Shown here: positions 1-64,000 of the stretch, one piece after another
How positions within the stretch are numbered: position 1 is the first letter of the stretch
How the letters are laid out: every line of letters begins with the position of its first letter
The notes under the pieces: generated by a model
Told to the model about the DNA's origin: nothing
The model's database searches: none
The model's input: only the letters and a program-made list of their open reading frames with translations
Translations under genes and position numbers: made by a program
Source of the DNA: Pseudomonas sp. FP2335
GTDB lineage: Bacteria > Pseudomonadota > Gammaproteobacteria > Pseudomonadales > Pseudomonadaceae
Direction: 5' to 3'
Length of the DNA: 64,000 nt
Assembly: GCF_030687535.1 (NCBI RefSeq)
Contig: NZ_CP117437.1
Location: forward strand, 3,431,501 to 3,495,500

Positions 1-385
1 TCCGCTCCGTCACCGACCCCGGGCTCATGAACGCCGCATAGATCTTCTCCACATGGCCGACGCGATAGCCCGTCTCTTCCTCCGCCTCCAGGCGAATACG
101 CTCTTCCGGGCTGGCGTTGTCCAGTAATCCGGCGGCGGCTTCGATCAGGTAGCCGTGGTAATCATTGACGAAGGTGGGCATGCGGAACTGGCGGGTCAGC
201 AGCACCGTGCGTTGCTCGCGGTTGTACAGCAGGATGGTCGCGCCATTGCCGCGGTCGTAGACCTCGCGGTTCTGGGTTTGCCAGCTGCCGTCGCGGCGGC
301 GCAGGTCGAAGGTGTATTTTTTAAGCAGGTACCAGTTTTTCGAAAGGGTCTCTTCGGCGGTGATGCGAACGGGGCTGTTGTCCAT
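1..385 (-). CDS. nudK: GDP-mannose pyrophosphatase NudK (C-terminus cut by window edge)
   Basis: This is the first 128 residues of a Nudix hydrolase read leftward out of the window. The N-terminal segment (MDNSPVRI, then [17 protein letters not shown]) and the block [16 protein letters not shown] are characteristic of NudK, which hydrolyses GDP-mannose and related sugar nucleotides in the cytosol. The Nudix box begins as [20 protein letters not shown] (REAxEExG-like) and continues toward the edge. The start is the ATG at 383-385. Its upstream region is shared with the divergent GGDEF gene. The family call is solid from sequence resemblance; the exact substrate is inferred from family knowledge. 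Confidence 0.85.
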
Positions 386-499
386 GGTCAGGCCTTTGCT
401 CAAAGGAACGCGAGCATGTCGCGATGGCGAGGCCAGCGTCAAGCCGGTTGCATGCAGATACAATCGCGCTCCTTAGGGATTTTCTCCGGGTTCAAGCAA

Positions 500-1651
500 A
501 TGATGCTGCACATTCCGACGCTATTGATGGTGGCCGTGTTCGTGTTTTGCCTGATGGGCCTGCTCACCGTGCATGCCTGGAGCCGTGGCCGCGAACCGAC
601 CCTGGGTTATCTGGGGAGCATGCTGTTGCTGGCGGCACTGGGCACCGGGTTGGTTGTGGTGCGCGGCGCGGGCATGGACTTTGTCGCGTTGATCATCGGC
701 AATGTAGTGTTACTGCTCAGCGCGGCGATGAACTGGACGGCCATGCGTGCGTTTGTGCAGCGCAAGCCCAATGTGCCGGGGATCTTCGCCGGTTGTGGCC
801 TGTGGATGCTGATGTGTCTGGTGCCGCAGTTCTATGGCTCGTTGTCGGCGCGGGTCACGCTGTATTCGCTGCTGGCCGCCAGTTACGGCGTGTTGTCGGC
901 ACTGGAGTTATGGCGCAAGCGCGACACCCTGGAAGTGGCCTACGCACCGGCATTGGTGCTGACCCTGTGGCACACCGGGTTCTATGTCATCCGCGCCTTC
1001 GCCGACACCGGCCTGTCGATCAAAAGCGGCCAGACCTCGGGCGGTGAAGGCGTACCGTTTTTCTCGTTCATGTTGTTCGAGTCCATGCTGTACGCCATTG
1101 GCATTGCCTACGTCACGCTGGCGATGGTCAAGGAGCGTGCCGAACTGCGCTTCAAGGCGGCGGCCTTCAGTGACGCATTGACCGGCATCGGCAATCGCCG
1201 CGCGTTTATGCTCAAGGGGGAACAACTGCTGGAGGACAGCGACAGGCGCCAGCAAAGCGTGGCGCTGTTACTGTGTGATCTGGACCACTTCAAGCGCTTG
1301 AACGACAGCTTCGGCCACCCCATGGGCGACCGGGCGCTGATCGCCTTCGCCCAGGTGTCTCAGGCCATGTTGCGCAAGAGCGACGTGTTCGCGCGTATCG
1401 GCGGTGAAGAGTTCGCCTGCCTGCTGGCCGACACTGATGAAGCTATCGCGTTCGACGTCGCTGAGCGCATCCGTCAGGCCTTTGCGCAGTTGGACCTGCT
1501 GGCACCGGGGTTCCTCAGCGTGAGCATCGGTATTGCCACCACTGACAAAGCCGGTCATACGCTCTCGCACCTGCTGTCCCAGGCCGACCAGGCGCTGTAC
1601 CGGGCCAAGGCCCAGGGCCGCAACCGGGTTCAGTTGGTGGCAAGCGTCTAA
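500..1651 (+). CDS. Membrane-bound GGDEF diguanylate cyclase
   Basis: A 383-residue protein with a hydrophobic N-terminal half (about six to seven membrane segments, residues ~5-200) followed by a GGDEF domain. The active-site motif GGEEF is at residues 301-305, and an inhibitory RxxD site (RKSD, 292-295) lies five residues upstream, so it should be an active, product-inhibited cyclase making c-di-GMP. The membrane part is not a recognised sensor domain. ATG 500 (or 503) was chosen because it begins the first membrane segment; in-frame codons further upstream overlap nudK. An ATG at 452 is an alternative. The gene is convergent with the next SDR gene, the two stop codons overlapping by 4 nt. 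Confidence 0.85.
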   Translation: MMLHIPTLLMVAVFVFCLMGLLTVHAWSRGREPTLGYLGSMLLLAALGTGLVVVRGAGMDFVALIIGNVVLLLSAAMNWTAMRAFVQRKPNVPGIFAGCGLWMLMCLVPQFYGSLSARVTLYSLLAASYGVLSALELWRKRDTLEVAYAPALVLTLWHTGFYVIRAFADTGLSIKSGQTSGGEGVPFFSFMLFESMLYAIGIAYVTLAMVKERAELRFKAAAFSDALTGIGNRRAFMLKGEQLLEDSDRRQQSVALLLCDLDHFKRLNDSFGHPMGDRALIAFAQVSQAMLRKSDVFARIGGEEFACLLADTDEAIAFDVAERIRQAFAQLDLLAPGFLSVSIGIATTDKAGHTLSHLLSQADQALYRAKAQGRNRVQLVASV

Positions 1652-2493
1652 GCCTGTTTGATACGCGGCCAGGCCGCGGCAACTTCTTCAGCGCTGCCCG
1701 CCTTGATCCGGGCCAGGTTGCGCGGGTAGTCCACTCCGGGGTTTTCCGTAAAACGCGTGGCGGTGAACTGGCCGTTACTGGCGCGCAGGATGTAGCCGGT
1801 GTCTGCACACTGCGTGGAGGCGAGGAATAACACCCCTGGTGTCACCCACTCCGGCTTGAGTTCGTCCGGTTCTTCAGTCACCCCCCACATGCGCGTCTTG
1901 GCCACCGGCGAGATCGCATTGACTTTGACGCCCCCCTCCAGGCCCTCATGACTCAACGCGTTCATGATCCCCAGTTGTGCCATCTTGCCGGCGCTGTAGG
2001 CCACCAGGCCGGTTTGCTCATACTGCGCGTACATCGCGCGGTCGGAGGTGGTGAGGATGATGCGTGGCGCGGGGGAACGCAGCAGATGCGGCCAGGCGTG
2101 CTTGCACAACCACAGCGGGGCATAGAGGTTGATGTCCATGGCACGTTGCAGGAACGCGGCGTCGAGGTCGGCGATGTTCTGGTAACCCACCCAGCCGGCG
2201 TTGTGAATCAGGATGTCGAGTTGGCCGAAGGCCTCGAGGGTGTACGCAACCAACTGCCGGCAACCCTCGTTCGTGGACAGGTCACCGCCATGGCCGATAA
2301 CGGCAAGGCCTTGCGCCTGCAAGGCTTGCGCCGCAGCCTGGACAACCGTCGCATCACTGCCTTCGCCCGCGCTGTCGGCACCGATGTCGCTGATCACCAC
2401 CCGTGCACCGCCCAGGGCTAGCGCCCGCGCGTAATTGAGTCCCAACCCGCGTGCGCCGCCGGTGACAATGGCGGTTTTGCCTGTGAAATCCAT
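1648..2493 (-). CDS. Short-chain dehydrogenase/reductase (SDR)
   Basis: A 281-residue classical SDR, an NAD(P)-dependent cytosolic oxidoreductase. The cofactor-binding TGGARGLG is at residues 11-18, HNAG at 97-100, the probable catalytic Ser at 150 and the YxxxK pair at Tyr166/Lys170, so all catalytic residues are present. The sequence between the cofactor half and the C-terminus resembles the 3-oxoacyl-ACP reductase / hydroxysteroid dehydrogenase-like branch, but the substrate cannot be assigned. The start ATG (2491-2493) follows an AGGAGAG ribosome-binding site. It stands alone, convergent with the GGDEF gene. Confidence 0.85.
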   Translation of the reverse strand: MDFTGKTAIVTGGARGLGLNYARALALGGARVVISDIGADSAGEGSDATVVQAAAQALQAQGLAVIGHGGDLSTNEGCRQLVAYTLEAFGQLDILIHNAGWVGYQNIADLDAAFLQRAMDINLYAPLWLCKHAWPHLLRSPAPRIILTTSDRAMYAQYEQTGLVAYSAGKMAQLGIMNALSHEGLEGGVKVNAISPVAKTRMWGVTEEPDELKPEWVTPGVLFLASTQCADTGYILRASNGQFTATRFTENPGVDYPRNLARIKAGSAEEVAAAWPRIKQA

Positions 2494-2655
2494 GTGTGTG
2501 CTCTCCTGTTCGGCGGCCCACCCTAACAATCTCTGCACGTTTTGTTCAATGCGGTAACACTTTGCAAGAAATACCCGTGCGCGGCGGTCGAATTAATTCC
2601 TGCCTACCCAGGCCATCTGTTAAAACCCCTGCTTCACCTTCGCCCTGGAACCTTC

Positions 2656-3582
2656 ATGTCGTCACGTTTTCTGTCGCGCCCACGCCTGCGTCGTTTCTCC
2701 CTGTTGTGCATGGCGTTGCTGATCATCGGCCTGCCGGTGGGTTGCAGCGTGCTGCAACACAAAGAGCGCGAGCTGGTGTTTCGCATCGAACCGGGCACCG
2801 CCGGTTGGTACACCGGCTTGCCCAAGGCGGTGCAGGAATTCGAGCTCAAGCCCGCCAGCTTCAAGTCGGGACAGAACATCCACGCCTGGTGGTACCCGGC
2901 AGCCAAAAAGGACGCACCCGCCATCCTTTACCTGCACGGCGTGCGCTGGAACCTCACCGGGCAGCTGTTTCGCATCGAGCAATTGCACGCGCTGGGCTAT
3001 TCGGTGCTGGCCATCGACTATCGCGGTTTCGGCCAGAGCCACGGCGAGCTGCCGTCGGAAACCACGGTGTACGAAGATGCGCGCATCGCCTGGGAACGTT
3101 TCCAGACCCTGCAACCTGACCCGAGCAAACGCCTGATCTACGGGCACTCCCTCGGTGGCGCGGTGGCGATCGACCTGGCGGCGGAGTTGGGCAAGCAGCT
3201 GCCGTTGCCGGTACGGGGACTGGTGATCGAGTCCACGTTCACTTCGTTGGCAGATGTGGCCACGGCGGTGGCGAACACGTCGTTGCCGGTGCGCTGGTTG
3301 CTGTCGCAGAAATTCGATTCCATCGACAAGATTGCCGACATCCGCATGCCGCTGCTGGTGGTGCATGGCCTCGATGATCGCTACGTGCCGCCGCGTTTCA
3401 GCGAGCAGTTATTCAAGGCCGCCCAGGAACCCAAGCGCTTGATGCTGGTGCCCGGCGCCAGCCATAACAACAGCATGAGCCTGGCCGGTCGCAGTTACGG
3501 CCAGGCGTTGGACAAATTGATGCAAGCGAAGATGCCACCCCAGGTGGTGACACACTCCACAGGCCGCAACGGCGACTCATAA
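2656..3582 (+). CDS. Alpha/beta hydrolase, probable lipoprotein
   Basis: A 308-residue serine hydrolase. The N-terminus has basic residues, a hydrophobic stretch and a lipobox-like LPVGC with Cys30, suggesting export and lipid anchoring. The alpha/beta hydrolase core has LYLHG at the oxyanion region, the nucleophile elbow GHSLGG (Ser165), an Asp in the VVHGLDDRYVP loop and a terminal His in GASHNNS. This matches the peptidase S9/BAAT-like hydrolases often annotated as cell-wall or lipoprotein alpha/beta hydrolases. The start ATG 2656 begins the signal sequence; an in-frame extension to 2542 is rejected because it would bury the signal. Substrate unknown. Confidence 0.8.
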   Translation: MSSRFLSRPRLRRFSLLCMALLIIGLPVGCSVLQHKERELVFRIEPGTAGWYTGLPKAVQEFELKPASFKSGQNIHAWWYPAAKKDAPAILYLHGVRWNLTGQLFRIEQLHALGYSVLAIDYRGFGQSHGELPSETTVYEDARIAWERFQTLQPDPSKRLIYGHSLGGAVAIDLAAELGKQLPLPVRGLVIESTFTSLADVATAVANTSLPVRWLLSQKFDSIDKIADIRMPLLVVHGLDDRYVPPRFSEQLFKAAQEPKRLMLVPGASHNNSMSLAGRSYGQALDKLMQAKMPPQVVTHSTGRNGDS

Positions 3583-3666
3583 AACGGCTTTTCGGCACTG
3601 GGTTCGCGCTTGCGTGTCAAGCGCCAACCCTGGCCATACTGGCCCGCGCCGACAGTTGATCAAATA

Positions 3667-3681
3667 TTAACCTTTGGTTAA
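3667..3681. repeat. 15-bp perfect palindrome in a convergent intergenic region
   Basis: TTAACCTTTGGTTAA has 6-bp arms and a 3-nt centre. It lies between the ends of the hydrolase and dehydrogenase genes, so it is not placed like a promoter operator. About 30 bp further on is a single TTATCCACA (3711-3719), identical to a consensus DnaA box. Neither has a clear function here. Confidence 0.4.
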
Positions 3682-3726
3682 ATCGCCATACCCGCCGGGG
3701 TCTTGCAAAGTTATCCACAGAGATAC

Positions 3727-3760
3727 CCACGGTTTTCGTGGACAACTCTTTTTACTTTTT
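3727..3760 (+). terminator. Probable terminator after the hydrolase gene
   Basis: A short stem CCACG/CGTGG (3727-3731 and 3737-3741) with a GTTTT loop is followed by a strongly T-rich run (3749-3770). This is a weak stem with a good U tract, on the strand of the upstream hydrolase. Confidence 0.4.
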
Positions 3761-4935
3761 TACGATTTTTTTGCTGAGCAAAGGCTTTCGGGAAATGTAC
3801 CCGGCAGCAAAATCTCGCGATTCACATCGCGTATATCGTTATAGCCACACAGCGCCATCGATACGTCCAGTTCACGGGCGATGATCTCAAGCGCCTTGGT
3901 CACGCCCGCCTCGCCCAACGCCCCCAAACCGTACAAATGCGGGCGACCGATCATGGTGCCTTTTGCGCCCAGCGCCATCGCCTTGAGCACGTCCTGGCCG
4001 GAACGGATACCGCCATCGAGCCACACTTCGATGCGCTCACCCACCGCGTCGACAATCGCCGGCAATTGGCTGATGCTCGACGGCGCGCCATCCAGCTGGC
4101 GGCCACCGTGATTGCTCACCACCAGCGCGTCCGCACCGGCGTTGGCCGCCAGCCGCGCGTCTTCCACATCAAGGATGCCCTTGATGATCAGCTTGCCGCC
4201 CCAGCACTTCTTGATCCACTCCACATCGTCCCAGCTCAGGCGCGGATCGAATTGCTGGGCGGTCCACGACGACAACGAGCTCATGTCCGCCACGCCTTTG
4301 ACATGCCCGACGATATTGCCGAAGCCCCGGCGTTTTGTGCCGAGCATGCCCATCACCCAACGCGGCTTGGTGGCCATGTTGAGGATATTCGCCAGGGTCA
4401 GCTTGGGCGGCGCCGACAGGCCGTTGATCAAATCCTTGTGGCGCTGCCCGAGGATCTGCAGGTCGAGGGTCAACACCAGGGCGTCCACTCCGGCAGCCTT
4501 GGCGCGTTCGATCAATTGCTCGATAAAACTGCGGTCACGCATCACGTACAACTGGAACCAGAACGGCTGGCCGACGTGTTCGGCGATGTCTTCCAGGGAG
4601 CAGATGCTCATGGTCGACAACGTATAGCGCAGGCCAAACGCAGCGGCCGCACGGGCCGTGAGGATCTCGCCATCGGCATGTTGCATGCCCGCCAGGCCGG
4701 TCGGCGCCAAGGCGACGGGCATTGCCATGTCCTGGCCAATCATGGTCGCGCGGATCGAACGTTCATCGATGTTGCGCGCCACCCGTTGGCGGAATTTGAT
4801 GTGGGCAAAATCGCTTTCGTTGGCGCGATAAGTACTTTCAGTCCAGGAGCCGGAATCGGCGTAATCGTAGAACATCCTTGGGACCCGTTTTTGCGCCAGC
4901 TTGCGTAAATCTTCGATGGTGGTGATCAACGACAT
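3760..4935 (-). CDS. FMN-dependent alpha-hydroxyacid dehydrogenase (LldD/glycolate oxidase type)
   Basis: A 391-residue flavoprotein of the FMN-dependent alpha-hydroxyacid dehydrogenase family, which oxidises L-2-hydroxyacids such as L-lactate. It shows the family TIM-barrel blocks: APTGLAGMQHADGE near residues 77-90, the FWFQLY flavin segment (125-130), and SNHGGRQLDG with catalytic His276 and substrate-binding Arg279, followed by LDGGIRSGQDVLKA and GRPHLYGL. Its length is normal. The start ATG at 4933-4935 follows AGGGAGAGG; an in-frame upstream start (4980) lacks such a site. The divergent DeoR-type gene is the obvious candidate regulator. L-lactate is the likeliest substrate, but lldP and lldE are absent nearby, so specificity is uncertain. 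Confidence 0.85.
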   Translation of the reverse strand: MSLITTIEDLRKLAQKRVPRMFYDYADSGSWTESTYRANESDFAHIKFRQRVARNIDERSIRATMIGQDMAMPVALAPTGLAGMQHADGEILTARAAAAFGLRYTLSTMSICSLEDIAEHVGQPFWFQLYVMRDRSFIEQLIERAKAAGVDALVLTLDLQILGQRHKDLINGLSAPPKLTLANILNMATKPRWVMGMLGTKRRGFGNIVGHVKGVADMSSLSSWTAQQFDPRLSWDDVEWIKKCWGGKLIIKGILDVEDARLAANAGADALVVSNHGGRQLDGAPSSISQLPAIVDAVGERIEVWLDGGIRSGQDVLKAMALGAKGTMIGRPHLYGLGALGEAGVTKALEIIARELDVSMALCGYNDIRDVNREILLPGTFPESLCSAKKS

Positions 4936-5028
4936 CTGAGTGACCTCTCCCTGAACTGAGCACAGAGAGTAACCGCCCATCGGCTATGCAACCAGCCATT
5001 GCGTTTGCAACGGCGGGCGACTAATCTC

Positions 5029-5056
5029 GCACAAACCCGCAAAAAAGCGCACAAAC
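5029..5056. promoter_or_regulatory. Possible operator: two GCACAAAC direct repeats 20 bp apart
   Basis: GCACAAAC occurs at 5029-5036 and again at 5049-5056, directly against the ATG of the DeoR-type gene, with a related GCACAAC just inside the gene. The 20-bp spacing puts the copies on the same helical face. This is a plausible site for the adjacent DeoR-type repressor in the divergent promoter region (4936-5056). It also means the DeoR gene has no ordinary Shine-Dalgarno sequence. Confidence 0.3.
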
Positions 5057-5842
5057 ATGCACAACACCCATGAAGCCATCGACCTGCCTTCCCTGCGCAA
5101 ACAGAAGATCCTGTTACTGCTGGAGCGCGACGGCAAGGTCACCGCGTCGGAATTGGTAGAGCACTTTGCCGTGTCCCAGGACACCATCCGCCGCGACCTC
5201 GGCGAACTCGCCGCCGCTGGCTTGCTGCAACGGGTGCACGGCGGCGCACTGCCCCGGCCCAAGGACACCGGCAAGGACTTTTTCACCCGCGTCGGCGAGA
5301 CCAATCAGGCCAAGCGCCGGCTCGCGCAACTGGCCGCAGAACAGGTGGAAGACGGCCAGATCGTGCTGTTCGACTCTGGTTCCACCACATTGCAGATTGC
5401 GCAGTCACTGCCACGCTCGATCCGCCTGACCGTCGTGACCCCGTCGCCGATGATCGCCATCGCGCTGGCGGACCATCCGCAGGTCAACGTGATCCTCGCG
5501 GGTGGCCAGCTCAACCCGGCGACCTTGTCCACCAGCGGCCAGGAAGCCGTGCGCCTGATTCAGAGCGTCAAGGCTGACGTGCTCTTTACCGGCATCTGCG
5601 CCTTGCACCCGCAGGTCGGGATCAGCTCGCTGCATTTCGATGAAGTGGCGGTCAAACAGGCCCTGCTCGATAGCGCCTCCCATGTGGTGGCGGTGACCAT
5701 GGCCGACAAGCTCGGCGCGGTGGAGCCCTTTGTGGTGGCGCCGTGCAGCCGTATTCACACACTGATCACCGAGTGGCATGTGCCGAGTGTGGAGGCGTAT
5801 GAACAGTTGGGGTTGCAAGTGCTGCGAGTGGAAGTCGAATAG
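5057..5842 (+). CDS. DeoR/GlpR family transcriptional regulator
   Basis: A 261-residue DeoR-family repressor. It has an N-terminal winged HTH (LRKQKILLLLERDGKVTA to DTIRRDLGELAAAGLLQRVHGGA, residues ~13-60, with the family signature ending in RVHGGA) and a C-terminal DeoRC sugar-phosphate sensor domain (DSGSTTLQIAQ, FTGICALHPQVGISS, AVTMADKLG). These regulators normally respond to phosphorylated sugars or related metabolites. Divergent placement next to the hydroxyacid dehydrogenase suggests it controls that gene; this is inference. A strong terminator follows it. Confidence 0.85.
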   Translation: MHNTHEAIDLPSLRKQKILLLLERDGKVTASELVEHFAVSQDTIRRDLGELAAAGLLQRVHGGALPRPKDTGKDFFTRVGETNQAKRRLAQLAAEQVEDGQIVLFDSGSTTLQIAQSLPRSIRLTVVTPSPMIAIALADHPQVNVILAGGQLNPATLSTSGQEAVRLIQSVKADVLFTGICALHPQVGISSLHFDEVAVKQALLDSASHVVAVTMADKLGAVEPFVVAPCSRIHTLITEWHVPSVEAYEQLGLQVLRVEVE

Positions 5843-5849
5843 CACAACG

Positions 5850-5878
5850 AAAACAGGCGCCGCAATGGCGCCTGTTTT
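5850..5878. terminator. Bidirectional rho-independent terminator
   Basis: A perfect 12-bp inverted repeat AAAACAGGCGCC / GGCGCCTGTTTT with a 5-nt loop (GCAAT). The A and T runs at both ends make it usable from either strand, terminating the DeoR gene and the convergent small membrane gene. Confidence 0.85.
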
Positions 5879-5893
5879 CTATACGGTCCTGGT

Positions 5894-6100
5894 TCAATTT
5901 TTACCCTGTTGTGGCATCTCGCGTTTCGGCCCGAACATCGCCCAGGCGATCAGCCCAAACAGCGGCACAAAAATCAGAATCACCAACCATAATCCTTTTG
6001 ACTCCCAGCCCCCTGTGCTGCGCAAAACGATATTGATTGCCCACAATTCCAACAGCAGCAGAATCACTGCCAAACCGATCCAGATGTATTGAATTTCCAT
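5894..6100 (-). CDS. Small PLDc_N-type membrane protein
   Basis: A 68-residue protein with two hydrophobic segments (about residues 6-26 and 37-58) and the pattern of the phospholipase D N-terminal (PLDc_N/PLDN) domain: a WAINIVLRS connector and a VPLFGLIAWAMFGPK end. Such short proteins are inner-membrane proteins of unknown role, without any catalytic PLD domain. The start is fixed by an excellent AGGAGGTGAAGC-ATG. Confidence 0.75.
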   Translation of the reverse strand: MEIQYIWIGLAVILLLLELWAINIVLRSTGGWESKGLWLVILIFVPLFGLIAWAMFGPKREMPQQGKN

Positions 6101-6366
6101 GCTTCACCTCCTAGGTCGTGTGCGTTAGGTCAAGCAACGGCCGCCAGGGTTCATAAAACTTTGCACAAAAAACCGGGGGTTGTGGAATGCAACGTGCCAC
6201 GCGGCCAACCATGCAACCTGCACGACAGCCTGGCTTTCACATGACCCGTATCCATTTGAATTAACTAACTATTTTAAAAACGCTCAGGTTGGTACGACTG
6301 ATGCACTCCAGTAGGGGACGAGGCGTGCATTTCGACACGCCCTGATTCTCCTGTGAGGTATCACCC
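6101..6366. promoter_or_regulatory. Divergent promoter region between PLDc_N gene and hemerythrin gene
   Basis: This 266-bp region separates two divergent genes. It contains a small hairpin (GGCGTG...CACGCC, ~6322-6343) in the likely leader of the hemerythrin gene and an AT-rich stretch (6257-6279). No DNR box or other defined operator is visible. Confidence 0.3.
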
Positions 6367-6843
6367 ATGAATGCCATTGATCTGCTCAAAGCCGACCACG
6401 AACGCGTAAAGGCCCTGTTGACTCAATTGAGTGAGTCCACTGAACGCGGGGTAAAAAAACGCACTGAACTGTTGGCCAAGCTGGAGGCGGAAATCAGTTT
6501 GCATACCAAACTTGAGGAAGAAATCCTCTACCCCGCTTTCAGGAAAGCCGGTGGCAAGGAACAGGACATCATGTATCACGAGGCCAAGGAAGAGCACCGC
6601 ACCGTCGACTCCCTGGTATTGCCCGACCTTAAACAGACCGAACCTTCAACCACAGAATTCGCCGGACGCGTCAAAGTGGTCAAGGAGCTGTTGGAGCACC
6701 ACATCGAGGAAGAAGAAACCGAGATGTTCCCGCAGGCGAAAAAGCTGCTGGGCAAGGCGCGCCTTGAAGAGTTGGGCGCCGAAATGGAAGCGATGAAAGC
6801 GGCACACAAGAAATTGCAGTCCAGCAAGCCAATGGCGGCTTAA
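6367..6843 (+). CDS. Hemerythrin HHE domain protein
   Basis: A 158-residue soluble four-helix protein with the hemerythrin-like (HHE cation-binding) metal ligand pattern: H13 in KADHERV, H52 in SLHTKLEEE, HE in MYHEAKEEH and HHIEEEE near residue 117. Such proteins bind O2 or NO, or act in iron and oxidative-stress handling; the precise role is unknown. GAGGT upstream supports the ATG. It is monocistronic as far as visible. Confidence 0.85.
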   Translation: MNAIDLLKADHERVKALLTQLSESTERGVKKRTELLAKLEAEISLHTKLEEEILYPAFRKAGGKEQDIMYHEAKEEHRTVDSLVLPDLKQTEPSTTEFAGRVKVVKELLEHHIEEEETEMFPQAKKLLGKARLEELGAEMEAMKAAHKKLQSSKPMAA

Positions 6844-6857
6844 CCACGCAAACCTGC

Positions 6858-7067
6858 TCAGGCAACTGACGGCTCATCGGTGACTGGCGGCTCGGGCACA
6901 ACGCCCCAGTCGCCATGTTCATACCAGTCATCACCCAGCATCTCCGCCGGGTGCATCGTACGATCGGCCCCGTTGCCGCAGGCCAGGTCGGTCGCGGCGC
7001 AGTAGCGGTCACAGCCCCAGCAGATACGCTCGGGGTGCTTGGGGTGCAGCGGGAAAGGCTTGGCCAT
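6858..7067 (-). CDS. DUF3079 family protein
   Basis: A 69-residue Cys-rich protein beginning MAKPFPLHPKHPERICWGC, with CDRYC and LACGNG motifs, characteristic of DUF3079. Cys residues (ICWGCDRYC...LACG) suggest metal binding. The start ATG 7065-7067 is preferred because family members begin at MAKPFPLHP; a longer in-frame extension upstream (to 7184) crosses the Fur-box region. Function unknown. Confidence 0.8.
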   Translation of the reverse strand: MAKPFPLHPKHPERICWGCDRYCAATDLACGNGADRTMHPAEMLGDDWYEHGDWGVVPEPPVTDEPSVA

Positions 7068-7170
7068 GATCGGGTTCCCTGGCGGCTGGCTGTCCCTGCA
7101 ACGTACCCGGATCGCACTCACCTGGCCTTGACCGGCATCAAGCCCGGCAATCATGAAATATCCTCGAAAC

Positions 7171-7194
7171 TTGACAAGAATCATTATTATTCAC
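7171..7194. promoter_or_regulatory. Fur-box-like sequence upstream of the iron-uptake operon
   Basis: AAGAATCATTATTATT lies about 55 bp upstream of the first ftr gene and matches the AT-rich 6-6-1-6 style of Pseudomonas Fur sites (compare AATGAGAATCATTATT). It overlaps a TTGACA hexamer (7171-7176). Repression by Fe-Fur fits the iron-transport genes downstream. Confidence 0.6.
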
Positions 7195-7245
7195 GCCAGA
7201 CCTTCCTAGACTCGGGCTCCCTCTCCCACCCGTCAGGAAGCCTCC

Positions 7246-7776
7246 ATGCGTACCTCTTCTTTGCTGCCCATCGTCCTGCTGCTGAGCACCTCGGCGGCAC
7301 TCGCCAAGGAATACCCCATCGGCGAACCGCAACACTGCCCGGGGCTGGAAATCGGCGCGGTGTACCTGCAACCGATCGAGATGGCACCCGCCGGCATGAT
7401 GCGCGCCACGGCCGATTCCGATGTGCACCTGGAAGCGGATGTGCGCGCCACCGCGGACAATGCCCAAGGCTTTCAGGAAGGCAGTTTCGTGCCCTACCTG
7501 AACCTGTCGTTCACCCTGAAAAAACACGGCAGCGAAACGCCCATCAACGGCGACTTCCACGCCATGGTCGCCAACGACGGGCCGCACTACGGTGACAACG
7601 TCAAGCTGCAAGGCCCCGGTAAATACACCCTCACCTTCACTGTACTGCCGCCGTCCGGCCACCACTCCCTGGGTCTGCATACCGACAAGGAAACCGGGGT
7701 CGCCCCGTGGTTCGAACGCTGCGAAGTGCATTACGAATTCGTCTATGCCGGCATCGGCAAAAAAGGCGGCTATTGA
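7246..7776 (+). CDS. ftrA: Periplasmic iron-binding protein, P19/Tp34 family (FtrA type)
   Basis: A 176-residue exported protein: signal peptide (MRTSSLLPIVLLLSTSAALA), then the P19/Tpd iron-transporter fold with EYPIGEPQ, the Met/His/Glu-rich segment MAPAGMM, HLEADVRA, GDFHAMVANDGPHYGDNV and PSGHHSLGLHTD. Family members bind Cu/Fe in the periplasm and hand ferrous iron to an Ftr1 permease. AGGAAG precedes the ATG. It heads a four-gene operon with tight translational coupling (TGATG overlap with the next gene), matching Bordetella/Brucella FtrABCD, a ferrous iron importer. Confidence 0.8.
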   Translation: MRTSSLLPIVLLLSTSAALAKEYPIGEPQHCPGLEIGAVYLQPIEMAPAGMMRATADSDVHLEADVRATADNAQGFQEGSFVPYLNLSFTLKKHGSETPINGDFHAMVANDGPHYGDNVKLQGPGKYTLTFTVLPPSGHHSLGLHTDKETGVAPWFERCEVHYEFVYAGIGKKGGY

Positions 7777-8099
7777 TGCGCCGTGCCCTGTGGCTGGGCG
7801 GCGTTCTGCTGAATGGCACGGCGTTGGCGGCGCCGTTGCCGGTGTATGAACTGAGCCTGCAGGACGGTCACTTCAACCCGCCACAACTGGCCGTCAAGGC
7901 TGGCGAGCGCTTCAAGATCGTGCTCAAGAATATCGGCCAGGGCCCGGCGGAATTTGAAAGCACGCCATTGCGGGTGGAGAAGGTGTTGTCGCCCGGCGTG
8001 ATCACCTTCGTGGTGATCCACCCGCTCCAGCCCGGTGTGTATCCGTTCTTCGACGAGTTCAATCCCCATCTGCCCGAAGGCAGCATCCGCGCCGACTAG
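7776..8099 (+). CDS. ftrB: Periplasmic cupredoxin-like protein (FtrB type)
   Basis: A 107-residue exported protein with a signal peptide (ending TALAAP) and a small cupredoxin-type beta barrel: GHFNPPQLAVKAGERFKIVLKN, GPAEFES, PGVYPFFDEFNP. In FtrABCD systems this protein is proposed to oxidise Fe(II) for the Ftr1 permease. The usual type-1 copper Cys is absent; Met and Cys are not prominent, while EFES and FFDEF acidic motifs dominate, as in other FtrB-like proteins. The ATG overlaps the ftrA stop. Confidence 0.75.
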   Translation: MRRALWLGGVLLNGTALAAPLPVYELSLQDGHFNPPQLAVKAGERFKIVLKNIGQGPAEFESTPLRVEKVLSPGVITFVVIHPLQPGVYPFFDEFNPHLPEGSIRAD

Positions 8100-8108
8100 G
8101 AGCCGTTG

Positions 8109-8948
8109 ATGAATCAAGCGATGTTCATTGTGTGGCGCGAAAGCGTCGAGGCGCTGTTGGTGATCGGCATCCTGCAAGCCTGGATCAGCCGTCAGGCCGG
8201 TCATTCGCGCCTGGCGCGTTTCCTGTGGGCCGGGGTGCTGCTGGGGCTGCTCGGCTCCGCCGGTTTGGCCGGGCTGATGCTGTGGGCTGGCGAGACCATG
8301 AGCGGCGCCGAGGGCGAATGGCTGCAAGCGGCGCTCACACTGATCGCCAGCGGCTTGATGGTGCAGATGGTGTTCTGGATGCATCGCCACGCGCCCACCC
8401 TCAAACACCGCCTGGTGAGTGAAGCCGACCGGCGCCTGGCCAGTCACGGCGGCTGGGGGGTGCTGCTGTTGGCGCTGTTGGCGGTCAGCCGCGAAGGCAG
8501 TGAGACCGTGGTGTTTTTGTATGGTGCCGGTGCGCGCCTGCACGACGAGGCGCTGGGGTTGTTCGCCATCGGCGGCGTGCTCGGCCTGGTGCTGGCCGGG
8601 CTCACGGTGCTGCTGTTGCGCGGCAGCCGACGCTTCATTTCCTGGTCGGGATTTTTCGCCCTCAGCGAAGCCTTGCTGTTGCTGCTCGGCGGAGCCTTGC
8701 TGGTGGCAGCGGTGGACCGTATCAGCGGGCAACTGCTGGCCATGGACATGCCCGACTGGGTCTATGCGGCCTTTGGCGACAGCCGTTGGGACAGCAGCGC
8801 CTTGCTCAGTGACAGCCACGGCCTGGGCGCCTTGCTCGCCGATTTCGCTGGCTACCGCGCAGCGCCGAGCCTGATCACTGTGCTGGTGCTGCTCGGCTAC
8901 TGGCTGCTGGTGGGCGGCGGCCTGCGCCGGGCGCGGCGCGTAGCATGA
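8109..8948 (+). CDS. ftrC: Ftr1-family iron permease (FtrC type)
   Basis: A 279-residue, seven-helix inner-membrane protein of the Ftr1/EfeU oxidase-dependent iron transporter family. The two REXXE iron-coordination motifs are intact: RESVE at 10-14 and REGSE at 128-132. AGGAG supports ATG 8109. Its end overlaps the next gene by 4 nt (ATGA). It imports iron delivered by the two preceding periplasmic proteins. Confidence 0.9.
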   Translation: MNQAMFIVWRESVEALLVIGILQAWISRQAGHSRLARFLWAGVLLGLLGSAGLAGLMLWAGETMSGAEGEWLQAALTLIASGLMVQMVFWMHRHAPTLKHRLVSEADRRLASHGGWGVLLLALLAVSREGSETVVFLYGAGARLHDEALGLFAIGGVLGLVLAGLTVLLLRGSRRFISWSGFFALSEALLLLLGGALLVAAVDRISGQLLAMDMPDWVYAAFGDSRWDSSALLSDSHGLGALLADFAGYRAAPSLITVLVLLGYWLLVGGGLRRARRVA

Positions 8949-10291
8949 GCCGCCTGCAACAGTTGGGCGATGGCATGCGCCGTCACGCACGGTTGATCCG
9001 TGCCGTGCAATGGGCCGTGGTGCTGGTGTACGCCGCCCTGCTGGTGGTGCCGGCGCTGCTGCCACTGCCGGACAGCCAGGCGCGTGTGCTGGGCAACCTG
9101 ACGCTGCTGGCGCAGTTCGTGTTCTGGGGGATCTGGTGGCCGTTCGTGTTGCTGTCGATGGCGCTGTTCGGGCGCCTGTGGTGCGGCGTGCTGTGCCCGG
9201 AAGGTTCGCTGAGCGAATGGGCCAGCACCCACGGGCGCGGCCTCGGCATTCCGCGCTGGCTGCGCTGGGGCGGCTGGCCCACCGTGGGGTTTTGCCTGAC
9301 CACCGTCTACGGCCAACTCATCAGCGTGTATGACTACGCCCAGGCCGCGCTGTTGATCCTCGGCGGCTCGACCCTGGCCGCCGTGGTGGTCGGCTTGCTG
9401 TTCGTGCGCGGCAAGCGCGTGTGGTGCCGCTACCTGTGCCCGGTCAGCGGCGTGTTCGCCCTGCTCGCGCGCCTGGCGCCGGTGCACTTCGCGGTGGATG
9501 AACAACGTTGGAAAGCCAACACCGCACCGCGCCTGCCACTGCCCAACTGTGCGCCGCTCCTGGACATTCGTCGCCTGCAAGGCGCCAGCGATTGCCACGC
9601 TTGCGGGCGTTGCAGCGGCCAACGCGGCGCCGTGCAACTGATCGCCCGCTCTAGCAACCAGGAAATCCTCCAGGCCCCACGCCAACCGGCCAACCCCTGG
9701 GACGCACGCCTGCTGCTGTTCGGCGTGATCGGCCTGGCCATGGGCGCCTTCCAATGGACCGTCAGCCCCTGGTTCATCGCCCTCAAGCAATACCTCGCCG
9801 AATGCTTGATCAGCCGCGATTGGCTATGGCCGCTGCAAGACAACGCACCCTGGTGGCTACTCACCCACTACCCGCAACTCAACGACAGCTTCAGTTGGCT
9901 GGATGGTCTGTGCATCCTGCTGTACCTGGCGGGCAGTTCACTGCTATTCGGTGGCGGCGGCTGGCTGCTGTTGCGCCTGGCCGCGTATTTGGCGGGCGAT
10001 CGCGCACTGTTTCGGCCCCTGGCCCTGACCCTCACGCCCTTGGGTGGTGCGGGATTGTTTTTGGGATTGTCGGCGACCACGGTGAAATTGCTGCGCTACG
10101 AAGGATGGGTGCTGGCGTGGGTGCAACCATTGCGGGCGGGGATATTGCTGGCGGCGATAGGCTGGTGCCTGTGGTTGGCGTGGCAACAACTCAAGGGCCT
10201 GCCTCGCGGGCGGGCGTGGCTGTGTGTGCTGATGAGTACCGGGTTGATCGGTTATGGCTGGTGGCTGCAGTTCTGGGGCTGGGCCAGTTGA
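8945..10291 (+). CDS. ftrD: Membrane polyferredoxin of the iron-uptake operon (FtrD type)
   Basis: A 448-residue NapH/NosR-like polyferredoxin with about eight membrane segments and Cys motifs CGVLCPEGSL, CRYLCPVSG and a ferredoxin-like CHACGRC. FtrD-type proteins are thought to move electrons across the membrane to recycle the cupredoxin. It overlaps ftrC by 4 nt. Because NosR has related CxxxCP motifs this could be confused with nos genes, but it lacks the FMN domain and sits in the ftr operon. Confidence 0.8.
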   Translation: MSRLQQLGDGMRRHARLIRAVQWAVVLVYAALLVVPALLPLPDSQARVLGNLTLLAQFVFWGIWWPFVLLSMALFGRLWCGVLCPEGSLSEWASTHGRGLGIPRWLRWGGWPTVGFCLTTVYGQLISVYDYAQAALLILGGSTLAAVVVGLLFVRGKRVWCRYLCPVSGVFALLARLAPVHFAVDEQRWKANTAPRLPLPNCAPLLDIRRLQGASDCHACGRCSGQRGAVQLIARSSNQEILQAPRQPANPWDARLLLFGVIGLAMGAFQWTVSPWFIALKQYLAECLISRDWLWPLQDNAPWWLLTHYPQLNDSFSWLDGLCILLYLAGSSLLFGGGGWLLLRLAAYLAGDRALFRPLALTLTPLGGAGLFLGLSATTVKLLRYEGWVLAWVQPLRAGILLAAIGWCLWLAWQQLKGLPRGRAWLCVLMSTGLIGYGWWLQFWGWAS

Positions 10292-10309
10292 GTTAGGCAA
10301 ACCCAATGC

Positions 10310-10332
10310 GGGGAGGAGGCACGCCCCCTCCC
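10310..10332. terminator. Possible GC-rich hairpin between ftrD and the chemoreceptor
   Basis: GGGAGG and CCTCCC arms with a G/C-rich loop lie between two convergent genes and are followed by CACCTTTTCC. This may be a weak terminator or a REP fragment. Confidence 0.35.
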
Positions 10333-10350
10333 ACCTTTTCCAAACCCACT

Positions 10351-11970
10351 CTAGACCTTGAAGCGCGCCACCGTCTGGTGCAGCGCACTCGCCATCCCCG
10401 CCAGGTCATGGCCTGCCGTCTCGGTGTGCAACGCCCCTTGCAGCACCTGCTGCGACAAGCTGCGAATACCCACCAGATTGCGATCCACCTCCCGCGCCAC
10501 CAGCGCCTGTTCCTCGGTGGCACTGGCGATCATCAGGTTGCGCTCGTTGATCTGCGAGATCGACCGGGTGATTTCCTCCAGCGCCTCGCCCGAGCGTTGT
10601 GCCACGCCAAGCGTCGCCTGTACCCGTTCGCTGCTGCTGTGCATCGCCGCCACCGCATGTTCGGTGTCTTCGCGGATGTTGCCGATCATCTGCTCGATCT
10701 CCTGGGTCGAGGCCTGGGTGCGATGGGCCAGCGCGCGCACCTCATCGGCCACCACCGCAAAGCCACGTCCGGCATCGCCGGCGCGGGCGGCTTCGATGGC
10801 GGCGTTGAGGGCCAGCAGGTTGGTCTGGTCGGCAATGCTGCGGATCACTTCGAGCACGCCGCTGATGTCTTGCACACGTCCGGCCAGTTGCTGGATGCGC
10901 TCGGAGGTTTCCACCACGCCGGTGGCCAGGGTGTTGATCGACGCCACGGTCTCCTGGACCTGCGCCCGCCCACGCTGGGCAGTCTGCTCCGACAGGCGCG
11001 AAGCCTCGCTGGTGCTCACCGCATTGCGCGCCACTTCGTCCACCGCTGCCGTCATCTCGTTGACCGCCGTGGCCGCCTGTTCGATCTCCTGGCCCTGGGA
11101 CTGCAAGCTGCTGCTGGTCTGGCTGCTCACCGCGCTCAACTCTTCGGAGGAACTGGCCACGCCGTCCACCGACGCTGCAATGTGCCGCACCATCTGGTTA
11201 AGGTTCTGCTGCATCTGGTGCAGGTTGCGCATCACACTGCCCTCGGCACTATTGCCCACCGGCACGACGATGGTCAGGTCGCCCTGGGCAATATGGCTCA
11301 ACACCCGCGCCGCCTCATCCGGCTCGCCGCCCAATGGGCGAATAACGCTGCGGGTGACGATCACGGCCGCCGCGACCACCAGCGCCAGGCACAGCAGGAA
11401 CAGACCAAGCATGTTGCGCCGCGCCTCGTCATACAGGGTCTGCGCCGCCTGCTCGCGCTCGGCGAACAACCGCCCCTGCATCGCCATCAGCGCGTCCAGG
11501 CTCTTGAATACCTGCGCTTCGGCCGGCATCACCTGTTGCTTGAGCTGGGCCAGGCCCTGCTCGCGAGCGCCCTGCTTGATCAGCGCCTGCACCTGGGTGA
11601 AGGCGGCCACGTAAGTCTCGCGATGGGTTTTCAAGGTGGCGTAGGCGGCCTTGCCTTCGGCGCTGTCGAGCAGCGGTTCAAGGGTGGCAAACGCCTGGGT
11701 GATGCGCTGGCGCGTGGCGCCGATGGCCTCCTGGGCCTGCGGGTTGTCCTGGTCGATCAGCAAGTCGCGGGTGTTGCGCCCGTTATCGCGCACACCCGTG
11801 GCGATCACCATGATCGGTGCGATCCGCGGCCAGTCCTGCTGCACGATCTGCTCGGACTGCTGTTTGAGGGTTGCCAGGTCGTGCAAGGCGTAAAACACCA
11901 AGCCCACCAGGGCCAGCGGCGCAATCGCGAAGCCGATGACAATGCGTTGTGCCGTGGTTAACTGCGTCAT
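10351..11970 (-). CDS. Methyl-accepting chemotaxis protein
   Basis: A 539-residue chemoreceptor: N-terminal membrane helix (residues ~8-30), a periplasmic four-helix-bundle-type ligand domain (~31-190, with [15 protein letters not shown]), a second membrane helix (~192-214), HAMP, then the signalling domain with the conserved hairpin tip ([20 protein letters not shown]). It lacks a C-terminal methyl-enzyme tether. Start: AAGGA is 8 nt from the ATG at 11970, whereas the ATG at 11979 directly abuts it. Ligand unknown; its position next to anaerobic genes may be coincidental. Confidence 0.9.
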
Positions 11971-12014
11971 TCTGAACATTCCTTGATGAACACCTGCCCA
12001 CCATGGGCAGCATC

Positions 12015-12048
12015 TGTAAAAAGCCGGTTGAGGGTGCTGGTCACCCTC
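12015..12048 (-). terminator. Probable terminator of the nrd operon
   Basis: Read leftward, GAGGGTG-ACCAG-CACCCTC overlaps the nrdG stop and is followed within a few bases by GGCTTTTTAC. The stem is perfect (7 bp), the U tract short and slightly delayed. A second hairpin (CTGCCCA/TGGGCAG, 11994-12010) follows in the leader of the chemoreceptor gene. Confidence 0.35.
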
Positions 12049-12736
12049 GCAATACAAAAGCGGGAAACAACTCGCGGATACGCCCCCACAACTCCGGTAA
12101 CCGCACCTGCAGCGGCGAACTCGGCAGTTGCGTATCGAGCATGCTGGCGGTCCGCACCATCTGCACGGCAAAGCGCTGCACACCTGCGGCTTGCAAACGC
12201 TGGGCCAGCAGCAGCAGGCGTGCGGGATCGATCAAGTGCCAATGCACGGTGGTGCGGCACTCGTAATCCACGCCACTGGCGAGCAAGGTGTCGAGGCTGC
12301 GCCAATTGGCGGCGCCGCTGCCCTTGACCTGGGTCACCGACTGGCAGTCCTCGGCCAGCGCCTTGACGTCAAACCCGACCCAATCGGCATGCCGCAACGC
12401 ATTGGCAAAGCCTGCCGGCTTGATCCCCGCGCTGTGCAAACCAATGCGAAAACCCAGCGCGCGCACTTCATCCATGGCCGCCGGCAAGCCTTCCTGCAAG
12501 GTCGGTTCGCCGCCGCTGAATACCACCGCGTCGAGCAGGTCCTGGCGGCGCTGCAGAAACAGCAACACCCGGCGCCAATCAATCTCCGTGCTGGCGCGCG
12601 GCGGGATCAGGTCCGGGTTGTGGCAGTAACGACAACGCCAGGCACAGCCCTGGCAGAACAGCACGCAGGCGAGCATGCCGGGGTAGTCGAGGGTGGTCAG
12701 GGGCACCAGGCCCCCGACCCGTAGCGCTCGACTCAT
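12041..12736 (-). CDS. nrdG: Anaerobic ribonucleotide reductase activase NrdG
   Basis: A 231-residue radical-SAM activase that uses SAM and a 4Fe-4S cluster to form the glycyl radical on class III ribonucleotide reductase. The cluster motif CX3CX2C is CAWRCRYC (residues 32-39), followed by HNPDLI and the SAM-binding FSGGEPTLQ. The length and lack of extra Fe-S clusters place it with the short NrdG/PflA-like activases of proteobacteria. Its ATG overlaps the stop of the small glycyl-radical gene by 4 nt, coupling the two. Confidence 0.9.
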
Positions 12737-12888
12737 TGGCGCCCGGCCGCAGCGGCCGTTTCGGTAAAGTGCACACGCTCCTGGTGCTCGGATTGCTTGC
12801 CGGGGTTGAACGCCGAGACTGGCCGGTGATAACCCATCACCCGGGTCCAGACTTCGCAGCGCTGACGTTGTGGCTGGGTTGCTTGCAT
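12733..12888 (-). CDS. Separate glycyl-radical tail of anaerobic ribonucleotide reductase
   Basis: A 51-residue protein containing CEVWTRVMGYHRPVSAFN and GKQSEHQER. This corresponds to the C-terminal glycyl-radical loop that in most class III reductases is fused to NrdD; the radical Gly is the G of RVMGYH. It has its own AAGGAGAG site before the ATG (12886-12888) and is 28 nt downstream of the nrdD stop in a different frame, so it is expressed as an independent polypeptide rather than by readthrough. It overlaps nrdG. Function (complementing the truncated NrdD in trans) is inferred. Confidence 0.8.
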   Translation of the reverse strand: MQATQPQRQRCEVWTRVMGYHRPVSAFNPGKQSEHQERVHFTETAAAAGRQ

Positions 12889-12916
12889 AGTGACTCTCCT
12901 TGGGGTTGAAAAAAGC

Positions 12917-14911
12917 TTATCGGGCCGCGGCCAGGACCTCGTCGCACTTGGGGCAGAACTCATGTTCGCCCGCCAGGTAGCCGTGCACCGGGCAGATCGA
13001 AAACGTCGGCGTGACCGTCAGGTACGGCAGGCGGAAACGCCCCAGCGCCTTGCGCACCAACTGCTTGCAGGCCTGGGTCGAGGAAATCTGCTCGGCCATG
13101 TACAGGTGCAACACGGTGCCGCCGGTGTATTTGCATTGCAGTTCGTCTTGCAGCTCCAGGGCTTCGAACGGGTCCTGGGTGAAGCCCACCGGCAATTGCG
13201 AGGAGTTGGTGTAGTACGGCGCGACCGCGCTGCCCGCTTGCAGGATCTGCGGATAGCGCTTGCGGTCTTCCTTGGCGAAACGGTAGGTGGTGCCTTCCGC
13301 CGGGGTCGCTTCGAGGTTGTAGAGGTGGCCGGTTTCTTCCTGGAACCGCAGCAAGGTGGCGCGCACGTGGTCAAGCAGCTTGAGCGCGAATTCGCGGCCC
13401 TGGGCGGTGTGCATGCCCTGCTCGTCGTCGCTGAAATTGCGCAGCATCTCGTGCATGCCGTTGAGGCCGATGGTCGAGAAGTGATTGCGCAGCGTGCCCA
13501 GGTAACGCTTGGTGTAGGGGTAGAGCCCGGCGTCCATATGGTGCTGGATCACCTTGCGCTTGACCTCCAGGCTTTCCATCGCCAGTTCCATCAGGTTGTC
13601 CAGGCGTTGCAACAAGCCCGAGGTATTGCCCTTGAACAGATAGCCCAGGCGCGCGCAGTTGATCGTCACCACGCCGAGGCTGCCGGTCTGCTCCGCCGAA
13701 CCGAACAGGCCACCGCCGCGCTTGAGCAATTCGCGCACGTCCAGTTGCAGGCGGCAGCACATCGAGCGCACCTGATTGGGTTGCATATCGGAATTGAGGA
13801 AGTTCTGGAAATACGGCAAGCCATAGCGCGCCGTCATCTCGAACAGGCGGTCGGCGTTGGGGCTGTCCCAGGGGAAATCGTGGGTGATGTTGTAGGTCGG
13901 AATCGGGAAGGTGAACACCCGGCCCTTGGCGTCCCCGGCCTGCATCACTTCGATGTAGGCACGGTTGATCAACTCCATTTCGGCGTGCAGGTCGCCATAG
14001 GCGAACGGCATTTCCTCACCGCCGATCACCGGAACTTGCTCGCGCAGGTCTTCAGGGCACACCCAGTCGAAGGTCAGGTTGGTAAATGGCGTCTGGGTGC
14101 CCCAGCGCGACGGCACGTTGAGGTTGTAGATGAACTCTTGCAACGCCTGGCGTACTTCGGGGTAGCTCAACTGATCCTTGCGCACATAGGGCGCCAGGTA
14201 AGTATCGAACGAGCTGAACGCCTGGGCCCCGGCCCACTCGTTTTGCAGGGTGCCGAGGAAGTTGACCATCTGCCCCAGGGCGCTGCTCAAGTGCTTCGGC
14301 GGCCCCGCCTCGACCCGGCCCGGCACGCCGTTGAGGCCTTCATGCAACAACGAGCGCAGCGACCAGCCGGCGCAATAACCGGCGAGCATGTCCAGGTCAT
14401 GGATATGCAGGTCGGCCTCGCGATGCGCACGGCCGATCGCCTCGCTGTAGACCTCATCCAGCCAGTAATTGGCGGTGACCTTGCCCGCCACATTCAGCAC
14501 CAGCCCACCGAGGGAATAGCCCTGGTTGGCATTCGCCTGCACGCGCCAGTCTTCACGGTCGAGGTATTCGTTCATCGACGTGGCGACTTCCACCAGGGTC
14601 TTGCGATCGCGGCGCAAGCGGCCGTGCTGCTCGCGGTAGACGATGTAGGCGCGCATCGACAGGAAGTAACCGGCGTCCATCAATACACGTTCGACGCTGT
14701 CCTGGATTTGTTCCACGTCCAGCCGTTCGATCCCCCGCAGCCGAGCCAGCACCGCGCCCAGCAACACGTCGACTTCGGCGGCCTGGTACTCAGCGGTGGC
14801 GTTGCCGGCGGCGATCAGGGCTTGGCGGATTTTTTCGGCGTCGAAGGGGGCCAGGGTGCCGTCGCGCTTGTAGAGATGGGTGCTGGCCAGCGGGGTGAGA
14901 GCGGTTTGCAT
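12917..14911 (-). CDS. nrdD: Anaerobic ribonucleoside-triphosphate reductase NrdD (lacks its glycyl-radical tail)
   Basis: A 664-residue class III reductase that makes dNTPs without oxygen. It has an N-terminal ATP-cone (LYKRDGTLAPFDAEKIRQA, residues ~14-100), the ten-stranded barrel and a C-terminal zinc-type region CPVHGY...FCPKC. It stops at EVLAAAR, before the RVMGY glycyl-radical segment that follows in typical NrdD; that segment is in the next small gene. The start ATG 14911 follows a GGAG. An ANR/DNR box lies 88 bp upstream, with a TAATAT -10-like hexamer (14971-14976) at a proper distance, so anaerobic induction is likely. Confidence 0.9.
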   Translation of the reverse strand: MQTALTPLASTHLYKRDGTLAPFDAEKIRQALIAAGNATAEYQAAEVDVLLGAVLARLRGIERLDVEQIQDSVERVLMDAGYFLSMRAYIVYREQHGRLRRDRKTLVEVATSMNEYLDREDWRVQANANQGYSLGGLVLNVAGKVTANYWLDEVYSEAIGRAHREADLHIHDLDMLAGYCAGWSLRSLLHEGLNGVPGRVEAGPPKHLSSALGQMVNFLGTLQNEWAGAQAFSSFDTYLAPYVRKDQLSYPEVRQALQEFIYNLNVPSRWGTQTPFTNLTFDWVCPEDLREQVPVIGGEEMPFAYGDLHAEMELINRAYIEVMQAGDAKGRVFTFPIPTYNITHDFPWDSPNADRLFEMTARYGLPYFQNFLNSDMQPNQVRSMCCRLQLDVRELLKRGGGLFGSAEQTGSLGVVTINCARLGYLFKGNTSGLLQRLDNLMELAMESLEVKRKVIQHHMDAGLYPYTKRYLGTLRNHFSTIGLNGMHEMLRNFSDDEQGMHTAQGREFALKLLDHVRATLLRFQEETGHLYNLEATPAEGTTYRFAKEDRKRYPQILQAGSAVAPYYTNSSQLPVGFTQDPFEALELQDELQCKYTGGTVLHLYMAEQISSTQACKQLVRKALGRFRLPYLTVTPTFSICPVHGYLAGEHEFCPKCDEVLAAAR

Positions 14912-14998
14912 TGGGAGGCTCCAGACACTACATATAGATAATTTTGATTCTTTTGACACAACATGCAGTGATATTACGGAGGTTGGTTTGGGCGGCCA

Positions 14999-15012
14999 TT
15001 GATCGGGGTCAA
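14999..15012. promoter_or_regulatory. ANR/DNR box upstream of nrdD
   Basis: TTGATCGGGGTCAA matches TTGAT-N4-(A/G)TCAA. Its centre is about 32 bp from a TAATAT hexamer, giving the -41.5 geometry of a class II FNR-type promoter for nrdD. Confidence 0.8.
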
Positions 15013-15041
15013 GTTTTTTCAGATCGTGCCCGTAACCATTC

Positions 15042-15139
15042 CTTCGGTAATGGCGGCAGTTCCACCAGATACAGGGAGACCCGCTCCCACAATTTTGAAC
15101 CGCACATACCGGCCGGCTCTCAGGCCGCCATTACCGAAG
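15042..15139. repeat. 98-bp element bounded by a perfect 16-bp inverted repeat
   Basis: CTTCGGTAATGGCGGC (15042-15057) and its exact reverse complement (15124-15139) bracket a 66-bp interior that contains GGGAG-ACCCG-CTCCC, reminiscent of the REP hairpins elsewhere in the window. It lies between the nrdD box and the moaA end. It could be a REPIN-like or MITE-like element and may also terminate moaA transcription. Confidence 0.55.
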
Positions 15140-15161
15140 CAACGGATACGGACCCCCTTCA

Positions 15162-16148
15162 TCACCCCCCACTCATATTCATAAATCGCACCACCTGCAC
15201 CTCCCCCGCCCCGGTGAAATCATGGCGCAACGGCTTACCCCGCAACGCCTTGTGCAACGCCTCGATCAGCGGTTGATCGTCCAGTGGATAGCGCCTGAGC
15301 AACCCACGCAGATCCAACGCATCCTCCTGCCCCAGGCACAACAACAAACGCCCCTCCACCGTCATGCGTACCCGGTTGCAGCTGCCGCAAAAGTTGTGCG
15401 AGTTCGGCGAGATAAACCCGATGCGCGTGCCCGGATGCCGTGCCAGACGCACATAACGCGCCGGGCCGCCGCTGCTCTCGGCGCTGTCGAGCAGCTCATA
15501 GTCCCGGGCGATCACGGCGCGCACCTCGTCACTGGGGCAAAACGTCTCGCCCCGCGAACGGCCCACATCGCCCAGGGGCATTTCCTCGATAAAGCTGATG
15601 TCGATGCCCTGCTCGATCGCATAACGCGCCAACGCCGGCACCTCGTCGAAGTTGCGCCCTTTCATCACCACGCAGTTGAGCTTGACCCGCTCGAACCCCG
15701 CCGCGCTGGCCGCTTCGATGCCGCCCAGCACCTGGTGCAAATCACCGTTGCGCGTGATCGCGCGAAACCGCTCGGGATCAAGGCTGTCAAGGCTGATATT
15801 CATGCGCTTGACCCCCGCCGCCGCCAACGGCCGCGCCAACCGCACCAACTGCGAGCCGTTGCTGGTCATCACCAGCTCGCGCAAACCGGGCAGCGCAGCG
15901 ATGTTGCGACACAGCTCGACAATGCCCGGACGGATCAGCGGCTCACCGCCGGTGAGGCGGATCTTGCGCACGCCCTGCCCCACAAACAGCGCGGCCAGGC
16001 GTTGCAGTTCTTCCAGGCTCAGTACCTGCTGGCGTGGCAGAAAGGTCATGGTTTTCGCCATGCAGTACACACAGCGAAAATCACAACGGTCGGTCACCGA
16101 CAGGCGCAGGTAGTCAATCGAACGGCCGAGCCCATCCACCAGGCTCAT
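15162..16148 (-). CDS. moaA: GTP 3',8-cyclase MoaA (nar-linked copy)
   Basis: A 328-residue radical-SAM enzyme for the first step of molybdenum cofactor synthesis. The N-terminal cluster motif is CDFRCVYC (residues 22-29), RLTGGEPL is the SAM segment, the C-terminal cluster ligands are in [10 protein letters not shown] and LCLGQ, and the protein ends in the GG pair needed for activity (NMSGG). It is the last gene of the nar operon, one base after the isomerase stop. It likely supplies extra cofactor for NarG. Confidence 0.92.
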
Positions 16149-16149
16149 A

Positions 16150-17040
16150 TCACTGCACCAACGGCGAGTCGGCGCCCTGCAAGGCGAGGCCACGGATGTC
16201 CGCCGCGCCAATCAGGGTTTGCAGGTACTGCACCAGCGCCTTCTGCCACACGCCCTGCTGCAACTGGGTGCGGATCGCGCCAGCCACCGCTTCATAGGGC
16301 AACGGCTGGCCTTCGACGCGCTGGTCGATGCTGATCACGTGCCAGCCGTAGCGGCTTTCCAGGGGTTTGTCGGCCAGCCCCGGGGCCAGCGTGAACAGTT
16401 GCCGCTCCAGTTCCGGCACGGTCTGGCCCTTGCTGATCTGGCCCAACGAACCGCCCTGGGCCTTGGATGGGCACGCCGAGTACTTGAGGGCCAACTCGGC
16501 GAAACTGCCAGGCTCCTGGGTCAGGCTCAGCAGCAGGATTTCGGCCTGTACATGGGCCATCTGCCGCGCTTCGGCATCGTCCGGCGCGCATTCGAGCAGG
16601 ATGTGCCGCACCGCCAGCAACGGCGCGCTGTGGAAGCGCCCGCGATTGCTTTCGAAGTAATGCAGGCAGGTCGCTTCATCACACTGCGGCACGCTGATTT
16701 CACGCTCCAGCAGCAAACGCGTAGCCGCTTCCTCTTCGTTCTCGCCGGGGCCGATGTCCATGGCCAGGCCGAGTTCGGCAATGCGCTGCTGCAACAGCTC
16801 GCGGATCACCAACGCCCGGGCGGCCAGGTACACCGCCGATTCACGGCTCTCGGCCGGGTGGTATTGCAACTCCAGGGCCATCGCCTCGGGCGTGATGGGC
16901 ACACCGTTGACGCTGACGATCGGCCATTCCTGTTCACTGCTGGCGATCAATTCAGGTGCCGCTGGCACCACCTCCACTTGAGGTTCCGGCGCTGGCGCCG
17001 ACGACCCACAACCCCCGCCACATCCGCATCCTGTTGTCAT
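16150..17040 (-). CDS. Parvulin-type peptidyl-prolyl isomerase of the nar operon
   Basis: A 296-residue protein with a Cys/Gly-rich N-terminus ([12 protein letters not shown]), a SurA/NifM-like helical region, and a parvulin rotamase domain (residues ~145-240: [49 protein letters not shown]). It lacks a signal peptide, so it is probably cytoplasmic and may assist NarGHJI assembly, by analogy with NifM; the nar-specific role is inference. The same gene stands at this place in other Pseudomonas nar operons. It is spaced 10 nt from narI. Confidence 0.85.
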
Positions 17041-17050
17041 GACCGTCTCC

Positions 17051-17731
17051 TCACGCCTTCTGCCGTACGATTTGATAACGCCGTCCCAGGTACCAGATCG
17101 GTGCGCTGACCACGTGCACCAAGCGGGTAAACGGGAACAGCACGAACAAGGTCAGGCCCAGCGCCACGTGGGCCTTGTAGATCAGCGACACCGGCGCAAT
17201 CGACGCCGCCGCTTCCACCGGCCGCAGCAGCACCACGTTCTGCGCCCAGTCGGCGAGCATCACCATCACCGAGCCGTCCATATGGCCAGTGGAGGCGACG
17301 ATGGTCAGCAAGCCCAGCAGCAACTGCGCGAGCAGCACCAGCAGGATCAGGATGTCCGACGCACTCGACGTCGCCCGCACCCGTGGATCACCTAGGCGCC
17401 GCTTGACCAGCATCAACAAGCCCACCAGGCACAGCAGGCCGAAAAACCCACCGGAGACCATCGCCAGCAGTTGCTTGTGCTCGGTGCTGATCACGTGGTG
17501 ATACACCGACGCCGGGGTGAGTAGGCCGACAAAATGCCCGGCCAGCACAAACAGCACGCCGACATGGAACAGGTTGCTCGCCACACGCATGCCACGGTTG
17601 CTCAGCATCTGGCTGGAACCGGCCTTCCAGGTGTACTGCGACAGGTCAAACCGCGCCCAACTGCCCAACAGGCAGATCGCCAGGGCGACATAGGGATAGA
17701 TCCCGAATACCAGCAAATTCCACTTAGACAT
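17051..17731 (-). CDS. narI: Nitrate reductase gamma subunit NarI
   Basis: A 226-residue, five-helix membrane cytochrome b that takes electrons from quinol and passes them to NarH; it anchors NarGH on the cytoplasmic face. It begins MSKWNLLVFGIYPYVALAICL and carries the paired heme-ligand histidines in helices 2 and 5 (LFHVGVLFVLAGHFVG, KAHVALGL...RLVHVVSAP). The ATG overlaps the narJ end by 8 nt. Confidence 0.95.
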   Translation of the reverse strand: MSKWNLLVFGIYPYVALAICLLGSWARFDLSQYTWKAGSSQMLSNRGMRVASNLFHVGVLFVLAGHFVGLLTPASVYHHVISTEHKQLLAMVSGGFFGLLCLVGLLMLVKRRLGDPRVRATSSASDILILLVLLAQLLLGLLTIVASTGHMDGSVMVMLADWAQNVVLLRPVEAAASIAPVSLIYKAHVALGLTLFVLFPFTRLVHVVSAPIWYLGRRYQIVRQKA

Positions 17732-18479
17732 TACCCACCTCCCCGGCCGGCACGGCGGCCGGCCCTTGCTGCTGAAAATCCACCCAGTGCAACGGCACCG
17801 CACTTTCCTCGCGGGCCTTGCCCGGTGCGCTCGGCATCGCACTGCAACGGTCCTGCTGTTCGGCCTGCATGAAGTCCACGGCCTCCTCTTCCCACACCTT
17901 GTCGAGGGCCTCGAGGGAGTCGTCACGCGGCTCGGCGGCGACCTGGGCACGCACCTCGGCCACGGCCTGGTGCGGCTCGGCGCCGGCGATCTGCAACAAC
18001 GCACGGAAGCAACTGGCATAGGCGCTTTCGCGCTCCTCCAGACGTGCGCCGAGCAAGGCCAACAGGTGCGCCACATCCGCCAGGCCCTCGCGGGCCTCGA
18101 TGTCTTCGCGGGTCGACAAGAACTCCAGGTACAGCGGGATGTAGTCCGGCAGCTCCTTGACGCCGATGGCAAACCCGGCGGCCTCGTACTGGGCCATCAT
18201 GTCGACCATGGCCTGGCCACGGTCGCGGGACTCGCCATGCACGTGCTCGAACAACAGCAGCGACAACGAACGCCCACGGCCAAACAGCGCGCCGTAGTGT
18301 TCCTGGCCATCCATCAGGTCGTTGGCGCAGATCAGTTCCAGCAGCTCGAACAGCGCACCGCGTTGCTTGGGGCTGATTTCCCGCGACTCGATGATCGCCT
18401 GCTCCAATTCATCGCGGCCGCTCACCAGGCGCTCGGTGGGATAGTCCAGCAGCAGCGAAATCACTTTAAGAATGCGCAT
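17724..18479 (-). CDS. narJ: Nitrate reductase assembly chaperone NarJ
   Basis: A 251-residue cytoplasmic TorD/NarJ-family chaperone needed for Mo cofactor insertion into NarG and for membrane targeting. It starts MRILKVISLLLDYPTERL and has the YVPLYLEFLS-like segment (DYIPLYLEFLSTR) and acidic C-terminal tail typical of NarJ. Located between narH (3-nt gap) and narI (overlap). Confidence 0.92.
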   Translation of the reverse strand: MRILKVISLLLDYPTERLVSGRDELEQAIIESREISPKQRGALFELLELICANDLMDGQEHYGALFGRGRSLSLLLFEHVHGESRDRGQAMVDMMAQYEAAGFAIGVKELPDYIPLYLEFLSTREDIEAREGLADVAHLLALLGARLEERESAYASCFRALLQIAGAEPHQAVAEVRAQVAAEPRDDSLEALDKVWEEEAVDFMQAEQQDRCSAMPSAPGKAREESAVPLHWVDFQQQGPAAVPAGEVGNV

Positions 18480-18482
18480 GGC

Positions 18483-20021
18483 TCAGTCCTCCCAGATCTG
18501 GACGGTTTTCAACACGTCGCGGCGGTTGGCCTTCTTGGCGCCGAACATATTGGTGTCGGAACTGCCGCTGCAGCCGCTGCCAAAGCTGAAACCACAACCG
18601 GAACGCTCGGCGAACGCGTCGCTCATGGCGTCTTCGCGGTGCGCACTCGGCACCACAAACCGGTCCTCGTAGTTGGCGATGGCCAGGTAGCGATACATCT
18701 CCTCCACCTGAGGCACCGTCAGGCCGACGTCTTCGAGCACTTGCAGATCCTGCACGCCGTCGACTTGCTGGGAACGTTTGAACGCACGCATCGCCAGCAA
18801 GCGTTTCAGCGCGCGCTTGACCGGTTTTTCATCGCCCGCCGTGAGCATATTGGCCAGGTAGCGCAGGGGGATGCGCAGGCTGTCGACATCCGGGATCACC
18901 CCGTTCATGCCCACGGTGCCAGCGGCCGCTGCGTTCTGGATGGGCGAAAGTGGCGGCACGTACCAGACCATCGGCAAGGTGCGGTATTCGGGGTGCAGCG
19001 GCAGCGCGAGTTTCCAGTCCACGGCCATTTTGTACACCGGCGAGCGCTGCGCCGAGTCGATCACCGACTGTGGCACACCATCGGCCAGGGCCTGACGGAT
19101 CACCGCCGGGTCGTTGGGGTCGAGGAAAATTTCCAGCTGTTTCTCGTACAGGTCCTGCTCGCTGGCGGTGCTCGCCACTTCGCTGATGCGGTCGGCGTCA
19201 TACAGCAACACGCCGAGGTAGCGAATGCGACCGACGCAGGTTTCGGCGCACACCGTCGGCATGCCGGCCTCGATGCGCGGGTAGCAGAAGATGCACTTCT
19301 CGGACTTGCCGCTCTTCCAGTTGAAGTAGATTTTCTTGTACGGGCAGCCGCTGATGCACATGCGCCAGCCACGGCATTTTTCCTGGTCGATCAGCACGAT
19401 GCCGTCTTCTTCGCGCTTGTAGATCGCGCCGCTGGGGCACGACGCCGCGCACGCCGGGTTGAGGCAGTGCTCGCACAGGCGCGGCAGGTACATCATGAAG
19501 GTGTTTTCGTACTCACCGTAGATGTCGGCCTGGATCTGGTCGAAGTTCTTGTCCTTGCGACGCTTGGCGAATTCGGTACCGAGGATTTCCTCCCAGTTCG
19601 GCCCCCACTCGATTTTCTGCATGCGCTTGCCCGACACCACCGAACGTGGGCGTGCAGTGGGTTGGTGTTCGCCCAGCGGTGCAGTGTGCAGGTGCTGGTA
19701 GTCAAAATCGAACGGCTCGTAGTAGTCGTCCAGGCCCGGCAGGTCAGGGTTGGCAAAGATGTTCGCGAGCACGCGGAACTTGCCGCCGATGCGCGGGTTG
19801 ATCGTGCCGTTGGCGTTGCGCTGCCAGCCGCCCTTCCACTTGTCCTGGTTTTCCCACTCCTTGGGGTAGCCGATGCCGGGCTTGGATTCGACGTTGTTGA
19901 ACCACGCGTATTCCATGCCTTCGCGGCTGGTCCAGACGTTTTTGCAGGTGATCGAGCAGGTGTGGCAGCCGATGCATTTGTCCAGGTTGAGGACCATGCC
20001 GATTTGTGAGCGGATTTTCAT
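18483..20021 (-). CDS. narH: Nitrate reductase beta subunit NarH
   Basis: A 512-residue iron-sulfur subunit carrying three 4Fe-4S and one 3Fe-4S clusters between NarI and NarG. Cys groups: CIGCHTCSITC (residues 16-26), CEHCLNPACAASC, CRGWRMCISGC (Trp in place of Cys, as expected for the 3Fe-4S site) and CIFCYPR. The C-terminal GCGFSFGSGCSG segment is a Gly/Cys-rich tail. One base separates it from narG. Confidence 0.96.
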   Translation of the reverse strand: MKIRSQIGMVLNLDKCIGCHTCSITCKNVWTSREGMEYAWFNNVESKPGIGYPKEWENQDKWKGGWQRNANGTINPRIGGKFRVLANIFANPDLPGLDDYYEPFDFDYQHLHTAPLGEHQPTARPRSVVSGKRMQKIEWGPNWEEILGTEFAKRRKDKNFDQIQADIYGEYENTFMMYLPRLCEHCLNPACAASCPSGAIYKREEDGIVLIDQEKCRGWRMCISGCPYKKIYFNWKSGKSEKCIFCYPRIEAGMPTVCAETCVGRIRYLGVLLYDADRISEVASTASEQDLYEKQLEIFLDPNDPAVIRQALADGVPQSVIDSAQRSPVYKMAVDWKLALPLHPEYRTLPMVWYVPPLSPIQNAAAAGTVGMNGVIPDVDSLRIPLRYLANMLTAGDEKPVKRALKRLLAMRAFKRSQQVDGVQDLQVLEDVGLTVPQVEEMYRYLAIANYEDRFVVPSAHREDAMSDAFAERSGCGFSFGSGCSGSSDTNMFGAKKANRRDVLKTVQIWED

Positions 20022-20022
20022 C

Positions 20023-23000
20023 TCAGTTCTCCTCGATGTCAGTCGGCAATGGGCGTGGCAGGTCATCGCCATGGGAGCCATCGAGCCAGTCGACCTTGGC
20101 CATCTTGCGCACCACGACAAACTCGTCGCGGTTGCAACCGACCGTGCCGTAATAGTTGAAACCGTAGGCCTGCTGGGCATAGCCGCCGATCATGTGGGTC
20201 GGCTTGAGCACCACGCGGGTCACCGAGTTGTGGTGGCCGCCACGGGTCTTGGTGGTTTCCGAGCCCGGCACGTTCACGATGCGTTCCTGGGCGTGGTACA
20301 TCATCACCATGCCCTCCTTGACGCGCTGGCTGACCACCGCGCGGGCGGTCAGTGCGCCATTGACGTTGAAGCATTCGATCCAGTCGTTGTCCTCGATGCC
20401 GGCGCGTTTCGCGTCGATCTCCGAGAGCCACACAATCGGCCCGCCACGGCTCAGGGTGAGCATCAGCAGGTTGTCGCTGTAGGTGCTGTGGATGCCCCAC
20501 TTCTGGTGCGGGGTGATCCAGTTCAGCACGATCTCCGGCTCGCCATTGCTGCGCTTGCCCTTCACCCCTTCGATGGTGCGGGTGTTGACCGGCGGCCGGT
20601 AGCTCATCAGTTGTTCGCCGAAGGCCTGCATCCACGGGTGGTCCTGGTAGAACTGCTGGCGGCCGGTGATGGTGCGCCATGGGATGTTTTCATGGACGTT
20701 GGTGTAACCGGCGTTGTAGCTCACGTGATCGTCTTCCAGGCCCGACCAGGTGGGGCTGGAAATGATCTTGCGCGGCTGCGCCTGGATGTCGCGGAAGCGA
20801 ATCGCCTCGTGGGCCTTGGGCAATGCCAGGTGGCTGTGGTCGATGCCGGTGAATTCCGACAGCGCCGCCCACGCCTTGACTGCCACGTGACCATTGGTTT
20901 CCGGGGCCAGGGACAGAATGACCTCGGCCGCATCAATGGCCGTGTCGATCTTCGGCCGCCCCTGGCTGATGCCCGCCTCGCCTTCGTGATGATTCAGCTC
21001 ACCAAGGAACTCGACCTCGTCATCGGTATTCCAGTTGATGCCCTTGCCGCCGTTGCCGAGCTTTTCCAGCAACGGGCCGAGGGAGGTGAATTTCTTGTAG
21101 ATGTTCGGGTAGTCACGCTCCACCACCGCCATGTTCGGCGCGTTCTTGCCGGGCACGGGCGCCACACCGGCGCTTTTCCAGTCGGTGCCGCCGAATGGCT
21201 GGGCCAGTTCACCAACGCTGTCATGCATCAGCGGCACGGTGACCAGGTCCTGCTCGACACCCAGGTGCCCGACCGCCATGGCCGAGAACGTCTTGGCGAT
21301 GCCCTTGTAGATTTCCCAGTCGGAGCGCGACTCCCACGCCGGGTCGATCGCCGCCGACAAGGGGTGGATGAACGGGTGCATGTCCGAGGTGTTCATGTCG
21401 TCTTTTTCGTACCAGGTGGCGGTCGGCAGGACGATGTCGGAATACACGCAGGTGGACGACATGCGGAAGTCCAGGGTGGTCACCAGATCCAGCTTGCCAA
21501 TGGCACCGTCGTCGACCCATTCGGCTTCGGTGGGCTTGCTCTCGCCGCCAAAACCGATGTCTTCGTTCATCACGCCGTTCTTGGTGCCCAGCAGGTACTT
21601 GAGCATGTACTCGTGGCCCTTGCCCGACGAACCGAGCAGGTTGGAACGCCAGATGAACATGTTGCGCGGGAAGTTCACCGGGCTGTCCGGTTGTTCGCAG
21701 GCGAAGCGCAAGGTGCCGTCCTGCCAGGCCTTGACCACGTAGTCCTTGGGCGCCATGCCCGCCGCCGCCGCATCACGGCAGATGTGCAGCGGGTTGGTGT
21801 TGAGTTGCGGCGCGCTGGGCAGCCAGCCGGCGCGTTCGGCGCGGATGTTGTAATCCAGGGCGTGGGTGGGGAACTGCGCCTTGTCTGCCAGGGGCGAGAG
21901 CACGTCGTGCATGTTCATTTTTTCGTGGCGCCACTGCGAGCTGTGGCCGTAGAAGAAACTGGTGCCGTTCATCTGGCGCGGCGGACGGTTCCAGTCCAGG
22001 CCAAAGGCAAGGGGCAGCCAGCCGCATTGCGGGCGCAGTTTTTCCTGGCCGACGTAGTGTGCCCAGCCGCCACCGCTCTGACCGACGCACCCGCAGAGCA
22101 TGAGCATGTTGATCAGGCCACGGTAGTTCATGTCCATGTGGTACCAGTGGTTCATCGCCGCGCCGACGATGATCATCGAGCGTCCACGGGTCTTGTCGGC
22201 GTTGTCGGCGAATTCGCGGGCGATCTGGATCGCCTTCTCGCGGCTGACGCCGGTGATCGCTTCCTGCCAGGCCGGGGTGCCGGGCACGCTGGCGTCGTCG
22301 TAGTCCCTGGCCACGTTGCTGCCGCCCAGGCCACGGTCGATGGCCAGGTTGGCGGCGGACAGGTCGAACACACTGGCAACCTTGGCCACGCTGCCATCGG
22401 CCAGCACTACGCTGTGCACCGGCACGCGGCGGAACTGCACGGCCTCACCGGCCACGTGCTGGAAGTGCTCGTGGGCTTCACCGGCAAAATACGGGAAGGC
22501 CACTTCAGCGACGTCGCCACCGATCAGGCTGAGTTTCAGGTCAATCGCGCGGCCTTCACCGCCCTCTTTGGCGAGGATGTTCCACTTGCCCTTCTCGCCC
22601 CAGCGGTAGCCGATAGAGCCTTGTGGCGATACCAGCGCGCCGCTCTCGTCGAGGGCGATGGTTTTCCATTCCGGGTTGTTGTCCTGGCCGAGGTTGTCGA
22701 TCAGGTCCGAGGCGCGCAGGAAGCGGTCCGGCTGGAAACCGGCGCCGGGGGCGAAACCGGTCACCGGCTTGAGCATCACCAGCACCGGCAGGTCGGTGTA
22801 GCGCTTGGCGTAGTCGGTGAAATAGGCGCTCGGGTGGTCCAGGTGAAATTCCTTGAAGATCACATGGTTGAAGGCCTGGGCCAACGCGGCGTCGGTGCCC
22901 TGCTTGGGGTTGAGCCACAGGTCGGTGAGCTTGGCCACTTCCGAATAGTCGGGGGTGATGGCCACGGTCTTGGTGCCCTTGTAACGCACCTCGGTGAAGA

Positions 23001-23796
23001 AGTGCGCGTCGGGGGTACGGGTCTGCGGGACGTTGGAACCCCAGGCGATGATGTAGTTGGAGTTGTACCAGTCGGCCGATTCCGGCACGTCGGTCTGCTC
23101 GCCCCACACCATCGGCGAGGCGGGCGGCAGGTCGCAGTACCAGTCGTAGAAACTCAGGCACACGCCGCCCAGCAGCGACAGGTAACGGGAGCCCGCCGCA
23201 TAGCTGACCATGGACATGGCCGGGATCGGCGAGAACCCGACGATGCGGTCCGGCCCATATTGCTTGATGGTGTAGACGTTGGAGGCGGCGATGATCTCGT
23301 TCACCTCCTCCCAGTTGGAGCGGATAAACCCGCCCATGCCGCGCTTGCTCTTGTACGATTCGGCCTTGGCCTTGTCCTCGACAATGCTCGCCCAGGCCTC
23401 CACAGGCGCCAGGGTCAGGCGCGCTTCACGCCACAGCTTGAGCAGCGGCTTGCGGATCTTCGGGTACTTGAGGCGGTTGGCGCTGTAGATGTACCAGCTG
23501 TAGCTCGCGCCGCGCGGGCAACCCCGGGGCTCGTGGTTGGGCAGGTCGTTGCGGGTACGCGGGTAGTCGGTCTGCTGGGTTTCCCAGGTGATCAGGCCGT
23601 TCTTCACGTAGATCTTCCACGAGCAGGAACCGGTGCAGTTCACCCCGTGGGTGGAGCGCACGATCTTGTCGTACTGCCAGCGCGAACGGTAGACGTTTTC
23701 CCAGTCGCGGGACTCTTTGCGGGTCTCGCCGTGGCCGTTGGAGAACTCGTCTTGCTTGCGGTTGAAGAACCGCAATTGATCCAGTAAGTGACTCAT
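20023..23796 (-). CDS. narG: Respiratory nitrate reductase alpha subunit NarG
   Basis: A 1257-residue catalytic subunit that reduces nitrate to nitrite at a Mo-bisMGD site on the cytoplasmic side. FS0 cluster ligands are visible as His50, Cys54 and Cys58 in THGVNCTGSC and Cys93 in RGCPRG; the Mo-ligand Asp lies in the ADWYNSNY segment. No Tat signal peptide, as expected of Nar rather than Nap; the N-terminal MSHLLDQLRFF is the usual vestigial motif. Full normal length. Confidence 0.97.
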   Translation of the reverse strand: MSHLLDQLRFFNRKQDEFSNGHGETRKESRDWENVYRSRWQYDKIVRSTHGVNCTGSCSWKIYVKNGLITWETQQTDYPRTRNDLPNHEPRGCPRGASYSWYIYSANRLKYPKIRKPLLKLWREARLTLAPVEAWASIVEDKAKAESYKSKRGMGGFIRSNWEEVNEIIAASNVYTIKQYGPDRIVGFSPIPAMSMVSYAAGSRYLSLLGGVCLSFYDWYCDLPPASPMVWGEQTDVPESADWYNSNYIIAWGSNVPQTRTPDAHFFTEVRYKGTKTVAITPDYSEVAKLTDLWLNPKQGTDAALAQAFNHVIFKEFHLDHPSAYFTDYAKRYTDLPVLVMLKPVTGFAPGAGFQPDRFLRASDLIDNLGQDNNPEWKTIALDESGALVSPQGSIGYRWGEKGKWNILAKEGGEGRAIDLKLSLIGGDVAEVAFPYFAGEAHEHFQHVAGEAVQFRRVPVHSVVLADGSVAKVASVFDLSAANLAIDRGLGGSNVARDYDDASVPGTPAWQEAITGVSREKAIQIAREFADNADKTRGRSMIIVGAAMNHWYHMDMNYRGLINMLMLCGCVGQSGGGWAHYVGQEKLRPQCGWLPLAFGLDWNRPPRQMNGTSFFYGHSSQWRHEKMNMHDVLSPLADKAQFPTHALDYNIRAERAGWLPSAPQLNTNPLHICRDAAAAGMAPKDYVVKAWQDGTLRFACEQPDSPVNFPRNMFIWRSNLLGSSGKGHEYMLKYLLGTKNGVMNEDIGFGGESKPTEAEWVDDGAIGKLDLVTTLDFRMSSTCVYSDIVLPTATWYEKDDMNTSDMHPFIHPLSAAIDPAWESRSDWEIYKGIAKTFSAMAVGHLGVEQDLVTVPLMHDSVGELAQPFGGTDWKSAGVAPVPGKNAPNMAVVERDYPNIYKKFTSLGPLLEKLGNGGKGINWNTDDEVEFLGELNHHEGEAGISQGRPKIDTAIDAAEVILSLAPETNGHVAVKAWAALSEFTGIDHSHLALPKAHEAIRFRDIQAQPRKIISSPTWSGLEDDHVSYNAGYTNVHENIPWRTITGRQQFYQDHPWMQAFGEQLMSYRPPVNTRTIEGVKGKRSNGEPEIVLNWITPHQKWGIHSTYSDNLLMLTLSRGGPIVWLSEIDAKRAGIEDNDWIECFNVNGALTARAVVSQRVKEGMVMMYHAQERIVNVPGSETTKTRGGHHNSVTRVVLKPTHMIGGYAQQAYGFNYYGTVGCNRDEFVVVRKMAKVDWLDGSHGDDLPRPLPTDIEEN

Positions 23797-23853
23797 GATG
23801 CTTTCCTCATCAGGCGTGCCGTGGGGTGCGTTGCCCCGCGAATTCGTGGTCGA

Positions 23854-25251
23854 TCAGCAGGGTGTGGCGCAGCCTTTGCGGGCGTACCACCACCAGGTCA
23901 CGACGATGCAGCTCAGGTAGAAACCGACAAACATGTAGAAGGCCATCGCCGGGCTGCCGGTGGCGGCCATGGACGAGCCGAAGGATTTGGGGATGAAGAA
24001 CGCGCCGAACGCGCCCATGGCCGAGCTGAACCCCAGCACCGCAGCAGACTCCTTGCCGGCATCCTTCAGGGCCTGTTCACGCACCGCAGCGGGTTTGCCG
24101 GCGCTGGCCTTCTCGTGAACGGTGCGGAAGATCACCGGGATCATGCGGAAGGTGGAGCCGTTGCCGATGCCGGTGGTGATAAACAGCAGCATGAACATGC
24201 CGAGAAAGCCGTAGAAGCTGCCCGCCTCACCGTTCTGCGGCAGGAAGTGCAGCACGCCGAACACCATCACGATCATCAGCACGAAGTTCCACAGGGTCAC
24301 CCGCGCCCCGCCCAACTTGTCTGCCAGCCAGCCGCCCAATGGGCGTACCAGCGCGCCCACCAGTGGGCCGAGAAAGGCGAACTTGAGGGCGACCACGTCC
24401 GGGAAGGAGGTCTTGATCAGCAGCGGGAATGCCGCCGAGAAGCCGATGAACGAACCAAAGGTCGCCAGGTACAACCAGCACATCAGCCAGTTGTGCTTGC
24501 GCTTGAAGATCACCGCCTGGTCGCTGAACGAGGCACGGGCGCTGGACAGGTCATTCATGCCGAACCACGCCGCCACGGTGACGGTGAGGATGAACGGCAC
24601 CCAGATGAAACCGGCGTTCTGCAACCATAGTTGGCTGCCATCGGCCAGGGTCTGCGGCTGGCCACCGAGTGCCCCGAATGCGGCGAAGGTGATCACCAGC
24701 GGCACGCAGAACTGCATCACCGACACCCCCAGGTTACCCAGGCCAGCGTTCAAGCCGAGGGCGGTGCCCTGCTGGGCCTTGGGGTAGAAAAAGCTGATGT
24801 TGGACATGCTGGAGGCGAAGTTGCCGCCGCCAAAACCACAGAGCAAGGCGATCAGCACAAACACGCTGTAGGGCGTGCCCGGGTCTTGCACCGCAAAGCC
24901 CATCCACAGCGACGGCAGCAGCAAGGACGCGGTGCTCAGGGCGGTCCAGCGGCGCCCGCCGAAGATCGGCACCATGAACGAATAGAACACGCGCAAGGTG
25001 GCACCGGACAGGCCCGGCAATGCCGCCAACCAGAACAGCTGGTCGGTGGTGAAACTGAACCCGATGGCGTTGAGGCGCACGATCACCGTGCTCCACACCA
25101 TCCACACCGCAAACGCCAGCAACAGCGCGGGGATCGAGATCCACAGGTTGCGGGTCGCGGTTTTCTTGCCGCTGGCGCCCCAGAACGCCGGGTCTTCGGG
25201 GCGCCAGTCGTGGATCACCGGGCCCGATTCGGGCTTTTGCGCGATGGACAT
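23854..25251 (-). CDS. narK2: Nitrate/nitrite transporter NarK2
   Basis: A 465-residue MFS protein with 12 predicted helices, of the NarK2 (nitrate/nitrite exchange) branch: VIHDWRPEDPAFW N-terminus, the nitrate-signature Gly-rich segments GFGGGNFASSMSNISFFYP and GFSSAMGAFGAFFIP. The start is ATG 25251, seven nt from AAGGAG; ATG 25257 lies directly on that site. It follows narK1 by 2 nt. Confidence 0.9.
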   Translation of the reverse strand: MSIAQKPESGPVIHDWRPEDPAFWGASGKKTATRNLWISIPALLLAFAVWMVWSTVIVRLNAIGFSFTTDQLFWLAALPGLSGATLRVFYSFMVPIFGGRRWTALSTASLLLPSLWMGFAVQDPGTPYSVFVLIALLCGFGGGNFASSMSNISFFYPKAQQGTALGLNAGLGNLGVSVMQFCVPLVITFAAFGALGGQPQTLADGSQLWLQNAGFIWVPFILTVTVAAWFGMNDLSSARASFSDQAVIFKRKHNWLMCWLYLATFGSFIGFSAAFPLLIKTSFPDVVALKFAFLGPLVGALVRPLGGWLADKLGGARVTLWNFVLMIVMVFGVLHFLPQNGEAGSFYGFLGMFMLLFITTGIGNGSTFRMIPVIFRTVHEKASAGKPAAVREQALKDAGKESAAVLGFSSAMGAFGAFFIPKSFGSSMAATGSPAMAFYMFVGFYLSCIVVTWWWYARKGCATPC

Positions 25252-25253
25252 GA

Positions 25254-26504
25254 TCATTCTCCTTGGAGCGCTTGTTTGCCGAGCAACGGCTGTTGGCGAA
25301 TTTCGCTGAGGTACATCCAGGTCAGGGATACCCAGACCACGCCGTACATCAACATGAAGCAGGACGAGCGCACGCCGGTGAGGTCCACCAGGGCGCCAAA
25401 CATGATCGGCAGCACAAACCCGCCCAGGCCACCGGCCAGGCCGACGATGCCGGACACCGCGCCCATGTTTTGCGGGTAGTCATTGGCGATGTACTTGAAG
25501 ACCGAGGCCTTGCCAAATGCGAAGGCGATGCCCATCACAAACAGCAGCACGGTGAACAAGGTGGGGCTGAGGCCGATATGGAAATCCAGGGGGCCATTGA
25601 CGGTCATCACTTGCAGTTGGGTCTGCGGGTAGCTGAGCAGGAACAGGCAGATCCAGCTCACCCACAGCACCCACCAGGTCACGCTTTGCGCGCCCCAGCG
25701 ATCAGACATCCAGCCGCCCACTGCGCGCAGCACACCGCCGGGCAGGGAGAAACACGCGGCCAGCAGCGCCGCGCTTTGCAGGCTGAAGCCGTATTCCTGC
25801 ACGTAGTACTTGGTCACCCACAGCGCCAGCGCGACGTAACCACCGAACACAATCGAGTAGTACTGGCAGTAGCGCCACACGGCCGGGTCTTTCAGACACA
25901 GCAACTGCTGGCGCAGGGTCGCGCCACCGGCGCTGCGGTGGGTCTTGTTTTCGCTGGTGAGGAACCAGAACAACAGCGCGGTGATAAACAGGATTGCGCT
26001 GAACACCTTGGGCACCAGGTGCCAGGTGCCGAGGGCGATCAGCGCCGGGGCGAGAAACTTGGTCACCGCCGCTCCCGCGTTGCCGGCACCGAACACGCCC
26101 ATGGCAAAGCCCTGGTTGTCTTTGTCGAACCACTTGGCGACGTACGCAATGCCCACCGAAAACGAGCCGCCGGCCAGGCCGACAAACAGGCCGAGCACCA
26201 GGAACTGCCAGTAGGCGGTGGCGTAGGTGATCAGGTACAGCGGCAGCACGCAGGCGAGCATCAGCAGGAAGAACACGATGCGCCCGCCGAAGCGGTCGGT
26301 GAGCAGTCCCAGCGGCAAGCGCACCAGGGAACCGGTCAACACCGGCGTGGCGGCCAGCAGGCCGAACTGGGTTTCGTTGAGTTGCAGCAGCTCCTTGATG
26401 GGCACGCCGAGCACGGCGAACATCATCCACACCATAAAGCAGACGGTGAAGGCCAGGGTGCTCATGCCCAGCACCAGGCCTTGTCTTATACGGGGTTGAG
26501 TCAC
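25254..26504 (-). CDS. narK1: Nitrate transporter NarK1
   Basis: A 416-residue MFS protein of the NarK1 (nitrate/proton symport) branch, with GLAGGSFSVGIAYVAKWF and GIVGLAGGLGGFVLP nitrate signatures. I prefer the GTG at 26502-26504 (TQPRIRQGLV...): it has GGAG 8 nt upstream, and the DNR box would then give a ~26-nt leader. An ATG at 26531 (adding MESLSGAHT) would fall almost on the predicted transcription start and lacks a clear ribosome site. First gene of narK1K2GHJI-ppiase-moaA. Confidence 0.88.
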   Translation of the reverse strand: MTQPRIRQGLVLGMSTLAFTVCFMVWMMFAVLGVPIKELLQLNETQFGLLAATPVLTGSLVRLPLGLLTDRFGGRIVFFLLMLACVLPLYLITYATAYWQFLVLGLFVGLAGGSFSVGIAYVAKWFDKDNQGFAMGVFGAGNAGAAVTKFLAPALIALGTWHLVPKVFSAILFITALLFWFLTSENKTHRSAGGATLRQQLLCLKDPAVWRYCQYYSIVFGGYVALALWVTKYYVQEYGFSLQSAALLAACFSLPGGVLRAVGGWMSDRWGAQSVTWWVLWVSWICLFLLSYPQTQLQVMTVNGPLDFHIGLSPTLFTVLLFVMGIAFAFGKASVFKYIANDYPQNMGAVSGIVGLAGGLGGFVLPIMFGALVDLTGVRSSCFMLMYGVVWVSLTWMYLSEIRQQPLLGKQALQGE

Positions 26505-26564
26505 GGTATGCGCTCCAGAAAGTGATTCCATGAGCGCAGGTTAGGGGCGACACCCCCGCAGAAC

Positions 26565-26578
26565 TTGACCCAGATCAA
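26565..26578. promoter_or_regulatory. ANR/DNR box shared by narK1 and narX
   Basis: TTGACCCAGATCAA. Rightward, TATGCT (26602-26607) lies 33 bp from its centre, fitting a class II promoter for narXL; leftward, it predicts a narK1 start near 26530. It is the only such box in the divergent region. Confidence 0.75.
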
Positions 26579-26616
26579 CGTGGGCCGGGTGGGTATGGGG
26601 CTATGCTGACCCCGTC

Positions 26617-26632
26617 TACCTCCAAGGAGGTA
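26617..26632. promoter_or_regulatory. NarL-type 7-2-7 binding site
   Basis: TACCTCCAAGGAGGTA is a perfect 16-bp palindrome made of two TACYNM-like heptamers facing each other with a 2-bp centre, the arrangement NarL prefers. It lies just downstream of the predicted narX start and about 100 bp upstream of the predicted narK1 start. Confidence 0.65.
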
Positions 26633-26814
26633 GCCAGCAAAACAAGAGAAAGCCTTTATTTATCAATGGATTGCTCTCTTGTGCCGGCTTTTATCCGTGG
26701 GAGGGTTCGCCGGCAATTCTTTAGAGGTAGTGCGCCAGGGAAGGCCACATTCGACCCCCTTTCCCGTTCCAGGTGCGCCCATGTCCCGTTGCCGCCCCCT
26801 CCAGATCCGCCGTC

Positions 26815-28617
26815 ATGCTTGACTGGCTGCGCAGCTCCCTGCCCGCCCGGGCCGGGCTGGCGGTGATCCTGATTGCGATCCTGGCGCTTGCCAGTTCCCT
26901 CAGCGCCGGGCTGATTGCCTGGTTCAGCCAGGGCGATGCGGCGGCGGTCAACACCGCCGGCTCAGTGCGCATGGAGACCTACCACCTCAGCTGGAAACTC
27001 GCCGCCGGGGCGCGGCCGGACGAGATCGCCGAGGTCAGCCAGAGCCTGCAGCGGCGCCTCGACAGCCAATCGCTCAAGGCGGTGCTCGAAGACGGCCCCA
27101 ACAGCGCACTGCAGCAGAGTTACCAGCAGATCCAGCAACGCTGGAACGAGGAGCTGCGCCCGGCAGTGATGGGCGGCGATGCGGCGCTGTTCCAGGCGCG
27201 TGCGCCGGCGTTTGTCGAGCAACTGAACCACTTCGTCGCGCTGTTGCAGCAACAGAGCGAGCACAAGCAAGGCTGGCAACAGGCGATCCAGGGGCTGGCG
27301 CTGTTCAGCACCTTGATCATTCTGCTGCTGGGCTTGTACGAATTGCAGTACGGCGTAGTCACGCCCTTGCAGGAGCTGGTGCACGCGACCCGGCGCTTTC
27401 GCGATGGCGACTACAAGACCCGGGTCAATCACCGCTCCGAAGACGAACTCGGCCAACTGGCCCTGAGCTTCAACGCCATGGCCGAAACCATCGAAGCCTC
27501 CCACCGCACCCTGGAAAGCCAGGTGCAGCGCAAGACCCTCAACCTGCAACAAGCCAACGCCGCCCTCGAACTGCTGTACCAGAGCAGCCGCAGCCTGGCC
27601 ACGCGGCTGGCCAACGCCGAGGGCCTGGACGAACTGATCCGGCGCTTCCAGAAACGCCTGCCGGGCCTGCGCCTGTCGCTGTGCCTGCAAGGCCACTTCC
27701 TCGCCCCGGCGCAGCAGATGCTCGCCCTGCACGGCGAACAGAGCCGCAACATCTGCGCGATCGGCGATTGCGCCACCTGCGAACGCCACCACGTCGCGCC
27801 GCCGCAGGTGTTCAGCATCAGCAACCAGGGCGCCGAACTCGGCGAACTCAAGGCACACTTCCTCGACGGCCATGCGCCCCAGGATTGGGAGAAACAACTG
27901 ATCCAGGCCTTGGCCAACCTGATCGGCACCTCGTTGTCCCTCAAGCGCCAGCGCGAGCAGGACCACCGCCTGTTGCTACTGGATGAGCGCACCATCATCG
28001 CCCGCGAACTGCACGACTCCCTGGCCCAGGCGCTGTCCTACATGAAGCTGCAAGTCAGCCGCATGCAGACCCTGATCCGCCGTGGCGAACCGGTCGAGAC
28101 CCTGGCCAACGTCACCGCCGAACTGCGTGACGGGCTCAACAACGCCTATCGCCAGTTGCGCGAATTGCTCACCACGTTCCGCCTGCAAATCCACGACGCC
28201 GGGCTGGTACAAGAGCTGCAAGACACCGCCGAGGAGTTCTCCCGACGCGGCGAGTTCCAGGTGCACCTGCATGTGGACGCGCTGGCCTTCCAGCTTTCAG
28301 CCAGCGAACAGATCCATATGTTGCAGATCACCCGCGAAGCCCTGTCCAACTGCCTGCGGCACGCCCATGCGCAGAACGCCTGGCTGCAACTGCGCCAGGT
28401 CGGCGAGACCGTCAGCCTGAGCATCGAAGACGATGGCCGGGGTTTCTGCGGCGCCGTCGACACCCGCGAACACCACGGCCTGACCATCATGGACGAACGC
28501 GCCCGCAGCCTGCACGGCCACCTCGACATCCAGCCCCGCGAGCCCCAGGGCACACGGGTGCAACTGCGTTTCCAGCCGGAATTTCTCGGCCACTCTCTAC
28601 AAGGCACCGCCCCATGA
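26815..28617 (+). CDS. narX: Nitrate/nitrite sensor histidine kinase NarX
   Basis: A 600-residue sensor kinase: membrane helix 1 (residues ~12-37), periplasmic domain beginning with the ligand-binding P-box (NTAGSVRMETYHL, 46-58), membrane helix 2 (~158-180), HAMP, a central Cys cluster (Cys314, Cys319, Cys322), and a HisKA_3-type H-box ARELHDSL with phosphorylated His400, followed by the ATPase (DDGRGF). It senses nitrate and phosphorylates NarL. ATG 26815 starts the first helix; an in-frame GTG at 26773 is possible. The stop overlaps narL (ATGA). Confidence 0.93.
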   Translation: MLDWLRSSLPARAGLAVILIAILALASSLSAGLIAWFSQGDAAAVNTAGSVRMETYHLSWKLAAGARPDEIAEVSQSLQRRLDSQSLKAVLEDGPNSALQQSYQQIQQRWNEELRPAVMGGDAALFQARAPAFVEQLNHFVALLQQQSEHKQGWQQAIQGLALFSTLIILLLGLYELQYGVVTPLQELVHATRRFRDGDYKTRVNHRSEDELGQLALSFNAMAETIEASHRTLESQVQRKTLNLQQANAALELLYQSSRSLATRLANAEGLDELIRRFQKRLPGLRLSLCLQGHFLAPAQQMLALHGEQSRNICAIGDCATCERHHVAPPQVFSISNQGAELGELKAHFLDGHAPQDWEKQLIQALANLIGTSLSLKRQREQDHRLLLLDERTIIARELHDSLAQALSYMKLQVSRMQTLIRRGEPVETLANVTAELRDGLNNAYRQLRELLTTFRLQIHDAGLVQELQDTAEEFSRRGEFQVHLHVDALAFQLSASEQIHMLQITREALSNCLRHAHAQNAWLQLRQVGETVSLSIEDDGRGFCGAVDTREHHGLTIMDERARSLHGHLDIQPREPQGTRVQLRFQPEFLGHSLQGTAP

Positions 28618-29261
28618 ACACGTCCACTCGCCACCGTATCCTGCTGGTCGACGACCACCCGATGATGCGCCACGGCATGCGCCAGATCCTCGAACTGGAA
28701 GACGACCTGCGCGTCGTCGGTGAAGCCGGCAACGGCCAGGAAGCCCTCGACCAGATCGACGCACTGCAACCGGACTTGGTGCTGCTGGACAACAACATGC
28801 CGCACATGAACGGCCTGGAAACCCTGCGCCGCCTGCGCGCCATGGACTACGCGGGCAAGGTGCTGCTGTTTACCGTGTCCGACGCCGAAGACGACATCCG
28901 CGATGCCCTGCGCCTGGATGCCAATGGCTATCTGCTCAAGGACATGGAACCGGAGCTGGTGGTCGAATTCATCCGCGACGCCCTGCATGGCGCCCTGGTG
29001 ATCAGCCCCGGCTTGACCCGCGTACTGGCCCAGGCACTGCGCTCGCCGCAGCCGCACGCGGCGGTGGAATTGACTGAGCGCGAGCGGCAGGTACTGAGGA
29101 CGATTGCCAGTGGCTACAGCAACAAGGTAATCGGGCATAAGTTGGGGATTACCGAGGGGACGGTGAAGGTGCATGTGAAGAATCTGCTGCACAAGCTGGG
29201 GTTGAGGTCGCGGGTGGAGGCGGCGGTTTGGGCGATGGAGCATTTGCGGCAGGTGGGGTGA
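28614..29261 (+). CDS. narL: Nitrate response regulator NarL
   Basis: A 215-residue response regulator: receiver domain with the acidic pair in VDDHPMM, phospho-Asp in LVLLDNNMP and Lys in LLKD, then a LuxR/GerE HTH (LTERERQVLRTIASGYSNKVIGHKLG, residues ~148-205). Works with NarX; a palindromic NarL-type site lies in the narK1-narX region. Confidence 0.94.
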   Translation: MNTSTRHRILLVDDHPMMRHGMRQILELEDDLRVVGEAGNGQEALDQIDALQPDLVLLDNNMPHMNGLETLRRLRAMDYAGKVLLFTVSDAEDDIRDALRLDANGYLLKDMEPELVVEFIRDALHGALVISPGLTRVLAQALRSPQPHAAVELTERERQVLRTIASGYSNKVIGHKLGITEGTVKVHVKNLLHKLGLRSRVEAAVWAMEHLRQVG

Positions 29262-29274
29262 ACCCAGGCACTGC

Positions 29275-30641
29275 CAATCCCCTGTGGGAGCTGTCGAGCT
29301 TTAGCGAGGCTGCGAAGGCGGTGGCACTGCTGGTGGAGATGTTGGCTGAACCACCGCTTTCGCGGGCAAGCCCGCTCCCACATTTGAGCTGTATTGCTGG
29401 GATGTCAGCGCTCGGCTGGAGATCCCTCTCACACCGCCAATCCCCTGTGGGAGCTGTCGAGCCCTAGCGAGGCTGCGAAGGCGGCGGCACTGCTGGTGGA
29501 GATGTTGGCTGAGCCACCGCTTTCGCGGGCAAGCCCGCTCCCACATTTGAGCTGTGTTGCTGGGATGTCAGCGCTCGGCTGGAGATCCCTCTCACACCGC
29601 CAATCCCCTGTGGGAGCTGTCGAGCCCTAGCGAGGCTGCGAAGGCGGTGGCACTGCTGGTGGAGATGTTGGCTGAACCACCGCTTTCGCGGGCAAGCCCG
29701 CTCCCACATTTGAGCTGTGTTGCTGGGATGTCAGCGCTCGGCTGGAGATCCCTCTCACACCGCCAATCCCCTGTGGGAGCTGTCGAGCCCTAGCGAGGCT
29801 GCGAAGGCGGTGGCACTGCTGGTGGAGATGTTGGCTGAACCACCGCTTTCGCGGGCAAGCCCGCTCCCACATTTGAGCTGTGTTGCTGGGATGTCAGCGC
29901 TCGGCTGGAGATCCCTCTCACACCGCCAATCCCCTGTGGGAGCTGTCGAGCCCTAGCGAGGCTGCGAAGGCGGCGGCACTGCTGGTGGAGATGTTGGCTG
30001 AACCACCGCTTTCGCGGGCAAGCCCGCTCCCACATTTGAGCTGTATTGCTGGGATGTCAGCGCTCGGCTGGAGATCCCTCTCACACCGCCAATCCCCTGT
30101 GGGAGCTGTCGAGCTTTAGCGAGGCTGCGAAGGCGGCGGCACTGCTGGTGGAGATGTTGGCTGAACCACCGCTTTCGCGGGCAAGCCCGCTCCCACATTT
30201 GAGCTGTGTTGCTGGGATGTCAGCGCTCGGCTGGAGATCCCTCTCACACCGCCAATCCCCTGTGGGAGCTGTCGAGCCCTAGCAGGCTGCGAAGGCGGCG
30301 GCACTGTTGGTAGAGGTGTTGGCTGAGCCACCGCTTTCGCGGGCAAGCCCGCTCCCACATTTGAGCTGTGTTGCTGGGATGTCAGCGTTCGGCTGGAGAT
30401 CCCTCTCACACCGCCAATCCCCTGTGGGAGCTGTCGAGCTTTAGCGAGGCTGCGAAGGCGGCGGCACTGCTGGTGGAGATGTTGGCTGAACCACCGCTTT
30501 CGCGGGCAAGCCCGCTCCCACATTTGAGCTGTGTTGCTGGGATGTCAGCGCTCGGCTGGAGATCCCTCTCACACCGCCAATCCCCTGTGGGAGCTGTCGA
30601 GCTTTAGCGAGGCTGCGAAGGCGGCGGCACTGTTGGTAGAG
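29275..30641. repeat. Tandem array 1: 163-bp REP-doublet unit, eight copies plus a partial ninth
   Basis: Units begin (CAATCCCCTGTGGGAG) at 29275, 29438, 29601, 29764, 29927, 30090, 30253, 30415 and 30578. The period is exactly 163 bp except for one 1-bp deletion in the seventh unit (CCCTAGCAGG); the last copy is cut after 64 bp. Each unit has an inverted REP pair, TGTGGGAGC at unit positions 9-17 and GCTCCCACA near 100-108 (GCGGGCAAGCCCGCTCCCACA), then a ~55-bp spacer ending CTCGGCTGGAGATCCCTCTCACACCGC. Short open frames inside are repeat artefacts. Fills the whole narL-to-regulator gap apart from ~110 bp. Confidence 0.95.
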
Positions 30642-30750
30642 GGTGACCGCAGCAACGGATATGGACTCAAGCCCCAGAGGTACTCCTTCAGAGGCATAGC
30701 CGCATTCCCCCAAGGCGCCCTACCCTGATCACCCGCGGAGGCCCCAACCC

Positions 30751-31431
30751 ATGCTCACCCACCCCCAAATCGTACTGACCCTGCGCCGACACCACCTGTT
30801 CAGCCGGCTACCGGAAAAAACCTTCCAGGACGTCTGCACCCTGGCCAACCTCAAGCGCCTGCCCGGCCACACGCCGCTCGTGCATCAGGGCGACCCCGCC
30901 GAGCGTTTCTTCCTGCTGGTCAGCGGCCAGATCAAACTGCACCGCGTCACGGGCGAAGGCCAGGAGCACCTGGTGGAAGTCATCCAACCCGGCCAGACCT
31001 TTGCCGAGGCGCTGCTGTTCACCCAAGCCAAGGCCTACCCGGTCAGCGCCACCGCGCTTAAAGACAGCGTGTTGGTCAGCATCGAAGGCCAGCACTACCG
31101 CCGTGCCCTGGAGGACCAGCCGCAGATCTGCCTGGCGATCCTCGGCAGCATGAGCATCCACCTGCACCAGCGCTTGCAAGACATCGACACCCTGACCCTG
31201 GCCAACGCCAGTCGCCGAGTGATCAATTTCCTGTTCCAGGAGCGCAATGCCGTCAGCGGTGAGGTGGTGCTGCAAGTGCCCAAGCGCCTGGTGGCATCGA
31301 AGCTGGGGATCCAGCCGGAGACCTTTTCAAGGATCCTGCACCGGCTGGTCGAAAGTGGCTTGATCGAGGTGCAGCGGCGCACCATCCGGATCCTGTGCGA
31401 AGAACAGCTGATGGGCTACCAGGCAGGCTGA
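30751..31431 (+). CDS. Second DNR-type Crp/Fnr regulator beside nos
   Basis: A 226-residue Crp/Fnr-family regulator: N-terminal effector domain (HHLFSRLPEKTF...GDPAERFFLLVSGQIKLHR), dimer helix, and HTH with QPETFSRILHR, whose E-S-R recognition pattern is that of FNR/ANR/DNR and predicts TTGAT sites. The N-terminal FNR cysteine cluster is absent, so it is of the heme/NO-responsive DNR kind rather than an O2-sensing ANR. It is clearly diverged from the dnr at 47849. It lies tail to tail with nosL and directly after repeat array 1. GGAGG precedes the ATG. No box is visible upstream. Role in nos control is inferred. Confidence 0.85.
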   Translation: MLTHPQIVLTLRRHHLFSRLPEKTFQDVCTLANLKRLPGHTPLVHQGDPAERFFLLVSGQIKLHRVTGEGQEHLVEVIQPGQTFAEALLFTQAKAYPVSATALKDSVLVSIEGQHYRRALEDQPQICLAILGSMSIHLHQRLQDIDTLTLANASRRVINFLFQERNAVSGEVVLQVPKRLVASKLGIQPETFSRILHRLVESGLIEVQRRTIRILCEEQLMGYQAG

Positions 31432-31432
31432 C

Positions 31433-31948
31433 TCAGTGCCCGCTGTGGGCCATGCCTGCCGGTTGCTGCAACAGCGCCAGGTCAATTTCGGCAAACCGCA
31501 GCACGCGCCCACCCGTATCCGCCGCGACCTTTTGCGCCTTGGCCTCATCGGCGAACGACGCCAGCACCACCCCCATCGCGCCCTTGAGCCCGGTGCCGAT
31601 CACATAAAACGCCGTGCGCGCATCGATCAGCTGCGTGTCGTCCGGTGCATCCCAGTGGCTGCGCCCCATGTCATGCACATACAGCTTGGCCGTGTCGTGG
31701 TGGTTTTCCGGCTGCAACCACCAGCCGAGCATTTCGGCGGTGGAGCAGAACTTCTTCACCCCGTCGCGCTCCACCACCTGGCCCTTGGGCCCGGGGAATT
31801 CGCTGATGACCATGCCGCACACATGACACTCATCATTGGGATGAAACGCCACCGGTGCATCGGTGAAGCTCGACTCTGGCGCCTTGTCGCACGCCGCCAG
31901 CACCAGGCCGGCCAACAGCGCCGCCATTACCCGTGTTTTTACACCCAT
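31433..31948 (-). CDS. nosL: Copper chaperone lipoprotein NosL
   Basis: A 171-residue outer-membrane-type lipoprotein that delivers Cu(I) for N2O reductase assembly. Signal and lipobox VLAAC, then the metal-binding CHVCGM motif (residues ~41-46), and the NosL core (GRSHWDAPDDTQLIDARTAFYVIG). Ends in a His-bearing tail (MAHSGH). GGAG lies 9 nt before ATG 31948. Last gene of the nos operon. Confidence 0.92.
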   Translation of the reverse strand: MGVKTRVMAALLAGLVLAACDKAPESSFTDAPVAFHPNDECHVCGMVISEFPGPKGQVVERDGVKKFCSTAEMLGWWLQPENHHDTAKLYVHDMGRSHWDAPDDTQLIDARTAFYVIGTGLKGAMGVVLASFADEAKAQKVAADTGGRVLRFAEIDLALLQQPAGMAHSGH

Positions 31949-31978
31949 AAACGTGACTCCAGCCGTCATAAGAATTCT

Positions 31979-32809
31979 TCAGGTCGCGCGCCGTTTGAAC
32001 AAGCCATAGGCCAGCGCCAGCGGTACGCCGACCCACGCCAGCAGGCATGCCCATAACACTGGCGCCGGCACATCGAGGTCGCTGCCCAGGGCCATGACCC
32101 CGACCGATGCAGTCCCCGTGTCGAAGCCCGCGAGGTTGATCAGCCGATACACATCGGTGGGGTTGAACAGCAGCAACCACGGCAAGCCCTGAGGGTTGAA
32201 TTGACCTTTGCTCAGCACCAGCAAGGCGAGCAAACCGAGGTCGAACACCAGTACAAAGAAGAACCACACGCCCAGCGCCAGGCCGGCGGCGGTGGATTTT
32301 TCTGCGCAGAGGCTGCTCAGCGCGTAGGCCAGGCCGAGAAAACCCCAGCCCAGCAATGTCGAGGTCAGCATGAAGCGGCCGAACGCCCAGAGCAGCAGGC
32401 CCAGTTCAACGTCATCCACCAACAGCGCAATGGCGAACATCGCGCAACCAAAGCCGATCACGGTGGCCAGGGCCAGGATCAGCCCATGCCCGACAAACTT
32501 GCCCAACAGGATCTGCCCGCGTCCCAGCGGGTAAGTGAGCAGCAGCAACAAGGTGCCGCTTTCGTCTTCGCCGACAATGGCGTCGTAGGCCAGCAACAAC
32601 GCGATCAGCGGCATCAGGAAAGTCGCCAGGCTGGCCAGGCTGGCGATGGTCGCCGGGATCGACGTGAAGCCCAATTGCCCGGCGGCGGCCGCGCCAAGCC
32701 AGGCGATACCGATGGCCAATACTGCGAACAACAGGCTGATCGCCAACAACCAGCGGTTGCGCAGGCCGTCGCCAAACTCTTTGCGGGCCAGGTTCCAGAC
32801 TGCGTTCAT
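31979..32809 (-). CDS. nosY: ABC-type permease NosY
   Basis: A 276-residue membrane protein with six to seven helices ([44 protein letters not shown] is the typical ABC-2 segment). It forms the NosDFY complex needed for maturation of the CuZ site of NosZ. Overlaps nosF by 4 nt. Confidence 0.93.
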
Positions 32810-33714
32810 AAGGCGACCTCCCCGCTGTTGAGGTAGTGGCGATAGATGTCCTCCAGGGACGGCGGCAAAAGCTCCACGTCGCTGGGGCTGTCCAGCACCA
32901 GCAACTGGCGCAGCAGGTCCATCTTGTCGTTCGCGTGCGCCGCCACTTGCAGGCCACCTGGGCCCCAGGTCTGGGTGACATGCCCGGCGGCGCTCCAGCG
33001 CTGTTGCAACATGTCCGGGCGTTGCAGGCCACGGCTGCGGATCAGCGTCGGCAACCCGGCCTCGGCACGCAATTGCGCGAGACTGCCCAGTGCGAGCAGA
33101 CGGCCTTGGGTGAGGATCGCGGCGCGGTTGATATGCGCCTCCACGCCCGGCAACACGTGGGAGCACAGGATGATGCTGGTACCGCCCTCGCGCAGGCGGT
33201 CGAGCAAACCGTACAGGTCCTGGGTGGCGACCGGATCAAGGCCGACGGTGGGTTCGTCGAGCAGCAACAGGCGGGGTTCACCCAGCAGCGCCTGGGCCAG
33301 CCCAAGGCGCTGGCGCATGCCTTTGGAGTAGGTCTTGACCCGCCGCTCGGCCGCTGCGCCCAGGCCGACGTCGTGCAGCAGGCGGTCGACCTGATGCAGC
33401 GGCGCGCCCTTGAGCCGAGCGAAATGACGCAAGGTTTCGAGGCCGCTCAACTGCGCATAGAAGGTCACGTTTTCCGGCAGATAGCCGAGCATGCGCCGTA
33501 CCCGGGGATCGCTCGGCGCGCGGCCGAAGACCCGCACCTGCCCTGCGCCGGGCTGCAATAAGCCCAGCACCAGTTTCATCGCGGTGGTCTTGCCCGCGCC
33601 GTTATGCCCGAACAGGCCCAGCACTTCGCCGGGAGCCAGGCTCAGGTTCAAATCGTGCAGCACCGCCGTGCGCCCATAACGCTGGGTGACGCCTTCGATC
33701 TCGACGACGTTCAT
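32806..33714 (-). CDS. nosF: ABC-type ATPase NosF
   Basis: A 302-residue ATPase of the NosDFY complex. Walker [10 protein letters not shown] (residues 36-44), signature [13 protein letters not shown], Walker B LLLLDEPT, and H-loop SHVL are intact. Start ATG 33714 (MNVVEIEG) matches homologues; an adjacent ATG at 33717 overlaps the nosD stop. Confidence 0.94.
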
Positions 33715-34979
33715 CATGCAGGTTCCTTGTGGTTGGGGGCTTGCATCAAGGGGTGGCTGTCCATCACCCCGGGCGACTTCATCACCGGAAATGCACGTTG
33801 CACCCAACGCAACAGCTCGATGCCAGGACTGTTCATCAACAGGCGCACCTGGGGGTACAACCACAGCAGGCGGTCGACGTTGTCGTTGGGCTCGTAGACC
33901 ACATCGCCGAGGCCATCGCCGTTGCGGTCCCAGCCCAGGTAGTCGCTCCAGAAATTGCCACGGCCGTCGGCCGACCATTCCTGCAAGCGTGTGGCCACGT
34001 ACTTGACCTGGCGGCGGTTGCCGATAAAGGCGTTGCCGGCGATGCGGTTGTCTTCCGAGCCGGCCGTGAGGTGAATGCCCACGGCGCTGCGCTCGAAGCG
34101 GTTGTGTTCGATGCGGTTGAACAGCGAGTTATAGATAAACAGCGCCTTGCCTTCGCCGCCGGTGATCATGCTGTCGCCGGTGGAACCGTCGCGCACGTCG
34201 CTGACGAGGTTGTCCTGCAAGGTGGAATAGGTGATGTAGTTCATCAGGATCCCGTAGTTCTGGTCCTGCTCGGAGCGGTTGCCGATCACCGTGAGCTTGC
34301 GGCTTTGCATCAGCGCATAGCCGGTGCGGGTGCGGCGGGTGGTGTTGCCGAGTACCTGGTTGTCGTTGGCGAACATGTAGTGGATGCCGTAACGCAGGTC
34401 TTCGAGGGTGTTGCCTTGCAGCAGGTTGCCGTTGGAGGTGTCGATGTAGATACCGTCGCGGGCCTCGCGCACCTGGTTGCCAATGACCCGAGCACCGTGC
34501 ACCGCGTACAAGTGGATGCCGTTGCCTCGGTCCTGGGAACGCAGCAGCGGGTCGCCCTGGATGCGGTTGTCGATCAGGCTCACGTCGGCGGTGCCGTCGA
34601 CCCAGATGCCAAAGCCTGGACCTTGCAGGTAGTTGCCGCGCAGTTGTGTGCGCTGGGCCTGGGGCTGGATGAAGACCGCGGCGTTCATCGCGGTGAGGTC
34701 GCGGCCCCAGTCGAGGAAAGTGCAGCCCTGCACGCTGACGTCAGGGGCGCTGATGATCAGGCCGTTGCCCTGTCCTTCGGCCTGGAAGATGGCGTCGGGG
34801 GCGCAGGTGAGTTGCATCGGCTGGTCGATGCTGAACGAGCCACGGTATTCGCCGGCGGGCAGGCGCCAGTGCTGTTCGCCGTCGGGTTGCAGCGGCAAGT
34901 CGGTGAGTGGCCGCACAGCGGCGGCCGCCTGGGCCGAAAACAATCCCAGCGCCAGCAAGACGAGAAGTGATCGAGCCAC
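33714..34979 (-). CDS. nosD: Periplasmic copper-site maturation protein NosD
   Basis: A 421-residue periplasmic beta-helix (CASH/NosD repeat) protein. After a signal sequence ([19 protein letters not shown]) come repeated parallel-beta motifs ([35 protein letters not shown]). It works with NosF and NosY to build the CuZ centre. I chose the GTG at 34977-34979, because it gives a normal signal peptide; extension upstream runs through a REP hairpin. Confidence 0.9.
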
Positions 34980-35010
34980 GGCGATACCCCATGAATGAAA
35001 GACGACCCGG

Positions 35011-35052
35011 TGTGGGAGCAAGGCTTGTGTGGGAGCAAGCCCGCTCCCACAC
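35011..35052. repeat. REP hairpin between nosZ and nosD
   Basis: A perfect 10-bp stem GTGTGGGAGC / GCTCCCACAC (35027-35036 and 35043-35052) with a 6-nt loop, preceded by another TGTGGGAGC half (35011-35019). It sits in the middle of the nos transcript and may stabilise nosRZ mRNA or lower nosDFYL expression. Confidence 0.7.
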
Positions 35053-35093
35053 AAGCCACGCGCCTGGATTGGCCCAGTGGTGGTGCTCTGCGT

Positions 35094-36995
35094 TCAGGCA
35101 GGCTCGACTTTCATGCGCCCCACCATCTCCATATGCAGTGCATGGCAGAACCAGCTGCAGTAGTACCAATGCAGCCCCGGCTTGTCGGCGATAAAGGTGA
35201 TTGACGAAGTCTGCTGCGGGCTGATCTCCATGCTCACGCCGTGGTTGACCATCACAAAACCGTGGGTCACGTCCTCGATCATGTCGATATTGGTGATGGT
35301 CACCGTGACTTCATTGCCTTGCTTAACCGTGAACTCCGAGAGCCCATAGGCCGGGGCCATGGAGGTCATGTACACGCGCACCTTGTTGCCGTCGCGGATC
35401 ACCTTGCTGTCGGTTTCCAGGTTGATGCCGTCCTTTTTGGCCAGTGCCACGGTCTCGGCGAAAAACGGGTCGTTGCGCTCCCAGATCTTTTTCGGGTTGA
35501 TCTGGTCACGCCGCGCCATCACGCAGTCGTGGGGTTCGGCAAAGGCCGGGCCGTCGTGGACCAGTTTCATCTCCTCGCCGGAGATGTCGATCAACTGGTC
35601 GTTCTCCGGGTGCAGTGGGCCGGTGGGCAGGAAGCGGTCCTTGGAGAACTTGCTCAGCACCATCAGCCACTGGCCATCGGCGTCGCGGGTTTCGGTGAGC
35701 GAGGCGTGGTTGTGACCGGGCTGGTAGTGCACGTCGAGTTTCTGCTTGATGTAGTCGACCTTCTCGCCACCGTAGGCGCGGATCGCCTTGGCGATGTCCC
35801 ACTTGACCACCTGGCTGTCGATAAACAACGTGGTGTAAGCGTTGCCGCGCCCGTCGTAGGTGGTGTGCAACGGGCCCAGGCCCAGTTCCGGCTCACCCAC
35901 CACCACGCCGCGCGGGTCGCTGATCTTGCCGTTGAACAGGTCGTCGAGCTTGTCGATGGCGATGATGGTGCAGGTGGGCGACAGCTTGCCGTTGGCGATG
36001 AAGTACTTGCCGTCCGGCGAGGTGTTGCAGCCATGGGGGTTTTTCGGCACCGGGATATAGCGGGTGAATTCGCTGTCCTTGCCGTCCAGCGATTTGCGCC
36101 CATCCACCACCGGCACCTTGGCGCCGTCGACGCTGATGAACTTGCCGGCCTTGATCGCCGCCTCGATGCGCGGGATGTTGAACACCACCACCCAGTCGCG
36201 CTCGTTGCGCATCATGCCGGCCAGGTCAGTGGCCTTTTCCGAGTTGTAGCAGGTAGCGGCTGCGTATTTGCCGGTGTAGTCCATGTCGGCGTTGTCGAGG
36301 TTGCCGTCGACGATGACCTGGAAGGCCATCTCCATTTTCTCGGCGTCGATGGCGTTGAACATGGTGAAGCTGTTGCGATCCTGCAGGTCGAAATTCTTGC
36401 CGTCATTGGGGTGCGGAATGATGAACTCGGCGTTGCAGAACACGTACTTGGTGTACGGTACCTTTTGCAGGCGCAGGCCGTGGATGGCCTGGGCATTGGG
36501 CACGGTGAGGATCTTGTCGCACTTCATGATGTCCAGGCGGATGCGTGCGACCCGGGTGTTGGCCTTGTCGTTGATAAACAGGTATTTGCCGTCGTACTTG
36601 CCGTCGGTGGTGGACAGGTGCGGGTGATGGCAATCGCCGTTCGGGTACTTGGCGCCCTCCCCCAGGATGCGCTTGCTTTCGTTGGTCAGCCCCCAGCCGG
36701 TGGCGGCGTCGATATTGAACACCGGGATACGCATCAGCTCGCGCATCGACGGGATGCCGAGCACGCGCACTTCGCCCTGGTGGCCGCCGCTCCAAAAGCC
36801 GTAATAGTCGTCGAGCTGGCCCGGTTCCACATGGATTTTCGCCTTGGCGTCCTTGGCCGCCGCCGCAAAGGATTCACGGGTAAACACCGTGCCGCCAAGG
36901 GCCGAAGCCCCGGCCAAGACCGCGCCGGTCACCGCACCGCTGCCGAGGAAACCGCGCCGGGTCAGGCCGTCGTGCTTTTCGTCTGTGTCGTTCAT
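35094..36995 (-). CDS. nosZ: Nitrous oxide reductase NosZ
   Basis: A 633-residue periplasmic copper enzyme reducing N2O to N2. Tat signal peptide [11 protein letters not shown] (residues ~12-22), seven-bladed propeller with CuZ histidines (DCHHPH and others), and the C-terminal cupredoxin CuA site [12 protein letters not shown]. Clade I by its Tat signal. AAGGAG precedes the ATG. It directly follows nosR (11 nt). Confidence 0.97.
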
Positions 36996-37006
36996 GGGTT
37001 GCTCCT

Positions 37007-39121
37007 TCAAGCGTTGGGATTTATCTGCACCACGGGAATCTGCTGCGCCGCCTTGTTGCGCTTCTTGCGCTTGTTGATCAGCGGCGGGCACTTGTGATCG
37101 TTGTGCCAGGTCATCTGGCAATCGAGGCAGTAGTGGCATTCGTTGGGGTTGATATGGCCGTCGGGATGGATCGCCTGGATCTCGCATTCCTTGGCGCACA
37201 GCTGGCACGGGTTGCCGCATTCGGCGCGACGCTTGAGCCAGTCGAACAGGCGGAACTTGCTCGGGATCGCCAGCGCCGCTCCCAGTGGGCAGACGTAGCG
37301 GCAGTAGACTTTGCGGGTGAACAGATTGATCACCAGCAGCGCCACGGCGTAGAGCACGAACCACCACTGGCGGTCGAAATGCAGGGTGATGGCGGTCTTG
37401 AACGGTTCGACTTCGGCGAAGCGCTCGGCGGTGGCCATGGACTGCAGGGAAATGCCGAACAGCACCAGCAGGATCAGGTACTTGATCGCCCACAACCGCT
37501 CATGCACGGCGAACGGCAATTCGAACTGGCGGATCTTGAGCAAACGCGCGGCTTCATTGAGCAATTCCTGCAACGCGCCGAACGGGCACAGCCAGCCGCA
37601 GAACACGCCACGTCCCCACAGCAGAATGCTCGCAGCGGTGAACACCCAGAGCATGAAGATCAGCGGGTCGGTGAGGAACAGCTCCCAGCGGAACCCTTCG
37701 AACAGCGCATGCACAAAGGTCAGCACATTCACCACCGACAACTGCCCCAACGCATACCAACCGATAAAAACCACGGTAAACACCAGGTAGCCCCGGCGCA
37801 GCCAATGCAACAGGCGTGGGCGGCGGGCCAGGCTGTCTTGCAGGAACAGAATCGCCGTGAGCAGTACCAGCGCGGCGCCGAGTACCAGCACCTGGGTTTG
37901 CTTCTGATACCAGATGCTCAGCCACAGCGGGCGGTTGGCTTCATCGATCGCCGCCTGCTCCTCGGCGCTGGGCGCCGGGCGTTCCAGGTACTGTTCGGGC
38001 ATCTGGTAAGGCAATTCGAAACTGCTGAAGGTGCCGCTGACCGGGCCGGTCTGGCGGCGTACCAAGAGTTCCAGGGTCCACGGCGAACCGGGGTCGAAGG
38101 CCGCTTGCGGGCGCACGATAAACACCGACATCTCGTCAAACGCCGGCATGCCATCGGCGTAGGCGTCATCGATGCGCTGGTGGTCGAGGTCGCGAAAGCT
38201 GATGACATTGCCGAATTGGCGCAACTGCACCCGGTCGAAAATCCCGCCGCGCACATAGCCCGAGCCCTTGAACGAAAACAGCCCGCGCCCGAGCACGGCA
38301 ATCGCCTGCTCACCGGGTTTGAGGCGCTGCATCAGGTCTGTGTAGTGCGCCTCGCCCAGCAGGTTGCGGCCGATGCTCGGCGGGTTGATGTCGGCCACGT
38401 AGAGATCGATGAAGGTGTCGTCGGCGGCACCGCTGGCTTCGGCAGCGGTGTCCTTGAAGGCCGCGTCGACCTGGCCACGGGTCAGGTGCAGGCGGCGGAT
38501 CGCACCGTTGCCGCTCAACTGCGCCCAGCTCGCCGGGGTGAACTCATCAGTGCGGATCAGCGCGGCTTTCTGCTTGGCGGCGGCCTTGCCGTCGATCAGC
38601 TTGAGGGCCACCGCGACTTCATGGGCAGCGCGCATCACCACCTCATTGACAACCATGGCCGTCACCGTCGCACCGGCAATCGCGTCCACGGTGACCGCCT
38701 TGGGGTCACTGGAGCGGCCAACCACCACCCGTTGGCGCACGTCTACACCCGCATAGTGGCCGGTGAACTCATGCAGCTTGGCCTCGGGGATGCCGATCAG
38801 CAGGATCGGTTCGTGGTGCTCCAACACATAGGCATCGCGGATGATCCCGGCGGTGTCGAGGATCACCTGGGTGTTGATCGGTTTGCCCGAGTAGGCCGGG
38901 ATATTCAGCACATCCAGGGTCTGGAACACATAGCCGACGGGCTGGCCGCCCTGGCTGATGGTACGCACCTTGAACGGGCCTTCGGCGGCCGAGACTGCGT
39001 CGTGTTGGGGGAAGGTGTGATCGATGCGTTGCTGCGCGGGCTCGGCTTGAGCGTTGGGCAAAAACATCAGCAGCACCGCCATGATCAGCCAGTGAAGCGT
39101 CAGGTGCGTGGAACGGATCAT
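37007..39121 (-). CDS. nosR: Polyferredoxin flavoprotein NosR
   Basis: A 704-residue membrane protein needed for nos expression and electron supply to NosZ. Signal sequence (1-26), periplasmic FMN-binding domain with the flavin attachment motif IAGATVTA, several membrane helices with CGWLCPFG and CRYVCPLG, and two C-terminal 4Fe-4S motifs ([12 protein letters not shown] and CHYCLDCQ). Start ATG 39121 is preceded by AAGGGA. A DNR box at 39187 predicts a ~31-nt leader. Confidence 0.96.
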
Positions 39122-39186
39122 GGGGTCCCTTACGGCGGCGTGCTGAAGATGGGACCGATGGTAGAGGCGAGGATGGCCAGTGGCCC

Positions 39187-39200
39187 TTGACCAGAATCAA
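39187..39200. promoter_or_regulatory. ANR/DNR box of the nos operon
   Basis: TTGACCAGAATCAA, centre 34 bp from a TACCAT -10-like hexamer (39158-39163, minus strand) and ~72 bp from the nosR ATG. Confidence 0.8.
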
Positions 39201-39258
39201 GCCGGTTTTTTCCGAGGTGTGGCGTATCACCGCAACCCGAAACCAATGGAAGAAACCG

Positions 39259-40868
39259 AAATCCCCTGTGTCGAGCTTTAGCGAGGCTGCGAAGGCGGTA
39301 GCACTGTTGGTGGAGGTGTTGGCTGAACCACCGCTTTCGCGGGCAAGCCCGCTCCCACAGGTGATCGGTGTTGGCGGGCTATCAGTGCTCGGCTGGAGAT
39401 CGCCCGAACACTGCCAATCCCCTGTGGGAGCTGTCGAGCCCTAGCGAGGCTGCGAAAGCGGTGGCACTGTTGGTAGAGGTGTTGGCTGAGCCACCGCTTT
39501 CGCGGGCAAGCCCGCTCCCACAGGTGATTGGTGTTGATGGGGAGTAAGTGTTCGGCTGGAGATCGCCTAGGCACTGCCAATCCCCTGTGGGAGCTGTCGA
39601 GCCCTAGCGAGGCTGCGAAAGCGGTGGCACTGTTGAGAGAGGTGTTGGCTGAACCGCCGCTTTCGCGGGCAAGCCCGCTCCCACAGGTGATTGGTGTTGG
39701 CGGGCTATCAGTGCTCGGCTGGAGATCGCCCGAACACTGCCAATCCCCTGTGGGAGCTGTCGAGCCCTAGCGAGGCTGCGAAGGCGGCGGCACTGTTGGT
39801 GGAGGTGTTGGCTGAACCACCGCTTTCGCGGGCAAGCCCGCTCCCACAGGTGATTGGTGTTGCTGGGGAGTGAGTGTTTGGCTGGAGATCGCCCAGGCAC
39901 TGCGAGTCCCCTGTGGGAGCTGTCGAGCCCTAGCGAGGCTGCGAAAGCGGTGGCACTGTTGAGAGAGGTGTTGGCTGAACCGCCGCTTTCGCGGGCAAGC
40001 CCGCTCCCACAGTTGATCGGTGTTGATGGATAGTGAGTGTTCGGCTGAAGATCGCCCAGGCACTGCTAGTCCCCTGTGGGAGCTGTCGAGCTTTAGCGAG
40101 GCTGCGAAGGCGGTGGCACTGTTGGTAGAGGTGTTGGCTGAGCCACCGCTTTCGCGGGCAAGCCCGCTCCCACAGGTGATTGGTGTTGGCGGGCTATCAG
40201 TGCTCGGCTGGAGATCGCCCGAACACTGCCAATCCCCTGTGGGAGCTGTCGAGCCCTAGCGAGGCTGCGAAAGCGGTGGCACTGTTGAGAGAGGTGTTGG
40301 CTGAACCGCCGCTTTCGCGGGCAAGCCCGCTCCCACAGGTGATTGGTGTTGATGGGGAGTGAGTGTTCGGCTGGAGATCGCCTAGGCACTGCCAATCCCC
40401 TGTGGGAGCTGTCGAGCCCTAGCGAGGCGGCGAAGGCGGCGGCACTGTTGGTAGAGGTGTTGGCTGAGCCACCGCTTTCGCGGGCAAGCCCGCTCCCACA
40501 GGTGATTGGTGTTGATGGGGAGTGAGTGTTCGGCTGGAGATCGCCTAGGCACTGCCAATCCCCTGTGGGAGCTGTCGAGCCCTAGCGAGGCTGCGAAGGC
40601 GGTGGCACTGCTGGTGGAGGTGTTGGCTGAACCACCGCTTTCGCGGGCAAGCCCGCTCCCACAGGTGATTGGTGTTGATGGGGAGTGAGTGTTCGGCTGG
40701 AGATCGCCCAGGCACTGCTAGTCCCCTGTGGGAGCTGTCGAGCTTTAGCGAGGCTGCGAAGGCGGTGGCACTGTTGATAGAGGTGTTGGCTGAACCACCG
40801 CTTTCGCGGGCAAGCCCGCTCCCACAGGTGATCGGTGTTGGCGGGCTGTCAGTGCTCGACTGGAGATC
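39259..40868. repeat. Tandem array 2: ten copies of a related 163-bp REP-doublet unit
   Basis: Units begin near 39259 (7 bp missing in its first REP), 39415, 39578, 39741, 39904, 40067, 40230, 40393, 40556 and 40719; the period is a strict 163 bp after the first. The REP-doublet part is nearly identical to array 1; the spacer differs but keeps the same length and the CTCGGCTGGAGATC-like block. Spacers come in an A form (GGCGGGCTATCAGTGCTCGG...CGAACACTG) and a B form (GATGGGGAGTGAGTGTTCGG...AGGCACTG), in the order A B A B B A B B B A. It lies between the nosR promoter and the ubiT end, in the same orientation as array 1. No gene is supported here. Confidence 0.95.
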
Positions 40869-40870
40869 CC

Positions 40871-40890
40871 CGAGGGAGCAAGCTCCCTCG
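40871..40890. terminator. REP-type hairpin after ubiT
   Basis: CGAGGGAGC-AA-GCTCCCTCG is a perfect 9-bp stem at the end of array 2, about 50 bp after the ubiT stop. This GAGGGAGC...GCTCCCTC type is a different REP family from the array units; it may end the ubi operon transcript, though a U tract is lacking. Confidence 0.45.
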
Positions 40891-40938
40891 CCACAGGTCC
40901 GGTGTTCCAAGCAACGTTATGTAGGAACCTGAGACACG

Positions 40939-41406
40939 TCAGGCTGCCAGGCCGCGTCCAGCACGTTCCAAATTGCGCCATAGCCACGGCGGCAATACAT
41001 CCGGGTCCAGGCTATCGATCAGGTTCTTCAACCCCAACCCCAACTCCGTATCCCCCTCAATCACCAACCGCCGGCGAAAAAACAGCGTATCCGGATCTTC
41101 CTGCCGACTGGCCAATAACAAAAACTCACGCCAGTTGCCGCTGATGGTCACCTGGGCCTGGGCCTTGTCGGCAATGCGCAACCCATCCCGCGCCAGGGTC
41201 AAGTACCAGCACAACCCCAGGTCGGGGATGCGCAGGCACATCCAGCGCCCGCGCAGCAGGTCGAAGCCACCGTCGCGCAAGGGCTCGGCCAGGCAGCGGT
41301 TGAGGCCTTGCTGCAACGCCAGGCGCTGGACCCGGAACGGCACGCGGCGCAGCAGTGGCAACAGACGGTCGGCGCCCTTGAGCAGCCATTGTTTGCGATT
41401 CAACAT
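40939..41406 (-). CDS. ubiT: Anaerobic ubiquinone biosynthesis accessory factor UbiT (SCP2 domain)
   Basis: A 155-residue SCP2 lipid-binding protein (FDLLRGRWMCLRIPDLGL, ARDGLRIADKAQAQVTISGN, DTLFFRRRLVIEGDTELGLGLKNLID). UbiT replaces the aerobic factor UbiJ in O2-independent ubiquinone synthesis. AGGAGG precedes ATG 41406. Overlaps ubiV by 7 nt, the final gene of the pdxH-moaB-moeA-ubiUVT set. Confidence 0.9.
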   Translation of the reverse strand: MLNRKQWLLKGADRLLPLLRRVPFRVQRLALQQGLNRCLAEPLRDGGFDLLRGRWMCLRIPDLGLCWYLTLARDGLRIADKAQAQVTISGNWREFLLLASRQEDPDTLFFRRRLVIEGDTELGLGLKNLIDSLDPDVLPPWLWRNLERAGRGLAA

Positions 41407-42290
41407 AGCCCCACCTCCTCGACCCGCAACATGCCGGCCTGGCCATGCCAGTAGCCGTTGCAACCGTCGACAAACAACGGCGGCGTGGCGCCCTGGCGCA
41501 CCTGGTCGTAGGCACGCACCACATCGGCCATGCCTTCGGCCCTGGGGCTCAGACGCAGCAGATCGGCACCGCAGGCGACCAGCCCCGGGTAGTCGGCGAG
41601 CAGGTTGGTGACGTCGGCGGACATCGTCTGAATGCCGTTCAAGGTAAACAACGCCTGCCCTTCCTGGCTGGTCAAGGCCATGCCGTCCGGGTAGTTGATG
41701 CAGCAGAACTGGCAGTCGTCCTTGGGCCGGTTTTCCGCACGGGCAGTGAAGCAGCGCGCCGAGTAGGCCAGGGGCAGATGACCGTAGGCGAAGATCTCGA
41801 CCTGGGGCAACGGCCGCCCCAGTTCACGTACTTGCTCCAGCACATCGGCGATCAAGCCGCGGGAGCATTCCACCGGCGGCACCCAGCGTTGCATGCCGGC
41901 ATCGAGCAATTGCACCAGGGCGTGGCCGTTGTAGAGGTTGAGCGCCGGGCCGCCGACGAAGGGCAGCTTGCGCTCCATCAGCAACTGCACCGCGCCCATG
42001 TCGTTGGCTTCCACCAGCAACTGGCCGTTGTCGCACAGGCGACGCAGGCTGGACAGTTCCGAGGCGGCTTCAATCAAGGTAAGGCTCGACAACACGATCT
42101 GCGCCGAACTGCACGCCTGCAATTCACGCCCCAGGCCCAGCCATTGATCGAGGTTCAGGGCGCGGCGTTTGGAGCACACGGTCTCGCCCAGGTAAATCAC
42201 GTCCAGGGGCAAGTCGGCCATGTCCGCATAGAAGCGCCCGAGGTGCTCCTTGTCCCAATAAAACAGCACCGGTCCGAGGCTGAGTTTCAT
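41400..42290 (-). CDS. ubiV: O2-independent ubiquinone hydroxylation protein UbiV
   Basis: A 296-residue U32-peptidase-family protein carrying a 4Fe-4S cluster; with UbiU it forms the complex hydroxylating ubiquinone precursors using prephenate instead of O2. Features: MKLSLGPVLFYWDKEHLGRFY start, VYLGETVCSKRR-like (VIYLGETVCSKRRAL), RCFTARAENRPKDDCQFCC cluster region, and a later Cys in DGCNGYWHG. Ten nt from ubiU. Confidence 0.92.
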   Translation of the reverse strand: MKLSLGPVLFYWDKEHLGRFYADMADLPLDVIYLGETVCSKRRALNLDQWLGLGRELQACSSAQIVLSSLTLIEAASELSSLRRLCDNGQLLVEANDMGAVQLLMERKLPFVGGPALNLYNGHALVQLLDAGMQRWVPPVECSRGLIADVLEQVRELGRPLPQVEIFAYGHLPLAYSARCFTARAENRPKDDCQFCCINYPDGMALTSQEGQALFTLNGIQTMSADVTNLLADYPGLVACGADLLRLSPRAEGMADVVRAYDQVRQGATPPLFVDGCNGYWHGQAGMLRVEEVGLC

Positions 42291-42300
42291 CTGTGGTTCC

Positions 42301-43296
42301 TCACTGCCATGCACGATGGTAAGCACCCAGGGTGGTCTGGCTGCCTTCGGAAAGCCCCGCCAACACCTGCCGCCATTGGTCCTTGACCACAAAGTGGGCC
42401 GGGCTGGCGCGGTGGGCGTCGAGGGCGGCGCGCCAGACGCGGGTGACTTGCTCGACATACGCCGGGCTGCGTTGGCGGCCTTCGATCTTCACTGCTTCCA
42501 CGCCGATGGCCGTGAGCTCTGGCAGCAGGTCGAGGGTGTCCAGGCTGGTGGGTTCTTCCAGCGCATGGAAGCGCTTGCCGTCCACCAGGAAACGGCCTTT
42601 GCACAGGGTCGGATAGCCGGCGGGTTCGTCCGGCGTGTAGCGGTCGATCAGCACCTCGCTGAGGCGCGCACTGAGGCCGTCGGCGTCATCGCTCCAGCGC
42701 ACGGCCTTGGCCGGTGAGCACACACCGCACAGGTTGGGCGATTCCCCGGTGATGTAGGACGACAAGTGGCAGCGCCCTTCAGCCATGATGCACAGGCTGC
42801 CAAAGCCGAACACTTCGATGGGCACCGTGGCGCTGGCCGCCACCTGCTTGACCTGGGCCAGGGACAGCACACGCGGCAGCACCGCACGGCGGATACCGTA
42901 GCGTTCAACGTAGAACTTCAGCGCCGCCGCATGGGTGGCCGAGCCCTGCACCGACAAGTGCAAGGCCAGGTGCGGATGACGCTGGGCGGCGTAGCCGAGC
43001 ACACCGGGGTCGGCGGCGATCAGCGCGTCGATGCCATGATCGGCGGCGCGGTCCACCGCCCGTTGCCAGCGCGGCCAGATCTTGGGTTGCGGGTAGGTGT
43101 TGACCGCCACGTAGAGCTTGCGCTGGTGCTGGCGGATATGGGCGACGGCGGCGTCGAACTGTTTGTCGTCCATGTTCAGCCCGGCGAAATGCCGGGCATT
43201 GGTGTCATCGCGAAACCCCACGTACACCGCATCGGCGCCTTGGCGCACGGCGGCTTTCAGCGCAGGCAAGTTGCCTGCCGGGCAGACCAGTTGCAT
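42301..43296 (-). CDS. ubiU: O2-independent ubiquinone hydroxylation protein UbiU
   Basis: A 331-residue U32-family protein, partner of UbiV. MQLVCPAGNLPALKAAVRQGADAVY start, then the Cys set GSLCIMAEGRC, LCGVC and TLCKGRF that holds the 4Fe-4S cluster. Ubiquinone made this way is required for respiration on nitrogen oxides in P. aeruginosa. Nine nt after moeA, implying cotranscription. Confidence 0.93.
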   Translation of the reverse strand: MQLVCPAGNLPALKAAVRQGADAVYVGFRDDTNARHFAGLNMDDKQFDAAVAHIRQHQRKLYVAVNTYPQPKIWPRWQRAVDRAADHGIDALIAADPGVLGYAAQRHPHLALHLSVQGSATHAAALKFYVERYGIRRAVLPRVLSLAQVKQVAASATVPIEVFGFGSLCIMAEGRCHLSSYITGESPNLCGVCSPAKAVRWSDDADGLSARLSEVLIDRYTPDEPAGYPTLCKGRFLVDGKRFHALEEPTSLDTLDLLPELTAIGVEAVKIEGRQRSPAYVEQVTRVWRAALDAHRASPAHFVVKDQWRQVLAGLSEGSQTTLGAYHRAWQ

Positions 43297-43305
43297 GGTG
43301 GCTCC

Positions 43306-44532
43306 TTATTGAAAATCGGCAAAGGACAGGAACGGCACCGCCGCGCCCTTGGGCACCTGCTGTCCGCGTTCGACAATCACCAGGCCGTCGGCCCAACACG
43401 CGGGCGCGAGCATCGCCGAGCTTTGCTGCGGGTGCAGGATGGCGCGCAATTGCCCATCGATGCCGGGGCTCAAGCGCGCACGCAGGTATTGGCGGCGCTT
43501 GTTCGGCTTGGCCCAGTCAAACCCGGCCACCACGTTGATCGGCACCGGCAACACCCGCTCGGCCCCCTGGGCGCGCAGCAGGAACGGGCGCACCACCACC
43601 AACGCGGTGATCAGCGCGGCGGTCGGGTTGCCCGGCAGGCCGATCCACGGTTTGCCCGCGACCTGGCCGAACGCCAAGGGCTTGCCGGGCTGGATCGCCA
43701 GGCGCCAGAACTCGACCTTGCCGAGCGCCTGGATCGCCTGCTTGAGGTGGTCCTCCTCGCCCACCGACACACCGCCGGTGGTCAGCAGCAGGTCGCATTC
43801 GGAAGACGCCAGCACCAGCGCATCGCGGCTGGCCGCCAGGGCGTCGGCCATCACGCCGTAGTCGTGCACGTCCACGCCCCAACCGCGCAGCAACGCCGCG
43901 AGGAGGTGGCGGTTGCTGTTGTAGATCTGCCCGGGTGCGAGCGACTCACCCGGCTCGCGCAATTCATCACCGCTGCTGAGCAGGCACACCCGCAGCGGCC
44001 GATAGACCTTGACCCGCGGGATGCCCGCCGCCGCCAGCAGGCCGATCTCCTGGGCACGCAGGCGCTTGCCGGCGCTCAACACCCGTTGCCCGCGTTGCAG
44101 CTCTTCGCCGCGCTTGCGCACGTGTTCGCCCAGGCGCACGGGTGGGCACCAGATGCGCTGGCCATACACCCGGCAACGTTCCTGCGGCACCACGCTGTCG
44201 GCGCCCGCCGGCAACGGCGCACCCGTAAAGATGCGCACCGCCTGCCCGGCCTGCAACGGCACGTCGCTGCTGTGCCCGGCAGCGATGCGCCCGGCCACTT
44301 CGAGGTAACCACCCTGCTCCGGCACGTCAAACGCGCGCAGGGCGTAGCCGTCCATGGCGCTGTTGTCCCAGCTTGGCAGGTCGAGGGGTGAAAACACTTC
44401 GTCGGCGACGACCCGCCCAAGGGCCTGGGCCAAGGCAATCACTTCAGTGGAAGGCGGCGGCGGCGCCTGTGCCAGCAACTGTTCGATGGCCTCCTCTACC
44501 GGCAGCAGGTCGCCGCTGTCACACACGTTCAT
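43306..44532 (-). CDS. moeA: Molybdopterin molybdenumtransferase MoeA
   Basis: A 408-residue enzyme inserting molybdate into adenylated molybdopterin. Conserved DNSAMDGYA (~residues 56-64), FTGAPLPAGAD, SSGDEL, TTGGVSVGEEDH and GLPGNPTAA motifs are present. Overlaps moaB by 4 nt. Supports NarG cofactor synthesis; probably an additional copy to the genome's main moeA. Confidence 0.93.
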   Translation of the reverse strand: MNVCDSGDLLPVEEAIEQLLAQAPPPPSTEVIALAQALGRVVADEVFSPLDLPSWDNSAMDGYALRAFDVPEQGGYLEVAGRIAAGHSSDVPLQAGQAVRIFTGAPLPAGADSVVPQERCRVYGQRIWCPPVRLGEHVRKRGEELQRGQRVLSAGKRLRAQEIGLLAAAGIPRVKVYRPLRVCLLSSGDELREPGESLAPGQIYNSNRHLLAALLRGWGVDVHDYGVMADALAASRDALVLASSECDLLLTTGGVSVGEEDHLKQAIQALGKVEFWRLAIQPGKPLAFGQVAGKPWIGLPGNPTAALITALVVVRPFLLRAQGAERVLPVPINVVAGFDWAKPNKRRQYLRARLSPGIDGQLRAILHPQQSSAMLAPACWADGLVIVERGQQVPKGAAVPFLSFADFQ

Positions 44533-45083
44533 GAGCGTGCCTCACAGGCCGCGAGCGCCTGGTCGAGTTGTGGCTTGAGGTGCGGCGCGAAATTGCACGG
44601 GCCGGTGCGGCTGTCCAGTTGACCGACGAGAATCTGGTCCCAGGCGGTGCGGCACGCGCCCGGCGAACCTGGCATGCAGCACACCAGCACACCGTTGCTG
44701 AAACCGGCCAGGGCACGCGATTGCAGGGTCGACATGCCGATTTCGGCGAGGGACACCTGGCGAAACAGCTCGCCAAAACCGTCGACCTGTTTGTCCAGCA
44801 ACGGCAGCACGGCCTGGGGCGTGTTATCTCGAGCGGTGAAGCCGGTGCCGCCGGTCATCAGCACCACTTGCACCTGGGGGTCGGCGATCCACTGCGAGAC
44901 GCGCGCGCGGATCTGGTAGATGTCATCCATCACGATGCCGCGGTCGATCAGCATGTGGCCAGCGGTTTGCAGGCGGTCCACCAGGGTGTCGCCGGAGGTG
45001 TCGGTGTCGTAGGTGCGGGTGTCGCTGATGGTCAGCACCGCGATATTCAGGGAGACAAAACTGCGTTGGGTCAGATGGGCCAT
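44529..45083 (-). CDS. moaB: Molybdenum cofactor biosynthesis protein MoaB
   Basis: A 184-residue MogA/MoaB-type protein that adenylates molybdopterin, preparing it for MoeA. Motifs: LTISDTRTYDTDTSGDTL, LMTGGTGFTARDNTP and the MPGSPGACRTAWDQI segment. Coupled to moeA. Confidence 0.93.
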   Translation of the reverse strand: MAHLTQRSFVSLNIAVLTISDTRTYDTDTSGDTLVDRLQTAGHMLIDRGIVMDDIYQIRARVSQWIADPQVQVVLMTGGTGFTARDNTPQAVLPLLDKQVDGFGELFRQVSLAEIGMSTLQSRALAGFSNGVLVCCMPGSPGACRTAWDQILVGQLDSRTGPCNFAPHLKPQLDQALAACEARS

Positions 45084-45118
45084 GATCCAGGCTCCAGGCG
45101 TTGAAAAGATGGTTGCAG

Positions 45119-45140
45119 CCTGCGCCGCAATGGGCGCAGG
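45119..45140. repeat. 8-bp hairpin between pdxH and moaB
   Basis: CCTGCGCC / GGCGCAGG with a 6-nt loop lies in the 83-bp gap. No U tract follows on the minus strand, so it looks more like an mRNA-processing or attenuating structure than a full terminator. No DNR box is found in this gap, supporting transcription of moaB from upstream of pdxH. Confidence 0.4.
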
Positions 45141-45166
45141 GCCTATTCCTCGGAGGAGGTATGCCG

Positions 45167-45814
45167 TTAGGGGGCCAGGCGCGTGCGTTGCCAGTGGCCG
45201 TCGTGCAGGCGGAAGTCGAGGCGGTCATGCAAACGATCCGCACGCCCCTGCCAGAACTCGATGCGCTGCGGTTGCAGGCAATAACCGCCCCATTGCTCCG
45301 GCCGTGGCGGTTGGCGCCCGGCGAAACGCTCGGTGACTTCACGCAGGCGGCCTTCCAGCTCGCTGCGATGGGCCAATGGCTGGCTCTGCGGCGAGGCCCA
45401 GGAGCCCAGTTGGCTGGCGGCCGGGCGGGCGTCGAAATAGTCGTCGGACAGTTCGGTGTCGGCCTTCATCACCGGGCCTTCGATGCGCACCTGGCGCTCC
45501 AGGCCGGGCCAGAAAAACGTCATGGCGGCGTGGGGGTTGCTCGCCAGTTCCTGGCCCTTGGCGCTCTGGTAATGACCGAAAAAGAAAAACCCTTCGGCGC
45601 TGAAGCCCTTGAGCAACAAGATGCGGCAATGGGCGTGGCCGCTGCTGTCGACCGTGGCCAGGGCCATGCTGTTGGCCTCGGCGGGCGGCACTTCCGTCTT
45701 GCGCGCCTGGGCCAGCCACTGGCCGAACAGCTCCAGCGGGTCGTCCTGCTCGCAGTCATCACGCAGGCCATAAAGGGTGTAGTTGCGGCGCAATTGCGCA
45801 AGGGACAGGGGCAT
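45167..45814 (-). CDS. pdxH: Pyridoxamine 5'-phosphate oxidase-type protein (PdxH family)
   Basis: A 215-residue FMN-binding split-barrel protein matching PdxH along its full length: [10 protein letters not shown] start, [82 protein letters not shown] and the RLAP C-terminus. PdxH makes pyridoxal phosphate using FMN and normally O2. GGAGGA lies before ATG 45814. A DNR box 56 bp upstream makes it the first gene of the moaB-moeA-ubiUVT operon. It may be a second, anaerobically expressed paralogue; an FMN-linked role with another acceptor cannot be excluded. Confidence 0.85.
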
Positions 45815-45869
45815 GACGCGGTCCTCCGGAAAGTTCGCCACAGTGTGGGAACTGACGCCGAATGATCCC

Positions 45870-45883
45870 TTGACCGCGATCAA
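45870..45883. promoter_or_regulatory. ANR/DNR box upstream of pdxH
   Basis: TTGACCGCGATCAA, centre 41.5 bp from a predicted start near 45835, leaving a ~21-nt leader that carries the GGAGGA site of pdxH. The -10 match (CACACT, 45842-45847) is weak. Confidence 0.7.
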
Positions 45884-45957
45884 CAATTGGCCGTGGCATG
45901 ACGCCGCATGGCAACTGTGTACAACATCACATTCCTGCACCCTGGCCTTGAACACTC

Positions 45958-46091
45958 TGTAGTGCGCGGGCTTGCCCCGCGCCGGGTGGCGAAGCCGCCC
46001 CAACAAGGACGCCGCGGTGTTTCAGACAAACCAAGGTGCCTGGGTTTGGGGCGGCTGCGCCACCCAGCGCGGGGCAAGCCCGCTCACTACA
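45958..46091. repeat. REPIN (GTAGTG...CACTAC family)
   Basis: An inverted pair of REP sequences: TGTAGTGCGCGGGCTTGCC ... GGCAAGCCCGCTCACTACA, with internal GGGTGGCGAAGCCGCCCC / GGGGCGGCTGCGCCACCC hairpins. The family differs from that of the two long arrays. It fills the pdxH-promoter to CopD-like gene gap. Confidence 0.85.
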
Positions 46092-46110
46092 AAGGCGGTT
46101 GATGCAGGGG

Positions 46111-46527
46111 TTACCACAGGGATTTGGCGAGGATCACGATCAGCACCATGTGCCCCAGGATGCTGCGCCGTATCCACAGTGCGCGCTTGGCACTCAGGCG
46201 CTTATGGGTCAGCCAGTACGCGAGCAGCAGGTAGTGCCCGATGATGCTCAGCGCCAGGCTGACTTTCAGGCTGAACAACAGCGTAAAACGAGCGGTCCAC
46301 GGCACGCTCCAGTAGTGCCACGCCAGGCCCAGGCCCGCGCCGTACAGCACCACTACGACCCCGTGCAGCACCCGCCGCGATCGCCGGGCGATCGCCTGGT
46401 CCGAGGTGAATTGCGCCGACCAGGCCAACTCTTCCCGGGCGCTGTGCCAGATCACCAGTTCAAAAAACAGCGTGCCGATAAACGCGATGGCCGCCAGCAG
46501 ATGTACGATCAGCAACAGTGAATACAT
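46111..46527 (-). CDS. CopD-like four-helix membrane protein, partner of nnrS
   Basis: A 138-residue inner-membrane protein with four predicted helices and conserved-type histidines in LLIVHLLAAIAFIG, RRVLHGVVVVLYG and SIIGHYLLLAYWLTH, resembling the CopD/DUF2269 type of membrane proteins that bind heme or copper. It follows nnrS by 9 nt and should be cotranscribed. Function unknown; a role in NO tolerance or metal supply is inferred from context only. Confidence 0.75.
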   Translation of the reverse strand: MYSLLLIVHLLAAIAFIGTLFFELVIWHSAREELAWSAQFTSDQAIARRSRRVLHGVVVVLYGAGLGLAWHYWSVPWTARFTLLFSLKVSLALSIIGHYLLLAYWLTHKRLSAKRALWIRRSILGHMVLIVILAKSLW

Positions 46528-46536
46528 AGCTGCCTC

Positions 46537-47712
46537 CTACCCTGGATGCCCGTCGACCCGCGCCTGCCAGAGCATCGGGCCATAACGCCACAGGTACAGC
46601 CCCAACCCGACGCACCAGCACGCCCCCGCCAGCCACAGCGCCGCCACCGGCCACACCAGCACCAGCAGCACCCGGCACACACACGCCAGGTTCAGCAGCG
46701 CAAACGCCAGGCTCATCCCACCTGGCGGTTGCAGCGAGCGGCCAGTGTGGCCGAGGCTGACCCGCGCGATCATCGCCAGGATCAAGCCCCCCATGGCCCC
46801 CACCGTCAGCGCATGCACCGCCAGGCTGGGGTTCAACGGCGCGCCGAAATGCCACAGCGCCATGCCCAGGCAGGCCAGCGCCAGCCAGGCGTACGCCAGG
46901 TGCAGCGACCACAACAGTGGCACCTGCCACAGGCCGCGCGCGTGCCAACGCACCAGGCGCAGCAGGTGGCCCACGCCAAGTGCGGCAAACAGCACGCCCA
47001 GCCAAAGGCGCGGCGACAGGGCCAGCCCGCTGGCATAGAACAGCGCCGCCAGGATCGAGCCGCCCAGCAGCAGATGATCCAGCCACGGCCACGGCTTGAC
47101 CGCCTCGACCCGGCCCAGGCCGCGCTGGGTGAAAAACGGGATCACGCGGCCGCCGATCAAGCCCATCATCGCGGCCACCAGCCATAGCCCGGTGAGCACC
47201 GCCTGGCGTTGCAGGCCGAGGTCATACAGCGACAACCCATCCGCCACGGCCAGCAGCACCAGCACCAGCACAATCGGGTAGTTGCGCCGCTGGCGTACCT
47301 GCCACAGCGTCCAGCCCATCACCCCGGCCACCGCCAGCGGAAAGCTCAGTTCCAGCAGCGCCAGCAGCGGCCATGGAATATCCAGCAACCAGCCCAGGCG
47401 CGCCGCCAGCCACAAACCCGCCAGCGCCGCCAGGGGCGCACCGCTGAGGCCCGGGCGGCCGGTCCAGGTCTGCACCGCCGTCAGCAGGAACCCGGCGATG
47501 ATCGCCACGCCAAAGCCAAACAGCAGTTCATGCCGATGCCAGACAAGCCAGCCGCCGGCCGGTTGCCAGTTGCCGGTCATGCCTCCCAGGGCCAGCAGCC
47601 ACAGGGGAACCGCCAACGCCGCCAACAGGCACGCGCCGAGGAAGAACGGCCGGAAGGCCAGGCGAAACAACGGGGTAATCGACAGTGCCTTGCGCCGATC
47701 CAGAACTTGCAT
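46537..47712 (-). CDS. nnrS: NnrS family heme-copper membrane protein
   Basis: A 391-residue membrane protein with about 12 helices, of the NnrS family that contains heme and copper and protects against NO during denitrification. LFRLAFRPFFLGA start, WHRHELLFGFGVAIIAGFLLTAV, GGRVIPFFTQRGL and VHALTVGAMGGLILAMIARVSLGHTGR are family hallmarks. GAGGAG precedes ATG 47712. Divergent from dnr, sharing a DNR box. Confidence 0.93.
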   Translation of the reverse strand: MQVLDRRKALSITPLFRLAFRPFFLGACLLAALAVPLWLLALGGMTGNWQPAGGWLVWHRHELLFGFGVAIIAGFLLTAVQTWTGRPGLSGAPLAALAGLWLAARLGWLLDIPWPLLALLELSFPLAVAGVMGWTLWQVRQRRNYPIVLVLVLLAVADGLSLYDLGLQRQAVLTGLWLVAAMMGLIGGRVIPFFTQRGLGRVEAVKPWPWLDHLLLGGSILAALFYASGLALSPRLWLGVLFAALGVGHLLRLVRWHARGLWQVPLLWSLHLAYAWLALACLGMALWHFGAPLNPSLAVHALTVGAMGGLILAMIARVSLGHTGRSLQPPGGMSLAFALLNLACVCRVLLVLVWPVAALWLAGACWCVGLGLYLWRYGPMLWQARVDGHPG

Positions 47713-47771
47713 GCTGCGGCTCCTCAACTCATTTTCTGTGCCGATGGTGCGCCTGCGCGCGCGTCTTGCCC

Positions 47772-47785
47772 TTGTCGCAGATCAA
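47772..47785. promoter_or_regulatory. ANR/DNR box shared by nnrS and dnr
   Basis: TTGTCGCAGATCAA (one mismatch in the first half). Leaders of ~25 nt (nnrS) and ~29 nt (dnr) result from -41.5 placement. It would allow ANR to switch on dnr and DNR to feed back. Confidence 0.65.
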
Positions 47786-47848
47786 GCTGTGCCAAGGGTA
47801 GTCGGATTAACCTTGAGCCCCCCTTCCCCTTTGTGTCCCGAGGTATTG

Positions 47849-48532
47849 ATGGTGCTCCATCGTGTCCATCACCAGATCCTGCGCAGTCACCACCTGTTCG
47901 AGCCCATGGACGAGGCCCAACTGACTGAGCTGATGAGCAACAGCCAACTGCTCAATGTCGACAAGGGCGAGCCGCTGTTCCGCCAGGGCGAACCGGCCGA
48001 GGCGTTTTACTTTGTGATTGCCGGCGCGGTGAAAATCTACCGCCTGACCCCGGACGGCCAGGAGAAGGTGTTCGAGGTGATCGGCGAACGCCAGACGTTC
48101 GCCGAAGCGATGATGCTGATGGACACGCCCAACTACGTGGCGTGCGCCGAAGCGGTGTGCCCGAGCCAGGTGTATCGGCTGTCCAACGCCACCTACATGC
48201 GCCTGTTGCACAGCAACAGCCGCCTGACCTTCGCCCTGCTCGGCACGTTGTGCGTGCGCCTGCACCAGCGGGTCAACGAGATCGAGACACTGTCGCTGAA
48301 GAACGCCACCCACCGCGTGGTGCGCTACCTGCTCACACAACTGGTGCGCCAGCAGAACACCGAAACACGCTTCGAACTGCCCATGGCCAAGCAGTTGATC
48401 GCCGGGCACCTGTCGATCCAGCCGGAGACGTTCTCGCGGATTATCCGGCGCTTGATCGACGAAAAGATCATCACCCAGGACGGTCGTCATATCGCCATTC
48501 TCGACCGCCCGCGCCTGGAGCAATTCGAGTGA
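47849..48532 (+). CDS. dnr: Denitrification regulator DNR
   Basis: A 227-residue Crp/Fnr regulator nearly colinear with P. aeruginosa Dnr: HHLFEPMDEAQLTEL, FRQGEPAEAFYFVIAGAVKIYRLTPDGQEK, TFAEAMMLMDTPNYVA, LSLKNATHRVVRYLL, and HTH LSIQPETFSRIIRRL. It lacks FNR Fe-S cysteines and responds to NO through heme. The start ATG 47849 is preceded by GAGG. The position next to dnrP and nor is as in other pseudomonads. Confidence 0.95.
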   Translation: MVLHRVHHQILRSHHLFEPMDEAQLTELMSNSQLLNVDKGEPLFRQGEPAEAFYFVIAGAVKIYRLTPDGQEKVFEVIGERQTFAEAMMLMDTPNYVACAEAVCPSQVYRLSNATYMRLLHSNSRLTFALLGTLCVRLHQRVNEIETLSLKNATHRVVRYLLTQLVRQQNTETRFELPMAKQLIAGHLSIQPETFSRIIRRLIDEKIITQDGRHIAILDRPRLEQFE

Positions 48533-48720
48533 AGACCTGCCTGTACTGCCAGCGGCGCAACCCCGAAGCACGCGTCACCTGCGCACACTGCGCCATGCCG
48601 CTGCCGGCGTCCGAGGCCAGCAAACAGGCCCTGCGGCTGAGCCGCTTTCAGTGGTTCTGCGTGGGCCTGGCGCTGTTTTGCATCGCGATGTTCTTCTGGC
48701 TCCCCCGGGATATTTACTGA
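48529..48720 (+). CDS. dnrP: DnrP-like small zinc-ribbon membrane protein
   Basis: A 63-residue protein with two CxxC pairs (CLYCQ and CAHCAMPLPA) forming a zinc-ribbon-like knuckle, and one C-terminal membrane helix (WFCVGLALFCIAMFFWLP). The GTG start overlaps the dnr stop (GTGA), so it is translationally coupled to dnr. Named after the DnrP label used for this gene beside dnr in pseudomonads; function unknown. Its end overlaps norD by 7 nt tail to tail. Confidence 0.8.
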   Translation: MKTCLYCQRRNPEARVTCAHCAMPLPASEASKQALRLSRFQWFCVGLALFCIAMFFWLPRDIY

Positions 48721-50555
48721 CCCTCGGTCAACTGCCGGTACAGCTGCGGTAGCCGCTGCGGCAACTGCTGTGGCTGGCGGATCAGGGTGAAGCCGTTCGC
48801 GCCGAACATGTACGGCAGGTAGTCACCGGCCTGCTTGTCGATGGTGATGCAGAACGGGATCAAGCCCTGGCGCCGCGCTTCGAGCACCGCCTGGCGGGTG
48901 TCTTCCACGCCATAGCGGCCCTCGTACAGATCCAGGTCGTTGGGCTTGCCATCGGTGAGCAGCAACAACAGTTTGCGCCGCTGTGGGCAGGCCCCCAGCA
49001 GCCGGGTGGCCTGGCGGATCGCGGCGCCCATGCGCGTGTAGTAACCCGGCTTGAGCGCCTGGATCGCACCGCGGGTGTGGTCGTCATAGGGTTGCTGGAA
49101 GGACTTGAGCACCTGCATGCGCACCTGCTGGCGACGCAGGGACGAAAACCCGTACAGCGCAAAGCGGTCCCCCGCGCCGGCCAGGCTTTCGCCGAACAGC
49201 AGCAGGCTGTCGCGAATCACGTCGATGACCTTTTGGCTGTCGTTCAGGTGCGCATCGGTGGACATCGACAGGTCGGCCAGCAGCAGGCAGGCAAGGTCGC
49301 GGTGGCTGTGACGTTGCTCCATGAACAAGCCGCGCTCGGCGCAGGCGCCGTGCTGGCGTTGCACATGAAAATCCAGCCAGGCGTGCAGGTCGATTTCGCT
49401 GCCCTGGGGTTGCTGGCGCTGCCATTGGCGGTCGGTGCGCAGGTGCTGGAACTGGCGGCGCAAGCGCCGGGCCTCGGCATGCAGGCGCACTGGCAAAGGT
49501 TGCGGTGGCGCGTCGCGTAGCTGCATCAGTTGCAGGTTGACGAAGGCGTCTTGCAGGCGCTGCTGGCGGTAGTCCCACTCCGGCAGCTTGATCCCTGCGC
49601 CGAGGGGGATGTCATCAACGTCGGCGGGCGGCAGGTCGAGGTGCAGTTTCAGCCCGCCACTTTTGCGCACACGCTGGCGTGACAGGCTCAGTTGGTCGAG
49701 GTCTTCGGCCACGCGGGCGGCGTCGGGGTCGTCGCTGTCGTCGCTCCAGCGGTCGAGGTCGACGTGTTCGGTCCAACTGAACAGGTTCTCCAGGCGTACC
49801 ACCAGCAGGCCGCCGTCGTGGCTCTGGTCATCCAGACGCGTGGCGCGCTTGGGTGCGCCGTGTTGTTCACTGGGCGCTGCTGACAGATCGTCGCCGCTGT
49901 CGTCGAGGTCGGCGCTTTGCGGCGTGTCGAGGTGCAGCGGCGGGTACAACCACAACGGCAACGGCCACGGCGCGCGCTCGCTGCGTGGCAGATGGCGCAC
50001 ACTGCCGGGCTCGCGCAGGGCCTTGCGCAGGGCTTTTTCCAGAGCCGCTTCGTCGGGGCGCAGGCTGGCGGGGTCGGGGCGCAAGGCGATGTGCGCATCC
50101 ACCAGGCGCCGGTAGCTGGGGCCCATGGCGGGGTAGCGTTGCAGCAGCAGCCAGGTCCAGCGCTGGTTGTCCCGCGCCCAGTGGGTCATCGGGCCGGACT
50201 GTGCGGCAAGCAGGGCCAACCAGCGGTAAAGCTCCAGGTTGAGGCTGGCGTGGGGGAACACCGCCAGGCGGGACGGCAGGCGCAAACGGTTGCCGTCGCA
50301 GGACGCCAGCGGTGCCTGTTTGCAAGTGCCGGCAATACGCATCAACAGGTTACGGCGCAGCAGCAGGTCGCGTTCGCCGGCGGCTTCCAGGGCGATGCCT
50401 CCGGCGCCGCCGAGGGCGCGAAACAGCAGCGCCAGGCTGCGTTGGCGGTCGCTCAAGTGGACCTGCGCCGCAGGGAAATCCACGCTGGCGCGACGGGTGA
50501 TAAAGCGGTGCCAGGCGCTGCCGACCCACTCTTCCAGTTCCAGGGTAAAAGCCAT
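48714..50555 (-). CDS. norD: NO reductase activation protein NorD
   Basis: A 613-residue cytoplasmic protein with a C-terminal von Willebrand A domain: MIDAS DLSMST and LTDGKPND. NorD acts with the MoxR-type ATPase NirQ/NorQ to activate NO reductase, probably in metal insertion. Start ATG 50555 is 8 nt from GGAG; ATG 50561 is too close to it. A hairpin terminator separates it from norB, so expression may be lower. Confidence 0.92.
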   Translation of the reverse strand: MAFTLELEEWVGSAWHRFITRRASVDFPAAQVHLSDRQRSLALLFRALGGAGGIALEAAGERDLLLRRNLLMRIAGTCKQAPLASCDGNRLRLPSRLAVFPHASLNLELYRWLALLAAQSGPMTHWARDNQRWTWLLLQRYPAMGPSYRRLVDAHIALRPDPASLRPDEAALEKALRKALREPGSVRHLPRSERAPWPLPLWLYPPLHLDTPQSADLDDSGDDLSAAPSEQHGAPKRATRLDDQSHDGGLLVVRLENLFSWTEHVDLDRWSDDSDDPDAARVAEDLDQLSLSRQRVRKSGGLKLHLDLPPADVDDIPLGAGIKLPEWDYRQQRLQDAFVNLQLMQLRDAPPQPLPVRLHAEARRLRRQFQHLRTDRQWQRQQPQGSEIDLHAWLDFHVQRQHGACAERGLFMEQRHSHRDLACLLLADLSMSTDAHLNDSQKVIDVIRDSLLLFGESLAGAGDRFALYGFSSLRRQQVRMQVLKSFQQPYDDHTRGAIQALKPGYYTRMGAAIRQATRLLGACPQRRKLLLLLTDGKPNDLDLYEGRYGVEDTRQAVLEARRQGLIPFCITIDKQAGDYLPYMFGANGFTLIRQPQQLPQRLPQLYRQLTEGQ

Positions 50556-50570
50556 GGGCATTGCTCCAAA

Positions 50571-50601
50571 CGTAAAACGGCCCGCTGAATCAGCCGGGCC
50601 G
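50571..50601 (-). terminator. Rho-independent terminator between norB and norD
   Basis: Read leftward: CGGCCCGGCTGATTCAGCGGGCCG (a ~10-bp stem with one bulge) followed by TTTTACGTTT. It lies 20 bp after the norB stop and directly before the norD ribosome-binding site. Confidence 0.7.
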
Positions 50602-50620
50602 CCCTCTTGGGGATTAACGA

Positions 50621-52045
<1,425 letters not shown>

Positions 52046-52486
52046 TCAGCCCTCCTTGTTCGGTGGCCAGTTATTGGTGTCGATCTTCGAGCTCCATTTG
52101 AGGAACTCGGCCAGATCACCCACCTCCTGGTCACTGAGATTGAATTGCGGCATGGCCCGGCGCCCGGGCACGCCCAGGGGTTGCATCTTCATCCAGGCGT
52201 GCAGGAACGGCTTGAACCCTTCTTCACCGCCCCGGCGCTGGAACACATTGCCCAACTCCGGCGCAAAGTACGCGCCCTCGCCCAACAGGGTGTGGCAGCC
52301 GACGCAGTTGTTGCGCTCCCACACGCCCTTGCCGCGCACCACCGCTTCGGTGAGCTGGTCGACGTTGCTGCGAGTCGGAAAGGTCTGTTCGGTGTGGTAG
52401 GTCAGGGCCAGGAAAATCAGGAAGAAGAACACGCTTCCTCCGAAGTAGATATTCCTGGCCATGCCCTTGGTGAAGGTCTCTGACAT
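52046..52486 (-). CDS. norC: Nitric oxide reductase cytochrome c subunit NorC
   Basis: A 146-residue membrane-anchored monoheme cytochrome c: one N-terminal helix (residues ~12-30), heme motif CVGCH at 61-65 and axial Met region (MPQFNLSDQE). Donates electrons to NorB. ATG 52486 has GAGGA upstream. First gene of norCBD. Confidence 0.96.
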   Translation of the reverse strand: MSETFTKGMARNIYFGGSVFFFLIFLALTYHTEQTFPTRSNVDQLTEAVVRGKGVWERNNCVGCHTLLGEGAYFAPELGNVFQRRGGEEGFKPFLHAWMKMQPLGVPGRRAMPQFNLSDQEVGDLAEFLKWSSKIDTNNWPPNKEG

Positions 52487-52545
52487 GGTCGTCTTCCTCA
52501 TGGCTTGGCGGGGGCCATGATAGGAAGGCGGGGTGTGAAAAGTGA

Positions 52546-52559
52546 TTGATGGCGATCAA
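52546..52559. promoter_or_regulatory. Consensus ANR/DNR box of norCBD
   Basis: TTGATGGCGATCAA, a full consensus. Its centre is 33 bp from TATCAT (52517-52522, minus strand), a near-perfect -10, giving a start near 52511 and a 25-nt leader. Confidence 0.9.
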
Positions 52560-52570
52560 GAAGTGCGGAT

Positions 52571-52725
52571 TGTGGAGGAGCTTGGCCCTCCCACACTCAG
52601 TCACCCCATAAACCTGCTACTGACGCGCTTGTAGTGAGCGAGCTTGCCCCGCGCCGGGTGGCGAAGCCGCCCCAAACGGTTAGCTGCAGTGTTTCAGGGA
52701 GACCGAGGTGCCAGGCCCTCCCACA
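52571..52725. repeat. REP fragments on the norC side of the decayed cassette
   Basis: TGTGGAGGAG...CCCTCCCACA (52571-52595), then one GTAGTGAGCGAGCTTGCC REP with GGGTGGCGAAGCCGCCCC (52631-52673), and a second CCCTCCCACA at ~52716-52725. Apart from these no gene is visible in this stretch. Confidence 0.65.
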
Positions 52726-52726
52726 T

Positions 52727-53083
52727 TTAAGTCAACATCAATCCTGCTGCTGTCATGGTCAGCGCAGCGAGGTGAGTGATGGCACACGGGATGATGATCC
52801 AGCGTTTCAATTGCCCCGGCACGCTTGCAACTTCATCAAGATCCACGAGCCTTCGCCAGTAGAACACTTTAGGCATCACCAACACATACGCCATCAGATT
52901 CAACCGCAAAGGCTTCCCATCGAGAGGCAAGCTGCGAAACAAGTGCTTGCAGGAAACTATGAATACGCTGTGAGGCAAGTAACCTTCTGCTGCTTCAAGC
53001 TTGGTGAACATACTGTAATAGAGCAGAGGAAGGCTAAGTATCATGACCACTCCTGCGCCCATGCCTATGAACTCAAGACTCAT
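52727..53083 (-). CDS. Hypothetical two-helix membrane protein
   Basis: A 118-residue protein with a hydrophobic N-terminal helix (~residues 5-25), a central polar region rich in K/R/W (KHLFRSLPLDGKPLRL, KVFYWRRLVDLDE), and a C-terminal hydrophobic helix (~96-116). I do not recognise the family. Its ATG overlaps the stop of the damaged gene upstream (ATGA), so the two form a cassette; by layout it could be an immunity-type or accessory partner of that gene. Base composition is more AT-rich than the nor and nir genes around it, suggesting acquisition. Confidence 0.6.
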   Translation of the reverse strand: MSLEFIGMGAGVVMILSLPLLYYSMFTKLEAAEGYLPHSVFIVSCKHLFRSLPLDGKPLRLNLMAYVLVMPKVFYWRRLVDLDEVASVPGQLKRWIIIPCAITHLAALTMTAAGLMLT

Positions 53084-53522
53084 CGTTCACTTCGGGAGTT
53101 TTCATAGAGATAAGTGCCCACGTGCTCTCCAAGCTTATTGCCCTGTGTACCTCCTAATAGCCCACCGGCCGTACCTCCGACAATTGCACAAGCCAGAGCT
53201 CCAGTACCCGCTGTAGGTATACCGAACACCACAGCACAAGCGATTACCGCTGTCGATGCGCCCAGGTAGCCCATACGAGCCGCCCCAGCCACCCCAAACA
53301 CCAGCTTTCCACCCTCGACATAAGCTTGGCTGCTTCAGTGGTGCACGACGCCGTGCGACTATCTCCGATGATCACCCGTTGCCCAGGCAGCACCACGGTA
53401 TTGCGGAGACGTTGGTTGAGAGTCTCGAATTTTGCCTGGCTATGCGGATCAAGCGCCAAACTGAGTTTGAGCAATGGGTAGGATTGCGGTCGTTCATTGA
53501 TAAATGCGTAGGGTCCTTGCAT
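53080..53522 (-). pseudogene. Remnant of a larger exported-effector-like protein (internal deletion and frameshift)
   Basis: The first ~68 residues from ATG 53522 (MQGPYAFINERPQSYPLLKL, ETLNQRLRNTVVLPGQRVIIGD, then TTEAAKL) read in one frame with a good GGAGGT site. Near 53315 the sensible sequence switches frame to a glycine-zipper C-terminus (EGGKLVFGVAGAARMGY, GTGALACAIVGGTAGGLLGG). I recall longer Pseudomonas proteins with both ends and a middle domain, so most of the middle seems deleted. Original function not assignable with certainty; a toxin-like effector is one possibility. Confidence 0.55.
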
Positions 53523-53664
53523 CGCATGCACCTCCAAGACTGTGGCGCACGACTATAAGAAAGCACCGCAGAAGGAGTAAGACAGCGTCTGGGGCGTAAC
53601 TCATGTTTCGGAAATGAACTACAAATGACCAGGTAATTGCCTACCACAACCTGCCACTGGTCGC
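53523..53664. other. Intergenic stretch between the pseudogene and the norF-side REPIN
   Basis: A short unannotated segment, more AT-rich than its neighbours. I see no gene and no DNR box. Confidence 0.3.
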
Positions 53665-53797
53665 TGTAGTGAGCGGGCTTGCCCCGCGCTGGGTGGCGAA
53701 GCCGCCCCAGATCCAGGCACCTCGGTCCTCCTGAAACACCACCGCGGACTGTTTGGGGCGGCTTCGCCACCCAGCGCGGGCAAGCCCGCTCACTACA
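53665..53797. repeat. REPIN (GTAGTG...CACTAC family)
   Basis: Inverted REP pair TGTAGTGAGCGGGCTTGCC ... GCAAGCCCGCTCACTACA with inner GGGTGGCGAAGCCGCCCC / GGGGCGGCTTCGCCACCC. It directly follows the norF stop and flanks the decayed cassette on its nir side. Confidence 0.85.
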
Positions 53798-53806
53798 AAG
53801 GCGCGC

Positions 53807-54040
53807 TCAGCAGATCGCGCCGACAAGCAGCGCCAGCACCACGGCCCATCCCAACAGCATCAGCCGCCACCCCCAGGGCGCATGCCGCAATTCCATGAAC
53901 CCGTCCGCAATCAGCCACGCCTTCGAGACCGCCAACAGCAGCACCGCCCACCACACGCCTGCAGCGCCCGTGAGCACCGTCCCGGCACTCAGCGACACCA
54001 ACACCGCCCAACACACCAGCAACCCCTGCGACGTGCTCAT
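53807..54040 (-). CDS. norF: NorF/NirP-type small membrane protein
   Basis: A 77-residue protein with two to three hydrophobic helices, of the cytochrome oxidase subunit IV-like (NorF) type: LLLAVSKAWLIADGFMELRHAPWGWRLML. It accompanies norE and is thought to aid NO reductase function. Seven nt after norE. Confidence 0.8.
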   Translation of the reverse strand: MSTSQGLLVCWAVLVSLSAGTVLTGAAGVWWAVLLLAVSKAWLIADGFMELRHAPWGWRLMLLGWAVVLALLVGAIC

Positions 54041-54047
54041 CGATCCT

Positions 54048-54602
54048 TCACCCCATCACATACACCACCGGAAACAACACCACCCACACCAGGTCGACCA
54101 TGTGCCAATACAACACGCCCGACTCCACCCCGCTTATCGCCACCCTTCCCCGCCAGCATCCCACCGCCAGCCACCCGAGGATCACCATGCCCAGCAGCAC
54201 ATGCAGGAAATGAAACCCCGTCAATACCCAGTACAAAGTGAAAAACCGGCTGTATTCCAAGCCCAGCCCAACCCCCGCCAGGTGGGCGTATTCCTCCAGC
54301 TTGATGCCCACGTAAATCAACGCTGCCAACAACGCCGCACAAAACCACCCGGCACCGCGCCGCGATGGCTGCCCACGCACTTGCTGCAACCCCAGCGCGG
54401 CGCACAATCCGGCGGTCAGCAGGCTCACGGTCATCGCCAGCCCGGTGGAGCTGTCCAGCTGGCTGCGGCCCAGGGCAAACACTTCGGGTTCAAGGCGCTG
54501 CGTCACGGCAAACGTCAGGATCAAAATCGCAAACACCGTCAACTCGGCGAGGATGAAAAACCACATCGCCAAGTCGCCCGGCAGGCGCCGTGATTCAAGC
54601 AA
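54048..54602 (-). CDS. norE: NorE/NirO, cytochrome oxidase subunit III-like protein
   Basis: A 184-residue, five-helix membrane protein of the cytochrome c oxidase subunit III family: LPGDLAMWFFILAELTVFA start, GIKLEEYAHLAGVG, FFTLYWVLTGFHFLHVLLGM and WHMVDLVWVVLFPVVYVMG. Needed for full NO reductase activity in other denitrifiers. It appears to start with TTG at 54602, overlapping nirQ by 8 nt; a downstream ATG (MWFFIL) would cut into the first helix. Confidence 0.88.
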   Translation of the reverse strand: MLESRRLPGDLAMWFFILAELTVFAILILTFAVTQRLEPEVFALGRSQLDSSTGLAMTVSLLTAGLCAALGLQQVRGQPSRRGAGWFCAALLAALIYVGIKLEEYAHLAGVGLGLEYSRFFTLYWVLTGFHFLHVLLGMVILGWLAVGCWRGRVAISGVESGVLYWHMVDLVWVVLFPVVYVMG

Positions 54603-55371
54603 AGTGCACGTCCACCACGTCCATCAGCGCCGCGACGGTATGCGGGTCGTCGCTCAAGGCCTGGGCCAGGCAGGCCAGGCAGGCTTCACGCGGTGGCATG
54701 CCGGCGGCGATGAGGCGGGCGGTGAAGATCAGCAGGCGCGTGGAGGCGACTTCCTCCAAGTCGTGTTGATCGAGACGCCGCAACGCCTGGCCCAGGCGCA
54801 CCACTTCGGCGGCCAGCGCACTGTCCACCTGGGCCTCCTGGGCGACGATACGCGCTTCATCGGCTGGCGCCGGATAGTCGAAGCGCATCGCCACGAAACG
54901 CTGGCGGGTGCTGGGTTTCATACCCTTGAGCAGGTTCTGGTAGCCGGGGTTGTACGACACCACCAGCATGAACGACGGCGGCGCCTTGACCACTTCGCCG
55001 GTGCGTTCCAGGTACAGCTCGCGGCGGTCGTCGGCCACCGGGTGCAGGACCACAGTGGTGTCCTGGCGCGCCTCGACCACTTCATCGAGGTAGCAGATGC
55101 CACCTTCGCGCACCGCACGGGTCAGCGGGCCGTCCTGCCACCAGGTGCCTTGGGCACCGATCAGGTGGCGGCCGACCAGGTCGGCGGCGCTGAGATCGTC
55201 GTGACAGGCCACGGTGTACAGCGGCAACTGCAAGCGGTGCGCCATGTGCTGCACAAAGCGGGTTTTGCCGCAGCCGGTCGGGCCTTTGATCAGCACCGGC
55301 ATGCGGTGGCGCCAGGCATGTTCGAACAGCAGGCATTCATTGTCGACGGGTTGGTAGAAAGGTTCGCTCAT
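54595..55371 (-). CDS. nirQ: MoxR-type ATPase NirQ/NorQ
   Basis: A 258-residue AAA+ ATPase of the CbbQ/NirQ/NorQ group that, with NorD, activates NO reductase. Walker A GPTGCGKTR (residues 30-38), Walker B GGICYLDEV, sensor ASYNP-like VVSYNPGYQ, and C-terminal CbbQ domain. Divergent from nirS; with norE and norF it forms an operon. Confidence 0.95.
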   Translation of the reverse strand: MSEPFYQPVDNECLLFEHAWRHRMPVLIKGPTGCGKTRFVQHMAHRLQLPLYTVACHDDLSAADLVGRHLIGAQGTWWQDGPLTRAVREGGICYLDEVVEARQDTTVVLHPVADDRRELYLERTGEVVKAPPSFMLVVSYNPGYQNLLKGMKPSTRQRFVAMRFDYPAPADEARIVAQEAQVDSALAAEVVRLGQALRRLDQHDLEEVASTRLLIFTARLIAAGMPPREACLACLAQALSDDPHTVAALMDVVDVHFA

Positions 55372-55447
55372 GACACAGGTCCACAGCTGATTTGCGGCCA
55401 CGCTAAGGGCGCCTGCGACAACCTGGCAAGCGCTACCCAAAGCAAAC

Positions 55448-55461
55448 TTGATCGCCGTCAA
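55448..55461. promoter_or_regulatory. Consensus ANR/DNR box between nirQ and nirS
   Basis: TTGATCGCCGTCAA. A CATAGT hexamer (55483-55488) lies ~31 bp from its centre on the nirS side, predicting a start near 55496. On the nirQ side no good -10 is seen, though the distance is suitable. Confidence 0.85.
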
Positions 55462-55552
55462 GCGAGCATTCCAACACCTCGCCATAGTCTGGCCAGGCAC
55501 TAAGAACCTGCGCCCGCACCCCGTTGCGCGGCACCGCAAAGGTCTCGCCTGA

Positions 55553-57238
<1,686 letters not shown>

Positions 57239-57262
57239 GCCTGATCAACAAGGGAATCTGCC

Positions 57263-57577
57263 ATGAAAAATATGCTCCTCGCACTGCTCGCCAGCACCGC
57301 GTTTACCGGCCTGCAACCGGCCCTCGCCCAGGACGGCCCGGCGCTGTTCAAGAGCAAACCGTGCGCGGCGTGCCACAGCATCGACAGCAAAGTCGTCGGG
57401 CCGGCGCTCAAGGACGTGGCCGCCAAGAACGCGGCGGTAAAAGACGCGGCCACCACCCTTGCCAGCCACATCAAGAACGGCACCCAGGGCAACTGGGGGC
57501 CGATCCCGATGCCGCCGAACCAGGTGACGGATGACGAAGCGAAGACGTTGGCCACCTGGATCCTGACCTTGAAATAA
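57263..57577 (+). CDS. nirM: Cytochrome c551 NirM
   Basis: A 104-residue periplasmic electron carrier, donor to NirS. Signal peptide (1-22), heme motif CAACH (34-38), axial Met in PIPMPPNQV. 24 nt after nirS. Confidence 0.95.
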
Positions 57578-57592
57578 CCCGAGGAGCGCGCC

Positions 57593-57910
57593 ATGCAAGT
57601 TTCGATGATCGGTGCGGCCATGGCGCTGCTGCTACTCATTCCCCTGCCCGTCGGCGCTGCCGTGGATGCACGCCGCCTGGAACACCTGCTGACCCAGGAC
57701 TGCGGCGCGTGCCACGGCCTGTACCTCACTGGCGGCCTCGGCCCGCCGCTGACGCCCCAGGCCTTGGCCGGTAAAAGCCGCGACAGCCTGATCGCCACCG
57801 TGGCCTACGGCCGCCCTACCCGCGCCATGCCCGGTTGGGCGCCGCTGCTCAACGCCAGTGAAATCGCCTGGCTGGTCGACCGTCTCTTGAGAGGAAGCCT
57901 CGCGCCATGA
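57593..57910 (+). CDS. nirC: Cytochrome c55x NirC
   Basis: A 105-residue periplasmic monoheme cytochrome c with signal peptide and heme motif CGACH (37-41), axial Met in RAMPGW. May serve in heme d1 completion or as an alternative NirS electron donor. Overlaps nirF by 4 nt. Confidence 0.93.
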   Translation: MQVSMIGAAMALLLLIPLPVGAAVDARRLEHLLTQDCGACHGLYLTGGLGPPLTPQALAGKSRDSLIATVAYGRPTRAMPGWAPLLNASEIAWLVDRLLRGSLAP

Positions 57911-59076
57911 TCCGTCCGTTGAGCTTGTCCCTGTGCCTGTTGCTTGGCGCCTGCACCCAGCCCGCAGTGCGCGGCAGCGGTGACCTGGGCCTGGTGATCG
58001 AACGCGCCAGCGCCAGTGTGCAAATCATTGAAACCAGCGGCATCACCGCCCTGGCGCGCATCGACGGCCTGGGCGACCTGTCCCACGCCTCGGTGGTGTT
58101 CTCCCGCGACCAGCGCTATGCCTACATCTTTGGCCGCGACGGCGGGCTGACCAAGGTTGACTTGCTGGGCCAGCGCATCGACAAACGCATCCTCCAGGGC
58201 GGCAACAGCATCGGCGGTGCGATCAGCCAGGATGGGCGCCTGATTGCCGTGTCCAACTACCAGCCCGGCGGGGTCAAGGTGTTCGACGCCGCGACCCTGG
58301 CCCTGGTCGCCGACATCCCCGCCACCCCGTTGCCCGACGGCAAGCGCTCACGGGTCGTGGGCCTGGTGGATGCGCCCGGCCAGCGCTTCGTATTCAGCCT
58401 GTTCGACACGGGCGAGATCTGGAGCGCGGATTTCAGTCATGGCACCGCGCCCACCATCCGCCGCTTCAAAGACATCGGTGAGCAACCCTACGACGCGCTG
58501 ATCACCGCCGACGGCCGCTACTACATGGCCGGGCTGTTCGGCGAGGACGGCATGGCCCAACTCGACCTGTGGCACCCGGAACAAGGCGTCAAGCGCGTGC
58601 TCGCCGACTACGGCCGTGGCCAGGCCAAATTGCCGGTGTACAAGATGCCCCACCTCGAAGGCTGGGCCGTGGCCGACAACCAGGCCTTCGTGCCTGCCGT
58701 GGGTCGCCACCAGGTGCTGGTGATGGACGCACGCAACTGGCAGCAGACCGCCGCCATCGCCGTGGCCGGCCAGCCGATCTTCGTGACGGCGCGGCCGGAC
58801 GGGCGCCAGCTGTGGGTCAACTTCGCCTACCCGGACAACGACCGCGTGCAGGTACTTGACAGCCAAACCCACCAGATCGTTGCCGACCTGCGCCCCGGTC
58901 CCGGTGTGCTGCACATGGAGTTCACCGGGCGTGGCGAGCAACTGTGGTTGTCGGTGCGTGACGGTGAGCAGGTGCAGGTCTGGGACCCGTATCGCCTAAC
59001 CTTGCTCAAGACCTTGCCGGCCTTGAGCCCCAGCGGAATTTTCTTCAGCAGCCGTGCGCAAAAAATGGGGTATTGA
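57907..59076 (+). CDS. nirF: Heme d1 biosynthesis protein NirF
   Basis: A 389-residue propeller protein related to NirS but without heme c. The N-terminus has a lipobox LLGAC (Cys16), so it is anchored in the periplasm. NirF catalyses a late heme d1 step (lactone or acid processing of a d1 precursor). Confidence 0.94.
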   Translation: MIRPLSLSLCLLLGACTQPAVRGSGDLGLVIERASASVQIIETSGITALARIDGLGDLSHASVVFSRDQRYAYIFGRDGGLTKVDLLGQRIDKRILQGGNSIGGAISQDGRLIAVSNYQPGGVKVFDAATLALVADIPATPLPDGKRSRVVGLVDAPGQRFVFSLFDTGEIWSADFSHGTAPTIRRFKDIGEQPYDALITADGRYYMAGLFGEDGMAQLDLWHPEQGVKRVLADYGRGQAKLPVYKMPHLEGWAVADNQAFVPAVGRHQVLVMDARNWQQTAAIAVAGQPIFVTARPDGRQLWVNFAYPDNDRVQVLDSQTHQIVADLRPGPGVLHMEFTGRGEQLWLSVRDGEQVQVWDPYRLTLLKTLPALSPSGIFFSSRAQKMGY

Positions 59077-59077
59077 G

Positions 59078-59536
59078 ATGGACCTTGACCTGCTCAGCCA
59101 GCAATTGATCGAACGCTACCAGCACGGCATGCCGCTGTGCGCCGAACCCTACCGGGAAATGGCCCAGGTGCTGGGCTGTCGCGAAGCCGAGGTGATGGCC
59201 TGCCTGCAACGCCTGGAACTGGCCGGCGCGCTGTCGCGCATCGGCCCGGTGTTCGAACACACCCGCGCCGGCGCCAGCACGCTGGCCGCCCTGGCGGTGC
59301 CGCTTGAGCGGCTGGAACAGGTGGCCCATCGGGTCAGCCAGTACCCGGAGGTCAATCACAACTACGCACGCGAGCACCATTACAACCTGTGGTTCGTGCT
59401 CACCGGGCCGCACCGCCAGCACTTGGAACAGATCCTCGACGAGCTGGAGAAAGACACCGGCCTGCGCCCCCTGGATTTGCCGATGCTCACTGCCTACCGC
59501 ATCGACCTCGGGTTCTCCCTGGGAGCGCACCCGTGA
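59078..59536 (+). CDS. nirD: Siroheme decarboxylase subunit NirD
   Basis: A 152-residue AsnC/Lrp-like protein; NirD, L, G and H act together to decarboxylate siroheme to didecarboxysiroheme. HTH-like N-terminus (HGMPLCAEPYREMAQVLGCREAEV), then VNHNYAREHHYNLWFVLTG with the conserved YxxxHxxNxWF active-site segment. Start ATG 59078, immediately after nirF. Confidence 0.92.
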   Translation: MDLDLLSQQLIERYQHGMPLCAEPYREMAQVLGCREAEVMACLQRLELAGALSRIGPVFEHTRAGASTLAALAVPLERLEQVAHRVSQYPEVNHNYAREHHYNLWFVLTGPHRQHLEQILDELEKDTGLRPLDLPMLTAYRIDLGFSLGAHP

Positions 59537-60048
59537 TCACGCCCCTGAACCACGAACAAATGCTCGACCTGCGCCAATGCCTGGAACGGGGTTTGCCAGT
59601 GGTGCCACGGCCCTACGATGCCCTCGCCGAACGCATCGGCGCCCATCACGATCAGGTGCTGCAACAGATGCAGCAATGGCAGGAGCAAGGCCTGTTCCGC
59701 CGTGTTGGCCTGGTACTCAACCACCGTGCCCTGGGCTTTGTCGCCAATGCCATGCTGGTGCTCGATGTCCCGGACGCGCTGGTGGATGAAATCGGTGCCC
59801 GCCTGGGCCGCGCACCGCGTATCAACCTGTGCTACCAACGCCCGCGCCGCCTGCCGCTGTGGCGCTACAACCTGTTCTGCATGGTGCACGGCCGCGAGCG
59901 CGAAGAGGTCGCGGCGCATATCCAGGCGGTGCTGGAGCAGCAACAACTGAGTGACCTGCCCCACCACCTGCTGTTCAGCACCCGCGCCTACAAACAATGC
60001 GGCGGGCGTTTTGCGCCGCCACCGTCGCAGGTGTGGGCCCATGGATGA
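59533..60048 (+). CDS. nirL: Siroheme decarboxylase subunit NirL
   Basis: A 171-residue AsnC-like paralogue in the NirDLGH set, with the CYQRPRRLPLWRYNLFCMVHG variant of the active-site segment. The GTG start overlaps the nirD stop (GTGA). Assignment as L rather than H follows gene order nirDLGH. Confidence 0.9.
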   Translation: MITPLNHEQMLDLRQCLERGLPVVPRPYDALAERIGAHHDQVLQQMQQWQEQGLFRRVGLVLNHRALGFVANAMLVLDVPDALVDEIGARLGRAPRINLCYQRPRRLPLWRYNLFCMVHGREREEVAAHIQAVLEQQQLSDLPHHLLFSTRAYKQCGGRFAPPPSQVWAHG

Positions 60049-60484
60049 CTTCGACCGCCGCCTGATCAACCGCCTGCAACGGGGCCTGCCGCTGGTGCGC
60101 CAGCCATGGCAACACGTCGCCGAGGAGCTGCAGAGCCGGCCCTGCGAGGTGCTCGACCGCCTGCATGATCTGCTCGAGGACGGCGTGCTCACGCGCTTCG
60201 GCCCGATGTTCGACATCGAGCAGTTCGGCGGCGCCTTCACCCTCGCCGCCCTGGCGGTACCCGAGGCGCGATTCGAGACGGTGGCCGCGCAACTCAACGC
60301 GCTGGTGCAAGTGGCCCACAACTACCGCCGCGAACACCAGTGGAACATGTGGTTCGTGCTGGCCTGCGCCAGCGCGACGGAGCTGGCCGCGACCCTGTCC
60401 CGCATCGAAGCCCTGACGGGGCTGACGGTGCTCAACCTGCCGAAGGAGCACACCTACCATGTCGGTCTGTATTTCCCGGTCTGA
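60041..60484 (+). CDS. nirG: Siroheme decarboxylase subunit NirG
   Basis: A 147-residue member of the set with AHNYRREHQWNMWFVLA, close to NirD. Overlaps nirL by 8 nt. Confidence 0.91.
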   Translation: MDDFDRRLINRLQRGLPLVRQPWQHVAEELQSRPCEVLDRLHDLLEDGVLTRFGPMFDIEQFGGAFTLAALAVPEARFETVAAQLNALVQVAHNYRREHQWNMWFVLACASATELAATLSRIEALTGLTVLNLPKEHTYHVGLYFPV

Positions 60485-60959
60485 CAACGCCCTGGCCCTG
60501 CGCCTGGTCACCCTGACCCAAAGCGGCCTGCCGCTGGTGGAAGACCCCTGGGCATGGCTCGCCGAGCAATTGGGCATCAGCGTCGAATCGACCCTGGATC
60601 TGCTCAAGCGCCTGCAAGCCGAAGGCGCGATCCGCCGCATCGCCGCCGTGCCCAACCATTACCGCCTCGGCTATCGGCACAACGGCATGACCGTGTGGGA
60701 CGTCGTCGACACGCAGATGCCACGCCTGGGCGAACTGCTCGGCGCGCAGCCCTTCGTCAGCCATTGCTACCGTCGCCCGCGCCGCCCGGATTGGCCGTAC
60801 AACCTGTTCGCCATGGTGCATGGGCGCAGCCGCGAAGAAATCGACAGCTACCGCGATCACCTGCGCTACCTGCTGGGCGATGCCTGCCGTGCCGACGAGA
60901 TGCTGGTAAGCAGCCGCATCCTGAAAAAAACCGGCCTGCGCCTGAGCCCCTCGCACTGA
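60459..60959 (+). CDS. nirH: Siroheme decarboxylase subunit NirH
   Basis: A 166-residue member with SHCYRRPRRPDWPYNLFAMVHG, close to NirL. Overlaps nirG by 26 nt, the longest overlap in this operon. Confidence 0.91.
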   Translation: MSVCISRSDNALALRLVTLTQSGLPLVEDPWAWLAEQLGISVESTLDLLKRLQAEGAIRRIAAVPNHYRLGYRHNGMTVWDVVDTQMPRLGELLGAQPFVSHCYRRPRRPDWPYNLFAMVHGRSREEIDSYRDHLRYLLGDACRADEMLVSSRILKKTGLRLSPSH

Positions 60960-60972
60960 CAAGGAATGCCCC

Positions 60973-62151
60973 ATGCTGCGAATCAGTCAGTACCTGCGCA
61001 CCTTGGCCGGCCAATGCCCGCCGCCCCGCGCTTCTACCCCAGGCAGCGACCGCCCGCCGGTGGTGATCTGGAACCTGTTGCGGCGCTGCAACCTCACCTG
61101 CAAGCACTGCTACGCCACCAGCGCCGACAGCGTATTTCGCGATGAGCTGGACACTGCCACGGCACTGCGGGTGATCGACGACCTGCACGCCGCCGGGGTG
61201 CGCGTGTTGATCCTGTCCGGCGGCGAGCCCCTGCTGCGCGAGGATCTGTTCCAGCTCAGCGCCTATGCGCGGGACAAAGGTTTTTTCGTTGCACTGTCCA
61301 CCAACGGCACGCTGATCGACGAGCAGAACATCCAGCAGATCGCCGATGCCCGCTACGACTATGTGGGCATCAGCATCGACGGCCTCGAAGCGACCCACGA
61401 CGCATTCCGCCAGCTGCAAGGCAGTTTCCAGCGTTCGCTGCACGCCATTCGCCTGTGCCGCGAGGCCGGGATTCGCGTGGGCCTGCGCACCACGCTGACC
61501 CAGGCCAACCACGCGCAACTCCCGCAGTTGCTGGAGCTGATGCGTGAATACGATGTGCAGAAATTCTATCTGTCGCACCTCAACTACAGCGGGCGCGGCA
61601 AGCGCAGCCGCCAGCTGGACGCACACCGCCAGATGAGCCGCGACGCCATGACGCTGATTTTCCAGCAGGCCTGGCACGACATCGAACACGGCGTGGCCAG
61701 CGACTTTGTCAGCGGCAACAACGACGCCGACGCCATCCTGTTGCTGCAATGGGTGCACCGCCACCTGCCCGAGCATTACCCGCAACTGGAACACCTGCTG
61801 CACGGCTGGGGCGGCAATGCGTCGGGCAGCGGCATCGCGAATATCGACAACACCGGCGAAGTGCACCCGGACACCTACTGGTGGCAGCACTCGGTGGGCA
61901 ATGTGCGCAACCGCACCTTTCGCCACCTCTGGCTGGAGCAGCCCGACCCGTTGCTGTTGCGCCTGCGCGAGCACCCGCGCCAGATCGGCGGGCGCTGCAC
62001 CGACTGCCGCTGGCTGCCAATCTGCAACGGCAATACGCGCACCCGCGCCTGGGCCGATGGCGACCTGTGGGGCCCGGACCCCGGGTGCTATCTCAGCGAT
62101 GCCGAGATCGCCCGGCAGTCACCCAGCCTGATCCCGTGCGCCACCCGGTGA
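60973..62151 (+). CDS. nirJ: Heme d1 radical-SAM enzyme NirJ
   Basis: A 392-residue radical-SAM SPASM-type enzyme that removes propionate side chains from didecarboxysiroheme. CX3CX2C as CNLTCKHC, SAM segment LSGGEPLL, and C-terminal Cys cluster (GGRCTDCRWLPICNGN, then PGC). Confidence 0.95.
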   Translation: MLRISQYLRTLAGQCPPPRASTPGSDRPPVVIWNLLRRCNLTCKHCYATSADSVFRDELDTATALRVIDDLHAAGVRVLILSGGEPLLREDLFQLSAYARDKGFFVALSTNGTLIDEQNIQQIADARYDYVGISIDGLEATHDAFRQLQGSFQRSLHAIRLCREAGIRVGLRTTLTQANHAQLPQLLELMREYDVQKFYLSHLNYSGRGKRSRQLDAHRQMSRDAMTLIFQQAWHDIEHGVASDFVSGNNDADAILLLQWVHRHLPEHYPQLEHLLHGWGGNASGSGIANIDNTGEVHPDTYWWQHSVGNVRNRTFRHLWLEQPDPLLLRLREHPRQIGGRCTDCRWLPICNGNTRTRAWADGDLWGPDPGCYLSDAEIARQSPSLIPCATR

Positions 62152-62194
62152 CACAACCGGGGGCGCCTGCCTGATGATGAACAGAGGACGTCCC

Positions 62195-63019
62195 ATGCAC
62201 CTTCCGACTGCCATACCCGCGAGCCTGCACAGCCCCTTCCACCCCGGCGAAGTCGCGCTGGTGGGCGCCGGCCCCGGCGACCCGCGCCTGTTGACCCTGC
62301 GCGCCTGGAGCCTGTTGATGCAGGCCGACGCAGTGGTGTTCGACCGCCTGATCAGCGCCGAGCTGCTGAGCCTGATCCCCCTGACTTGCGCCCGCCATTA
62401 CGTGGGCAAGGCCAGCGGTTACCACAGCCTGCCCCAGGATCAACTCAACGCCCTGCTCGCCGAGTTGGCCGAACAGGGTCAGCGCGTGGTCCGCCTCAAG
62501 GGCGGCGACCCGTTTATCTTCGGGCGCGGCGCCGAGGAGCTGGAATACCTGCTCGCGCGCGACATCCCGTGCCAGGTGGTGCCAGGCATTACCGCCGCGT
62601 CCGGGTGCAGCGCCTACGCGGGCATCCCATTGACCCACCGCGACCTGGTCAACTCCTGCCGCTTCGTCACCGGGCACTTGCAGCGCGACGGCGCCTTGAA
62701 ACTGCCGTGGGCCAGCCTCGCCGAGCCGAGCCAGACCCTGGTGTTCTACATGGGCCTGTCGAACCTGGCGCTGATCGCCGAACACCTGGTGGCCGCCGGT
62801 TTACCGGGCGATACCCCGGCAGCGTTGATCAGCAATGGCGCGCGGGCCGACCAGCACGTGGCCCGTGGCACCTTGCGCCAGTTGCCGACCCTGGCGGCCG
62901 ACTGCGAACCCGGCGTGCCGACCCTGACGGTGATCGGTGCGGTGGTGAACCTGTTTGCCGACGCCGCCCTGCACTACCCCGCGAGCCTGTCGGCGCCCCG
63001 CGTCCCGGTGGCGTCGTGA
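62195..63019 (+). CDS. nirE: Uroporphyrinogen III methyltransferase NirE
   Basis: A 274-residue SUMT making precorrin-2 for heme d1. VALVGAGPGDPRLLTLRA, RLKGGDPFIFGRGAEE and VPGITAASGCSAYAGIPLTHR are full matches. ATG 62195 follows GAGGA at proper spacing; ATG 62174/62177 lack a ribosome site. Confidence 0.93.
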   Translation: MHLPTAIPASLHSPFHPGEVALVGAGPGDPRLLTLRAWSLLMQADAVVFDRLISAELLSLIPLTCARHYVGKASGYHSLPQDQLNALLAELAEQGQRVVRLKGGDPFIFGRGAEELEYLLARDIPCQVVPGITAASGCSAYAGIPLTHRDLVNSCRFVTGHLQRDGALKLPWASLAEPSQTLVFYMGLSNLALIAEHLVAAGLPGDTPAALISNGARADQHVARGTLRQLPTLAADCEPGVPTLTVIGAVVNLFADAALHYPASLSAPRVPVAS

Positions 63020-64000
63020 AGCGCCTGTGGTTGCTGCCATTGCTATGGGCCGGCGGCGCCCACGGTACGCCGGCCGAGGACTACCACCAGTATTGCGAGA
63101 GCTGCCACGGCCTCAATCGCATCGGCGCCAGCGGCCCGGCGTTACTCCCCGAAAGCCTAGGGCGGATCAAGCCGGACGAGGTGCGCAAGGTCATCACGCA
63201 AGGCCGTCCCGCCAGCCAGATGGCCGCCTTCGGGGCCCAATTGAGCGCAGCGCAGATCGACGGGCTGGCGGACTTCCTGCAACAACCGCCCGCCACACCG
63301 GCAACCTGGAGCGTGCAGGACATCCGCGACAGCCACCGCTTGCTGGCCGACCTGACGCAGTTGCCAACCACCGCGCAACACCACGCCGACCCGCTCAACC
63401 TGTTTGTGGTGGTGGAGTCCGGCGACCATCACATCAACATCCTCGACGGCGATCGCTTCACTGTGCTGGACCGTTTTGCCAGCCACTTTGCCGTACACGG
63501 CGGGCCCAAGTTCTCGCCGGACGGACGCTTCGTGTACTTCGCCTCGCGGGACGGCTGGATCAGCCTGTATGACCTGCACAACCTCAAGCTGATCGCCGAG
63601 ATCCGCGCCGGACTCAACACGCGCAACCTGGCAGTGAGCAAGGACGGGCGCTGGGTGCTGGTGGGCAACTACCTGCCGGGCAACCTGGTGGTGCTCGATG
63701 CGCGTGACCTGTCGCTGGTCAAGCTGCTGCCGACCGGGTCGCGGGTCAGCGCCGTGTACACCGCACCGCCGCGTGACAGTTTTGTGGTGGCGCTCAAGGA
63801 TGTGAACGAGGTTTGGGAGCTGTCCTATGCCGCCCCACAACCCAGCTTCGAACCCCGGCGCATCGCGGCCCGCGACGTACTGGATGACTTCTCGTTCACC
63901 CCCGATTACCGCCAGTTGCTCGCCACGTCACGCAAGGCCGGTGGCGGCCAGGTGATCGACCTCGATTCGGGAGACGTGGTCACCGATATTCCACTGGCCG
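63016..64000 (+). CDS. nirN: Heme d1 dehydrogenase NirN (cut by window end)
   Basis: The first 328 residues of a NirS-like periplasmic protein: signal sequence, heme c motif CESCH (27-31), then a propeller related to NirS and NirF (FVVVESGDHHINILDGD, FVYFASRDGWISLYDLHNLK). NirN performs the final dehydrogenation of heme d1. GTG start overlaps nirE (GTGA). No stop is reached inside the window. Confidence 0.92.
   Translation, partial: MKRLWLLPLLWAGGAHGTPAEDYHQYCESCHGLNRIGASGPALLPESLGRIKPDEVRKVITQGRPASQMAAFGAQLSAAQIDGLADFLQQPPATPATWSVQDIRDSHRLLADLTQLPTTAQHHADPLNLFVVVESGDHHINILDGDRFTVLDRFASHFAVHGGPKFSPDGRFVYFASRDGWISLYDLHNLKLIAEIRAGLNTRNLAVSKDGRWVLVGNYLPGNLVVLDARDLSLVKLLPTGSRVSAVYTAPPRDSFVVALKDVNEVWELSYAAPQPSFEPRRIAARDVLDDFSFTPDYRQLLATSRKAGGGQVIDLDSGDVVTDIPLA

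Follow-up and report, generated by a model that had tools for sequence, protein, structure and literature searches.

Many fluorescent pseudomonads have no nitrous oxide reductase, the enzyme that reduces the greenhouse gas N2O to N2. In the window, a 64,000-nucleotide stretch of the Pseudomonas sp. FP2335 chromosome, the genes for this enzyme lie between two tandem arrays of the same repeat, which raises the question of whether recombination between such arrays is how nos comes to be absent. We consider it highly probable that the two arrays are ordinary, species-level arrays of REP doublets (REPIN-like) that flank dnr2 and nos by position and are not a general cause of nos absence.

The locus is laid out in Table 1. 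TRF, together with a reading of the sequence, bore out two arrays of period 163 bp in the same orientation (97% matches and a score of 2585 for array 1; 90% and 2591 for array 2). Self-identity at lag 163 is 0.88 in array 1 and 0.91 in array 2, against 0.34 at the best lag of a 2-kb nos-gene control. Both arrays are intergenic, and each is tandem with flanking sequence inside the repeated unit. The interval that they enclose measures 8,627 bp, in agreement with the roughly 8.6 kb first described, and contains a CRP/FNR-type regulator, for which we infer the name DNR, and nosRZDFYL; profile matches identify the regulator and nosR, nosZ, nosD and nosL, while nosF and nosY are named by position. 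The pattern of the FNR/DNR-like box, which we take to be the motif of these regulators, has 9 matches (at 8 places) in the window versus 0.05 expected. Since narG, narH and genes with NirS-type, NorB-type and NorC-type domains (names from Pfam domains) lie outside the arrays, a crossover between the arrays would spare them. The preliminary description, which had such a crossover deleting nos and sparing nar, nir and nor, was thus right about the placement of the genes; the deletion itself would be possible by geometry.

Table 1. Features of the narL-ubiT locus, with positions in the window.
Feature	Positions	Strand	Basis
narL, nitrate response regulator, left neighbour	28614..29261	+	NCBIfam NF007935 NarL, 279.6 bits, cut-off 250
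Array 1, 163-bp REP-doublet unit x8.4	29269..30641	+	TRF, sequence read
dnr2, CRP/FNR-family regulator	30751..31431	+	Pfam cNMP_binding + HTH_Crp_2
nosL	31433..31969	-	Pfam NosL
nosY, ABC permease, start approximate	31979..32806	-	named by position; weak sub-cut-off ABC-permease match, position conserved across nos clusters
nosF, ABC ATPase, start approximate	32806..33735	-	named by position; sub-cut-off ABC ATPase matches and conserved place
nosD	33714..35054	-	TIGR04247, 447.2 bits, cut-off 300
nosZ, TAT-dependent N2O reductase	35094..37007	-	TIGR04244, 1051.2 bits, cut-off 625 (scanned 35094-37013)
nosR	37007..39121	-	NF046105, 1195.1 bits, cut-off 1000
FNR/DNR-like box, 5' of nosR, outside array 2	39187..39200	+	pattern match
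Array 2, 163-bp REP-doublet unit x9.9	39269..40875	+	TRF, sequence read
ubiT, right neighbour	40939..41463	-	NF047962 UbiT, 145.4 bits, cut-off 46.9

The resemblance between the arrays is uneven. When units of array 1 are compared with those of array 2, mean identity is 91.4% over the REP half (unit positions 1-103; range 82.5-97.1%), 74.1% over the remainder and 85.1% over the entire unit. The REP-doublet halves are therefore alike, as had been noted, and calling them nearly identical was too strong. The two arrays have in common 110 exact blocks of at least 30 bp, nine of them of at least 50 bp and the longest of 71 bp; no inverted exact block of at least 20 bp was found between them. An array would be expected to contract internally more readily than to cross over with the other, because the longest exact repeat is 297 bp within array 1 and 128 bp within array 2, as opposed to 71 bp between the arrays.

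The pair is also not unique, because at least 12 loci of the 6.06-Mb chromosome carry the unit, each in 1 to 9 full copies. This count is a minimum, drawn from the best 40 of 650 candidates scored (141 matches), and it leaves out numerous partial matches as well as a set at 3519 kb with a spacing of 145 bp; the sparsest of the 12 loci are those at 2352 kb, with one full unit, and at 2141 kb, with two. Among the 66 pairs of loci, arrays 1 and 2 rank 54th by mean unit identity and 11th by longest exact block. The same orientation is shared by 39 of the 66 pairs, and the closest pair of 12 random loci would fall within 10 kb with a probability of 0.20. The direct orientation and the nearness of arrays 1 and 2 are within chance. 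Recent duplication of one array from the other was considered and rejected: by mean identity, array 1 is closer to the array at 3335 kb and array 2 to that at 3595 kb. Plasmid records held no match to array 1, and no RAYT gene was found beside the window arrays; the genome has two Y1_Tnp matches, at 3.943 and 1.925 Mb, neither of which adjoins them.

The conspecific strain PDM05, whose three main aligned pieces match the window at 97-98% DNA identity, has retained nos and carries 6.5 copies of the unit in array 1 and 2.9 in array 2, copy numbers that are uncertain in a short-read draft. Inspected by eye, several units of this strain combine tails of the array-1 and array-2 types. The arrays thus turn over while nos stays, since PDM05 has nos and both arrays at other copy numbers. 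Beyond this species the unit is rare. At an E value of 1e-20, and with up to 8 of the best candidates taken from each genome, the window's genome was the only one of 99 in the genus to give the full-length unit; outside that search the unit is present in PDM05, and copies of 78-82% identity occur in CBZ-4 and PgKB35. REP tandem arrays of other periods occupy the same slots elsewhere among the 97 loci examined; examples are G160, with 171 bp x4 between narL and dnr2, and two genomes with an array between ubiT and dnr2, PS833 (125 bp x15) and L097 (134 bp x3). This is consistent with REP arrays commonly occupying these gaps, irrespective of nos.

The window arrays, which have counterparts of other periods in the same slots of other species, could instead be acting on RNA, with REP hairpins behind narL and ubiT ending or protecting transcripts and insulating dnr2 and nos. 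They lie directly behind two stop codons, array 1 starting 7 bp after that of narL and array 2 ending 63 bp from ubiT (TRF borders). Each unit carries an inverted REP pair, the arms GTGGGAGC...GCTCCCAC, that would form a long hairpin, and the predicted fold of a single unit is strong (z of -3.3 with DNA parameters; 0 of 200 shuffles as good). However, in P. grimontii nos occupies the equivalent position with REPs around it and no tandem array, and we regard such a role in transcripts as rather unlikely.

We found ubiT in 94 of 398 genus genomes, after one weak 95th match was dropped, and a full nosZ in 63 genomes, every one of them among the ubiT carriers. With one genome (G079) counted as nos-positive, its nosZ being interrupted by contig ends, 64 of the 94 carriers have nosZ and 30 are without it. 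The starts of nosZ and ubiT are no more than 6 kb apart in 4 of the 40 genomes with both on one contig, the window included; in P. marginalis and G160, narXL, dnr2 and nos stand together, away from ubiT. P. grimontii, JAI120 and PgKB35 are closely related and yet differ in nos. Twelve genomes of the P. fluorescens subgroup are without nosZ, and NosR was found in none of these 12, a set without a positive control. On a tree of ubiU, ubiV and ubiT, nos absence takes seven changes, at least six of them forced by well-supported branches (six without the outgroups), counts that cannot tell nos loss from nos gain. Gene remains point to probable loss in two lineages, that of PgKB35, described below, and that of the more distant G246, in which nosR, nosZ and nosL fragments lie within 489 bp.

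The junctions left where nos is missing are readable, or partly so, in 8 of the 12 nos-less subgroup genomes, all of species other than the window's. The remaining four are CBZ-4, because of contig ends, and G186, G326 and G032, for which the fetched stretch does not have narL next to ubiT. The narL and ubiT contigs of CBZ-4 and the ubiT contig of KBW05 stop shortly past these genes, which leaves a hybrid array there undecided. Array recombination is expected to remove dnr2 jointly with nos. Instead, dnr2 is kept at four of the eight junctions, those of JAI120, PgKB35, P. rhodesiae and G268 (the last on two contigs). It is gone in P. simiae, P. cedrina, G017 and G359, where the missing stretch is that expected from array recombination and where arrays could have decayed since. 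The distance from ubiT to narL is 89 bp in P. simiae and 144 bp in P. cedrina, and matches of REP size (20-52 bp) lie in the junction gaps of JAI120, P. rhodesiae, G017 and G359. At none of the eight junctions did we find a full 163-bp unit.

Short stubs of nos genes at some of the breaks also point to end points elsewhere than in the arrays, clearly in PgKB35 and more weakly in JAI120 and G268. In this comparison dnr2's own letters were removed, and 2000 shuffles were run per reference. The 3' stub of nosL at the break in PgKB35 was equalled by 0 of 2000 shuffles against both the P. grimontii and the window nosL ends. JAI120 has a nosL stub of about 10 bp, which is weak (equalled by 6 and by 38 of 2000 shuffles against the two references); P. 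rhodesiae has no nosL stub past dnr2's own end. A nosR stub in G268 was equalled by 0 of 2000 shuffles against the P. grimontii nosR 5' region, and was not significant against those of the window, P. marginalis, G160 and P. proteolytica (44 to 342 of 2000).

These results leave little room for the proposal in the preliminary description that the direct arrays are working deletion points, and that crossover between them is the route by which fluorescent pseudomonads lose nos. The direct orientation, the 110 shared blocks and duplications known from SBW25, discussed below, speak for it, as does G359, in which one REP array lies where dnr2 and nos are missing from between narL and ubiT. However, that array is built of another unit (228 bp x4), and we rejected it as proof of array recombination because the sister of G359, P. 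cedrina, is missing dnr2 and nos without any array. The single hybrid 163-bp array that had been suggested as the signature of such deletions was looked for and seen at none of the eight junctions; what the nos-less relatives carry are other deletion end points, the outcome that the preliminary description had named as refuting the proposal. Given also that dnr2 is kept at half of the junctions, the nosL stub in PgKB35 and the rarity of the full-length unit in the genus, we judge this route to be very improbable.

A less improbable idea, which we would still put forward only tentatively, is that other dispersed repeats or the edges of REPINs were the deletion points, with short-homology or single-REP events linking a repeat close to ubiT with either narL or the 3' end of nosL. 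In JAI120, the sequence behind dnr2 enters the left REP of a REPIN, and the same REPIN lies between nosR and ubiT in P. grimontii (alignment score 83, shuffle maximum 26). Because this junction runs into the REP of a REPIN, REPs can be involved when nos is lost. At another place in the JAI120 locus (L046 384-1737) there is an array of a related unit, 165 bp x8. By eye, the intervals of P. simiae, P. cedrina and G017 contain other palindromic repeats. In contrast, the gaps between ubiT and dnr2 in PgKB35 (22 bp) and P. rhodesiae (9 bp) hold no repeat, and the repeats seen at the other junctions may post-date the deletion.

We therefore return to ordinary REP-doublet arrays that flank the genes by position; they are not the general cause of nos absence, because several junctions, with dnr2 kept or with nos stubs, are incompatible with array-array recombination. 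We suggest that the arrays grew in the intergenic slots downstream of narL and of ubiT, and that units were gained, lost and exchanged through local recombination, as comparison of the two strains would indicate. The arrays flank dnr2 and nos because the cluster lies between those two slots. In the relatives, nos absence would have arisen repeatedly, with heterogeneous junctions. Within the window's own species, judging from the layout of the repeats, a crossover between the arrays could remove dnr2 and nos together, and such a deletion is possible. One may go further and imagine that the whole narL-dnr2-nos-ubiT region is deletion-prone, with REPs gathering in the same slots as one-sided or two-sided break points and nos lost repeatedly, and that in the window's species the arrays make loss frequent enough to maintain standing N2O-emitting subpopulations; we think this quite improbable. 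The paired arrays are one testable, unproven route of nos loss in one species. Moreover, because the junctions record repeated changes and some of the scars can be read, nos loss can be addressed lineage by lineage.

Among the titles and abstract openings listed from openly licensed PMC papers, none connects nos deletion with REP arrays. Loss of nos by phase variation is mentioned for Azospirillum in the available part of one report (PMC4250227); there, in another organism, the nos regulon is lost by genome change, whereas no array-based switch is shown for the window arrays. According to an excerpt of PMC8049555, five of six tandem REPINs were lost in an E. coli line. The nearest precedent for recombination between direct intergenic repeats in a fluorescent pseudomonad comes from SBW25. 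The accessible sections of PMC7661048 describe large tandem duplications, some 192 kb in size and observed under selection, and its Table 1 gives both ends of duplication M2-L and, with approximate placement, of M3-L in intergenic repeats. Reciprocally, such an event would yield a deletion. The SBW25 case consists of observed duplications, with no nos deletion in those sections, whereas that of the window is a possible deletion.

The closest likeness is to the tandem REP/REPIN arrays of SBW25, which the available text of Bertels and Rainey (2011; PMC3116915) describes as extragenic, head-to-tail REP doublets with flanks, present at several loci, the largest having up to 12 REPs. The window arrays are likewise tandem and extragenic, combine a REP doublet with a flank and recur at many loci. 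They differ in period (163 bp versus 184 bp in SBW25) and in arrangement. In that text, the GI-GIII arrays of SBW25 run forward at about 2 Mbp and in reverse at about 4 Mbp; we considered and dropped a similar rule by replichore here, since the orientation of the 12 loci shows no pattern relative to the halves set by a dif-like site, the only landmark used (oriC was not located), and GC skew is weak in the stretches that were fetched. By all of these shared traits, the window arrays are members of the known REP tandem-array kind.

In the relative G359, which lacks nosZ, dnr2 and the nos genes are absent from the interval between ubiT and narL, and a single REP array stands there. The tandem array of JAI120, also without nosZ, is built of units that match the 163-bp unit of the window partially (75-83%), and the nos junction of this genome lies distant from that array. 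In G246, a more distant relative, the ordered stubs are a decayed nos operon. Across a genus sample of 398 genomes, ubiT was present in all those with full-length nosZ (63/63).

Features in the window, its own genome and relatives
Feature	Sequence (locus)	Position	Strand
Single REP array, 228 bp x4	G359 (L138/L168)	between ubiT and narL	
Tandem array, 165 bp x8	JAI120 (L046)	384-1737	
nosR, nosZ, nosL stubs, in order	G246 (L175)	9820-10308	
Predicted FNR/DNR-like boxes (three among 8 places)	window	39187-39200, 26565-26578, 52546-52559	
Cytochrome d1 domain gene with cytochrome c domain, NirS-like	window	55565-57238	
Cytochrome d1 domain gene without cytochrome c domain	window	57907-59076	
Long 163-bp-unit array	own genome	3321344-3322872	-
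Long 163-bp-unit array	own genome	3335373-3336874	+

Within the window, predicted FNR/DNR-like boxes gave 9 matches at 8 places, one place being scored on both strands, against 0.05 expected. The two cytochrome d1 domain genes share a strand.

Elsewhere in the chromosome, the two long arrays, inverted to each other and spaced ~12.5 kb apart, are possibly an inversion pair. Six of the unit loci, which number at least 12, fall within 274 kb at 3.321-3.596 Mb (6/12, P = 0.0008 under uniform placement, for a stretch picked post hoc), and a dif-like site lies a few hundred kb from this cluster, at 2.987 Mb.
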